In this document: positions 1 through 64,000 of the stretch, piece by piece
Layout of the letters: every line of letters begins with the position of its first letter
Numbering within the stretch: the stretch's first letter is position 1
The notes under the pieces: model-generated
Told to the model about the DNA's origin: nothing
The model's input: the letters and a program-made list of their open reading frames with translations, nothing else
Database searches by the model: none
Source: Gallionellaceae bacterium
GTDB taxonomy: Bacteria; Pseudomonadota; Gammaproteobacteria; Burkholderiales; Thiobacillaceae
Direction: 5' to 3'
Assembly: GCA_028714875.1 (NCBI GenBank)
Contig: JAQTLN010000011.1
Location: forward strand, 1-64,000
DNA: 64,000 nucleotides
Translations under genes and position numbers: made by a program

Positions 1-86
1 TGCGGGAGACCCTGGAGAAGCTGCCGGCTTGGCCGAATAGCCGGATCGATGAGCTGCTGCCGTTGCGGGGCGTTTCCAACTCCTGA
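1..86 (+). pseudogene. C-terminal end of a transposase-like ORF (IS66-like tail), cut by window edge
   Basis: Frame 3 reads RETLEKLPAWPNSRIDELLPLRGVSNS*, resembling the C-terminus of IS66-type transposases; only 27 codons visible. Confidence 0.45.
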
Positions 87-126
87 CTTGCGGGCTTTCG
101 TACTGGTGGGACGGCTGGACGCTTAC

Positions 127-1295
127 GCGGCTTCATCGCTACCTGGCGATCCAACTCCAAGCTTGAGCGGGACGATCGTCAGGTAGTCGCCGCGCGCCAA
201 CCTGGCCTACGCCGGCGGCACGGGCGTTACGGCCGTAGGCCAGGTTGCGGCTTCATCGCTACCTGGCGATCCAACCCCAAGCTTGAGAAGGATGGTCGTC
301 AGGTAGCCGCTACGCGCCAACCTGACCTACGCGGGCGGCGCGGGCATTACGACCGTAGGCCAGGTTGCGGCTTCATCGCTACCTGGCGATCCAACCCCAA
401 GCTTGAGCGGGACGATCGTCAGGTAGTCGCCGCGCGCCAACCTGACCTACGCGGGCGGCGCGGGCTTTACGGCTGTAGGCCAGGTTGCGGCTTCATCGCT
501 ACCTGGCGATCCAACCCCAAGCTTGAGAGGGACGGTCGTCAGGTAGTCGCTACGCGCCAACCTGACCTACGCGGGCGGCGCGGGCATTACGACCGTAGGC
601 CAGGTTGCGGCTTCATCGCTACCTGGCGATCCAACCCCAAGCTTGAGTGGGACGATCGTCAGGTAGCCGCTGCGCGCCAACCTGACCTACGCCGGCGGCA
701 CTGGTGTTACGACCGTGGGCCAGGTTGCGGCTTCATCGCTACCTGGCGATCCAACCCCAAGCTTGAGCGGGACGATCGTCAAGTAGCCGCTGCGCGCCAA
801 CCTGACCTACTCGGGCGGCGCGGGCATTACGACCGTAGGCCAGGTTGCGGCTTCATCGCTACCTGGCGATCCAACCCCAAGCTTGAGCGGGACGATCGTC
901 AGGTAGTCGCTGCGCGCCAACCTGACCTACGCCGGCGGCACGGGCATTACGACCGTAGGCCAGGTTGCGGCTTTATCGCTACCTGGCGATCCAACCTCAA
1001 GCTTGAGAGGGACGGTCGTCAGGTAGTCGCTACGCGCCAACCTGACCTACGCGGGCGGCGCGGGCGTTACGGCCGTAGGCCAGGTTGCGGCTTCATCGCT
1101 ACCTGGCGATCCAACCTCAAGCTTGAGTGGGACGATCGTCAGGTAGTCGCTACGCGCCAACCTGATCTACGCTGGCGGCGCGGGCGTTACGGCCGTAGGC
1201 CAGGTTGCGGCTTTATCGCTACCTGGCGATCCAACCCCAAGCTTGAGCGGGACGATCGTCAGGTAGTCGCTGCGCGCCAACCTGACCTACGCCGG
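127..1295 (+). repeat. Array 1: ~10 tandem 120-bp BIME units, each with two REP-like hairpins
   Basis: Unit GTAGGCCAGGTTGCGGCTTCATCGCTACCTGGCGATCCAACCCCAAGCTTGAGCGGGACGATCGTCAGGTAGTCGCTGCGCGCCAACCTGACCTACGC... recurs at an exact 120-bp period without indels. Confidence 0.97.
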
Positions 1296-1309
1296 CTGCT
1301 CAATCACGG

Positions 1310-1576
1310 ACTGCTTCAAGTTGAAGTACTCTGCGGATGCATCAATGGCTTGCGTCATCGGCGCCCAGTTCGCGCATACGCGTGCTGAAAGTTTCAAAGC
1401 GGCTCACCCGCCAATTGCCGCTTTGCCTTCAGATAGTTACTGAAATGTTGTTTCCAGCGGATATCCGGCGGTACCGATTCGATCACGGCCAAGGGTCTTG
1501 ATCCCGTCAGCCATGATTGGAAGCGAACGCTAGCACGACGGCTCAAGATGTTGCGCTTCTTTGGCGAGAATGCCAC
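1310..1576 (-). pseudogene. Degraded ORF remnant, possibly nucleotidyltransferase substrate-binding (HEPN/NTSB)-like
   Basis: Minus-strand ORF contains DIRWKQHFSNYLKAKRQL, similar to N-termini of NTSB/HI0074-type proteins, then stops; further short open segments follow in other frames. Confidence 0.35.
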
Positions 1577-1587
1577 TTCAATGGTTT

Positions 1588-3012
1588 TCAGGGCACGAGG
1601 ACGTCCGTCAGCGGATGCCGTTGCCTGAGCGCCGTTGCCAGGGCCTGCTTGGCGCTGTCATCACCATGCACCAGGCGGATTTGTTTTGGTTTGCCGCGCA
1701 TGCGGCCGATGAAGTTGAGCAGGTCTTTCTGATCGGCGTGGGCGGAGTAGCCGCCGAGGGTGTGGATGCCGGCGAGGATGTCGTGGCGCTGGCCATCGAG
1801 TATCACGTAGCCACCCTTGGGGCCGTATTTCTGGATGTCTCTGCCCGGGGTGCCCGCCGCCTGGTAGCCGACGAACAGAACGTCGTGGCGTGGGTCGCCG
1901 AGCATGGCCTTGAGGTAGTTGACGATGCGGCCACCGCTGCACATGCCGCTGGCGGCGATGACGATGGCGGGGCGGGCGGTGCGTGCCAGGTAGTCCACCG
2001 TTTGCAGGTGGGTGGCATGGTCGTCGATGGTGGTGAGTTGTTCGAAGGCCAGGGGGTGGCGGCCAGCGGCCAGTTTGCGCCGGGCTTCGTTGTCCCAGTG
2101 TTCGCGCAGTTGTGCGTAGCCGGCGGTGAAGTCCGCCGCTAGAGGGGAGTCGACGATGATGTCCAGGTCGTCCCAATTCACGCCAGGCGCGGCGGGGCGC
2201 TGGCGGTTTTTGTGGATAATCTCTTCCAGCTCGTAGAGCAACTCCTGGGTGCGGCCGATGCTGAAGGCGGGAATGAGCACCGTGCCTTTGTTGCCGAAGG
2301 CGTGTTCGCACAGGGCTTGCAGGCGCTTGCGGCGGTCTTTTCGGCTTTCGTGGGTGCGGTCGCCATAGGTGCTTTCCAGGACGACGACATCGGCGGCATA
2401 GGGGGATTTGGGCGCGGGCAGCAGGGGAGTGTAAGGGGCGCCCAAGTCGCCGGAGAACACGATGCGTTGCTTGCCTTTACCCTGCTTCAACTCGAATTCG
2501 ACGTAAGCGGAACCGAGGATATGGCCGGCGGGGGAAAGCTTGACGCGCAACCCCGGGTCACCCGCGATGGCGGTGTGCCACTGCTTGTAGGGCAAGGCGA
2601 TGATCTGCTGGCGCATCTGCGCCAGGAAGCGGTCGATGAGGGTTTGGTTCCGGGTGAAGCCGATTTTGAGGGCATCTTCCAGCACCAGCGGCAAGAGTAC
2701 GGCGGAGGCCTGGCTACATAATATCGGCCCACGGAAACCGGCGGCCAGCAGGTAAGGAATGCGCCCGACATGGTCGATGTGAACATGGGTGACCACCAGG
2801 GCACGCACCTGATCGACAGGGAAAGTGATGTTGAGCCGATCGGCGCCGGCACCCTCGCTGGAAGTCTCCGCACCCTGAAACAGGCCACAATCCACCAGCA
2901 CGGACTGGCCATCGCCCAGGGCAAGTTGGTGGCAGGAGCCGGTGACACCATTGACGGCGCCGTGGTGGGTGATTGCGTATGGAGGGTTCGTGATTGTTGC
3001 AGTAGCACACAT
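1588..3012 (-). CDS. MBL-fold beta-CASP RNA-processing exonuclease/metallohydrolase family protein
   Basis: 474 aa; HVHIDHVGRIPYLL metal-binding motif, late IAASGMCSGGRIVNYL and GGYSAHADQKDLL motifs typical of beta-CASP/RMMBL proteins. Confidence 0.88.
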   Translation of the reverse strand: MCATATITNPPYAITHHGAVNGVTGSCHQLALGDGQSVLVDCGLFQGAETSSEGAGADRLNITFPVDQVRALVVTHVHIDHVGRIPYLLAAGFRGPILCSQASAVLLPLVLEDALKIGFTRNQTLIDRFLAQMRQQIIALPYKQWHTAIAGDPGLRVKLSPAGHILGSAYVEFELKQGKGKQRIVFSGDLGAPYTPLLPAPKSPYAADVVVLESTYGDRTHESRKDRRKRLQALCEHAFGNKGTVLIPAFSIGRTQELLYELEEIIHKNRQRPAAPGVNWDDLDIIVDSPLAADFTAGYAQLREHWDNEARRKLAAGRHPLAFEQLTTIDDHATHLQTVDYLARTARPAIVIAASGMCSGGRIVNYLKAMLGDPRHDVLFVGYQAAGTPGRDIQKYGPKGGYVILDGQRHDILAGIHTLGGYSAHADQKDLLNFIGRMRGKPKQIRLVHGDDSAKQALATALRQRHPLTDVLVP

Positions 3013-3081
3013 ATGGGTACCTCCCGTGTTATTGCCGCGTCAGCGGGCATCGAGTTGGGTGTGATTTTAGTCGTAGGGCTG

Positions 3082-3292
3082 TTGGATCGTCAGGTAGCGA
3101 TGAAGCCGCAACCTGACCTACGTCGTCTTCGCAGGTGCAGCCATCCCCAGTAGGTCAGGTTGGCGCGCAGCGACTACCTGACGTAGCGCGCCGCTCAAGT
3201 TGGATCGTCAGGTAGCGATGAGGCCGCAACCTGACCTACTCGGGAATATTCACGCTTGCGTTGTAGGCCAGGTTGCCGGAGGCTACCTGGCA
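3082..3292. repeat. RAYT-proximal REP cluster (left)
   Basis: Hairpins TCAGGTAGCGATGAAGCCGCAACCTGA, TCAGGTTGGCGCGCAGCGACTACCTGA, TCAGGTAGCGATGAGGCCGCAACCTGA and CCAGGTTGCCGGAGGCTACCTGG. Confidence 0.93.
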
Positions 3293-3316
3293 CTCCAGAC
3301 ATCAAACCTCCACGCC

Positions 3317-3820
3317 ATGTCCAACCTGCGCCGCTACCCCAACCTTGGCCATCCGGTATTTCTCACCTTGGTTTGCCGCGACCGTGCGGCGCATCTAGGC
3401 AGCGACAATGCGAAGACGTTGTTTCTCGAAGTGTTGCGTGGTCTCAAGCAGGAACAGCCGTTCCGACTGCACGCACATGTTCTGCTGGATGACCATGCTC
3501 ATCTGTTGCTGACCCCGGAAGATGGTAATTTCTCCGCGATCGTGCAGCGCTTGAAATTGCGTTTCACGCGGCGCTTGAAGCGAGGGGAATCGGCTTCCCT
3601 CTGGCAACCGCGCTTCTGGGATCACTGCATTCGCGATGCCGATGATCTCGCCCGGCATCTCGACTACATCCACTACAACCCGGTGAAACATGGACTGGCC
3701 CGATGCGCGACGGAATATCCCTGGTCTTCTTTGCGTGCACATATCGAGCGCGGACATTACCCGGCGGATTGGGGTAGTTCAGGCATGCCAGGGCAACTGG
3801 CCGGGATGGAGTTGGAGTAA
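3317..3820 (+). CDS. REP-associated tyrosine transposase (RAYT, Y1_Tnp/HUH family)
   Basis: 167 aa from ATG at 3317; HVLLDDHAHLLLTPE (HUH-type HAH), DYIHYNPVKHGL catalytic-Tyr motif, SLWQPRFWDHCI; flanked on both sides by REP hairpins. Confidence 0.93.
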   Translation: MSNLRRYPNLGHPVFLTLVCRDRAAHLGSDNAKTLFLEVLRGLKQEQPFRLHAHVLLDDHAHLLLTPEDGNFSAIVQRLKLRFTRRLKRGESASLWQPRFWDHCIRDADDLARHLDYIHYNPVKHGLARCATEYPWSSLRAHIERGHYPADWGSSGMPGQLAGMELE

Positions 3821-3840
3821 TGGCAAGTTTGAGGGAACGA

Positions 3841-4105
3841 TCGTCAGGTAGCCTCCGGCAACCTGACCTACGCTGGCGGCACAAGCGTTACGGCCGTAGG
3901 TCAGGTTGCAGCTTCATCGCTACCTGACGATCCAACTTGAGCGGCACTATCGTCAGGTAGTCGCTACGCGCCAACCTGACCTACGCCGGCGACACAAGCG
4001 TTACGGCCGTAGGTCAGGTTGCGGCTTCATCGCTACCTGACGATCCAACTTGAGCGGCACTGTCGTCAGGTAGTCGCTACGCGCCAACCTGACCTACGAG
4101 GTATC
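3841..4105. repeat. RAYT-proximal REP/BIME cluster (right), 113-bp period
   Basis: TCAGGTAGCCTCCGGCAACCTGA followed by two units with GTAGGTCAGGTTG starts at 3896 and 4009. Confidence 0.93.
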
Positions 4106-5524
4106 ACGAGACAGGCGGGCCAGACACGTTGTCGCGAGTTCCACTGCGCGTTCCTGGTTGTCGGCCTCGGCATAGCAGCGCAGCTCCGGGGCGTTACCGG
4201 AGGGACGCAGGTGGATGATTTCACCGTTCTCGAAGGTAATGCGCAGGCCGTCGGTTTGATTCATTTCCTTGGGCTCGCCGCACAAGGCGCCCAATAAATC
4301 GGCCAGGGCGGATTTCGACGCGACCAGTTGTTGCAGCAGTTGCCGGCTGCGTTCGCTGGGAAAGGATTGCAGGCGGTCGCTGGCTGTGTAGCGAGGCGGC
4401 AGGCCAAGGCTCAATTGCGATAGCTTGAGCCCCTGCGCGCGCGCGCTGACCAGGAGGGCGAGCATCGGCAACACGGCATCACGGGTGGGCAGGGCATGCA
4501 GGATGCGGCCGTCTTTTTCCAGACAGCTGCCGAGCAGGAAGCCGCCATTGGCTTCGAAGCCCGCGATGTTTTGGGTGCCCGACGCCGCCAGGTGTTCCAT
4601 CGCTTCAATCACATAGGGGGAGCCGATGCGGGTCCGCATAACTTGTTTGAAGACACCGGATTTTTCGATGGCGGTGTTGCAACTGACCGGGGTTGCGAGC
4701 GCTTCGGCACCGAGGTAGCGGGCGCACAGGAGCCCGACGATGTCGCCGCGAAACCAGTTGCCCTGTTCGTCGCCGATCAGAGGCCGGTCGGCGTCGCCGT
4801 CGGTGGACAGGATGGCGTCGAAACCATATTCGGCGGACCAGCGGCGTGCTTGCTGGACATCGGCTTCGCTGACGGCTTCGGTATCAATGGGAGTGAATTC
4901 GTCAGTGCGACCGAGGGAAATCACTTCAGCGCCTAGCGCTTCGAGTAGTTCCCGCAGCAGATCACGCGCGACGCTGGAGTGTTCATAAAAGCCGAGGCGC
5001 ATGCCGGCCAGGGCCTGGGGCGGGAAGAAGTCCAGATAGCGATCCAGGTACATCCGGCGGACGGCGGGATTGACTGCCGGCAGCATGGTGCTCAGGCCCT
5101 GCTCGGGCAGTTGCACGTCGGCCACCGCAATGCCGGCTTCATCCGACTTGGTGATTTCGCCCGTGGCGCGATAAAACTTGATGCCGTTGCGATCGAAGGG
5201 AATGTGGCTGCCGGTGACCACGAGCGCGGCGACGCCTTGCTCCTGGGCATAGTAGGCGAGCGCGGGGGTGGGCAGTGGCCCGCAGTAATCAATCTCCAGG
5301 CCGGCATGGCGGATGGCGGCCGCGCAGGCTGCGGCGATTTCGGGGCTGCTCGGGCGCAGGTCGATTCCCAACGCAACGCGGCTGCCGGCGGGCGCTGCGA
5401 TTACTTGCAGAAACGCGGTGGTGTAGGCGTAGCAAACCGCATCGGTCATGTCGGCTACCAGGCCGCGCGCGCCGCTGGTGCCGAAGCGCACGCCGCTGGA
5501 GTCCATGAGAGTTTGGATTTTCAT
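4094..5524 (-). CDS. Phosphohexomutase (phosphomannomutase/phosphoglucomutase family)
   Basis: 476 aa; RFGTSGARGLVADMT, VTGSHIPFDRNGIKFY active-site region, STDGDADRPLI, GFEANGGFLLG. Confidence 0.9.
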   Translation of the reverse strand: MKIQTLMDSSGVRFGTSGARGLVADMTDAVCYAYTTAFLQVIAAPAGSRVALGIDLRPSSPEIAAACAAAIRHAGLEIDYCGPLPTPALAYYAQEQGVAALVVTGSHIPFDRNGIKFYRATGEITKSDEAGIAVADVQLPEQGLSTMLPAVNPAVRRMYLDRYLDFFPPQALAGMRLGFYEHSSVARDLLRELLEALGAEVISLGRTDEFTPIDTEAVSEADVQQARRWSAEYGFDAILSTDGDADRPLIGDEQGNWFRGDIVGLLCARYLGAEALATPVSCNTAIEKSGVFKQVMRTRIGSPYVIEAMEHLAASGTQNIAGFEANGGFLLGSCLEKDGRILHALPTRDAVLPMLALLVSARAQGLKLSQLSLGLPPRYTASDRLQSFPSERSRQLLQQLVASKSALADLLGALCGEPKEMNQTDGLRITFENGEIIHLRPSGNAPELRCYAEADNQERAVELATTCLARLSRDTS

Positions 5525-5566
5525 AGGGTCTGGTTGCTTGTTAATAGATTGCTGAAAGTTTGATTG

Positions 5567-6692
5567 TGGATCGCCAGGTAGCGATGAAGCCGCAACCTGG
5601 CCTACGGTCGTAATGCCTGCGCCGCCCGAGTAGGTCAGGTTGGCGCGTAGCGACTACCTGACGTTCGTCCCGCGCAAGCTTGAGGTTGGATCGCCAGGTA
5701 GCGATGAAGCCGCAACCTGGCCTACGGCCGTAAAGCCTGTGCCGCCCGCGTAGGTCAGGTTGGCGCGTAGCGTCTACCTGACGTTGGTATCGCTCAAGCT
5801 TGGGGTTGGATCGCCAGGTAGCGATGAAGCCGCAACCTGGCCTACGGTCGTAACGCCTGTGCCGCCCGCGTAGGTCAGGTTGGCGCGTAGCGTCTACCTG
5901 ACGTTGGTATCGCTCAAGCTTGGGGTTGGATCGCCAGGTAGCGATGAAGCCGCAACCTGGCCTACGGCCGTAACGCCCGCGCCGCCGGCGTAGGTCAGGT
6001 TGGCGCGTAGCGACTACCTGACGATCGTCCCGCTCAAGCTTGGGGTTGGATCGCCAGGTAGCGATAAAGCCGCAACCTGGCCTACGGCCGTAACGCCCGC
6101 GCCGCCCACGTAGGTCAGGTTGGCGCGTGGCGACTACCTGACGATCGTTCCTCTCAAACTTGGGGTTGGATCGCCAGGTAGCGATGAAGCCGCAACCTGG
6201 CCTACGGTCGTAACGCCCGCGCCGCCGGCGTAGGTCAGGTTGGCGCGCAGCGACTACCTGACGTTCGTCCCGCTCAAGCTTGAGGTTGGATCGCCAGGTA
6301 GCGATAAAGCCGCAACCTGGCCTACGGTCGTAACGCCCGCGCCGCCGGCGTAGGTCAGGTTGGCGCGTGGCGGCTACCTGACGATCGTCCCGCTCAAGCT
6401 TGGGGTTGGATCGCCAGGTAGCGATAAAGCCGCAACCTGGCCTACGGCCGTAACGCCCGCGCCGCCGGCGTAGGTCAGGTTGGCGCGTGGCGACTACCTG
6501 ACGATCGTCCCACTCAAGCTTGAGGTTGGATCGCCAGGTAGCGATGAAGCCGCAACCTGGCCTACGGCCGTAACGCCCGCGCCGCCGGCGTAGGTCAGGT
6601 TGGCGCGTAGCGACTACCTGACGATCGTCCCTCTCAAGCTTGGAGTTGGATCGCCAGGCAGCGATAAAGCCGCAACCTGGCCTACGGCCGGC
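5567..6692 (-). repeat. Array 2: 9 complete 120-bp BIME units plus one terminal hairpin, inverted relative to array 1
   Basis: GGATCGCCAGGTAGCGATGAAGCCGCAACCTGGCCTACGG...GTAGGTCAGGTTGGCGCGTAGCGACTACCTGACG... repeated at exact 120-bp period. Confidence 0.97.
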
Positions 6693-6698
6693 TGTCAC

Positions 6699-7238
6699 TC
6701 AGGCGGCGACGAGGTGGTTGGCGGGGATCATGATCTGCTTTTCCCGGCCAAGCAGCGTCAGCAGCACGGCAACGCGTTCATCGGCGACATTCGAAACCAG
6801 CCCGGACAATCCTTTCAAGGGGCCGTCCGCGACCACAACCCGCACCCCCACCGCGAAGAGCGCGGCTTTGTCCGCCACTTGGCGCCCGCTCTGTTCAGCC
6901 AGTTCGCGTATCGCTTCGACCGCGGCATCGCTCAGCGTGGCGACCTCGCCGCCAAAACGAACCAAGCCAAGAACGCCGGGTGTACTCCGTATCGGGGCGA
7001 TGCTCTGTCCGTCACGGCCGCGGCGCACGAAGCAGTAGCGCGGGAACATGACTTGTTCCGTTCTGCTCCATGCCTCTTTCTTGCGCTCCCAATGAGCCAG
7101 CATGGGCAGGTAGACCGCGTAGCCTTGCTCGTTCAGCCGAGCCAGAGCTTTGGCTTCCTGCCGGGGTTTGGTTTGGCAGACATACCAGGCTTGAGCGGGG
7201 GTGGACGTGGACATCAGAGCTCTTGCCGCGCGTGACAA
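6699..7238 (-). CDS. rfaH: RfaH/NusG-family transcription elongation factor
   Basis: 179 aa; AQAWYVCQTKPRQEAKALARLNEQGYAVYLPM and C-terminal KOW-like GLSGLVSNV; adjacent to EPS genes. Confidence 0.85.
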   Translation of the reverse strand: MSRAARALMSTSTPAQAWYVCQTKPRQEAKALARLNEQGYAVYLPMLAHWERKKEAWSRTEQVMFPRYCFVRRGRDGQSIAPIRSTPGVLGLVRFGGEVATLSDAAVEAIRELAEQSGRQVADKAALFAVGVRVVVADGPLKGLSGLVSNVADERVAVLLTLLGREKQIMIPANHLVAA

Positions 7239-7247
7239 CCCAATTGA

Positions 7248-9467
7248 TCAGTTCTTCTTGTAGGAGTAGCTGTAGACATAGCCGTGGTAACCATAGCGAT
7301 AGCGCTGTCTGACGGTATCCATGTCGTTGAAAACGAAGCCCTTGACCTGCACGCCCGCCTGATTGAGGCGTTTCACCGCCTGTTCGATTTCACGGATGGG
7401 GTGCTTGCCGGCACGGGCAACCATCAGCGTGGCTCCGGTATGGCGGCCGATGATGGCGGCGTCTGACACGGCCAGGATGGGCGGGGCATCGACGATGAGG
7501 ATATCGAACAGGTCGCCTAGTTGTTCCAGCAATTCGCCGAAGTGAGCGTGCATCAGCAATTCGGAGGGGTTGGGCGGGCGTTGGCCGGTGGTGACGACCG
7601 ACAGCCCAGGCACCGAAGTCGGCTTGACGATCTCACCCAGGCTGGCCGTGCCGCTGACATATTCGGATACGCCAATCTCGCGCTGCATGCCGAATTCGCG
7701 ATGGATGTGGCCTTTGCGCAAGTCGGCATCAACGATGGCAACTCGTTTGCCGGACTGGGCCAGCACCGCACCCAGGTTTTTGGAGATGAAACTCTTGCCG
7801 ATGCCAGGACTGGGGCCGGTGATAAGTAGCGAACCCTTGTCGGCATCCAGCAGGGCGAAGTGGATGGTGGTGCGCAGACTGCGCAGGCTTTCCACTGCAT
7901 CGTCTTCGGGATAGTCGATGGCGAGTAGTTCACCCTTTTTCTTGCCAGTCTTGATGTCATGCGCCAGCGTCACTTCGGTCTTGCTGTGCGGGATGGTGGC
8001 GTACACCGGCAGGCCGATTTGTTTCTCGATCTTGTCCGGATCTTCCACCATCACACGCAGGGAGCGGATCACCCAGATGACCATGACGCTGAGCAACAGA
8101 CCGAGTATGAAGGAAACAGCGATAATCAAGGCGCCCTTGGGAGAGACGGGTTTGCTGTCGACCATCGCGGCGTCGATGATGCGCGCTTCACCCACCGTTC
8201 CCTCTTTGGAGACACGCAGTTGCTGGGCGCTGTTGAGCAGTTCCGTATACAACTTGGTGGAAACCTCGACATCACGCTGAAGACGCAAGGCGGTCTGCTG
8301 CGTAACCGGCAAACGAGCGACGCTGCTGTCCAACTGGGCACGCATACCTTTGAGGCGTGCAATCTGGGAGTCGATGGACTGCATGCGCGGGTGTTCCGAA
8401 GTGAACTGCTGCCGCAATTCGTCCCGTTGCTGCTGCAACTTCACCGTTTCCTTGTCGATATCGACTATGGAAGTCAGCACACCTTGGGTTTCCAGGGCAA
8501 GATCGACCGACCCCTTGCTCTGTCGATACGCATTGAAGGCCGCTGTGGCGTTATCCATCTGCGCTTTCAGCGTGGGCAATTGGCTGTCGAGGAACTTGAG
8601 CGTTTTTTCCGCTTCGGCAGAACGGTATTCCACGTTCTGTCGCACATAGCCGTTGATGACTTCATCCAGAATCATGGGAAGCAGTACCGTATCCGCATGC
8701 TTGAGTGTCACTTCGATGATGCCTGACTGCTTGGCACGTTCCTTGACCGTGTACTGTCCTTGCAAAGCGTTGATGGCATCTTGTTGAAGCAGCTTGGCCA
8801 GCCTGAAGCGGGTACCCGGCCTGGCCGTCAGTTGCGAGACGAACAGCTTCATGCCACGCGAAGCGGCTGGCTGGCCTACTTGGCCCTCCAGCAGCTTGTT
8901 GTCGTCCTCATCGAAGACCTGGTAGTTACCAGTCTTGCCGGCTACCAGGGTGAGCTGCTTGTTGGTAAGCACGCGAGGCACTTCCAGTGTCTCAACTTTG
9001 ATCTGTTCACCGCCCCAGGCGTAGCTGGACAGTCCGAACAAGGGATCGGCCAAATCCGTACCTGCATAGCGCCGCGCTTTGGCCTTGCCGATTACCGGGA
9101 AGTAGCCAGGTACCGCCACGATGTCCAGTTTGAGCTTGTCCACCACACGTCCAAGGATCATGCGGGATTGCAGGATTTCCAACTGCGCCGCAACCGAGGT
9201 GCTATCTCCCAATAGCGGCTGCAATTCCTTGAGCGCGGTCAGCCCCCCCCCCCCTTTCTTGTCGTCCACCTGTAGCAGGGCATCCGCCTGGTAGACGGGC
9301 GTAGCCACATACAGATAGGCGGCACCCAGCAGCAAAGCGGAAAAAGTGACCGCGACTATCAGCCACTTGTATTCCAGCAAAGTGGCGAAAATTTCACCCA
9401 GGTTGATTTCATCATCGCCGTCCTCTGCAATGGCGTTGGGCGCGGAACTGATCTGATCTGCGGACAT
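7248..9467 (-). CDS. wzc: Polysaccharide biosynthesis tyrosine autokinase (Wzc-like)
   Basis: 739 aa; N-terminal Wzz-like domain, Walker motif LLITGPSPGIGKSF, VAIVDADLRKGHIHREFG, C-terminal Tyr cluster RQRYRYGYHGYVYSYSYKKN. Confidence 0.92.
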   Translation of the reverse strand: MSADQISSAPNAIAEDGDDEINLGEIFATLLEYKWLIVAVTFSALLLGAAYLYVATPVYQADALLQVDDKKGGGGLTALKELQPLLGDSTSVAAQLEILQSRMILGRVVDKLKLDIVAVPGYFPVIGKAKARRYAGTDLADPLFGLSSYAWGGEQIKVETLEVPRVLTNKQLTLVAGKTGNYQVFDEDDNKLLEGQVGQPAASRGMKLFVSQLTARPGTRFRLAKLLQQDAINALQGQYTVKERAKQSGIIEVTLKHADTVLLPMILDEVINGYVRQNVEYRSAEAEKTLKFLDSQLPTLKAQMDNATAAFNAYRQSKGSVDLALETQGVLTSIVDIDKETVKLQQQRDELRQQFTSEHPRMQSIDSQIARLKGMRAQLDSSVARLPVTQQTALRLQRDVEVSTKLYTELLNSAQQLRVSKEGTVGEARIIDAAMVDSKPVSPKGALIIAVSFILGLLLSVMVIWVIRSLRVMVEDPDKIEKQIGLPVYATIPHSKTEVTLAHDIKTGKKKGELLAIDYPEDDAVESLRSLRTTIHFALLDADKGSLLITGPSPGIGKSFISKNLGAVLAQSGKRVAIVDADLRKGHIHREFGMQREIGVSEYVSGTASLGEIVKPTSVPGLSVVTTGQRPPNPSELLMHAHFGELLEQLGDLFDILIVDAPPILAVSDAAIIGRHTGATLMVARAGKHPIREIEQAVKRLNQAGVQVKGFVFNDMDTVRQRYRYGYHGYVYSYSYKKN

Positions 9468-9535
9468 AAGCGTGGTGGGCTGGGTTCGTTACACGTTGAC
9501 TGCGACGGGGCTATATGAGAAAGCCGGATGAATCA

Positions 9536-10741
9536 TCAGCGCTGTCGAGCGCCAAATAGTGGGTATTGGGTTGTACTGATGGTGTTCAGCATGGTCGCCG
9601 TGGGCAATACGTTGCTGATTACTCGGTTCCAGCGTGCCACCTCGGCGGCGTCGACATAGACGATGTCACGCGGGCGCAGAGGGAAGCGATCCGCAAGCAC
9701 CAGGGAGTCGGGTGATTTGGAGTTCAGATGGAAAAGCTCCGGGCTGTCAGCCTGGCCGCGCATGACGAAGATCCAGGCCGGATTGGAAGTCAACTGATTG
9801 ACGTATCCAGCATCTGCCAGCGCCTCGGCCAGAGTAATGCGCTTCTTGTTCATGAAGTAGGAGCCCGGCTTTTGCACCTCGCCCAGCACGAACACCTTGT
9901 TGAGCGCGCGATCCGGCACGTTGACGATGTCGCCGGGTTCCAGCCTGAGGTTCTGGTCTACGGCGCCGTCTTCATAGAGCGCCTGCAAATCCACCCGCCA
10001 GGTGGTGCCATTCCGCGTAAGCAGAACTTGGCTGTAATCCGATTCGGTGGTAAAGCCTCCCGCACGGCTTACCGCGTCCAGGATTGTGGCGGGGACATCG
10101 TTAAGCTCCTGCTGGCCGGGCGTCTTGACCTCTCCCACCACATAAACTCGCTTGCTGCGGAAAGCGGTGATGCGTACGTCGAGTTGCACCTTCTCGATGT
10201 ACTTGGAAAGCTTCTGCGCCAGAATATCTCGCACCTGACGCGCCGTCTTGCCGACGACCGGAATGATGCCCGCATAAGGATAGTAGATCGTGCCGTCCTC
10301 GGTGACCAGATTGCCCGATACATCAGCGGTACGGTAAGGACCAGCAGGTATCGTCAACTCGGGGTGATCCCATACCGTGATGTTCAGGATGTCGCCCGGG
10401 CCTATTTTGTAATCGGCCATATCCGCGACCGTGAACTTTCCAGGGGAGGCAATTTGCCCACCCTTGTCTGTCGACGCTTTGTTTTTCAGCGCCTTGTCCA
10501 TCTCGATAATCAATTCAGCGGTGATGGCCTTGACCTTGACGTTGCCAGGCACCACCTCATCACCTTGTCTCACCGGCAGTGGCACGGACGATTGCTCGCG
10601 CATGTTGTACGTTTCCGTACCTGGAATGATGGCGCATCCGGCCAGCGCGCCCAGTACAACCGCCAATGACAGCAAGCGTGAAATGCCACCAAATTCAGCC
10701 TGTCGGCGGCGGGGGATAGAAGAACACATAGAGACTTGCAT
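9536..10741 (-). CDS. wza: Polysaccharide export outer-membrane lipoprotein (Wza-like, SLBB)
   Basis: 401 aa; lipobox-like LAGCAIIPG, YKIGPGDILNITVWDHPEL, repeated SLBB-like segments (VYVVGEVKTPGQQEL, VFVLGEVQKPGSYFM). Confidence 0.92.
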   Translation of the reverse strand: MQVSMCSSIPRRRQAEFGGISRLLSLAVVLGALAGCAIIPGTETYNMREQSSVPLPVRQGDEVVPGNVKVKAITAELIIEMDKALKNKASTDKGGQIASPGKFTVADMADYKIGPGDILNITVWDHPELTIPAGPYRTADVSGNLVTEDGTIYYPYAGIIPVVGKTARQVRDILAQKLSKYIEKVQLDVRITAFRSKRVYVVGEVKTPGQQELNDVPATILDAVSRAGGFTTESDYSQVLLTRNGTTWRVDLQALYEDGAVDQNLRLEPGDIVNVPDRALNKVFVLGEVQKPGSYFMNKKRITLAEALADAGYVNQLTSNPAWIFVMRGQADSPELFHLNSKSPDSLVLADRFPLRPRDIVYVDAAEVARWNRVISNVLPTATMLNTISTTQYPLFGARQR

Positions 10742-10775
10742 AGGGTTTCCTTGCTAGTACGCCATCACGGCAGCC

Positions 10776-10908
10776 TAGTAGTCAGTCAACATAAATCGAA
10801 TGGATCGTAGGATGTGGTGAGCGCGGCGAACCGCATCAAGTACGGTCGCATTGCATGGTGCGGTTGGGGCACGTTTGCGTCCTTGTGTTTCAACATGACT
10901 GACTACTA
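10776..10908. repeat. 133-bp MITE-like element bounded by 13-bp perfect inverted repeats
   Basis: TAGTAGTCAGTCA (10776-10788) and TGACTGACTACTA (10896-10908). Confidence 0.6.
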
Positions 10909-11155
10909 AGGGTGAGTTGGACATCGATGATGGTCTGACACATGGCCGTTCGCGGCCTCGTGGCGAAGGCTTGGAGCGGTGTCTTCCCAAAGCCGTGGGG
11001 CAAGTAGGCGCCGGATTGTAGTGGTTCACCCGTAGAAGCCGCAATTTGCCTAGGCGTCTGGATCAGGCTACCGGCCACTTGAACATTCGCGGTGTGGTTG
11101 TGACCCGCCGACCGGCCTGGCAAAGCGTCGCCACCTCGCTGCAACCCTGGCCGCC

Positions 11156-11593
11156 TCACAGTTTCTTCATCCAGCTATCCAACCCTTCCTCAATCAGACT
11201 CAAAGCACGTGTGTAGACCTCATCTGCTTGCTTGTAAGGGTCCGGGACTTCCTGCCCGATCCAATGGCCCAATAAATAGGTTTTGCCGCGTGCGGTGGGG
11301 TCGATATCGAACATGGCGTCACGTTGCCGCGATTCCATCACCAGAATGAGGTCAGCCCAGCGAGCCAGTTCCGGGGTCGCCTGCTGCGCGCGATGTGGCG
11401 AGATATCGAGCCCCCTGGTCTGCATCAGGGCGCGCGCGGGCTCATCGGCGGGGTAGTTGCGCAAGGCGCCGACACCCGCCGAACGCACTTCAACCGTGCG
11501 CCCGGCGGCACGCATCCTGTGCAGCAACAGGGCTTCAGCCATGGGACTGCGGCATATATTCCCCGTGCACAGAACTAGAATTCGTTCAAACAA
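11156..11593 (-). CDS. Low-molecular-weight protein-tyrosine phosphatase (Wzb-like)
   Basis: 145 aa; ILVLCTGNICRSPMAEALL P-loop, VPDPYKQ. Confidence 0.92.
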   Translation of the reverse strand: MFERILVLCTGNICRSPMAEALLLHRMRAAGRTVEVRSAGVGALRNYPADEPARALMQTRGLDISPHRAQQATPELARWADLILVMESRQRDAMFDIDPTARGKTYLLGHWIGQEVPDPYKQADEVYTRALSLIEEGLDSWMKKL

Positions 11594-11617
11594 TGTCAGC
11601 CCCCGGATTCCCTAGCG

Positions 11618-13123
11618 TCATGCCATGACCGCCATAGGCTGGCTGATGCCGTGTGCGCTGTGTATCAGTTTCTTGTGATGTTTCGAGCGGCGATCGATGC
11701 TTCTGAAATCCTGGGTGATGTGCTTGGATCCCACTCTGCGGTCATTGGCGCTATTCCTGATAAGGAACTGGCGCACTCGTATGCCCGCCTTTCCCTTGAA
11801 GCGCCGCTTCAATTTCTCCACCAGGCCTTTGATTTCCCCCACGGAAGTCTCTGTATCTTCGTTCAGCACCTCAAGTACGGCATACACATAACGATCCTGG
11901 CGTCCCTCACGCTCAGCCTGGTAGACATGCAGTTGATAGTCATCCCGTGACTTCATTTCGGATGCGATACCGGCGATCAGATCCAAGGCGCCGTTCAGGT
12001 CGCAATTGCCCAGAAACACGCCACGGGTATCCGGAGAGGTGAGGCCCAGGAAGGTATGAACCCGCCTGAGCACCGGCACAAAACGCCAGGGGCGCACGAT
12101 CAGGTAGAAATACCCGGCAAAAACCACCAGGTAGGCGGCCAGCATCCAGATCCCGGGCACACCCATCCGCAAGCCGGCGATTCCGATCAAGCCCAGCGTG
12201 AGATGGACGAGGGCGATCGCATAGACAATATCCTGAACGCGAAACCCGGCACGGATGAACAAATGATGCAGATGATGCCGGTCAGGCCGAAATGGCGATT
12301 TTCCAAGCCAGAGCCTGCGCAACATGACACCCAGAGTATCCATGAGCGGAATGGAAAACAGCCACAGCGCCGTAACGGGCCTGATCACCCGAACCGGCTC
12401 CTGTGACAAGGCAATCAACAACCAGGCGAACAGAAAACCAAGCAGCATGCTGCCGTTGTCACCCAGAAACACCCGCGCGCGGCGATGCGACCAGTAGCGC
12501 ATATTGAAATAGAGAAAACCCGCCACCCCGCCCAACACCCCGACAGCAAGAACCGCATAACCATAGGCTCCTCCTGAAAACGCGACCAAGGTCAACAGGA
12601 ACAGGGTCACCAGGGAAACCGAACCGGAGAGACCATCGATACCATCAATCATGTTCAAGGCATTGATGACGCCGATGGTCGCAAAAACCGTGAAGGGAAT
12701 AGCCAGAAAGCCAAGTTCAAGCTTATGCCCAAAGGCCAGATAACCGAGATCGAAAAGCACCACGCCCCCGCCCAGCACCATGACCAGCGCCACAACCGCC
12801 TGAATCACGAAGCGGATTCTGAAGCTCAGGTGGTGGATGTCATCCACCAGCCCCGTGAAAAACATGACTGTGGCGCCCAACGCGACCGCCTGCCATTGCA
12901 CCGCGGCACTGTCCATGCCGGGCAGAGCCCCCGTCAGCGCCAGCGTACCCAGTAGCGCGACAAACACACCTACGCCACCCACAAACGGCGTGCTGTGATC
13001 ATGCAGCTTGTGCCCACCGGGTTGATCGACCACGCCCAGTTGCTGGGAAAGCGGAATACCAATGCGGATGGCAACCCCGGAGAGCACCAAGCCAAACCCG
13101 AACAAAATCGCCAGGGACATCAT
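11618..13123 (-). CDS. Undecaprenyl-phosphate sugar-1-phosphate transferase (WecA/MraY-like)
   Basis: 501 aa; polytopic, LVDDIHHLS, NALNMIDGIDGLSG, FLGDNGSMLLGF, DRHHLHHLF motifs. Confidence 0.9.
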   Translation of the reverse strand: MMSLAILFGFGLVLSGVAIRIGIPLSQQLGVVDQPGGHKLHDHSTPFVGGVGVFVALLGTLALTGALPGMDSAAVQWQAVALGATVMFFTGLVDDIHHLSFRIRFVIQAVVALVMVLGGGVVLFDLGYLAFGHKLELGFLAIPFTVFATIGVINALNMIDGIDGLSGSVSLVTLFLLTLVAFSGGAYGYAVLAVGVLGGVAGFLYFNMRYWSHRRARVFLGDNGSMLLGFLFAWLLIALSQEPVRVIRPVTALWLFSIPLMDTLGVMLRRLWLGKSPFRPDRHHLHHLFIRAGFRVQDIVYAIALVHLTLGLIGIAGLRMGVPGIWMLAAYLVVFAGYFYLIVRPWRFVPVLRRVHTFLGLTSPDTRGVFLGNCDLNGALDLIAGIASEMKSRDDYQLHVYQAEREGRQDRYVYAVLEVLNEDTETSVGEIKGLVEKLKRRFKGKAGIRVRQFLIRNSANDRRVGSKHITQDFRSIDRRSKHHKKLIHSAHGISQPMAVMA

Positions 13124-13499
13124 CTCTACCTAGCCCGTAATTAGTTGGTTGTTATGAATGAAGGCACTTCATGGAGCGCGTTGGCACCCACACGCGGCGC
13201 GGCCCTCCGCGCCCTTTTCTCGGCAATCAGAGACCAGCTATCGAAGCCACAGACAGACTGCATCCAGACACCTCATGTATATCGGCAACATCACACCCGC
13301 CCGCGATTATCGGGGCACCCCACCCGTTGTTGCAAACAGTGCAATTTCTGACGCGAGCGCAGACAACAAGCAAAGGGCTTGCCAACCAAACATCAAGCCA
13401 GCAAATCAACAACTTGTACACCACGCGCGAAGTTTCACGATCAGGAGCGTAAGAAACCCCGACAAATGATTACCGCACGAAACCAGCGTCGCAAAAAAA

Positions 13500-13526
13500 A
13501 CAGCGGTCAATGACCGCTGTTTTTTA
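13500..13526. terminator. Intrinsic bidirectional terminator
   Basis: AAAAAAAACAGCGGTCAATGACCGCTGTTTTTT. Confidence 0.9.
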
Positions 13527-13548
13527 CTGTAAGGAAAACCGACAGTCT

Positions 13549-14346
13549 TCAGACTTTGCGACGACGCATAAACGCCAGGCCTGCAAATCCGAGCCCCAGC
13601 AACGCCAAGGAAGCCGGCTCGGGAACGACAGTGGTGCGGCCGTTATAGGAATAAGTAGGCGCCCCAGCGGAGTAGCCGGTCGGCGTGGAAGTGAACCCGT
13701 AGAGATAACTGTCAAAGCCTTGATAGGTCACCTTCACCACTTCGCTGACACTATGCACCCCGGTGAGTTGCTGAGTCAGGCCATTGCCAAGGAACAAGAC
13801 ATTGAGGAAGGGCGTCGCATTCAGGAGGCCATCCAGACCCACCACAACCCGGCCATCGATCAGGTTAACGTCCGACACATTGGGGTCACTGACCACCTGG
13901 TACATGGGCTGAACCCCAGAAGCCAAAGGATCGCCATCAGCATTGAAGAATTTGAACAGAGCGGTTGTCATCTGAGCCGAGGTCAGGCTAACACCCACTG
14001 AAGAAGCGGCATTCGTGATGTACTGGATTGCCAGGGCGTTGCTGTTGGCGGTCCAATCCCCAAGCACCAAGCTGCTCAAAGACACGGCGTTACCGGCGAA
14101 ATCACCGCTCAACGTGGTAACCGGACCCGCATACTTGCTCAACTCGACGTTACCAGCGCCCGACAGCACCCCAGCCAGGGTTCCAAAACCCGCCTGCAAC
14201 ACGCCAGGAGACGACTCACCCCAGATGATAGAGGTGCCGCCCGATAGGGTCGCGTTAGACAGCGGCACCGCCTGAGCACCCATCGAAGCAAGCAACACGC
14301 CCGCGGCGATAGCCAGTTTGCTTTTTGTTCCAGTAAAGGCCGTCAT
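13549..14346 (-). CDS. PEP-CTERM sorting domain protein
   Basis: Signal peptide plus C-terminal VPEPASLALLGLGFAGLAFMRRRKV. Confidence 0.92.
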   Translation of the reverse strand: MTAFTGTKSKLAIAAGVLLASMGAQAVPLSNATLSGGTSIIWGESSPGVLQAGFGTLAGVLSGAGNVELSKYAGPVTTLSGDFAGNAVSLSSLVLGDWTANSNALAIQYITNAASSVGVSLTSAQMTTALFKFFNADGDPLASGVQPMYQVVSDPNVSDVNLIDGRVVVGLDGLLNATPFLNVLFLGNGLTQQLTGVHSVSEVVKVTYQGFDSYLYGFTSTPTGYSAGAPTYSYNGRTTVVPEPASLALLGLGFAGLAFMRRRKV

Positions 14347-14869
14347 TTGCGACTCTCCTAAGAAAAAATTGAAATATTCACACTCGGCATGGTCACCACT
14401 GAACCACGCCTGCTTGGAGCTCAATAAGCACATCCCATGCCAGGCACACTCAACGGCAGAATGCCATTAACAATAACAACATGTTAGACGCATACCAGAG
14501 CACTTAGGCCGCCACCATTACCCCCTTGGCAGCGCCAGACTGTAAACATTCTCGACACTTCGCAATTGCGCTGAAAAGTCCAAGCGAAAAGACTTTCCAC
14601 ACAGCGTCCGATTCAGAGCGGGCTGGGAACGGCCTCTGAATCAGTAGACACCCCTCCCGCACAAAATCCGCCCAAACGAATGGGGCAAGACACCGTTGCC
14701 GGCGCAACCAAACACACCTACCCCCCGATCACCTCCAGGGAACGCTCTCACCGCCGGATGCATAAATATTATTTATTACCAATCAACATTTCCTATCGCT
14801 ATGATGCCGCGCCACTCCGAGGGAGATGTCCAAATGTACTATCCAACCCTACTCGCCGCATCCTGACGC

Positions 14870-15064
14870 ATGGACATCCTCTACCTCCTCATTCCCCTTA
14901 GCCTGGTCTTCGTTGCGGTCATCGCCTACGTCTTTCTCTGGGCTGTCAAAAGCGGGCAGTTCGAGGACATGGAAGGCCCGGCGCATCGCATCCTCATGGA
15001 CGACGACATCGCCCCACCGTCCGCCAAGCAAAGCACACAAAAATCGGACAAGAATGTCGATTGA
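14870..15064 (+). CDS. ccoS: cbb3-type oxidase assembly protein CcoS
   Basis: 64 aa MDILYLLIPLSLVFVAVIAYVFLWAVKSGQFEDMEGPAHRILMDDD. Confidence 0.9.
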   Translation: MDILYLLIPLSLVFVAVIAYVFLWAVKSGQFEDMEGPAHRILMDDDIAPPSAKQSTQKSDKNVD

Positions 15065-15074
15065 CATTAATCAA
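15061..15074. promoter_or_regulatory. FNR/ANR-type box upstream of ccoN
   Basis: TTGACATTAATCAA versus TTGAT-N4-ATCAA; one half-site mismatch, ~80 bp upstream of ccoN ATG. Confidence 0.75.
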
Positions 15075-15152
15075 GCCGATTAATAGCATTCGACCGTCGA
15101 ATTTTCGGCGTTCGTTTTTTTAGACCCAGCCTCAACTGCGAAGGAGACCCGT

Positions 15153-16598
15153 ATGGAAGCAACATACAACTACAAGGTCGTCCGCCAATTTTCCATCATG
15201 ACTGTTGTATGGGGAATTGTCGGGATGTTGGTGGGCGTCATCATTGCCGCCCAACTCATCTGGCCTACACTCACCGAAGCCCTGGGGCCCCTGGCTCCGT
15301 ACCTCTCATACGGGCGCCTGCGTCCGCTGCACACCAATGCGGTTATTTTTGCCTTTGGTGGCTCCGCGCTGTTTGCTACTTCGCTGTATGTCGTACAGCG
15401 CACCTGCCAGACCCGTGTACTGTCTGACGGACTGGCCTCCTTCGTGTTCTGGGGTTGGCAAGCCATCATCGTGATGGCGGCTGTCTCGCTACCGATGGGT
15501 TACACCTCCTCCAAGGAATATGCCGAGCTGGAGTGGCCCATCGACATCCTGATCACCGTGGTCTGGGTGGCCTATGCGGTGTTGTTCTTCGGCACCATCA
15601 TGAAGCGCAAGACCCAGCACATCTATGTGGCCAACTGGTTCTTCGGCGCCTACATCCTCGCCATTGCCCTGCTGCATGTGGTCAACAACGTGGAACTGCC
15701 TATCGTGATGGAAGGCGGTAGCTGGTTGAAGTCCTACTCCGCTTACGCCGGTGTGCAGGACGCGATGGTGCAGTGGTGGTACGGTCACAACGCGGTGGGC
15801 TTTTTCCTGACCACCGCCTTCCTGGGCATGATGTACTACTTCATCCCCAAGCAAGCCGGCCGTCCGATCTACTCCTACCGCCTGTCCATCGTTCACTTCT
15901 GGACCCTGAACTTCATCTACATGTGGGCCGGCCCACATCACCTGATGTACACCGCGCTTCCCGACTGGGCGCAGTCCCTGGGCATGGTGTTCTCGCTGAT
16001 GCTGCTCGCGCCTTCCTGGGGTGGCATGATGAACGGCATCATGACCCTGTCCGGCGCCTGGCATAAGCTGCGTACCGACCCGATCCTGAAGTTCCTGATC
16101 ACCGCGATGTCCTTCTACGGCATGTCGACCTTCGAAGGCCCGATGATGTCAGTGAAGACCGTGAACGCCCTGTCGCACTACACCGACTGGAACATCGCCC
16201 ACGTGCACTCCGGCGCACTGGGTTGGGTGGCAATGATCTCGATCGGTTCCCTCTACCACCTCATCCCGCGACTGTATGGCCGTGAAGAGATGCATAGCGT
16301 GAAGCTGATCAACGTGCACTTCTGGTGGTCGACCATCGGTGTGGTGCTGTACATCGCTTCCATGTGGATCGCCGGTGTGGCTGAAGGCTTGATGTGGCGC
16401 GCCACCAACGTCGACGGCACGCTGACCTACAGCTTCGCGCAATCGGTCGCCGCGATCCATCCCTTCTATATGATTCGTCTGATCGGTGGCTCCATGTTCT
16501 TCGCGGGCATGCTGTTGATGGCTTACAACGTGTGGAAGACCATCGCCGCGGGCAAAGCTGTCAACGACGCCCGCATCCCCCAAGCTGTCGCGGCCTAA
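15153..16598 (+). CDS. ccoN: Cytochrome c oxidase cbb3-type subunit I
   Basis: 481 aa; [22 protein letters not shown], conserved haem/Cu His motifs. Confidence 0.97.
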
Positions 16599-16616
16599 GG
16601 GCAAAGGAGATACTTC

Positions 16617-17228
16617 ATGTTCTCTCACAAGACCATTGAAAAGAACGTCGGCTGGCTGATTGTGCTGACGTTCATCGTCGTGTCATTTGGCGGACTGGTG
16701 CAGATCGTGCCCCTGTTCTTCCAGAAGTCCACCACTGAGCCTATCCCTGGCCTCAAACCGTACAACGCGCTGCAACTCACCGGACGTGATATCTATATCC
16801 GGGAAGGTTGTGTGGGCTGCCACTCCCAGATGATTCGTCCGTTCCGCGCCGAAACAGAGCGCTATGGGCACTTCTCCGTAGCCGGCGAGTTCGTCTACGA
16901 CCGCCCGTTTCTCTGGGGTTCCAAGCGTACCGGCCCGGATCTACACCGCGTCGGCGGGCGTTACTCGGATGATTGGCATTACACCCACCTGATGAACCCG
17001 CGTGACGTGGTACCGGAATCCAACATGCCTTCCTACTTCTGGCTGGCGGAGGCTCCGTCGGATGCCACCGATATCCAGGCCAAGATGAAGACGCTTAACC
17101 TCGTCGGACATGGCTATACGGAGCAGGAAATCGCGGAGGCGCCCGCCATGCTGGCAGGCAAGACAGAAATGGATGCGCTGATCGCCTACCTGCAAGTGTT
17201 GGGTACTTACGGACCGAAGGCACAGTGA
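16617..17228 (+). CDS. ccoO: Cytochrome c oxidase cbb3-type subunit II
   Basis: 203 aa; [15 protein letters not shown] haem c motif. Confidence 0.97.
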
Positions 17229-17229
17229 C

Positions 17230-17397
17230 ATGGACGCCGGCACCGTAGGTTCTGTCGTGACCGTCGTCTTCTTCGTGCTGTTCATCGTCATCGTCTGGTG
17301 GGCTTTCCTCCGCGGGAACAAGCAGAAGTTTGATGACGCCGCGCAGCTTCCCTTCCAGGAAGATGCCGTCGATGCCGGCAAACGCCAAACAGACTAG
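17230..17397 (+). CDS. ccoQ: cbb3 oxidase small subunit CcoQ
   Basis: 55 aa MDAGTVGSVVTVVFFVLFIVIVWWAFLRGNKQKFDDAAQLPFQEDAVDAGKRQTD between ccoO and ccoP; not in the supplied ORF list. Confidence 0.88.
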   Translation: MDAGTVGSVVTVVFFVLFIVIVWWAFLRGNKQKFDDAAQLPFQEDAVDAGKRQTD

Positions 17398-17406
17398 GAG
17401 AAACTC

Positions 17407-18414
17407 ATGCTTGCTGGATATGCAGTACCCGATTTTGTCAGTGAGTTCTGGCATTACTACATTGCCGCGATCAGCATCGCCGGTATCATTTTTTCCCTCT
17501 GGGTGCTCAGCAGCCAGACCACCAAAAAGCTTGCCGAAGGTGAGCAGGCTGAATTGATGGTCCACACCTGGGATGGCGACTTGCAGGAACTGAACAACCC
17601 GCTGCCGCGCTGGTGGATGTGGATGTTTATTGGCCTGACCTTCTTCGGCATCGTCTATCTGGTGCTCTATCCGGGCCTCGGCAAGTATGCCGGTACTCTG
17701 GGTTGGAGTTCTTTCCAGGAATGGAAGGATGACAAGGATACCGTTGACGCCGAGTTCGACAAGGTCATGGCGCCGTTCAAGTCGCAAGACCTGATGGCCG
17801 TCGCGGCCGACCCGAAAGCCAAGGAAATGGGCCAGAACCTGTTCATGACCTACTGCTCGCAGTGTCACGGCTCCAGCGCCCAGGGCGGCAAAGGCTTCCC
17901 CAACCTGACCGACGGCCAGTGGCTGTTTGGCGGCACGCCGGAAGACATCCAGGCCAGCATCACCGGCGGCCGTATCGCCGAAATGCCCCCGATGGGTGAT
18001 GCCGTGGGTGGGGAGCAAGGCGCCAAGGAAGTTGCCAACTATGTTCTGTCCCTGGGCGGCAAGCCGCATGACGCAACCCTGGCCGCCGCTGGACAGGCCA
18101 AGTTTGTCGCCTGCGCGGGTTGCCACGGCGAGAACGGCAAAGGCATGGCCGTCGCCAGCTTCCCCGACCTGACCGATGATGCCTGGCAGTATGGCGGCAG
18201 TGAATCCGCCATCGTGCAAAGCATCCTCAAAGGCCGCAAGGGTGGCATGCCCGCGCAGTCGCAAGCCGCCGGTGGAGCCTTGAATGACTCCAAGATCCAC
18301 CTTCTGGCCGCCTATGTCTGGGGCCTGGGTGGTGGCAAAAAGCCTGCCGCCCCGGCACCCGCCGAGGCCATGGCCGCTCCGGCTGAAGCAGTAGCCGCAC
18401 CCGCGGCCAACTAA
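17407..18414 (+). CDS. ccoP: Cytochrome c oxidase cbb3-type subunit III (dihaem)
   Basis: 335 aa; CSQCHGSSAQGGKG and CAGCHGENGKGM. Confidence 0.96.
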   Translation: MLAGYAVPDFVSEFWHYYIAAISIAGIIFSLWVLSSQTTKKLAEGEQAELMVHTWDGDLQELNNPLPRWWMWMFIGLTFFGIVYLVLYPGLGKYAGTLGWSSFQEWKDDKDTVDAEFDKVMAPFKSQDLMAVAADPKAKEMGQNLFMTYCSQCHGSSAQGGKGFPNLTDGQWLFGGTPEDIQASITGGRIAEMPPMGDAVGGEQGAKEVANYVLSLGGKPHDATLAAAGQAKFVACAGCHGENGKGMAVASFPDLTDDAWQYGGSESAIVQSILKGRKGGMPAQSQAAGGALNDSKIHLLAAYVWGLGGGKKPAAPAPAEAMAAPAEAVAAPAAN

Positions 18415-18594
18415 GCCCGCGAGGGCTACGAGGCTGGCCGCAACAGGCCGGCCCCGGAACCCAGCCCATTCCCGAGAGTGGGCTGGCTTCCGGCCAGACA
18501 ATGACCCCAGGCACTTCAATCAGAGGGTTCCACCGGAAACAGGTAACAAGCCAGGCCCGCTTGGCTCATACCTTTTTTGAGAAAGAGGAATACT

Positions 18595-20019
18595 GTGTCC
18601 GATAGCAAACCCCCAAGCATCCCCATCATCAAGGATGCCGGAAGCGACCCCGAGCAATCGCTCTACGCCGTTCACGAGAAAATCTACCCACGCGCCGTCT
18701 CCGGCCTGTTCAATTATTGGCGCATCGCGCTGGTGGCAGTCACCCAGGCTATTTTCTATGGTTTGCCTTGGCTCAAATGGGACGACCGTCAAGCGGTGCT
18801 GTTCGATCTCGGCGCGCGCAAGTTCTACCTGTTCGATCTGGTGTTCTGGCCACAGGATTTCATCTGGCTCGCCATCATCCTGATCCTCTCCGCGCTCGGA
18901 CTATTCCTGTTCACCGCCATCGCTGGCCGCCTCTGGTGCGGTTATGCCTGCCCGCAAACGGTCTACACCGAGTTGTTCATGTGGATCGAGGGCTGGATCG
19001 AGGGCAACTACAAGAAACAGCAGAAGCTCAATGCCATGCCCTGGAACGGCGAGAAGCTCCTGCGCCGGGGTGGCAAGCATCTCGCCTGGGTACTGCTCTC
19101 GCTGTGGACCGGCTTTTCCTTCGTGGCCTATTTCACGCCCGCGACCGAACTCTGGCGGGAAACGCTGACATTCAGCTTCGGCCCCTGGGAAGGCTTCTGG
19201 ATCTTCTTCTATGCCTTCGCCACCTGGGGCTTTGCCGGTTTCATGCGCGAACAGGTGTGCAAATACATGTGTCCCTACGCCCGTTTCCAGAGCGTGATGT
19301 TCGACACCGACACCCTGATCATCACTTATGACTACAAGCGTGGTGAATCTCGCGGCACGCGCAATAAAAGCGCGGACTACAAGGCGCAGGGCCTCGGTGA
19401 TTGCGTGGATTGCGGCATCTGCGTGCAGGTCTGCCCGACCGGCATCGACATTCGCAATGGCCTGCAATACATGTGCATTGGCTGCGCGGCCTGCATCGAC
19501 GCCTGCGATCAGGTCATGGAAAAGGTGGGCTATCCCAAGGGGCTGATCCGCTACTCGACGCAGAACGCCATCGATGGCGCCTACCCCGACAAGGAAATAC
19601 CCAAACATGTATTCCGTCCGCGCACGCTGTTCTACATCGCCGTCGTCAGCCTGATTACCATCGCCTTCTTCTATACCCTGGCGATGCGCATCCCCATGCG
19701 CACCGACGTGATTCGTGATCGTCAGACGCTGTCGCGTGAAGTCGAAAATGGGCAGATCGAGAACCTCTACCAGCTGCGCATCATCAACATGGAAAACCGC
19801 GCCCATCACTACCGCATCAAGGCCAGCGGCATCGAAGGCCTGCGCATGATGGTGGGTGACAATGTGGAAGTACCGGCACTGGGCACGGTCAACCATAACG
19901 TCGTTCTGCGTGCCGACCCCACGCAACTGAAACGCCCCAGCCAACCGGTCATGTTCACGATCCAGGCGGATGAAGATGCCGGCATCGTGCGTGAAGCAAA
20001 ATCCAGTTTCCTGAAATAA
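18595..20019 (+). CDS. ccoG: cbb3 oxidase accessory ferredoxin CcoG
   Basis: Polytopic; CGYACPQTVYTELF, CVDCGICVQVCPTGIDIRNG; GTG start with upstream purine-rich RBS. Confidence 0.93.
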   Translation: MSDSKPPSIPIIKDAGSDPEQSLYAVHEKIYPRAVSGLFNYWRIALVAVTQAIFYGLPWLKWDDRQAVLFDLGARKFYLFDLVFWPQDFIWLAIILILSALGLFLFTAIAGRLWCGYACPQTVYTELFMWIEGWIEGNYKKQQKLNAMPWNGEKLLRRGGKHLAWVLLSLWTGFSFVAYFTPATELWRETLTFSFGPWEGFWIFFYAFATWGFAGFMREQVCKYMCPYARFQSVMFDTDTLIITYDYKRGESRGTRNKSADYKAQGLGDCVDCGICVQVCPTGIDIRNGLQYMCIGCAACIDACDQVMEKVGYPKGLIRYSTQNAIDGAYPDKEIPKHVFRPRTLFYIAVVSLITIAFFYTLAMRIPMRTDVIRDRQTLSREVENGQIENLYQLRIINMENRAHHYRIKASGIEGLRMMVGDNVEVPALGTVNHNVVLRADPTQLKRPSQPVMFTIQADEDAGIVREAKSSFLK

Positions 20020-20028
20020 GGCGAAAAC

Positions 20029-20559
20029 ATGATGGCATTAGATCCCACCCCAAACCGCCCCTGGTGGAAAGAACCGATGGTCTGGATGGTCATCGGCCTG
20101 CCCGCCATCGCAGTGGTGGGGAGTTTCACCTCCTACTACTTTGCCGCTCGCGACCCTGACGGCCTGGTCAAAGCCGATTTCCGCAAGGAGGGCTTCGCGG
20201 TGATGGCCCCGTCCTCAGCGGCAGACAAAGCGGCAGCCGCACTCGGCCTGTCGGCACGATTGATTACCAGGAATGGCCAGATGGAACTGGTGTTGCGCGG
20301 CCACCTGACGAGCAATCCGCCGCGCCTCGCCCTGAACATCGTGCATCCCTCGCGGGAGAATCAGGATATCCATATCCTCTTGGCACATTCGAGAGAGCTG
20401 TCGTATATTGCCCCTGCCCCGGACCTGGGATCAGGGAAACGAATTCTGGTACTCGAACCGGAAGACCGGGCCTGGCGTATCACCGGCCAGTGGACGGCAC
20501 CTTTCTCCGGCATGACGGAGCTGGTTGCCGGAGCAAGCAAACCATCAACGCACCCGTAA
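20029..20559 (+). CDS. FixH/CcoH family protein
   Basis: 176 aa; PWWKEPMVWMVIGLPAIAVVGSFTSYYFA; follows ccoG. Confidence 0.85.
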   Translation: MMALDPTPNRPWWKEPMVWMVIGLPAIAVVGSFTSYYFAARDPDGLVKADFRKEGFAVMAPSSAADKAAAALGLSARLITRNGQMELVLRGHLTSNPPRLALNIVHPSRENQDIHILLAHSRELSYIAPAPDLGSGKRILVLEPEDRAWRITGQWTAPFSGMTELVAGASKPSTHP

Positions 20560-20584
20560 AGGGGCAATTAACAGGAGCATGCAC

Positions 20585-20713
20585 ATGGACGCCGTAATGA
20601 ATCTGCTTTTCCACTCTTTTATCGGGCAGCTCAGCCTGTTCACCCTCGGCTTCATCGTTGCCATGGGCTTGTTCATCTGGTTCAAGCTGGCCAAGAAGTC
20701 TCAAGAGCACTGA
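20585..20713 (+). CDS. Small membrane protein, DUF3149-like
   Basis: MDAVMNLLFHSFIGQLSLFTLGFIVAMGLFIWFKLAKKSQEH. Confidence 0.75.
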   Translation: MDAVMNLLFHSFIGQLSLFTLGFIVAMGLFIWFKLAKKSQEH

Positions 20714-20742
20714 GATTTCCCGGCGTCCTCCGGGCGCGTACA

Positions 20743-20777
20743 CATGAAAAAGCCGGCCTAGCGCCGGTTTTTTCATG
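20743..20777. terminator. Intrinsic terminator after cco cluster
   Basis: CATGAAAAAGCCGGCCTAGCGCCGGTTTTTTCATG. Confidence 0.88.
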
Positions 20778-20796
20778 GTCGGCCGGAACGCGGCCA

Positions 20797-20936
20797 CATA
20801 GGTCAGGTTGCGGCTACATCCCTACCTGACGATCAACGCGACCGTCAGGTAGTCGCTGCGCGCCAACCTGACCTACATAGGGAGCAGGCGGGACCTGGGT
20901 AGGTCAGGTTGCGGCGTCATCCCTACCTGACGATCC
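20797..20936. repeat. Distant RAYT-type REP cluster (three hairpins)
   Basis: TCAGGTTGCGGCTACATCCCTACCTGA, TCAGGTAGTCGCTGCGCGCCAACCTGA, TCAGGTTGCGGCGTCATCCCTACCTGA with GTAGG feet. Confidence 0.92.
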
Positions 20937-20944
20937 ACCCCAAC

Positions 20945-21799
20945 TCAGTCGAACACCACCGTCTTGTTGCCGTAGACCAGGATGCGGTTGTCGATGTGCC
21001 AGCGCACGGCGCGCGACAGCACCACCTTTTCCAGATCCGCCCCCTTGCGCACCAGATCGTCGATGTCGTCGCGATGCGAGATGCGGGTCACGTCCTGTTC
21101 GATGATGGGGCCATCGTCGAGTACTTCCGTGACGTAATGGCTGGTGGCGCCGATCAGCTTCACCCCCCGCTCGAACGCGCGCTGGTAAGGCTTGGCGCCG
21201 TGGAAAGCGGGCAGGAAGGAGTGGTGGATATTGATGATGCGGCCGGGGTAATGGCCGATGAAATCCGCCGATAGCACCTGCATGTAACGCGCCAGGACCA
21301 TGAAATCGACATGATGGGCCTCCAGCAAGGCGCGTTGCTGCCGCTCCGCTTCCGGCTTGTTGTCCTTGTTCACATGGATGTGCTGGAACGGCACTTTGTA
21401 CGCCGCCGCCAGCCAGTGCGTATCCGGGTGGTTGCTGATGATCAGCGGGATGTCGCAATACAGCTCGCCGGCATGCCAACGATAAAGAAGGTCCGCCAGG
21501 CAATGGTCGTACTTGGAAACAAAGATCGCCATGCGCGGCTTCACGCTGGACAGCGAGAGCTTCCAGTCCATGTCATGTTCCAGAGCGATGGGACCAAAGG
21601 TCTCGTCGAACTTGTGCAAGCCCAGCTCGAAGCCTTCCAGTTCCCACTCCACCCGCATCAGGAACAGTCCGGCCGCGCTGTCCTGATGTTGATCGGCGTG
21701 CAGGATGTTGGCGTTGTGTTCGAGCAGAAAATTGGCGATCGCGGCGACCAGGCCCTTCTTGTCGGGACAGGCGATCAGCAAAACGGCGGTATTGCGCAT
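20945..21799 (-). CDS. purU: Formyltetrahydrofolate deformylase
   Basis: N-terminal ACT-like LLIACPDKKGLVAAIANFL, HHSFLPAFHGAKPYQRAFERGVKLIGATSHYV. Confidence 0.95.
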   Translation of the reverse strand: MRNTAVLLIACPDKKGLVAAIANFLLEHNANILHADQHQDSAAGLFLMRVEWELEGFELGLHKFDETFGPIALEHDMDWKLSLSSVKPRMAIFVSKYDHCLADLLYRWHAGELYCDIPLIISNHPDTHWLAAAYKVPFQHIHVNKDNKPEAERQQRALLEAHHVDFMVLARYMQVLSADFIGHYPGRIINIHHSFLPAFHGAKPYQRAFERGVKLIGATSHYVTEVLDDGPIIEQDVTRISHRDDIDDLVRKGADLEKVVLSRAVRWHIDNRILVYGNKTVVFD

Positions 21800-21856
21800 G
21801 GCGGTGTACGGGGCAAAAAACGGTCGACATGATACCCCGGCATCCGTGCCACTTTC

Positions 21857-21965
21857 TGTGGATAAGTCAGCGACAAACCGCTTATTCCCGCGTCCTACCT
21901 GGCATTGCGTCGGGAGGCGGGCTGTAGACAACCTTGTGGCTATCCTGTGGATAGCCTGTGCATAA
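21857..21965. promoter_or_regulatory. Cluster of DnaA-box-like sites upstream of nrdA
   Basis: TGTGGATAA (21857-21865), TGTGGATAG (21946-21954), TGTGCATAA (21957-21965). Confidence 0.65.
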
Positions 21966-21973
21966 GAAAGCGG

Positions 21974-22001
21974 TTGACGGCCTAGTCTTCGACACTAGAA
22001 T
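21974..22001 (+). promoter_or_regulatory. Putative sigma70 promoter for nrdA
   Basis: TTGACG - 16 bp - TAGAAT, overlapping the first NrdR box. Confidence 0.55.
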
Positions 22002-22039
22002 TAGCGCCAAGCAAGACGAGATAACACTATATTTAGTGT
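21992..22039. promoter_or_regulatory. Tandem NrdR boxes
   Basis: ACACTAGAATTAGCGC (21992-22007) and ACACTATATTTAGTGT (22024-22039), 32 bp start to start. Confidence 0.78.
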
Positions 22040-22111
22040 TTTCTAATAAACCAGGCAGCAAACACCGAATGCCGCGCCAGCACCGGCATCAGACACCAAG
22101 GAGACTCACCG

Positions 22112-25100
22112 ATGCAGCTTTCCAGCGATTTTCAGACCCCCGGCAACCCCATCCTGAGCAACGCCGCCCCGGCGCCCGAAACGGCCGCGACGTCACCTTA
22201 TCCCGACCACAAGATCATCCGCCGCAACGGCGCCGTGGTCGCCTTCGAACCCAATAAGATCGCCATCGCCCTGACCAAGGCGTTCATTGCCGTCAATGGT
22301 GGACAGGCCGCCGCCAGCGCCCGCATTCGCGAACTGGTGGAGAATCTCACCGACAACGTCGTCAGCGCATTGATCCGTCGCCAGCCCAACGGTGGCACCT
22401 TCCACATCGAAGACATCCAGGACCAGGTGGAACTGGCGCTGATGCGCTCCGGCGAACACGAAGTCGCCCGCGCCTATGTGCTCTACCGCGAGAAACGCAA
22501 CGAGGAACGCGCCAAACAGAAGCGGCAGCAGGTCGAGGAACACACCCTGTTCTGCCTGGAAAACGGCGAACGTCGCCCTCTCGACCTGCAACATCTCGCC
22601 GCCGTGGTTGGCGCCGCCTGCGAAGGCCTGGCGGAAACCAACCCGCAGGCCATCCTGCAAGCCACCCTGCGCGACATCTACGACGGCGTGCCGATGGACG
22701 AGGTGCGTCGCTCGCTGATCCTCTCCGCGCGCTCGCTGATCGAGAAAGACCCGGAATACAACTACGTCACCTCACGCCTGTTGATGCACTCCATCCGCCG
22801 CGAGGTTTTGGCTGAAGTCATGGGGCTGGGCGAGGAAGTCGGCCAGGCCGAGATGGCCGGCCACTACGCCGACTATTTCACCACCTACATCCATAAGGGC
22901 ATCGAAGCCGAACTGCTCGACGAGCGCCTGCGCCAGTTCGACCTGCCGCGCCTGGCCGCCGCGCTGGACTCCGGGCGCGATCTGCAATTCCAGTACCTCG
23001 GCCTGCAAACCCTGTACGACCGTTATTTCCTGCACATCGACGAGCGCCGCATCGAACTGCCGCAAGCCTTCTTCATGCGCGTGGCCATGGGTCTCTCGCT
23101 CAACGAAATCGACCGCGAAGCGCGCGCCCTGGAGTTCTACGAAGTCCTTTCGCGCTTCGACTACATGAGCAGCACACCCACCCTGTTCAACGCCGGCACC
23201 CGCCATTCACAGCTGTCCAGTTGTTATCTGACCACCATCCCGGACGACCTCGACGGCATCTACCAGGGCATCAAGGAAAACGCCCTGTTGCAGAAATTCG
23301 CCGGCGGCATCGGCAACGACTGGACCCGAGTGCGCAGCCTGGGCGCCTATATCAAGGGCACCAACGGCAAATCGCAGGGCGTGGTGCCCTTCCTGAAAGT
23401 GGCCAACGACACCGCCGTAGCGGTGAACCAGGGCGGCAAACGCAAGGGCGCGGTGTGCGCCTTCCTGGAAACCTGGCACATGGACATCGAGGAATTCCTC
23501 GAACTGCGCAAGAACACCGGCGACGACCGCCGCCGCACTCACGACATGAACACCGCCAACTGGGTACCGGACCTGTTCATGAAACGGGTGATGGAAAATG
23601 CCGAATGGACCCTGTTCAGCCCGTCCGACACGCCCGACCTGCACGACCTCTTCGGCCGCGCTTTCGAGACCGCCTACACCCGCTACGAAGAAAAAGCCGC
23701 GCGCGGCGAGATCAAGGTATTCAAGAAGGTGGCCGCCGTAGGCCTGTGGCGCAAGATGATCTCCATGCTGTTCGAGACCGGGCACCCCTGGATCACCTTC
23801 AAGGACGCCTGCAACGTGCGCTACACCAACCAGCACGTCGGCGTCGTCCACAGTTCCAACCTGTGCACCGAAATCACCCTGCACACCAACGACAACGAAA
23901 TCGCCGTGTGCAACCTCGGCTCGGTGAACCTGGCCAACCATGTCAAAGACGGCGCCCTCGACCTGGAGAAGCTGCAAAAGACCATCCGCATCGCCATGCG
24001 CATGCTGGATAACGTCATCGACATCAACTTCTACAACGTCGGCAAGGCGCGCAACTCCAACCTCAAGCACCGCCCGGTCGGCCTCGGCACCATGGCATTC
24101 CAGGACGCATTGCATCTGCTGCGTATCCCTTACGCCTCCGCTGAAGCGGTGGAATTCGCCGACCGCGCCCAGGAAGCCGTCGCCTACTTCGCCTATTCGG
24201 CCAGCGCCGACCTGGCCGAGGAACGCGGCCGCTACAACACCTTCAACGGCTCGCTGTGGAGCAAAGGCATCCTGCCGCAGGATTCACTGAAACTCCTGGC
24301 CGAGGAACGCGGCGGCGACGGGGTTTCGTATCTCGAGGCCGACTTCTCCGAGACCCTGGACTGGGACGCCTTGCGCCGGCGGATCATGACGGTGGGCATG
24401 CGTAACTCCAATTGCCTCGCCATCGCCCCCACCGCCACCATCGCCAACATCGTCGGCGTCTCCGCATCGATCGAGCCGACTTATCAGAACCTGTTCGTCA
24501 AATCCAACCTCTCCGGCGAGTTCACCGTGGTCAACCAGTACCTGGTGCGCGACCTCAAGGCATTGAATTTGTGGGACGAAGTCATGGTCGGCGACATCAA
24601 GTACTTCGACGGCAGCCTCGCCAAGATCGACCGCATTCCCGGTGAGCTTCGCGCCCTCTACGCCACCGCTTTCGAGGTCGACCCGGTGTGGCTGATCGAA
24701 GCCGGCGCCCGCCGCCAGAAATGGATCGATCAGGCGCAAAGCCTCAACCTCTACTTCCACGGCGCTTCTGGCAAGAAGCTGGACGAGACCTACAAGCTAG
24801 CCTGGGTGCGTGGACTGAAAACCACCTACTACCTACGTTCCCTGGGCGCCACCGCCGCCGAGAAATCCACCGGCAAAGGCGGCGAACTCAACGCCGTTTC
24901 CGCGCACGGAGGCGGAAATGGTGGCAACAGCGGCGCTGGCGGCATGGGTGTCGGCGGCATGAACACCGGCATGGGTGGAGGCGCCGGCGGTGGTTATGTC
25001 GCCAGCTCCAATCCTTCGACTGAACTCCGGGCAGACCTCCCCGAACCCGAATTCCTTGGCCGCGCCTGCACCATGCGCCCCGGCGACCCCGGCTTCGAGG

Positions 25101-25120
25101 AATGCGAGGCCTGCCAGTAG
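22112..25120 (+). CDS. nrdA: Ribonucleoside-diphosphate reductase alpha subunit (class Ia, ATP-cone)
   Basis: 1002 aa; N-terminal ATP-cone, SSCYLTTIPDDLDGIYQ, NLCTEITLHT, C-terminal CEACQ. Confidence 0.96.
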   Translation: MQLSSDFQTPGNPILSNAAPAPETAATSPYPDHKIIRRNGAVVAFEPNKIAIALTKAFIAVNGGQAAASARIRELVENLTDNVVSALIRRQPNGGTFHIEDIQDQVELALMRSGEHEVARAYVLYREKRNEERAKQKRQQVEEHTLFCLENGERRPLDLQHLAAVVGAACEGLAETNPQAILQATLRDIYDGVPMDEVRRSLILSARSLIEKDPEYNYVTSRLLMHSIRREVLAEVMGLGEEVGQAEMAGHYADYFTTYIHKGIEAELLDERLRQFDLPRLAAALDSGRDLQFQYLGLQTLYDRYFLHIDERRIELPQAFFMRVAMGLSLNEIDREARALEFYEVLSRFDYMSSTPTLFNAGTRHSQLSSCYLTTIPDDLDGIYQGIKENALLQKFAGGIGNDWTRVRSLGAYIKGTNGKSQGVVPFLKVANDTAVAVNQGGKRKGAVCAFLETWHMDIEEFLELRKNTGDDRRRTHDMNTANWVPDLFMKRVMENAEWTLFSPSDTPDLHDLFGRAFETAYTRYEEKAARGEIKVFKKVAAVGLWRKMISMLFETGHPWITFKDACNVRYTNQHVGVVHSSNLCTEITLHTNDNEIAVCNLGSVNLANHVKDGALDLEKLQKTIRIAMRMLDNVIDINFYNVGKARNSNLKHRPVGLGTMAFQDALHLLRIPYASAEAVEFADRAQEAVAYFAYSASADLAEERGRYNTFNGSLWSKGILPQDSLKLLAEERGGDGVSYLEADFSETLDWDALRRRIMTVGMRNSNCLAIAPTATIANIVGVSASIEPTYQNLFVKSNLSGEFTVVNQYLVRDLKALNLWDEVMVGDIKYFDGSLAKIDRIPGELRALYATAFEVDPVWLIEAGARRQKWIDQAQSLNLYFHGASGKKLDETYKLAWVRGLKTTYYLRSLGATAAEKSTGKGGELNAVSAHGGGNGGNSGAGGMGVGGMNTGMGGGAGGGYVASSNPSTELRADLPEPEFLGRACTMRPGDPGFEECEACQ

Positions 25121-25155
25121 CCAGGCTGGCCGTGCAATCCCCCGCGCCTCCCTGT

Positions 25156-25189
25156 CGCCCCCCTTTCCCAAAGGGGGGCCGGGGGGATT
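25156..25189. repeat. Dispersed CCCCCC-TTTCCCAAA-GGGGGG palindrome copy
   Basis: CGCCCCCCTTTCCCAAAGGGGGGCCGGGGGGATT. Confidence 0.85.
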
Positions 25190-25285
25190 CGTGGGGATCG
25201 AACATGCGCGGACCTCGCCCAGGCTTCTTGTTCCCCGCGATTCACGGTGATACCTTGGTGACACCCGCAACACAGGAGATTGAAG

Positions 25286-25567
25286 ATGCCCGCCACCACC
25301 ACGCTGAAGCTTCCGGACGCGCTCAAATCCCGCATCGCCAGCGCCGCCGAATACGCCGGCAAAACGCCACATGCGTACATGCTTGAAGCCCTGCAAGCAC
25401 AAACCGAACTGGCGGAAAGACGGCGTGAATTCGTGGATGCCGCGCTACTGGCCAGAGAAGAAGTCGCTCAATACGGTTTGGTCTATGACGCCGACGAGGT
25501 ATTCAGCTACATCCAGTCCCTGCTTGAAGGTAAGCAGGTTGAACGCCCCACTCCGACCAAGTTGTAA
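25286..25567 (+). CDS. Antitoxin, CopG/RHH-like
   Basis: 93 aa MPATTTLKLPDALKSRIASAAEYAGKTPHAYMLEALQAQTELAERR; immediately upstream of toxin. Confidence 0.8.
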   Translation: MPATTTLKLPDALKSRIASAAEYAGKTPHAYMLEALQAQTELAERRREFVDAALLAREEVAQYGLVYDADEVFSYIQSLLEGKQVERPTPTKL

Positions 25568-25572
25568 GTCTC

Positions 25573-25866
25573 ATGACGCGACTGGTCATTGCGCCACGAG
25601 CGCTGCTGGATATGGAACGGCTGGCAATTTTCCTGCGAGACAGCGATGCCCATGCGGCAAATGAAACCATACCTGGCCTGATGCGCGGCCTGACCATCCT
25701 CAAAGAACACCCGTTAATCGGCCGCAAAGTGGAAGCGGGATTGCGGGAACTGATCATTGCCCGCGGCAAAGCCGGCTATGTAGCGCTCTACGATTTCGAC
25801 GTGACAAATGACACGGCCATCGTGCAGGCGATCCGGCACCAACGCGAACAAGGCTACGCCCCGTGA
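25573..25866 (+). CDS. RelE/ParE-family toxin
   Basis: 97 aa; RALLDMERLAIFLR ... GRKVEAGLRELIIARGKAGYVALYDFD ... VQAIRHQREQGY. Confidence 0.85.
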   Translation: MTRLVIAPRALLDMERLAIFLRDSDAHAANETIPGLMRGLTILKEHPLIGRKVEAGLRELIIARGKAGYVALYDFDVTNDTAIVQAIRHQREQGYAP

Positions 25867-25910
25867 TGAAGCTGACCCATTCAAGCCTCCCGACCTAGTC
25901 CACGCAAACC

Positions 25911-26231
25911 ATGATTTTCGACATAGACCCGCTCAGCGAAGCCGAATCGATCGACCTCAACCGCCGCATCGTCGAGCGTTTGAAGTTTCTTTCGCAGATG
26001 CGCGCGCATCGTCGCATGCTGGATTTCAGCGTGGGTGACCGGGTGAGTTTCCAGCCGGACGGGCGCCCACCTTTATTCGGCATCCTCACCCGTTACAACA
26101 AAAAGACCGTGACAGTCATTACCGAGGGCGGCGAACACTGGACCGTATCGCCGCATCTGCTGCGTAAAGTGGTGGATGTCGCGGAGCACGACACGTCGCT
26201 GAAAGCGCTCCCCCAAGGACACCACCCATGA
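25911..26231 (+). CDS. Conserved hypothetical protein
   Basis: 106 aa; FSVGDRVSFQPDGRPPLFGILTRYNKKTVTVITEGGEHWTVSPHLL; overlaps next start by 4 bp. Confidence 0.7.
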   Translation: MIFDIDPLSEAESIDLNRRIVERLKFLSQMRAHRRMLDFSVGDRVSFQPDGRPPLFGILTRYNKKTVTVITEGGEHWTVSPHLLRKVVDVAEHDTSLKALPQGHHP

Positions 26232-27100
26232 CCCCGCAATCCCTCGCCGCCGAAGTCGAATCGCTGTTCGCCCTGCCCGATGCGGTGCTGCGCGTGCAAG
26301 CCCTGCTTGATGAGCCGGAAGCCAATGCCCGCGAAATCAGCGCCGCCGTCGAACTTGATCCCGGCCTTGCCGCCGGGGTGCTGCACCTGGCCAACAGCCC
26401 GCTTTACGGGCAGCGCGGCCGGGTCGATACGGTGGCGCGCGCCATCGACCTGATCGGCCGCCGCGCCCTGCGCGACATGGTGCTGGCCACCTCGGTGGTG
26501 AAGGTATTCCACGCCATCCCGGAAGAATTCGTGGATATGGCCACGTTCTGGGACAACAGCATCACCTGCGGTGTCGTGGCGCAATTTATCGCCCGCCATC
26601 TCCGCGCCCGTGACGCCGACAGCCTGTTTCTCGCCGGTCTGCTGCATGGTGTCGGGCGCCTGGTGTTCTATGCGCGGCGCCCGGAGGAATACCGCGCCCT
26701 GCTGACGGAAAAACCACAAGGAGAAAAGGCGCTGGCCGCAGCGGAGCAAAACGCCTTCGGCTTCACCTATGCCCATCTCGGCGCCGCCCTGCTGAAGAAC
26801 TGGAGCCTGCCGGAACGGCTCTGTGTCGCCATCGAGCATCAACTCAGCCCCGAAACCACGCCCGCCGCCCACGCCCGCGAAGTCGCCATCATCCATATCG
26901 CCAACGACATCGCCGCCAGCCTGGCGCCCTGCCTCAAACAACGCGAAACACCCGCCCCCTACCTCCCCGGTTTCGACCCCGGCGCCCAGGAAATTCTCGG
27001 CATCGCGAATGAAGACCTGGAGGCCATTCGCCTGGAAGCGCTGGCCCAGACCTTCGACATCATTGAAATCATCAACCCCGGTTCCACGCTGATCTTCTGA
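26228..27100 (+). CDS. HDOD domain protein
   Basis: 290 aa; [38 protein letters not shown] ... [14 protein letters not shown]. Confidence 0.88.
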
Positions 27101-27129
27101 TCGCGCCGCGCCCACACAAGGAGACCCCA

Positions 27130-28317
27130 ATGCTTAATTTCGACGACGACTACGCCGCCCCCGCCGCCCACCCCATGCCGCCCGCCGCGCCACCGCGTCC
27201 GCAACTGCAACCCGCCTGGGGCGCCCCCCCCTTTCCCAAAGGGGGGCCGGGGGGGATTTCCACACCCGCCGCCGCGAAGCCGGCCGATGACATCGCCCAC
27301 CGCCGCGTCCGCGTCGAAGACAAGCTGATCATCAACGCCCGCGCCGACGTCAACCAACTGGTGCCGTTCAAATACAAATGGGCCTGGGAAAAATACATCG
27401 CCGCCTGCGCCAACCACTGGATGCCGCAGGAAGTGAACATGAACCGCGACATCGCCACCTGGAAAGACCCCAACGGCCTCTCCGATGACGAGCGCCACAT
27501 CATCAAGCGCAACCTGGGTTTCTTCGTCACCGCCGACAGCCTGGCCGCCAACAACATCGTGCTCGGCACCTATCGCCAGATCACCGCGCCCGAGTGCCGC
27601 CAATACCTGCTGCGGCAAGCCTTCGAGGAAGCCATCCACACCCACGCCTATCAGTACATCGTGGAAAGCCTGGGCCTGGATGAGGGCGAAATCTTTAACG
27701 CCTACCACGAGGTGAGCAGCATCAAGGCCAAGGACGAATTCCTGCTGCCCTACATTGACGTGCTCTCCAACCCCACCTTCAAGACCGGCACGCCGGAAAC
27801 CGACCAGGCCTTCCTGAAAAGCCTGATCGCCTTCGCCTGCATCATGGAAGGCCTGTTCTTCTATGTCGGTTTCGTCCAGATATTGGCGCTGGGCCGCCAG
27901 AACAAGATGACCGGCGCCGCCGAGCAATACCAGTACATCCTGCGCGACGAGTCCATGCACTGCAATTTCGGCATCGACATGATCAACCAGATCAAGCTGG
28001 AAAACCCCGGCCTGTGGACCAACGCCCTCAAGGCCGAGCTCAAAGGCATGTTCGAAAAAGCCGTCGAGCTGGAATACAAATACGCCGAAGACACCATGCC
28101 GCGCGGCGTACTCGGCCTCAACGCGCCGATGTTCAAGGAATACCTGCGCTTCATCGCCAACCGCCGCGCCACCCAGATCGGCCTCGACGAACTTTACCCG
28201 GGTGCTTCCAACCCCTTCCCCTGGATGGCGGAAATGATCGACCTGAAGAAGGAAAAGAACTTCTTCGAAACCCGGGTCACCGAATACCAGACCGGTGGCG
28301 CGCTGGCCTGGGATTGA
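27130..28317 (+). CDS. nrdB: Ribonucleoside-diphosphate reductase beta subunit
   Basis: 395 aa; [47 protein letters not shown]. Confidence 0.96.
27221..27260. repeat. In-frame palindrome copy inside nrdB
   Basis: GCGCCCCCCCCTTTCCCAAAGGGGGGCCGGGGGGGATTTC encodes [13 protein letters not shown]. Confidence 0.88.
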
Positions 28318-28364
28318 ACCGACACTTCGCTCCAACCACACCCTATCCAACCAGGACTCCACCG

Positions 28365-28724
28365 ATGAAAACCCTATTCCTGCTCTCCTTGCTCACCCTC
28401 TCCACCAGCGCCCTTGCCGCCACTCCGGCCAGCAACCCGCATGCCGGCATGAACCTGCCGGCCATGAATGCGCCCGCCGTTCAGCCATTGCAACAAGCCA
28501 CCGTACTGAGCACTCTCAGCGCACCCCCGTACATCTACATCGAAGCGATGCAAGACAAGAAAACCCTCTGGCTGGCGGCCAACAGCATTGCCGTGAAGAA
28601 AGGCGACGCCATTCAATTCGCCCCGGATATGGTCATGGAAAACTTCTACAGCAAGACGCTGAAGCGCACGTTCCCCAGTGTCGTCTTCGTCAGCCGCGTG
28701 GTCGTCGGCGGCGCGAAGAAATAA
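28365..28724 (+). CDS. Secreted protein of unknown function (NrfJ-like?)
   Basis: 119 aa with signal peptide MKTLFLLSLLTLSTSALAA; APPYIYIEAMQDKKTLWLAA. Confidence 0.65.
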   Translation: MKTLFLLSLLTLSTSALAATPASNPHAGMNLPAMNAPAVQPLQQATVLSTLSAPPYIYIEAMQDKKTLWLAANSIAVKKGDAIQFAPDMVMENFYSKTLKRTFPSVVFVSRVVVGGAKK

Positions 28725-28998
28725 TCCTAGAAACGGCAGTTGGGCGCGCGGCGGTCTCACCGTTACTGTGAGCACGATCGCGGGCTCAAGTGTTGCATGA
28801 GCGGTCAAGCGTGGTTTCCAGGTTGATCCACCACTCCCCTCATGGGTAGATGACAGCAACCTGGAATCCGCTTGCACAGGCTTTTCCAGCCTGGCCAGAT
28901 GTCCTCCTGCCTGACAGGCTGTCGTTCCTCTCCCACATCCGTAGTCTTCTGTTTCTCCCCGTTTACACATGGGTTTTCCCCATGCCTGTGATACATGA

Positions 28999-29022
28999 GA
29001 AAATTAGCATTCACTAATTTTC
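28999..29022. promoter_or_regulatory. Perfect dyad upstream of soeA-like gene
   Basis: GAAAATTAG-CATTCA-CTAATTTTC. Confidence 0.6.
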
Positions 29023-29082
29023 AAACGCCCGCCCGAGCATTTCCGACCAGGCGGGTTCGCCGCACAGGCAAGGACAATCCAC

Positions 29083-31989
29083 GTGACCACAGCCACCACC
29101 GACTCCAAGGACGGTTCCACCACCCTGCACGAGGAAGTCCGCACCACCACCTGCTACATGTGTGCTTGCCGTTGCGGCATCAAAGTGCACTTGAAGAATG
29201 GGGAAGTGCGCTTCATCGAGGGTAATGCCGACCATCCGCTGAATCAGGGCGTGCTTTGCGCCAAGGGCTCCAGCGGCATCATGAAACAGTATTCGCCGGC
29301 GCGGCTGACCCGGCCGTTGCGCCGCAAGGCGGGAGCCGATCGGGGTGCCGGCGAATTCGAGGCGATTTCCTGGGAGGAAGCCTTCTCCATCCTGGAAGAA
29401 CGCCTGGGCAATATCCGCGCGACCGATCCGAAGAAATTCGCGCTGTTCACCGGGCGCGACCAGATGCAGGCGTTGACCGGGCTGTTCGCGCGCCAGTTCG
29501 GCACGCCCAACTACGCGGCGCATGGCGGTTTCTGTTCGGTGAACATGGCGGCCGGGCTGATCTACACCATCGGCGGCTCGTTCTGGGAATTCGGCGGGCC
29601 GGACCTGGACCGCGCCAAGTTGTTCGTGATGCTGGGCACGGCCGAAGACCACCATTCCAACCCGATGAAGATGGCGCTGTCGAAGTTCAAGCGCGACGGC
29701 GGCCGCTTCATTTCGATCAATCCGGTGCGCACCGGCTATTCGTCCATCGCCGACGAGTGGGTGCCGATCCGCCCCGGCACCGACGGCGCCCTGCTGCTGG
29801 CGCTGATCAACGAGATCATCAAGCAGGGACTGTACGACCGCGAGTTTCTGGTCAATTACAGCAACTCCGCCGAGCTGGTGAACCAGAACCCGGACAGCCC
29901 GGAGTACGGCATGTTCGTGCGCTTCGAAGTGCCGCCCGAGGAGGGCTGTTTCGATCCGCAGAACAAGTTGTGGTGGGATCGCGAGTTGAACCGGCCGGTG
30001 TCCACCCAGACGCCTGGTGTCGAGCCGCGCCTGCTGGGTGAATTCACCTTGCCCGACGGCACCCCGGTGAAGCCCGCCTTCCAGTTGCTCTCCGAACGGG
30101 TGGAACACTACACACCGGATTGGGCGGCCGGCATCACCGGCATTCCGGCTGCGACCATCAAGCGCCTGGCGCACGAGATGGGCGTCACCGCGCGCGACCA
30201 GAAGATCGAATTGCCGATCGCCTGGACCGACGTCTGGGACAACGAGCACGACACGGTGACCGGCAACCCGGTGGCCTTCCACGCCATGCGCGGCCTGGCG
30301 GCGCATTCCAACGGTTTCCACAGCATCCGCGCCCTGGGCATCCTGATGTCGCTGCTGGGCACCATCGACCGCCCCGGCGGCTTCCGCCACAAGGCGCCGT
30401 TCCCGCGGCCGATTCCGCCTTGCGCCAAGACGGCCAAGGGGCCAGAGGACGTGCAACCGAACACGCCCTTGAACGGCATGCCGCTGGGCTGGCCGGCGGA
30501 CCCGGATGATCTGTTCGTGGACGACCAGGGCCAGCCGGTACGCATCGACAAGGCCTTCTCCTGGGAATTCCCACTCTCGGTGCACGGCCTGATGCACAAC
30601 GTCATCACCAACGCCTGGCGCGGCGACCCGTACAAGATCGACACCCTGCTGATCTTCATGGCCAACATGGCGTGGAACTCGACCATGAATACGGTGGAAG
30701 TGCGCAAGATGCTCAATGACAAGGAAGAAGACGGCGAATACAAGATTCCGTTCATCGTGGTCGCGGATGCCTTCCAGTCGGAAATGACCGCCTTCGCCGA
30801 CCTGATCCTGCCGGATACCACCTACCTGGAACGCCATGACGCCATGTCCATGCTGGACCGGCCGATTTCCGAGTTCGACGGCCCGGTGGATTCGGTGCGT
30901 ATCCCGGTGCTGCCGCCCACCGGCGAGTGCAAGCCATTCCAGGAGGTGCTGATCGAACTGGGCACGCGCCTGAAACTGCCCGCCTTCACCACGGCCGAGG
31001 GCAAGCGCAAGTACCGCGACTACCCGGACTTCATCATCAACTTCGAGACCGCGCCCGGCTCCGGCATCGGCTTCCTCGCCGGCTGGCGCGGCAAGGGCGG
31101 CGAGAAGTCGATGAAGGGTGCGCCCAACTCGAACCAGTGGCAGATGTACGAGAAGAACAATTGCGTGTTCCAGTACCACCTGCCGAAGAGCTACCAGTAC
31201 ATGCGCAACTGGAACCAGGGTTACCTGCAATGGGCGCAGGCGCATGGCATGACGCGGCACGCCGAGCCGATCAACATCCACATCTATTCCGAAGTGTTGC
31301 AGAAATTCCGCCTCGCGGCGCAGGGCAAGACCGATGGACGGCAACCGCCGGAACACCTGAAAAAGCGGGTCGAGACCTATTTCGACCCCCTGCCCTTCTA
31401 TTACGAGCCGCTGGAAGCCACGCTCACCGACAAGCACAAGTACCCCTTGAGCGCGATCACCCAGCGGCCGATGGCCATGTATCACTCCTGGGATTCGCAG
31501 AATGCCTGGCTGCGACAGATCCACGCCTACAACTATCTCCACATGAACCCGCTGGCGGCGCGCGCCCAGGGCATCGGCGACGGCGACTGGATCTGGGTGG
31601 AAAGCCAGTGGGGCAAGGTGCGCTGCCTGGCGCGCTATTCCGAGGCGGTGGAACCCGGCACGGTGTGGACCTGGAACGCCATCGGCAAGGCGGCCGGCGC
31701 CTGGAATCTGTCGCCGGAAGCCAACGAGGCCACACAGGGCTTCCTGCTCAACCACCTGATCTCGGAAGAACTGCCGCCGAACGAGGATGGCGAACACATC
31801 TCCAACTCCGACCCGGTGACCGGACAGGCCGCCTGGTACGACGTCCGGGTGCGCATCTACAAGGCCAAGGAAGGCGCCCACGACACCTGGCCGCAATTCA
31901 AGGCGGTGCCACCGGCACCGGGTACGCCGCCGCGACGGCCGTGGCAGAACTATTTCGCCGGGGTGTTCCGGAAAGGGGAAGGCAAATGA
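29083..31989 (+). CDS. soeA: Molybdopterin oxidoreductase, SoeA-like sulfite dehydrogenase catalytic subunit
   Basis: 968 aa; CYMCACRCGIKV 4Fe4S motif, LCAKGSSGIMKQYSPARLTRPL; followed by DmsB- and DmsC-like subunits. Confidence 0.82.
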   Translation: MTTATTDSKDGSTTLHEEVRTTTCYMCACRCGIKVHLKNGEVRFIEGNADHPLNQGVLCAKGSSGIMKQYSPARLTRPLRRKAGADRGAGEFEAISWEEAFSILEERLGNIRATDPKKFALFTGRDQMQALTGLFARQFGTPNYAAHGGFCSVNMAAGLIYTIGGSFWEFGGPDLDRAKLFVMLGTAEDHHSNPMKMALSKFKRDGGRFISINPVRTGYSSIADEWVPIRPGTDGALLLALINEIIKQGLYDREFLVNYSNSAELVNQNPDSPEYGMFVRFEVPPEEGCFDPQNKLWWDRELNRPVSTQTPGVEPRLLGEFTLPDGTPVKPAFQLLSERVEHYTPDWAAGITGIPAATIKRLAHEMGVTARDQKIELPIAWTDVWDNEHDTVTGNPVAFHAMRGLAAHSNGFHSIRALGILMSLLGTIDRPGGFRHKAPFPRPIPPCAKTAKGPEDVQPNTPLNGMPLGWPADPDDLFVDDQGQPVRIDKAFSWEFPLSVHGLMHNVITNAWRGDPYKIDTLLIFMANMAWNSTMNTVEVRKMLNDKEEDGEYKIPFIVVADAFQSEMTAFADLILPDTTYLERHDAMSMLDRPISEFDGPVDSVRIPVLPPTGECKPFQEVLIELGTRLKLPAFTTAEGKRKYRDYPDFIINFETAPGSGIGFLAGWRGKGGEKSMKGAPNSNQWQMYEKNNCVFQYHLPKSYQYMRNWNQGYLQWAQAHGMTRHAEPINIHIYSEVLQKFRLAAQGKTDGRQPPEHLKKRVETYFDPLPFYYEPLEATLTDKHKYPLSAITQRPMAMYHSWDSQNAWLRQIHAYNYLHMNPLAARAQGIGDGDWIWVESQWGKVRCLARYSEAVEPGTVWTWNAIGKAAGAWNLSPEANEATQGFLLNHLISEELPPNEDGEHISNSDPVTGQAAWYDVRVRIYKAKEGAHDTWPQFKAVPPAPGTPPRRPWQNYFAGVFRKGEGK

Positions 31990-32008
31990 GCCCGTCGACT
32001 CGCCACCA

Positions 32009-32106
32009 TTCCCCCCTTTACCAAAGGGGGGCCAGGGGGGATTTTTCAGAGGCTGGCTTATCCACCGGCGTCAAATCCCCCTCATTCCCCCTTTGCAAAG
32101 GGGGAA
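32009..32106. repeat. Two palindrome copies between soeA and soeB
   Basis: TTCCCCCCTTTACCAAAGGGGGGCCAGGGGGGATTTTT and ATCCCCCTCATTCCCCCTTTGCAAAGGGGGAAGG. Confidence 0.85.
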
Positions 32107-32164
32107 GGTGTCACGCGACATGCGGCGGGCTTGATCAGCGTAGTGCTTTGGCAAGGAATAAACC

Positions 32165-32890
32165 GTGACCCAACTCGCCCTGGTCATCGACCTCAACGTC
32201 TGCGTCGGCTGCCATGCCTGCGTCACCAGTTGCAAACAGTGGAACACCTCCGGCGAGGCCGGCCCGCTGTTCGACGACAACCCCTATGGCCGCGACCCCA
32301 CCGGCACCTTCTTCAATCGAGTGCAGACCTATGAGGTCGGCGAATACCCCTGCACCGAGACGCTGCATTTCCCGAAGTCATGTCTGCATTGCGAAGACCC
32401 GCCCTGCGTGCCGGTGTGCCCGACCGGCGCCTCCTACAAGCGCAAGGAAGACGGCATCGTCCTGGTCGATTACGACAAATGCATCGGCTGTAAGTACTGC
32501 TCCTGGGCCTGCCCCTACGGCGCCCGCGAGCTGGACGAAAAGCAGCAGGTGATGAAGAAATGCACCCTGTGCGTCGATCGCATCTACGACACCCGCATTC
32601 CGGAAGACCGCAGAAAACCCGCCTGCGTGATTTCCTGCCCGACCAGCGCGCGCCTGTTCGGCGACGTGCACGATCCGGAATCGGATGTCTCCATCGCCAT
32701 CCGTGAAAGCGGCGGCTACCCGCTGATGCCCGAGTGGGGCACCAAGCCTTCCAACCACTACCTGCCCCGGCGCAAGACCAAGATGCGCATCCATGAAGAC
32801 GAACTGGTGCGCGCCGACAACCCGCTCAGGAAGGAAGACATCCGGCACGAAGTCAGCAAGGACGCCACGCTGGACGATTGGTTGATGTAA
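32165..32890 (+). CDS. soeB: 4Fe-4S ferredoxin subunit, SoeB-like
   Basis: 241 aa; CVGCHACVTSCKQWNT, CLHCEDPPCVPVCPTGA, CIGCKYCSWACPYGA. Confidence 0.85.
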   Translation: MTQLALVIDLNVCVGCHACVTSCKQWNTSGEAGPLFDDNPYGRDPTGTFFNRVQTYEVGEYPCTETLHFPKSCLHCEDPPCVPVCPTGASYKRKEDGIVLVDYDKCIGCKYCSWACPYGARELDEKQQVMKKCTLCVDRIYDTRIPEDRRKPACVISCPTSARLFGDVHDPESDVSIAIRESGGYPLMPEWGTKPSNHYLPRRKTKMRIHEDELVRADNPLRKEDIRHEVSKDATLDDWLM

Positions 32891-32898
32891 TTGTTTTT

Positions 32899-33003
32899 CT
32901 CCCCTCCCCCGCCGGGGGAGGGGCAGGGGGAGAGGGAACGACGGTGGCTAAATCAACCCGATCTCCCTCACCCCCGGCCCCTCTCCCAAAGGGAGAGGGG
33001 AGT
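32899..33003. repeat. GC-rich hairpin repeats between soeB and soeC
   Basis: CTCCCCTCCCCCGCCGGGGGAGGGG and CCCCTCTCCCAAAGGGAGAGGGG. Confidence 0.85.
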
Positions 33004-33023
33004 ACCGCACCTGGAGTTAACTT

Positions 33024-33995
33024 ATGCACCCCGCTTTTTCCGTCATTTTCCTGACCACGCTCATCGGCGTCGGCCAGGGCCTGTTCCTCGCCCTGTTCTC
33101 CAGCCAGGCCTACACCAGCGTCAACGTGCTGCCGACACAGCCGGGTGACTATTACGCCGTGGGCGGCCTCATCGCCCTGCTGTTTTTGGTGGGTGGACTC
33201 ATCGCCTCCATCTTCCACCTCGGCCACCCGGAACGCGCCTGGCGCGCCGCGACGAAATGGCGCACGTCCTGGCTGTCGCGCGAGGTGATCGCCCTGCCGG
33301 CGGTGATGGGGCTGATCGCCTTGTATGCGCTGGTCAACTGGCTGGGCCTGGACTACGACCTCTACGGCCTCGGCCTCTCCGGCCAGGTCGCCCTGAGCGT
33401 CGGCGCCGCCGGGGTGGCCGCTACCCTGGCGCTGTTCCTGTGCACCGCGATGATCTATGCCGCGATCAAATTCCTGCAGGAATGGGCGAGCGCGCTGACC
33501 GTGGTGAACTACTTCCTGCTCGGCACCGCTTCCGGCTTCACTTTCGCCACCGCCTACGCCGCCTTGCGCGCGCCCGACCTGGCATCGTTCTATGGCGGCT
33601 GGGCGATCGCCCTGAGCATCGCCGCTCTGCTTACCCGCTCCGCTTCGCTATTCCGCAATGCCCGGATCAAGCGCGTCTCCACCCTGCAAACCGCCATCGG
33701 CGTGCGCCACACCCATGTGCGGCAGCGTTCGATGGGCATGATGGGCGGCGCCTACAACACCCGTGAATACTTCCACGGCCGCACCGTCGCCTTCCTGAAA
33801 TCCGTGAAATGGGTCTTCCTGATCCTGGTCTTTCCGGTGCCGGTGCTGCTGCTCTGGGCCGGCCTCGCTAACGCCAGCACCGCTCTGCTGATCCTGGCCT
33901 TCGCGGTGCAATACCTCGGCCTGCTGTTCGAACGCTGGTTCTTCTTCGCCCAGGCCAACCACCCGCAGAACCTGTATTACCAAGTGGTGGGGTAA
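33024..33995 (+). CDS. soeC: DmsC/SoeC-like membrane anchor subunit
   Basis: 323 aa polytopic; MHPAFSVIFLTTLIGVGQGLFLALF, ASIFHLGHPERAWRA. Confidence 0.83.
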   Translation: MHPAFSVIFLTTLIGVGQGLFLALFSSQAYTSVNVLPTQPGDYYAVGGLIALLFLVGGLIASIFHLGHPERAWRAATKWRTSWLSREVIALPAVMGLIALYALVNWLGLDYDLYGLGLSGQVALSVGAAGVAATLALFLCTAMIYAAIKFLQEWASALTVVNYFLLGTASGFTFATAYAALRAPDLASFYGGWAIALSIAALLTRSASLFRNARIKRVSTLQTAIGVRHTHVRQRSMGMMGGAYNTREYFHGRTVAFLKSVKWVFLILVFPVPVLLLWAGLANASTALLILAFAVQYLGLLFERWFFFAQANHPQNLYYQVVG

Positions 33996-34030
33996 CACCG
34001 CGGCGGCGGCTTCCCGCAGGGCGCACCCAC

Positions 34031-34055
34031 AAAAAAGGGCGGCCGCGGCCGCCCT
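34031..34055 (-). terminator. Intrinsic terminator after purA
   Basis: Minus strand AGGGCGGCCGCGGCCGCCCT (perfect 20-bp palindrome) then TTTTT. Confidence 0.85.
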
Positions 34056-34077
34056 CTTCATTTCCGGAAATAACGCC

Positions 34078-36615
<2,538 letters not shown>

Positions 36616-36641
<26 letters not shown>

Positions 36642-36807
36642 GGCCGGCGAGCATGGAAATCAGGCCCATGAAGCGCACCTGACCATTGTTGAACTGGATC
36701 ATGCGGGAAAAGGTATCACGCCAGGCGGTGGGGGCCAGGAAAGGCAGCACGCCTTCCATGACCAGCATGAGCGCGAGCGCGGGAAGCCATACATCGCCCA
36801 GACTCAC
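36616..36807 (-). CDS. DUF2065 membrane protein
   Basis: 63 aa; between hflC and hisZ. Confidence 0.82.
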
Positions 36808-36822
36808 GCCATACCACCTTGC

Positions 36823-37698
36823 TTATTTGCCGCCGCCGCGCGGAGACTTCATGTAACGGAAGAACTCAGAATTGGGTTGCAGCACCATCACGTCGTTCTT
36901 GCTGGAAAAACTCTGCTTGTAGGCTTCCATGCTGCGATAGAAAGCATAGAACTCGGCGTTCTTGCCGAATGCCTCGCCGTAGATCGCGGCGGCGCGGCCG
37001 TCGCCCGCGCCCTTGACGCTCTGGGCATCGCGGTAGGCCTCGGCGATGATCACCTCGCGCTGCTTGTCGGCATCGGCGCGAATCTTTTCCGCCTCGGCGG
37101 AGCCGGTGGAACGCAATTCGTTGGCCACCCGCTTACGCTCGGCTTCCATGCGACGGTAGACCGACTCACTGACTTCCGAGGGTAGGTCGACACGCTTGAT
37201 GCGCACATCCATGACTTCGACCCCGAAACGACGCGCATCGTTATCCGCCGACTTGCGCAGGGTTTCCATGACGTCGTCGCGTTGCCCGGAAACCACGTCA
37301 TGCACGGTGCGTTTGCCGAACTCGGCGCGCATGCCGTCGTTGACGGTCTGCGACAGCCTGTTTTCGGCGCGCCGCTCATCGCCGGCGAAGCTGACATAGA
37401 ACGTGCGGACATCCTTGATACGCCACTTGACGTAGTAGTCCACCAGCACGTTCTTCTTCTCGGAGGTAATGAAGCGCTCCGGATCGACCGCATCCAGGGT
37501 CAGGATGCGGGTCTCGAAGTAGCGGATGTTCTGCACCAGCGGCAACTTGAAGTAGAGGCCGGGGTTTTTCTTGATGTCGACCACTTCACCCAACTGGAAC
37601 ACGATCGCATTCTGTCGCTGATCCACAGTGAACAGCGACAACGACAAGATGAAGAGGACGACGACCAGTCCGACCACGACTACGGCATGATTCTTCAT
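36823..37698 (-). CDS. hflC: FtsH protease modulator HflC
   Basis: 291 aa; SPFH protein, TVDQRQNAIVFQLGEVV. Confidence 0.96.
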   Translation of the reverse strand: MKNHAVVVVGLVVVLFILSLSLFTVDQRQNAIVFQLGEVVDIKKNPGLYFKLPLVQNIRYFETRILTLDAVDPERFITSEKKNVLVDYYVKWRIKDVRTFYVSFAGDERRAENRLSQTVNDGMRAEFGKRTVHDVVSGQRDDVMETLRKSADNDARRFGVEVMDVRIKRVDLPSEVSESVYRRMEAERKRVANELRSTGSAEAEKIRADADKQREVIIAEAYRDAQSVKGAGDGRAAAIYGEAFGKNAEFYAFYRSMEAYKQSFSSKNDVMVLQPNSEFFRYMKSPRGGGK

Positions 37699-38909
37699 GG
37701 TCGCGCCTCCCGATCACGTCCGCGGAAGGCATCACGCGAACGAGACAGGTCTTCGCCGCGGTTGGACGCGCTGTCCTGACGTTGCGGCATCAGTTCGATC
37801 TGCTGCGGATTGGCCTGCGCCGGCTGGCCGCTTTGCGTCATGTTCATGAGTTTGTCCAGCGGCAGATAGAGCAGATTGCCGCCCTGCTTGTCGTCCACCA
37901 TAACCTTGGTCGTGTTGGAAAGAATCTGCTGCATGGTGTCCTGATAGAGACGCTCGCGGGTGACCTGTGGCGCCTTGGAGTACTCGGTCAGCACCTGCTT
38001 GAAACGGGATGCTTCGCCCTCGGCCTGAGCCACCACGCGTTGCTTGTAACCTTGCGCCTCTTCGGTGAGGCGGGCGGCGACACCACGCGCTTTCGGGATC
38101 ACGTCGTTGGCGTAGGACTGGCCCTCGTTCTTGAAGCGTTCCAGATCCTGTCCGGCCTTCACCGCGTCATCGAAAGCGGCCTGGACCTGCTCGGGCGGCT
38201 GCGCGTTCTGCATGTTCAGCTTGCTGACCGTGATGCCGGTCTTGTAACGGTCGAGGATGTCCTGCATCAGTTTGGTGGCGCGCGCGGCGATGTCGGCGCG
38301 GCCTTCGTACAGCACGTAATCCATCTTGCTCTTGCCGACGATCTCGCGCATCGCGGTCTCCGCCACCTGCTTCACCGCCTCATCCGGATGGCGGTTGGCA
38401 AACAGGTAATCTTCCGGGTCTTTCAGCAGATATTGCACGGAGAACTGGAGGTCGACGATGTTCTCGTCGTCGGTCAGCATCAGCGCTTCGGACAACACCT
38501 TGGCTTTCATGTTGTGCTTGTAGCCCACCTCGACGGTACGTACCTGCTCGACATTGACCGTTTCGACACTTTCCAGCGGGGTAGGCAAATGCCAGTTCGG
38601 GCCGGGCTGGGTGGTTTCCAGGTATTTGCCGAAGCGTAGTACCACACCGCGCTCACCGGCATCGATGATGTAGAAGCCGGATGCCAGCCAGACCAGAAGC
38701 GCCAGGCCGATCAACAGACCCGCGCCGCCGGGAATATTGAACTCACGCCCGCCACCGATGCGCGGCGGCTCGTCGCCGGAACCGCCCCCTTTCTTGCCGA
38801 ACAGCTCGTTCAGGCGACGATTGAAGTTCTTCCAGAGCTCATCGAGATCCGGCGGGCCACCGGCATTTTTATTGCCGCCACCACCCCATTGCGGGTCATT
38901 CCAGGCCAT
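37695..38909 (-). CDS. hflK: FtsH protease modulator HflK
   Basis: MAWNDPQWGGGGNKNAGGPPDLDELWKNFNRRL, GFYIIDAGERGVVLRFGKY. Confidence 0.96.
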   Translation of the reverse strand: MAWNDPQWGGGGNKNAGGPPDLDELWKNFNRRLNELFGKKGGGSGDEPPRIGGGREFNIPGGAGLLIGLALLVWLASGFYIIDAGERGVVLRFGKYLETTQPGPNWHLPTPLESVETVNVEQVRTVEVGYKHNMKAKVLSEALMLTDDENIVDLQFSVQYLLKDPEDYLFANRHPDEAVKQVAETAMREIVGKSKMDYVLYEGRADIAARATKLMQDILDRYKTGITVSKLNMQNAQPPEQVQAAFDDAVKAGQDLERFKNEGQSYANDVIPKARGVAARLTEEAQGYKQRVVAQAEGEASRFKQVLTEYSKAPQVTRERLYQDTMQQILSNTTKVMVDDKQGGNLLYLPLDKLMNMTQSGQPAQANPQQIELMPQRQDSASNRGEDLSRSRDAFRGRDREARP

Positions 38910-40146
38910 CGATATTGGTTTCCACATAGCTTTGAGAAAATTTGGGCTCTTGAGCCGCCAGCACTCGGGTTTCATGTTGTTGATCACGGGCAAATTCCGC
39001 GAGGGCGCCACGGAGCAACTTCACCCCCTCGCCCGTCCTGGCGGAGAGCCAAACGGCGGCGATCTTACCATACTCGTCCCGGGCCACCTGAGGCGCGGCG
39101 CCGGTAAGATCGACCTTGTTCATGACCTCGAATCTCGGTACCTGTTCCGCGCCGATTTCCTTCAACACCTTCTCCACTTCGACAATCTGGCGCTCACGGT
39201 TGGGGCTGGCGCTATCGACCACATGCAGCAGGAGATCGGCGTGGATGGTTTCTTCCAGGGTGGCATGGAAGGCGGAAACCAGGGAATGCGGCAGGCGGGT
39301 GATGAAGCCGACGGTGTCGGAGAGAACAATTTGCCTGCCCGCCGCCAGGCCGCCCCATGGCGGGTAGTCCACCCCCTCGGGAGACGGCGAATGGGAGGGG
39401 GCGTCCACGTCCGCTTCCGGCAACCAGAGCTTGCGCGAGGTGGTATCGAGGGTGGCGAACAACTGGTCGGCGGCATAGGCGCCGGCGTGGGTCAGCGTGT
39501 TGAACAGGGTGGATTTTCCGGCATTGGTGTAGCCCACCAGCGACACCGAGAGCACGCCACCGCGCTGTCGTCCACGGCGCTGCACGGCGCGGCTTTTCAC
39601 CAGCTTTTCCAGCCTTCCCTCGATGTTCTTGATCTTGGCCAGGATCATGCGACGATCCAGTTCCAACTGCGATTCACCAGGGCCGCCGCGCATGCCGATG
39701 CCGCCTTTCTGGCGTTCCAGGTGGGTCCAGCCGCGCACCAGCCGGGTCGAGTAATGGCGCAATTGCGCCAACTCCACCTGCAACTTGCCTTCGTTGCTGC
39801 GCGCGCGCAGGGCGAAAATTTCCAGGATCAGCGCGGTGCGGTCCAGTACCCGGCATTGCAGGCGCCGTTCCAGGTTGCGTTCCTGAACCGGGGAGAGTTC
39901 GTGATTGAAGATGACCAGGGAGGCATCGGCCGCGCGCGCGGCGTCACCGATTTCATCCGCCTTGCCGGAGCCGGCGAACAGCGCGGGATCGGGCCGCTTG
40001 CGCTTGCCTTCGACCACGCCGACAACATTCAAACCCGCGCTGCCGGCGAGTAGTTCCAGTTCGCTTAGACCCTCGGAGTAATCCTCTTTGCCGAAATCCA
40101 GGGAGGCCAGGATGACCGCCTGCCCATGTTCGGGACGCTCAAACAC
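38896..40146 (-). CDS. hflX: GTPase HflX
   Basis: 416 aa; SLVGYTNAGKSTLFN, GPGESQLELDRR. Confidence 0.96.
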   Translation of the reverse strand: MFERPEHGQAVILASLDFGKEDYSEGLSELELLAGSAGLNVVGVVEGKRKRPDPALFAGSGKADEIGDAARAADASLVIFNHELSPVQERNLERRLQCRVLDRTALILEIFALRARSNEGKLQVELAQLRHYSTRLVRGWTHLERQKGGIGMRGGPGESQLELDRRMILAKIKNIEGRLEKLVKSRAVQRRGRQRGGVLSVSLVGYTNAGKSTLFNTLTHAGAYAADQLFATLDTTSRKLWLPEADVDAPSHSPSPEGVDYPPWGGLAAGRQIVLSDTVGFITRLPHSLVSAFHATLEETIHADLLLHVVDSASPNRERQIVEVEKVLKEIGAEQVPRFEVMNKVDLTGAAPQVARDEYGKIAAVWLSARTGEGVKLLRGALAEFARDQQHETRVLAAQEPKFSQSYVETNIDGLE

Positions 40147-40149
40147 GTA

Positions 40150-40392
40150 TCAGTCGGCTTCGCTGGAGGGGCCAGCGCGTTGCACGGAGATCGGGCGAGC
40201 GGGCACCACGGTGGAAATGGCGTGCTTGTAGACCATCTGGGTGACGGCGTTCTTCAGCAGCACCACGTAGGGGTCGAAGCTTTCGATGATGCCCTGGAGC
40301 TTGATGCCGTTGACCAGGTAGACCGAGACCTGAACTTGTTCCTGGCGCAGCGCGTTGAGGAACGGGTCTTGTAATTGCTGCCCTTTGCTCAT
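40150..40392 (-). CDS. hfq: RNA chaperone Hfq
   Basis: 80 aa [48 protein letters not shown]. Confidence 0.99.
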
Positions 40393-40662
40393 GATGAATC
40401 CTTTGTATGAATGGGTATGTTATGGAGTAAAGCGGACTGAGGGCGCGGATTTTATCGGGTTTTATTTCCCCGACCTTGATTTTATTCAAGCCGAGTCGGC
40501 GGTGACTGGGGTGGCGTCGCTTTCATCCAACAAATCGCGGCGGCGCCTCAAGTAGTGGCCGGCCGTGGTCGGCCTTGTCACGGACCACGCCGATTACCCA
40601 CAAGATGGGCGCTTTCCGGGGATCGGCGTGGATGATGGGCCGGAGAGGCTCATGAACGCGGC

Positions 40663-41826
40663 CTACGCCGCGCCCCAATGCGGCGTGGCGATGCCTTGGC
40701 CCAGGTCAGCCTCCACCAGGCGGCGGCGCACTTCCAGCAACTTCTCGATCAGGGCCGGCTCGGCGCGGCCATAGGCATCGGCGTCGGGAATCCGTTTGAC
40801 CACCACGCCCAGCAATTCGGTGATGGCGTTGCCGATGGAGTTCTGGCTGATGGTGACGATCAGCTTGCCGGCATCGTTGCGGTAGATCAGTTGCTTGAAG
40901 GCCGGTTGCCAGCGGATCGAGTTGGCGTACTTGGCATCTTTGATGCAGCGATCGCGCACCATCTTCGCGGTCTTCAGCAGGCCGTTGTTGAACTGCAACT
41001 TGTTCTCCACCAACGCGGGGAAATAGATGTCGCGCGGCAGGGGCGCGTTGCGGGTGGAAACCTGGCCGAAGAAGGTGCGGTAGAAGTCGATGAAGCCTTT
41101 CAGGAGGGTGTCGTACTCTTTCCAGAAGCGGACTTCCTTCAGCGACTCGGCGCCGCCGGTCACTTCCCAGCTGGGCAGTCCCTGCGGGTAACCGGTCAGG
41201 GCGATACGGCAGGAACCGGACTGGCACGGGCGCAGGATTTGCAGATCGAGTTCGTCGAAAAACGCCTGGTAGACATCGCGCATATAGGCCTGGAACAGCG
41301 AATGCTGGCCGCCATCGGTGAGGTTGGGGTTGCTGGCGTCGGCGATGGGCGCGTCGCGCAACTCGGTCTTGTTGAACACGATGAAGTGGTTATGCAGCAT
41401 GCGGATGCTCGGCACCCCCGGCGAAGTCAGCGGCCAGGTCGCGTCCAGGCTCGCCTCGCCAGCCAGCACCAGGGTCGCGTCCGGGTCGGGATACTGCTCC
41501 AGCATGTACTCGATGATCACCTGGTTCATGCGGTTCCAGACGTTCTTCACCTGTTCCGGCACCTGGGTGCGGCGCACCGGGCGACCGAGCGGATCGAGGA
41601 TGGTCTGCGAGGTGTTGTAGATGATCGAGGTATCGAATTCGTTGCTGTGGCCCAGCGCCTTGCGGTACAGCAACAGCCCTTCCGGGTTCTGCAACAAGCC
41701 GTTGTTATGCACCAGATCGTTGAGGTTCTCGGTGCTGTTGAAAAATTCATTCGCCTTCATCCCCTCGGGAACATCGAGCGGAATCTGGCGAAAGGGGGTG
41801 ACGATCTCTCTGGGGCCGGAAAGCAT
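40663..41826 (-). CDS. Protein of unknown function
   Basis: 387 aa from ATG at 41826; no family recognised; contains LAGEASLDATWPLTSPGVPSIRMLHNHFIVF. Confidence 0.75.
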   Translation of the reverse strand: MLSGPREIVTPFRQIPLDVPEGMKANEFFNSTENLNDLVHNNGLLQNPEGLLLYRKALGHSNEFDTSIIYNTSQTILDPLGRPVRRTQVPEQVKNVWNRMNQVIIEYMLEQYPDPDATLVLAGEASLDATWPLTSPGVPSIRMLHNHFIVFNKTELRDAPIADASNPNLTDGGQHSLFQAYMRDVYQAFFDELDLQILRPCQSGSCRIALTGYPQGLPSWEVTGGAESLKEVRFWKEYDTLLKGFIDFYRTFFGQVSTRNAPLPRDIYFPALVENKLQFNNGLLKTAKMVRDRCIKDAKYANSIRWQPAFKQLIYRNDAGKLIVTISQNSIGNAITELLGVVVKRIPDADAYGRAEPALIEKLLEVRRRLVEADLGQGIATPHWGAA

Positions 41827-41936
41827 GGGATACCTCGAAAAAGCCTGTGGAAACGGGATGCGAAGGTCGGGAATCATAGCCGCCACAGGGTGCAATAAGC
41901 GATAGCGCATCGCGCCATTCACCGCGATGCGCTCCC

Positions 41937-41964
41937 GTAGCGCCGGCAGGGATGCCGGCGCTAC
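41937..41964. repeat. GTAGCGCCGGC-family hairpin
   Basis: GTAGCGCCGGCA-GGGA-TGCCGGCGCTAC perfect stem. Confidence 0.88.
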
Positions 41965-41977
41965 AAGAGCTTTCCTA

Positions 41978-43852
41978 TCAGGGAATATCGACCACCACTT
42001 CCGCCGACGCCTCACCCACCGCGCCGTTGGCGGAACGGTAGCGCAGACGATAGCGGGGGGTTTCGCGACGCGGCGCGAGGTCGACGGCTTCGCCACCGAC
42101 GACCGGGCCGGCGGCGGGATGCCAGTGTTCCGCCTCTCCCGCCTCGACCAGGACGGCAAGCCCCCTGGGCGGCGCGGCGAAAGTCAGCTTCACATGCGGG
42201 AAGGGTTCCGCCAGATAACGCGCCTCGGGTTTGCCCGGCACGCCCAGCGGCGGCGCGCCGACGCGCACCTGAACGGCCGCGCCGGGGTCGCCGCGATTGC
42301 CGGCGGCGTCGACGGCGACCAGGCGGTAGACGTAGGTCTTGCCGGCATCCACCCAGGTGTCGAGGAATTCGCCTATGACCACGGGCACCGGCTCGCCGAT
42401 CACCAGGCCGGGGTCTTCGGCATTAGCGCCGCGCAGCACCAGCACGCTGACCGTATCGGCTTCCGGCAGGGCGGCGCGGAAGGCGAGGCGAACGCGGCCG
42501 TTCTCGCCGGAGGTGGCGGTGATGTGGGGGGGCTGCGGCGGCACGGTGTCGGGCAGGGCGACGCTGAGCGGTGAACTCGGCTCGCCGGTCTGTTCGTCCG
42601 GGGCGACGGCATAGACGCGGTATTCGAAGCGGCCACCGGGACTGCCGCCGTAAATATCGTCGTAGCGGGTTTCCGGCGTGGGCGCGGTGGTCAGGCGGCT
42701 CCAGGCGCGCGACTCGCCGGCGCGCCGTTCGACGTGATAGGCGGCGGCGCCTGACGCCGCTTGCCAGGCCAGGCGTACCCGGCTATTGCCCACTTCAGCG
42801 GTCAATCCTTCGGGTGCCGCCGGCGGCTCGCCGCGCACGTTGACCGGCAGCGGTAAACCCGGTTCACCGAAGTCGCCGCGCGGCCCGATGGCGCGCAGGC
42901 GGTAGAACAGGGTAGAGCCGGGCCGCGCCTCGCGGTCGGTAAAGCCGGTCGCGGCCAGACCGGTTGGGGTGAGGACTTCCCAGGGGCCGGCGGTCTGAAA
43001 GGCGCGTTCGACCAGGTAACCCAGGGTGTTGCGGCTGGCATTGGCCCGCCATTGCAATTCCACCGGGGTTTTCATTGCGCGCGCCTGGAGGCCGAGTGGC
43101 GAATTCAGGGCGGTGAAATCGGGGACGAAGACGCGCGCCGTGGCGGCCGCGGATTCACGGCCCAGGAGGTCGATGCCGCGCACCTGGTAGACGACTTCCG
43201 TTTCCGTGGGCGCCTGGGTGTCGCTGAACGCCGCGCCCACCGCCGACCAGTCGTTGCCCAGCGCCAGAGGTTGCCGGGTCAACCGGATGCCGGCTCGGCC
43301 ATCGTCACGTTCCACCGTATAAGCCAGGAGCGGCATGAGGCCGGGGTTGGGGCGCCAGTAGAGCTTGACGCCCTCCGCCGTCGCCTCGGCGCGCAAATCC
43401 TTGGGCGGACGCGGTGGTGGCGCGGCGCTGGCGATGTCGATCGGCGTGGTCTTGAGCCAGGCGCCGTCGGGTTCGCCGCGCGCGTCGAGGCGGCGCAACA
43501 CGAAGCCGGCGCGGCGCGGCGGCAAGTCCTTGAGTTCGATCGCGAGACCGGCGGATTGCGCGTAGTCCCAATCCGACATGGCTTTCAGCCCGAGCATGAT
43601 GGCGCTGCCGCCAGGTTCGAAGCCGCTGGCGGGAACGATGCGACGAGCGAGGACGTGGCCGCTGTCATCCTCGACGCGCCAGCCGTGGCCCCATTTCTCC
43701 GGCGGAATGAACCAGAGCAGGCGCACCGCGCCCTGGCCGTCGCTGGCGGACCAGACGCGGGTGATGAGCTTGCCGGTGGGCGTGGCCTTGGGCGCGGCGG
43801 CGGCGCCCACGAGCGGCAAGAGCAGAAGCAGGAGGAGGAGCAGGCGGCGCAT
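41978..43852 (-). CDS. Secreted fibronectin type III repeat protein
   Basis: 624 aa; signal MRRLLLLLLLLLPLVGAAAA; several FnIII-like modules (PPRPPKDLRAEATAEGVKLYWRPN..., PPAAPEGLTAEVGNSRVRLAWQAASGAAAYHVER...). Confidence 0.82.
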   Translation of the reverse strand: MRRLLLLLLLLLPLVGAAAAPKATPTGKLITRVWSASDGQGAVRLLWFIPPEKWGHGWRVEDDSGHVLARRIVPASGFEPGGSAIMLGLKAMSDWDYAQSAGLAIELKDLPPRRAGFVLRRLDARGEPDGAWLKTTPIDIASAAPPPRPPKDLRAEATAEGVKLYWRPNPGLMPLLAYTVERDDGRAGIRLTRQPLALGNDWSAVGAAFSDTQAPTETEVVYQVRGIDLLGRESAAATARVFVPDFTALNSPLGLQARAMKTPVELQWRANASRNTLGYLVERAFQTAGPWEVLTPTGLAATGFTDREARPGSTLFYRLRAIGPRGDFGEPGLPLPVNVRGEPPAAPEGLTAEVGNSRVRLAWQAASGAAAYHVERRAGESRAWSRLTTAPTPETRYDDIYGGSPGGRFEYRVYAVAPDEQTGEPSSPLSVALPDTVPPQPPHITATSGENGRVRLAFRAALPEADTVSVLVLRGANAEDPGLVIGEPVPVVIGEFLDTWVDAGKTYVYRLVAVDAAGNRGDPGAAVQVRVGAPPLGVPGKPEARYLAEPFPHVKLTFAAPPRGLAVLVEAGEAEHWHPAAGPVVGGEAVDLAPRRETPRYRLRYRSANGAVGEASAEVVVDIP

Positions 43853-43854
43853 GG

Positions 43855-46800
43855 TCAGCAGAGTCCGAAGCAGGAGGTGACGGCATCGTAAGCATCCTCG
43901 GCGGCGCCGGTGACCGCGCCCCAGGCGTCCGAGACGCCCGAGGCGATGGCGCCGCCGATCTCGCCGAAGGAACACAGGTCGGCGCTGATGCCGGGGTCGA
44001 CGCTGGGCAGCACTTGCAGGCTGACGTTGAGCTTGCCGATGGGGCAGGCGCTCAGGCTGTAGCCGAAGCCGAGGGTGAGTGGATTGGGTGCCGCCGCGTG
44101 GACGCTGACCGATTCGTTGAGCGAGGCGCAGGCGCCCGCCAGGCAACCCCTGGCGGTCACGCCGGCGCTGCCTTTCGCGTCGATCTGGATCGGCTTGAGT
44201 TGCACGCCGCTTTCCACGCCGACCTCGCCATCGACATAAGCACAGGTGCCGCCGTCGCACTGGATGTCCGGGAAGCGGGCATGGGCCTTGGCGCCGACAT
44301 GGAGGCCGCCGGAACTGTTGAGGTCGAACCAGGCCTGGCCGCTGGCGACGAAGAAGTAGCCGGTGATCGGGTCGGCCTTGCTGCCGGCCTTGAAGTACCA
44401 GTCGCCGCCGCCGACCGAGAAACCGATGGCGGTGGGATTGGCCTCGACATAGATGCGGTCGGCCAGGCCGGGCGGCCCCCACTTGCCACCCATCGTGCCG
44501 GTGAAGGCACCGCCGCCATAGCCGAGGGTGCCGGCGATTGGCCCGCTCCCCGAGTGGCTGGCGCTGAGCAGCCAGGCGCTATAGGTCATGTCGACGCCAG
44601 CATCGCCGCCGCCGGGCTTGATATTGAGGTCACCACGCGCGGCGAAGATGAAACCGCCATCCACGGTGCCGACCAGCGCCATTGCGTTGACCACCGGGAC
44701 GGCGGCGGGGCTGTATTCGACGAAGTCCAGGCTGCCGCCGACCAGGGAATCGCGGGTGACGTGATAGCCGAGGCCACCGCCGAATTCGTACAGGCTCAGC
44801 ACGCCGGGCACCAGCACCACGCCGGAAGGCAGCGCCCAGGTGAACTTGGTCGCCCAGAAATCAGTGTCGCCGTGATAACCGAGCAGGAAATGCCCCTTGA
44901 GTGGCACCGGCATCTGGAACTGGGTGAGATCGACATCGCCCTTGAACACGATGGTATCGCCGCCGCCCAGTGCCACCATGAACGGGGCATCCGAGGCGTA
45001 ACCGAGATCGGCCAGGGCCAGCAGCACGGGGTTGGAGGCCACGCTGCCGCCATCCTTGGGCCCGCTATAGACCGGCTTGATCGCGGCCTTGACCAGGGGC
45101 GAGTCGAATTTCACCTCGAACGACCCGGTATAGGGGCCGCTGCCACTGTATTGCGCGGTGGCGGGCTCGTTCACCTGATAGGACACCGGCACCGGCACGG
45201 CGGGCAGGGCCTGGGAAATCTTGAGATCGGTGAGGAAATCGAATCTCAGGCGCTGGCCGCCGCCGGCGCTGGTGCCGATCTTCACTTCCTTCAGGCTGAC
45301 CGTGCCTTGCGCCAGCTTGCCGCTCTTGCCGGCGAGGCTGACCGACTTGTCGGCGGCGCCGGCGAAATAAGCGCGGCCGTCGAAGGCGAAATAAAGGCCG
45401 CTGACGCACACATCCTTGGCGAACACCTGGCTTTCGCCCTGGAAGTCGAAACAGGCATCGCTGCTGGCGGCGGGCAGCGAGGGCGGGTTGGCGCCGGGAC
45501 CGAGTGGGGTCTTGGTGAAGGCCAAGTTAGCGACTTTCAGCGTCACCGGGCCGTGGGTCAGGGTCTTGGGCTGGCCCTTGAGCACCAGGCTGATGCCGCC
45601 CTGTCCCTGCCCCTTGCCGGCCAGGAGCACCGGGTCGCCAGCGCCGGTCAGTTTGGCGTTGAGCCAGGGCACATAGACCCAGAGGTCATCGTAAGTGGCC
45701 TTGAAAATGCCGTCCCAGGCGCGGGCCTCGACACCGTTCCAGCCGATCTTGCCGCGCATCCAGTCATGGCTTTCCGCGCCGCTGACGGCCTTGCCGCAGA
45801 GGCCATCGGCGTCGATGCCCCAATCGGATACCACCGCCTTGGGCGGCGCGCCGGGCAGGTCGAAATTGAAGAACAGCAGGTCCGACTTGCCCAGGGCGAC
45901 GCCGCGCCAACCGTTGCCGCCACCGCTGTTGCCACCAGCCGCACACTGGCCGCCAGGCGCGGCGCCCTGCTTGGTGGAAAGATCGAGCACCACGGTTTGC
46001 GGCTTCATGCGGAAACCGCTGTCATAGACCAGAAACTCCGCCATGGGCAGGCCGTCGGCATACCAGTCGCCGTCAGGTGACAGACTCGCCTTGGCCGCCT
46101 TCCAGCGCGGCACGGCGGAACTGGATTCCTTCAGCGATGAATTGGCCAGTTGCGCGTCCATCCAGGCATCCACCTGTTTGCCGGCAACGCCATCGAGACG
46201 GGTGAACTGCCCTTTCAGGGCGGGCATGGCGAGTTCCGGCAGGCCGGGAGCGGTGATGCTGAACTGGCCTTCCAGCACGGTGAGTCCGTCTTCCGCCACT
46301 TTCCAGTTCTTGATGTTCACCGGCGCCTTCTGCGTGCCGCCGCCGGGAATCGGCACCAGCAAGTCACCCGCGCCGCTGTAACGATCGCCCGATCGCGTCA
46401 CCTTGGGCTTGCCGCCGGGGGTTTGCAGGCCAACCACCTTGAATTTGCCGTCCGCAACCGGGAAATCGAAGGTACAGGGCTGTGTCGGATCGTTGCCGAC
46501 CACCAGATAGGGCTGGTCTTCCGATACCGCCCAGACCGGAGGATTCTTGGCCAGTGGCGTGACCTCCACCTTGGGCAGGTCGCTGACGCTCTGCGTCGGC
46601 GCATAGTTCTTGCCGGTCGCCGCCAGTTTCACAGTCGCGGCGTCATTGAACCATTGGTTGAACATCAGGTTCAGGACCGGGCCGGGGCCGCCGGGTTTGC
46701 CGCCGCCGGGGCCGCCCTTGATCGGCACCTTGGGTCCGGCCAGCACGCCCAGTTTCGGCAGCGCGCCCTCCCGCGCCGCCTTGGCCAGGCCCGTCTGGGC

Positions 46801-49419
46801 GCCCGCGTCGCCACCCAGCGCAGCCTTGACCATTCCGAACAGATGCGCGCTGTCGGGCAGGGCTTCGGCTTCCACGCGCAATTCGTGCATGCCGAGTTTA
46901 TCCAGGCCGACCGGGCTTTGCGCCGGCAGGTTGACGCCGCTTACCGGCGGTGGCCCCCAGGTGGCGGGGGGATTTTTCAGCACCGAATCCGGGCGCGCTT
47001 GCGACGGCCCCACCGGGCGCGGCGCATCGGCGGGCAAGGCCATGCCATCCACATACCAGCGGGTACGCACCTCGCCCTGGCCGGTGTAATGCAGCAGGCC
47101 GTAGGGCGTGAGTTGGTAATCGCAGGTCGAGTAGGCGGGAACGCCACCCAGCATGGCCAGGGCGTTGAAATTCAGTTTCGCCTTCTCCAGCGACAGCGCG
47201 CCGGTATCGGCCTTGGCCAGCGAAACCGCGCCGCCGCTGGCAACACCGGTTCCGCCCGAGCCGGCCTTGGCCTTCGACTTGGCCGCGACTTTGCCAGCCT
47301 TCACGGCGCCCGCCTTGGGCGCCTCGTCGCCGGAATCCACCCCTTCGACCACAATATCCACCAGCTTCAGCGGGCCACCGGCGTCCGGATCGGTACGGTG
47401 CTGGATCGTCAGCGGCTGGCAGAACAGCATGTAGGCGCGGCTGGCCACCGTCTGGCCGTATTTCACCTCCGCCTGCGCGGCCTGGGACTGGCTGCCCCCG
47501 GACAGGTTCAAAGCGGCGTTGTAGAGGTTGCCCGTGCCCAGGGTGGCGTTGCCGAGATCGGCGGAAAGCGCCGCCACCTGCTGGCCGCCACCCTGAATGT
47601 CGTCCTCGCCCAACTGGAACAGCCGCACGATGTACTGGCCGGCGCCGGCGTAGGCGTGAACATACTTGATGCCGGAGTTGTCCAGATCGACCGTATCGCC
47701 GCGCTCGTAATCGCCGGCATCGCCGGACATCAAGGTAGCCAGGGGTTCCTGAGTGCCGTCACCCCAATCCACGAACACGTTGTCGAAATTCCATGTGGTG
47801 AACATCACCTGCGACGGCGAGCCCATGGTGACGCTGCCGCCCAAGCCGGTGGAAATCGTCGTTTGCGTATCCGGCGTACTGGCCTGGCTCTTGTCGACGT
47901 GGGTGGCGTAGGGGCTTTCACCGAGGTTGAGGTGCCCCTCGATACGGAATCGGTCGTAGGCGAAACCGGAGGCGCCGGCCAGCTTGCCTTTCTGGGTGGC
48001 GGAGTCGATGTTGCTCACCGACAGGCCGGCTGAAATGGCCGAGGGGCAGCCGAGGCCGGTGGGCGCATCGGGCAGGTAGAGCGGCCAGCGATCGGAGATT
48101 TCCACTTCGATGTCGACCAGCTCCGGCTTGGCGTACTGGCTATAAACCCCCTGCGCCTGGGTGACATCCGATGCGCTTTTCGCTTTCGGCGCGAACCCCA
48201 TCGCGAGTTGAATCGGCGGCGCGTCGGGAAGGTCGGCCAGCGCGCTCTTCACCACGCCGCTCTTGGCGTATTCACGGAAACCCGCCACTTCCCAGGAAAT
48301 ATCGGCCTTGGCCTGGGCAAGCCCGAGTTCGCCACCGGATTCGCCCACCACGCCCGCGCTCACCGCCCCCGGCGCCAGCTTGGCCTTGGCGGCGCCCTGG
48401 GACTGGAACCCCTGGTTGACGCCGAGTTGCCCACTGGCGGCCGGCGGCTTCAACGCCTGGAACAGTTCACCGATCAGCGCGGCATCCGGCCGGTAATGCG
48501 GAATGGAACCCCAGCCGGAGCCGCTGGGCACCGCCATGTCACGTTTGGCGAGCAACTTGTCATGGAGATAGAAGCGAATCTCGAAACGCTCCGCCAGGCC
48601 CTTGTTCTGCTCGTGCCAGATGAACAGCAGGGTGTCGTCCAGAGTGGGGTGCAGATCCTGGTAGATCGGCGTCGGCGGCCCCAGGGATTTGCCGTCCGGC
48701 CCCTTGGGCGCGGCCTGGCTGGCGGTCTGTTTGTGCCAAGCCGGGGCGTCGAGCAGGATTTTCCCCTTGAACACCTGTTTCAGATCGGTTTCCGGAAGCA
48801 TCACCAGCTTGGCTTTGGGCGCGGCCGCCTTGGCCGTCTGCTGGAGCACCTGGAATTCCACCTGCTGTTCCAGCGCCGCGCCGAACACACCCGCCAAGCC
48901 CAGCTTGCGCTTGCCGGTGGCGGCGAACGGCAACACGTCAATGGACACCTTCAGCTTGCCGCCATGAAGCAGTACCGGCGCGCCTTTCACGAGGATGCCG
49001 GCGCCGAAATCGGGCTTCAAAATCGGATTCAGGTTCTCGCCGGACAGGCTGACGCTATAGCTGGTGCCCTGCACGAATTCGTTGGGGTACATGCCCAGCA
49101 CGCGCGGCGCCATCAGGCTGGGCGGCTGGAACGGCCGCGGAATGCCTGGCGCTCGGGTGGCCGGCGCGCTCAGGCCATCCGAGGTTGACGGTGAACGAGT
49201 ATCGCCGCTCGGCGCGCTGACAGGCGCGGCAACCGCATCGGAAGCGGGCGCGAAACCGCCGCGCTTGGGTGGTGGCGCGCCGATGGCATCCGTGCTACCG
49301 CCATCGGCCCCAACGCCGGCGAAGGGGCTGGACGCCCAGGAAGAGGGCAACGGCAAAAGCAGGGCGAGGATGCACGCCGCGACACGAACCAACCCGCGCT
49401 GGCCTGGTTTGCGCTCCAC
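43855..49419 (-). CDS. Giant secreted protein of unknown function with PKD-like segment
   Basis: ~1854 aa from GTG at 49419; signal VRVAACILALLLPLPSSWAS; FVDWGDGTQEP...YVHAYAGAGQYIVRLFQ; supplied ORF starts further upstream inside a REP hairpin. Confidence 0.78.
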   Translation of the reverse strand: MERKPGQRGLVRVAACILALLLPLPSSWASSPFAGVGADGGSTDAIGAPPPKRGGFAPASDAVAAPVSAPSGDTRSPSTSDGLSAPATRAPGIPRPFQPPSLMAPRVLGMYPNEFVQGTSYSVSLSGENLNPILKPDFGAGILVKGAPVLLHGGKLKVSIDVLPFAATGKRKLGLAGVFGAALEQQVEFQVLQQTAKAAAPKAKLVMLPETDLKQVFKGKILLDAPAWHKQTASQAAPKGPDGKSLGPPTPIYQDLHPTLDDTLLFIWHEQNKGLAERFEIRFYLHDKLLAKRDMAVPSGSGWGSIPHYRPDAALIGELFQALKPPAASGQLGVNQGFQSQGAAKAKLAPGAVSAGVVGESGGELGLAQAKADISWEVAGFREYAKSGVVKSALADLPDAPPIQLAMGFAPKAKSASDVTQAQGVYSQYAKPELVDIEVEISDRWPLYLPDAPTGLGCPSAISAGLSVSNIDSATQKGKLAGASGFAYDRFRIEGHLNLGESPYATHVDKSQASTPDTQTTISTGLGGSVTMGSPSQVMFTTWNFDNVFVDWGDGTQEPLATLMSGDAGDYERGDTVDLDNSGIKYVHAYAGAGQYIVRLFQLGEDDIQGGGQQVAALSADLGNATLGTGNLYNAALNLSGGSQSQAAQAEVKYGQTVASRAYMLFCQPLTIQHRTDPDAGGPLKLVDIVVEGVDSGDEAPKAGAVKAGKVAAKSKAKAGSGGTGVASGGAVSLAKADTGALSLEKAKLNFNALAMLGGVPAYSTCDYQLTPYGLLHYTGQGEVRTRWYVDGMALPADAPRPVGPSQARPDSVLKNPPATWGPPPVSGVNLPAQSPVGLDKLGMHELRVEAEALPDSAHLFGMVKAALGGDAGAQTGLAKAAREGALPKLGVLAGPKVPIKGGPGGGKPGGPGPVLNLMFNQWFNDAATVKLAATGKNYAPTQSVSDLPKVEVTPLAKNPPVWAVSEDQPYLVVGNDPTQPCTFDFPVADGKFKVVGLQTPGGKPKVTRSGDRYSGAGDLLVPIPGGGTQKAPVNIKNWKVAEDGLTVLEGQFSITAPGLPELAMPALKGQFTRLDGVAGKQVDAWMDAQLANSSLKESSSAVPRWKAAKASLSPDGDWYADGLPMAEFLVYDSGFRMKPQTVVLDLSTKQGAAPGGQCAAGGNSGGGNGWRGVALGKSDLLFFNFDLPGAPPKAVVSDWGIDADGLCGKAVSGAESHDWMRGKIGWNGVEARAWDGIFKATYDDLWVYVPWLNAKLTGAGDPVLLAGKGQGQGGISLVLKGQPKTLTHGPVTLKVANLAFTKTPLGPGANPPSLPAASSDACFDFQGESQVFAKDVCVSGLYFAFDGRAYFAGAADKSVSLAGKSGKLAQGTVSLKEVKIGTSAGGGQRLRFDFLTDLKISQALPAVPVPVSYQVNEPATAQYSGSGPYTGSFEVKFDSPLVKAAIKPVYSGPKDGGSVASNPVLLALADLGYASDAPFMVALGGGDTIVFKGDVDLTQFQMPVPLKGHFLLGYHGDTDFWATKFTWALPSGVVLVPGVLSLYEFGGGLGYHVTRDSLVGGSLDFVEYSPAAVPVVNAMALVGTVDGGFIFAARGDLNIKPGGGDAGVDMTYSAWLLSASHSGSGPIAGTLGYGGGAFTGTMGGKWGPPGLADRIYVEANPTAIGFSVGGGDWYFKAGSKADPITGYFFVASGQAWFDLNSSGGLHVGAKAHARFPDIQCDGGTCAYVDGEVGVESGVQLKPIQIDAKGSAGVTARGCLAGACASLNESVSVHAAAPNPLTLGFGYSLSACPIGKLNVSLQVLPSVDPGISADLCSFGEIGGAIASGVSDAWGAVTGAAEDAYDAVTSCFGLC

Positions 49420-49420
49420 C

Positions 49421-49455
49421 GTGTCAGGCCGCGATGAACCCGCAGCCTGACCTAC
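49421..49455. repeat. Solitary divergent REP hairpin
   Basis: GTCAGGCCGCGATGAACCCGCAGCCTGACCTAC. Confidence 0.75.
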
Positions 49456-49539
49456 AAAAACCCAGCTTGGCACATTTGCCCACATTGCTCCGACTCCTCA
49501 CGACAAACGCCCCCGCAGCGCCGGCGCTACCCACGGCCA

Positions 49540-64000: not shown

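Follow-up and report, generated by a model that had tools for sequence, protein, structure and literature searches.

The gene for a REP-associated tyrosine transposase (RAYT) in the 64,000-nucleotide stretch of Gallionellaceae DNA analyzed here (hereafter, the window) is flanked by two inverted copies of one short hairpin sequence. Do these copies mark the ends of a mobile unit that carries the gene, as a preliminary description had suggested they may, or are they members of a wider repeat family? The best explanation is a standard REPtron (probability about 0.9), that is, a single-copy RAYT gene lying between inverted cognate REPs with GTAG heads, embedded in BIMEs, and predicted to move REPs in trans. 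The features of the locus are as follows.

180..1284, BIME array: 19 alternating B-/A+ REPs, 120-bp period
3089..3121, minus strand: REP type A, upstream BIME
3150..3182, plus strand: REP type B, upstream BIME
3207..3239, minus strand: REP type A, upstream BIME
3263..3291, plus strand: upstream cognate REP, type C, GTAGGCCAGGTTGCCGGAGGCTACCTGGC; GTAG head, GCCAGGT/ACCTGGC stem, T-T mismatch, GCC-GGA-GGC tip
3317..3820, plus strand: RAYT / TnpA-REP gene, 167 aa; HUH motif HAH at residues 60-62, Tyr117
3843..3871, minus strand: downstream cognate REP, type C, inverted, GTAGGTCAGGTTGCCGGAGGCTACCTGAC; same tip, stem GTCAGGT/ACCTGAC
3896..3928, plus strand: REP type A, downstream BIME
3952..3984, minus strand: REP type B, downstream BIME
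4009..4041, plus strand: REP type A, downstream BIME
4065..4097, minus strand: REP type B, downstream BIME
5575..6679, BIME array: 19 alternating A-/B+ REPs, 120-bp period, in mirror orientation to the 180-1284 array

The RAYT gene and its flanking hairpins

The 167-aa product scored 135 bits against the NCBIfam model for REP-associated tyrosine transposases (NF047646, REP_Tyr_transpos; cut-off 80) and also matched Pfam Y1_Tnp, while its score with the IS200 model NF033573 was only 22 bits, well under the cut-off of 55 for that group. No internal stop was found in the ORF (3317-3820). The closest solved structure is that of E. coli TnpA-REP (4er8; E=1.6e-28, 102.7 bits), and the alignment places HAH 60-62 and Tyr117 opposite the HMH motif and Tyr115 of 4er8 (numbered along the 4er8 row of the alignment), the latter of which we take to be the catalytic tyrosine. 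The preliminary description took the RAYT to be intact and accompanied by paired inverted REPs, and this is borne out by the family score, the motifs and the two flanking REPs; the catalytic motifs, which it had also considered intact, appear so from their position in the alignment. The only GGAGG shortly upstream of the RAYT start codon is found at 3278-3282, 34 nt from the ATG and within the tip of the upstream REP; no other Shine-Dalgarno-like motif was evident upstream of the ATG.

The sequences at 3269-3289 and 3845-3865, one on each side of the ORF, are exact 21-nt reverse complements, just as first reported. Each of these arms forms the inner part of a REP of 29 nt whose outer end carries a GTAG head, and the upstream REP starts 54 nt 5' of the ATG. 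The sole difference between the two REPs is a compensatory stem pair (C-G upstream, T-A downstream), and it is this change that ends their exact identity at 21 bp. Both hairpins are predicted to be far more stable than shuffled sequences (z -4.4 to -5.2). Within the window, the 21-mer is present only at the two RAYT-flanking sites, but a search of the whole genome at up to three mismatches gave 28 matches, compared to 0 for a reversed, uncomplemented control pattern, so the inverted pair is not a product of chance. A third match to GCCGGAGGC, at 63983-63991, was dismissed as fortuitous since at least as many matches arose in 30 of 100 shuffles, and no Rfam families were found in positions 1-8000 of the window. 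The locus thus shows what is expected of a REPtron: the gene sits between two inverted REPs, these are palindromes with a GT(A/G)G head that recur in the genome, and there is a single full-length RAYT for this REP type.

Subtypes, distribution and pairing of the REPs

DNA folding divides the REPs into three types (A, B and C) that share one scaffold, consisting of a free GTAG, a 7-bp stem and a T-T mismatch, and that differ in the tip above it. In type A the tip is a GCG/CGC inner stem with a 7-nt loop, in type B a G-C pair, a mismatch, a CGC/GCG inner stem and a triloop, and in type C (GCC-GNA-GGC) a 3-bp stem and a triloop, which is GGA in the RAYT-flanking copies. The distinction drawn previously between a 7-nt loop beside the gene and 11-nt loops elsewhere does not survive folding, as these are different tips on the common scaffold and there is no special 7-nt loop. 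GNA triloops closed by a C-G pair form unusually stable DNA mini-hairpins. Tips of this kind recur near RAYTs of about 46% identity (loci L026, L027 and L159) and in the type B REPs of the window; a literature search on REP triloops found nothing specific.

All REPs of the window other than the gene-adjacent pair are of type A or B, and to this extent the earlier notion of a private loop type holds. It fails across the genome, where a pattern search recovered five further exact CCGGAGG copies, none of them at a RAYT, and about 14 near-identical relatives, mostly CCGAAGG. Type C copies away from the gene thus have GAA rather than GGA as the majority tip. All five exact copies, and most of the near-identical ones, form one half of a convergent doublet with an A or B REP. 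Scattering of CCGGAGG REPs away from the gene boundary was the very pattern that the preliminary description had named as speaking against its proposal.

The genome holds 183 REPs of types A, B and C, of which 47 lie within 7 kb of the RAYT gene, mostly in arrays. Copies with an exact head number 127, compared to 0–2 in each of 22 congeners, so that among the congeners compared the class is nearly confined to the source species. No RAYT above 48% identity was found in these 22 congeners, and a burst of REPs in the one species is expected if the RAYT drives their amplification, although tandem expansion, or a transposase that has since been lost, could also account for the excess.

The arrays at 180-1284 and 5575-6679 are 92% identical as an inverted repeat, and bracket an MBL-fold gene, the REPtron and a phosphomannomutase-like gene. 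A 385-aa ORF on the minus strand (5541-6698), with RRRGRYGRRPGCG repeats, is merely a translation of the second array, in which a period divisible by three (120 bp) keeps the frame open, and does not merit annotation as a protein. Closer to the gene, the REP order is also mirror-like: A- B+ A- C+ [RAYT] C- A+ B- A+ B-. After a single insertion of the RAYT into one pre-existing array, the REPs to its left and right would keep a common orientation; the mirror order instead suggests that REPs were amplified outward starting from the gene, or that inverted recombination took place. That simple insertion into a pre-existing BIME leaves this order unexplained is a point against the REPtron account.

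Among adjacent convergent pairs of all A, B and C REPs, 54 are A/B, 10 A/C, 8 B/C and 4 A/A, with no B/B or C/C. Like-subtype pairs made up 4 of the 37 isolated short doublets (gap of at most 41 nt), compared to 13.0 expected (P=0.0003, label shuffling), the four being A/A doublets with gaps of 14–40 nt. The sole C/C facing pair in the genome is that flanking the RAYT gene, where the two REPs are 555 bp apart. The absence of C/C doublets is not significant when taken alone (P=0.09), and the C/C arrangement is a weak sign of special status. Heterodimers of REPs with unlike loops are already known to be favored in Enterobacteriaceae and other groups (PMC3733652).

RAYT loci in the genome and in relatives

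The RAYT gene is single-copy, and the next RAYT of the genome is 41% identical to it. None of the other RAYT loci of the genome (L017-L021) has a REP of the GTAG A/B/C class nearby, and two of them, one intact (L019) and one broken (L021), lie between inverted REPs of their own, of 33–38 nt and different sequence. At L021 (G000:C2:187300-191000), the gene is broken by a TGA and the inverted REPs of 33 nt on its two sides remain 100% complementary, which suggests that it was inactivated recently. A RAYT-like segment of 32% identity is also found within a 442-aa open frame (L015, G000:C22:10404-10694), possibly a larger relative of the family.

Inverted matches of at least 14 nt between the gene flanks were present at 48 of 95 RAYT loci compared (a set that includes a few duplicates), but at only 5 of 150 mismatched controls. 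Beside a 48%-identical RAYT (L024), GTAGGTCAGGTTGC-NNN-GCTACCTGAC occurs on both sides, with the same head, stem and T-T mismatch in a shorter triloop form. At a 46%-identical RAYT (L026) the tips flanking the gene are both C-type (GAA and GCA), whereas at L027, L159 and L160 other tip types adjoin the gene on at least one side, so a C-type tip is not a general mark of RAYT-adjacent REPs. Head, stem and mismatch persist across RAYTs of about 48% identity, while the gene-adjacent tip varies.

The REPtron model is already known (PMC2817692, PMC3733652, PMC6006769), and the source locus fits it well. The placement of RAYT genes between inverted copies of their cognate REPs has been known since 2010 (Nunvar et al., PMC2817692). 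In the Stenotrophomonas and Pseudomonas REPtrons of that study, as here, the RAYT always lies between two inverted REPs with GT(A/G)G heads, the cognate REPs are scattered in the genome and show compensatory stem changes, and one RAYT is directly joined to a BIME, a further likeness to the source locus; unlike them, the source genome has several tip types for its RAYT and mostly heterotypic doublets. The E. coli system of TnpA-REP with Y and Z REPs (4er8; GTAG-3 family, PMC3733652; PMC6006769) shares long hairpins with a stem-tip mismatch, several tip subtypes, doublets of unlike subtypes, and REP pairs beside the gene. Its protein is only moderately similar to the source RAYT (102.7 bits), and the E. 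coli REPtron is reported to contain Y and Z2 pairs, in contrast to the single tip type shared by the two gene-adjacent REPs here. A Y1 HUH transposase fold and hairpin ends are also common to IS200/IS605, but those elements lack terminal inverted repeats (PMC2817692), and the source RAYT differs in being single-copy in its genome, with inverted REP flanks and scattered non-autonomous repeats.

Interpretation of the flanking pair

By analogy with the E. coli work, the RAYT protein most likely recognizes REP hairpins in single-stranded form by their GTAG head, their 7-bp stem and the mismatch beneath the tip. Cleavage at GTAG would use Tyr117, and the enzyme would act in trans, moving or amplifying REPs and their doublets throughout the chromosome. 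The pair beside the gene would then be the nearest substrate of the enzyme, and possibly a cis-regulatory hairpin.

The flanking pair is unlikely to bound a RAYT transposon that moves as a unit. Such an element would span the 609 bp from GTAG at 3263 to CTAC at 3871, and would excise and insert in the manner of IS200/IS605; the GTAG heads at both outer ends, the identical tips, and the restriction of C/C pairing to the RAYT flanks could be read in this way. The gene is, however, single-copy, congeners are without an ortholog above 48% identity, the type C hairpin is also found without the gene, in C/A and C/B doublets, and the type of REP next to the RAYT differs among relatives, all of which leaves self-mobility, and with it the idea that the pair marks the ends of a mobile unit, very improbable. 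The MBL-fold and phosphomannomutase neighbors are found in congeners, where homology stops at the gene ends, and they are adjacent only in one (G016), in a different, convergent arrangement. As the two are not adjacent in congeners in the source arrangement, no empty site could be joined.

The remaining readings ask what the type C flanks might do, or why they are alike. A role of their own, either as master ends templating new REPs or as an mRNA leader and terminator hairpin controlling RAYT expression, is suggested by both gene-adjacent REPs being type C when the rest of the window has A or B, by the similar arrangement at L026, and by the upstream hairpin lying just 5' of the ATG and holding the only GGAGG there. 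We consider it unlikely, given that type C copies elsewhere are ordinary doublet halves with mostly GAA tips, that L027, L159 and L160 carry other types beside the gene, and that the lack of C/C doublets does not reach significance alone. It is also quite improbable that the GNA-triloop type C has a function of its own as a terminal form, marking RAYT genes and pairing with the longer-tipped A or B REPs to seed new doublets, so that donor or end identity would be set by the tip. More plausible, but tentative, is that the gene-adjacent REPs are older or accidental members of the family, in which C/C is allowed since at 555 bp apart they cannot form a long cruciform. The avoidance of like pairs in close doublets favors this, as does the proposal that heterodimers escape the removal of long hairpins (PMC3733652), whereas the four closely spaced A/A doublets, and the predominance of homodimers in some other genomes (PMC3733652), do not. 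Such an origin is compatible with the REPtron and bears solely on the likeness of the two flanks.

Apart from one modest regularity, the pairing of unlike subtypes in short doublets with C/C confined to the RAYT flanks, the locus reads as a routine REPtron. Mixed loop types and REP heterodimers were described in 2013, and the pairing of unlike REPs was noted to have no obvious explanation (PMC3733652). Combining one RAYT with three tip types of REP and a burst of REPs restricted to the species, the genome could help to test why unlike REPs are paired.

Follow-up and report, generated by a model that had tools for sequence, protein, structure and literature searches.

A REP family with covarying stem pairs and a conserved T-T mismatch around a RAYT gene

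The interval 3082-4105 of the window (the whole 64,000-nt stretch of DNA analysed here) is a REPtron, in which a RAYT gene lies within nested inverted hairpins. Three pairs of the hairpin stem switched repeatedly, in a coordinated manner, while a T-T mismatch in the middle of the stem stayed in place. The explanation proposed here, which is considered probable, is that of a group 2 RAYT/REP system with its own REP family, whose RAYT would recognise the foot and the T-T in the single-stranded hairpin while the stem pairs drift as pairs.

The RAYT locus and the hairpins of the window

Three loop classes were distinguished: A (cggcttcatcg), B (gcgcgtagcga) and S (short loop, ccggagg). The features of the window were as follows.

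176..1290, tandem BIME array of 19 hairpins with a 120-nt unit: nine of class A (all with C-G outer pair) and ten of class B (T-A; one C-A)
3087..3239, left RAYT-flanking REPs: A 3087-3121 (-), B 3150-3184 (+), A 3205-3239 (-); all with T-A outer pair
3263..3293 (+), S REP just upstream of the RAYT gene: outer pair C-G, mismatch T-T; ssDNA MFE -10.9, z -4.7
3317..3820 (+), RAYT (TnpA-REP) gene, 167 aa (NF047646, PF01797, 4er8, AF2/Foldseek)
3841..3871 (-), S REP just downstream of the RAYT gene, inverted: outer pair T-A, mismatch T-T; ssDNA MFE -9.6, z -4.4
3896..4097, right RAYT-flanking REPINs: A 3896-3930 (+)/B 3950-3984 (-) and A 4009-4043 (+)/B 4063-4097 (-); period 113 nt, outer pair T-A
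5571..6685, second tandem BIME array, inverted relative to the first, 19 hairpins: ten of class A (all C-G) and nine of class B (T-A)
20798..20933, three REPs: 20798-20832 (+, foot ATAG), 20842-20876 (-), 20899-20933 (+)
49421..49455 (-), solitary REP: inner pair T-A changed to C-G (TCAGGC/GCCTGA), T-T changed to T-G

The 3317-3820 protein matched NF047646 (REP_Tyr_transpos) at 1.5e-39 in a profile search and also PF01797 (Y1_Tnp), and phmmer related it to 4er8, the E. coli TnpA(REP), at 1.6e-28. Its AF2 model (pLDDT 90) found its best Foldseek fold match in the same 4er8 (TM 0.82). The HUH motif reads DHAH, one residue apart from the subclass 2.2 signature DHLH, the tyrosine motif reads YIHYNP with a single Tyr, and a C-terminal tail is present without any fusion. 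Judged from its sequence, this RAYT is of the group 2 / TnpA subclass 2.2 type. Its REPs displayed the corresponding group 2 feature, a long stem interrupted after 7 bp (here by T-T) and followed by an upper stem.

Nine hairpins flank the gene in the order A-, B+, A-, S+, RAYT, S-, A+, B-, A+, B-. The two S hairpins, 3263-3293 (+) and 3841-3871 (-), are inverted cognate REPs, and the RAYT sits between them as in one long unit; the product of this adjoining gene is probably the transposase by which the REPs are copied. Among the window loci, the RAYT flanks, the array 5571-6685 and the 20.8-kb cluster were intergenic by ORF map, and the last RAYT-flanking hairpin extends a few bases into the stop end of the next ORF. 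The copy number of the left array is a lower bound because this array starts at the contig start, where the assembly probably broke in repeats.

Two neighbouring frames deserve mention. The adjoining gene 1588-3012 (-) encodes a beta-CASP metallo-hydrolase resembling aCPSF1 and Cas14-type MBL proteins, far under curated cut-offs. A 385-aa open frame at 5541-6698 (-), which spans the second REP array with GRRPGCGFIATWRSN.. as its repeat, is an artefact of the BIME array and liable to be mis-annotated as a protein.

On the REP strand, the foot GTAG occupies positions 1-4 and the pairs 5-33 to 11-27 are G-C, T-A, C-G, A-T, G-C, G-C and T-A. Above 11-27 come the T12-T26 mismatch (stem position 8), the pair G13-C25 and a loop of 7 or 11 nt with pairing ends. 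DNA folding reproduced this hairpin at -9.6 to -11.3 kcal/mol (z -4.4 to -4.7), and the complementary strand gave weaker folds. The arms CAGGTTG..CTACCTG with their T-T, which an earlier note on this DNA had reported for all loop types, were indeed common to classes A, B and S, and the GTAGG that it had seen ahead of the hairpin was present as a foot in 171 of 179 copies.

The same note had described an "outer" pair, here 6-32 (the extra pair G5-C33 sits outside it), as switching coordinately. This held by loop class in the arrays, but the C-G form CCAGGT/ACCTGG, which had been attributed to the first hairpin of both arrays, was displayed by all 19 class A array hairpins (176-1290, 5571-6685); array class B hairpins carried T-A, apart from one C-A at 176-210. 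The TCAGGT/ACCTGA attributed to RAYT-proximal copies applied to classes A and B and to 3841-3871, but not to 3263-3293, the sole C-G hairpin in 3082-4105. As described, the 49.4-kb copy carried TCAGGC/GCCTGA, but its T-T had turned into T-G.

Genome-wide copies, doublets and covariation of the stem

Exact CAGGTTG-loop-CTACCTG hairpins numbered 164 in the 4.08-Mb genome, against 0 with a reversed-pattern control. Allowing all 16 base combinations at the mismatch gave 178 places, the non-T-T ones being 14 compared with eight in the control, which puts the alternatives to T-T at background level. Stretches were then fetched around 49 covariance-model or pattern matches and from six RAYT paralogue regions; in these and in the window, the covariance model located 178 hairpins at 54 loci. 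A GTAG tetranucleotide directly before a palindrome, a high copy number and a RAYT gene between inverted cognate REPs agree with the definition of REPs by Nunvar, which asks for GTAG or GTGG; Rfam at gathering thresholds gave no match in the window. At one locus of the same genome (C17:2300-2850), a minus-strand hairpin near 288-323 combined a repaired mismatch (CAGGTAG/CTACCTG) with C-G at the outer pair and an unusual loop of 12 nt, cggcgatagccg.

Most hairpins (162 of the 178) were held in 81 foot-outward doublets, with gaps mostly of 28-37 nt. By loop class, 57 doublets were A+B, ten A+S, eight B+S and six A+A. Outside, conservation ended at GTAG; inside, it continued as GATCC after A and GATCGT after B. 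This arrangement is a REPIN organisation. Inverted-REP doublets are the replicating unit in Pseudomonas (PMC3116915), where the REP sequence is another one; in the family described here the two halves usually differ in loop class.

The window alone would not prove covariation, since its array copies arose by tandem duplication, and the analysis had to draw on the whole genome and on six further ones (see below). Counted by locus in the genome of the window, two-sided stem changes numbered 16, all from one Watson-Crick pair to another, and one-sided changes 18. The former consisted of C-G at 6-32 (11 loci, all three loop classes), C-G at 11-27 (four) and A-T at 5-33 (one). Across 71 distinct rows of this genome, 95% of cells were paired, and 47 cells were changed on both sides, against 20 in shuffles and at most two when slid.

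Same-branch double changes between Watson-Crick pairs were counted in leave-pair-out trees, approximately, because hairpin trees rest on ~30 columns: they amounted to 13 at 6-32 (null mean 0.6), 10-16 at 9-29 (null 0.8-1.4) and 15-19 at 11-27 (null 1.1-1.6), and no co-change was found at 12-26. A stricter null, in which substitutions were re-dealt on an all-column tree, left these three as the top three of 253 pairs, with E of 0.03 at 9-29, 0.3 at 11-27 and 1.2 at 6-32, that is, below 0.05 at 9-29 only. Covariation of the stem is taken as established; the exact number of events is uncertain.

The comparison with shared ancestry on which the earlier note had made its reading depend was run on this genome and the six others, and the reading withstood it. 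Its view that covariation implies selected folding is supported by the 16 out of 16 Watson-Crick outcomes and by the tree tests. Its wording of folding "as ssDNA/RNA" is upheld as to folding; covariation alone would fit ssDNA and RNA alike, and template-switch mutation too. An excess of G-T over A-C was sought among one-sided changes and was absent (6 versus 8 by locus), so that the covariation does not indicate which strand is selected. Recognition as ssDNA is favoured by the constancy of the T-T and by a foot present on one side only.

The T-T clade and helix alpha-3 of the RAYT

RAYTs 46-51% identical to that of the window were found in six other genomes (a Burkholderiales MAG, Methylomonas sp. 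WSC-6, a betaproteobacterial MAG, a Candidatus Thiodiazotropha MAG and two more of the class). All were flanked by GTAG hairpins with T-T at the same place, and REP copies ranged from 4 to 185 per genome. These relatives were sought through RAYT homologues in other groups, because no other sampled genome of the order displayed a RAYT at E < 1e-33 and, in a sample of 399 genomes from the phylum, the exact REP consensus was confined to this one. The seven T-T RAYTs grouped in one starred 16-row clade of the tree. The closest RAYT from the same genus (48%) was accompanied by REPs with perfect 8-bp stems, not T-T.

T-T occupied 85 of 94 distinct rows from the seven genomes, a count of distinct rows rather than of copies. 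In the six other genomes, the pairs 6-32, 9-29 and 11-27 switched repeatedly while T12-T26 stayed. Several genomes combined two REP types, CAGGTTG/CTACCTG and CACGTTG/CTACGTG, which differ by a compensatory G-C/C-G change at 9-29. In G548, pair 11-27 took the forms T-A, C-G and G-C, and pair 6-32 was T-A in some copies and C-G in others. The search patterns used there fixed columns 5, 7, 8, 10, 28, 30, 31 and 33 (in G1141, G1143 and G1144 also 6/32), so that pattern-fixed stem pairs were tested in the genome of the window only.

In the Candidatus Thiodiazotropha MAG, the cognate RAYT (L042:3001-3510) is interrupted by an in-frame stop immediately behind its HUH motif, although the genome contains ~185 T-T REPs, most of which belong to two nearly identical types. 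This combination may come from recent loss, from an error in the assembly or from action in trans.

E. coli TnpA(REP) needs both GTAG and a mid-stem bulge (PMC8266576), and the earlier note was right to name a foot and a stem mismatch as features of its REPs. Its K82, in helix alpha-3, contacts the bulged C27, at which SELEX accepts C or T (PMC8266576). T26 of the window REP lies at the same stem height as this C27, and Leu81 of the window RAYT aligned with Lys82. In the alignment, position 82 (E. coli numbering) was Leu in seven out of seven T-T RAYTs and Lys in six out of six RAYTs with AA/GC (A-C) REPs, E. coli included; of two other clades, Arg prevailed in one and Thr in the other, and paired stems went mostly with Arg.

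Among 56 RAYTs of less than 70% identity, assigned to hairpins within 250 bp of the gene by heuristic stem calls, position 82 topped 151 columns in shuffle-corrected mutual information with nucleotides 12.27, followed by 79 and 78; this ranking is a partial control, as all columns share the same phylogeny, and position 82 was singled out because the crystal contact was already known. For stem pairs 6, 9 and 11 it ranked 5, 8 and 22. A coincidence test on a tree built without alpha-3 placed it at rank 2 (p 0.001, full state) or 3 (p 0.015, paired states pooled).

On these alignments the link between position 82 and the mid-stem is a correlation, not a strict code. A one-to-one code of residue 82 was rejected, since Leu also occurred with paired stems and Thr or Ala with another T-T arrangement. 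The latter belongs to a second REP type, GCCGGAATAAG..GTTTCCGGC, seen at L049, L051, L053, L057, L072, L082 and L093 (Methylococcaceae and others), with T opposite T at the same height plus an extra unpaired AA, and RAYTs with Thr or Ala at 82.

The T-T is probably a recognition signal, read by one RAYT helix. A more specific version is put forward tentatively: alpha-3 (E. coli 78, 79 and 82) may act as an evolving code by which RAYTs recognise the REP mid-stem, in which 82 would read nucleotides 12 and 27 and the rest of the stem would be kept for pairing only. If so, changing one residue together with the mismatch could turn a RAYT towards a new REP family, and the coexistence of many non-crossing REP families would be explained.

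Explanations of the paired changes and relation to known systems

In the proposed mechanism, the GTAG-footed strand would fold as ssDNA into a 7-bp lower stem, the single T-T and an upper stem whose length varies. The RAYT, a single-strand nuclease of the HUH/Y1 type, would recognise the foot and the T-T, the latter through alpha-3 with its Leu at E. coli 82, and would cleave the strand. Stem pairs would matter mainly as pairs and so drift by compensatory change; mismatch and foot would be read directly and so stay fixed. The unit that moves would be the foot-outward doublet, GTAG-REP-spacer-REP-CTAC, and BIME arrays would arise from it by tandem amplification.

Mutation could also produce paired changes without structural selection, if template switching between quasipalindrome arms rewrote both sides at once. 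Such switching can yield compensatory double changes in hairpins (PMC8794818), and double changes were about as frequent as single ones here (16 versus 18 by locus). It should also repair T-T to T-A or A-T, however, and repaired forms made up three of 94 distinct rows, without co-change at 12-26 on any branch; repair is therefore rare or selected against. Mutation bias gives, moreover, no account of a mid-stem state that tracks RAYT residue 82, and this origin is regarded as unlikely. Somewhat less credit is given to selection on RNA hairpins (mRNA 3'-end protection, termination or attenuation) with an incidental RAYT. The REPs are intergenic at the window loci mapped above and probably transcribed, and G-T pairs in the stems of REPs have been taken to indicate that they function as RNA (PMC3733652); one-sided changes were, however, no richer in G-T than in A-C, one REP of each inverted doublet would be antisense in any transcript, and T-T, foot and the residue-82 correlation indicate the RAYT.

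Shared ancestry of a few duplicated REP types is very improbable as the sole source of covariation. The G-type and C-type REPs (at 9-29) that occur together in a genome may both be ancestral and array copies are duplicates, but C-G at 6-32 occurred in three loop classes at 11 loci and again in G548, where 11-27 took three pair types, and the leave-pair-out trees reject ancestry. Least probable of all is that the symmetric positions are half-sites of a dimeric dsDNA-binding protein, changing jointly without a hairpin: the foot is one-sided, the conserved mismatch is asymmetric, and REP types differ in loop length with the form of the arms unchanged, a difference that would displace rigid half-sites.

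This system is close to the E. coli REPtron with its y, z1 and z2 REPs (4er8; PMC8266576). Both share the GTAG foot, a 7-bp lower stem with an irregularity from stem position 8 (nucleotide 12), an upper stem, inverted REPs flanking the gene, and a homologous HUH/Y1 protein of the same fold. They differ in that E. coli has a 2x2 AA/GC bulge and the window REP a single T-T (1x1, in the 85 of 94 rows given above) instead of the AA-GC mismatch; the lower stem reads TCAGGT instead of CCGGAT, Leu replaces Lys82 and the HUH motif is DHAH.

With proteobacterial REP/BIME families, as far as described in the consulted parts of Nunvar 2010 (PMC2817692) and Di Nocera 2013 (PMC3733652), the window family has foot and palindrome, high copy number and BIMEs in common. 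Stem variants that keep complementarity were already described in those parts, which held no comparable T-T-mismatched stem, statistical test or cross-genome covariation; the string CAGGTTG was absent from the text of Di Nocera 2013. T-T pairs also occur in the REP-derived oligonucleotides Hpar-18 and Chom-18 (PMC7709200), but there two of them come from the central TT of a two-strand crystal duplex, and in the window the T-T lies inside the hairpin stem itself. Group 2/subclass 2.2 RAYTs with bulged REPs have been described (PMC6006769), and biochemical knowledge of how REPs are recognised comes mainly from a comparison of three RAYT/REP pairs (PMC8266576).

REP covariation, the foot, the need for a mismatch and the kind of system are thus published. 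The T-T REP clade in seven genomes, its covarying pairs against a fixed mismatch and the alpha-3 correlation appear to be new among the papers searched; an earlier description may exist elsewhere, in subscription journals. This natural set separates two roles in one hairpin, pairs that need only pairing and a mismatch that must stay, and it names a protein position that may read the mismatch, which bears on how RAYTs choose their repeats.

The window hairpins are one of the mobile-hairpin (REP) families in their genome. Further RAYT-like genes were found there at C7:124179-124691, C16:35955-36422, C7:77892-78377, C3:140708-141181, C2:188977-189353 and C22:10404-10694. The C2 copy is interrupted by an in-frame TGA, and two of these genes were accompanied by other REP types, GTAGGGCGGAACGCG.. 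and GTAGGTCGGGTTAGCG...
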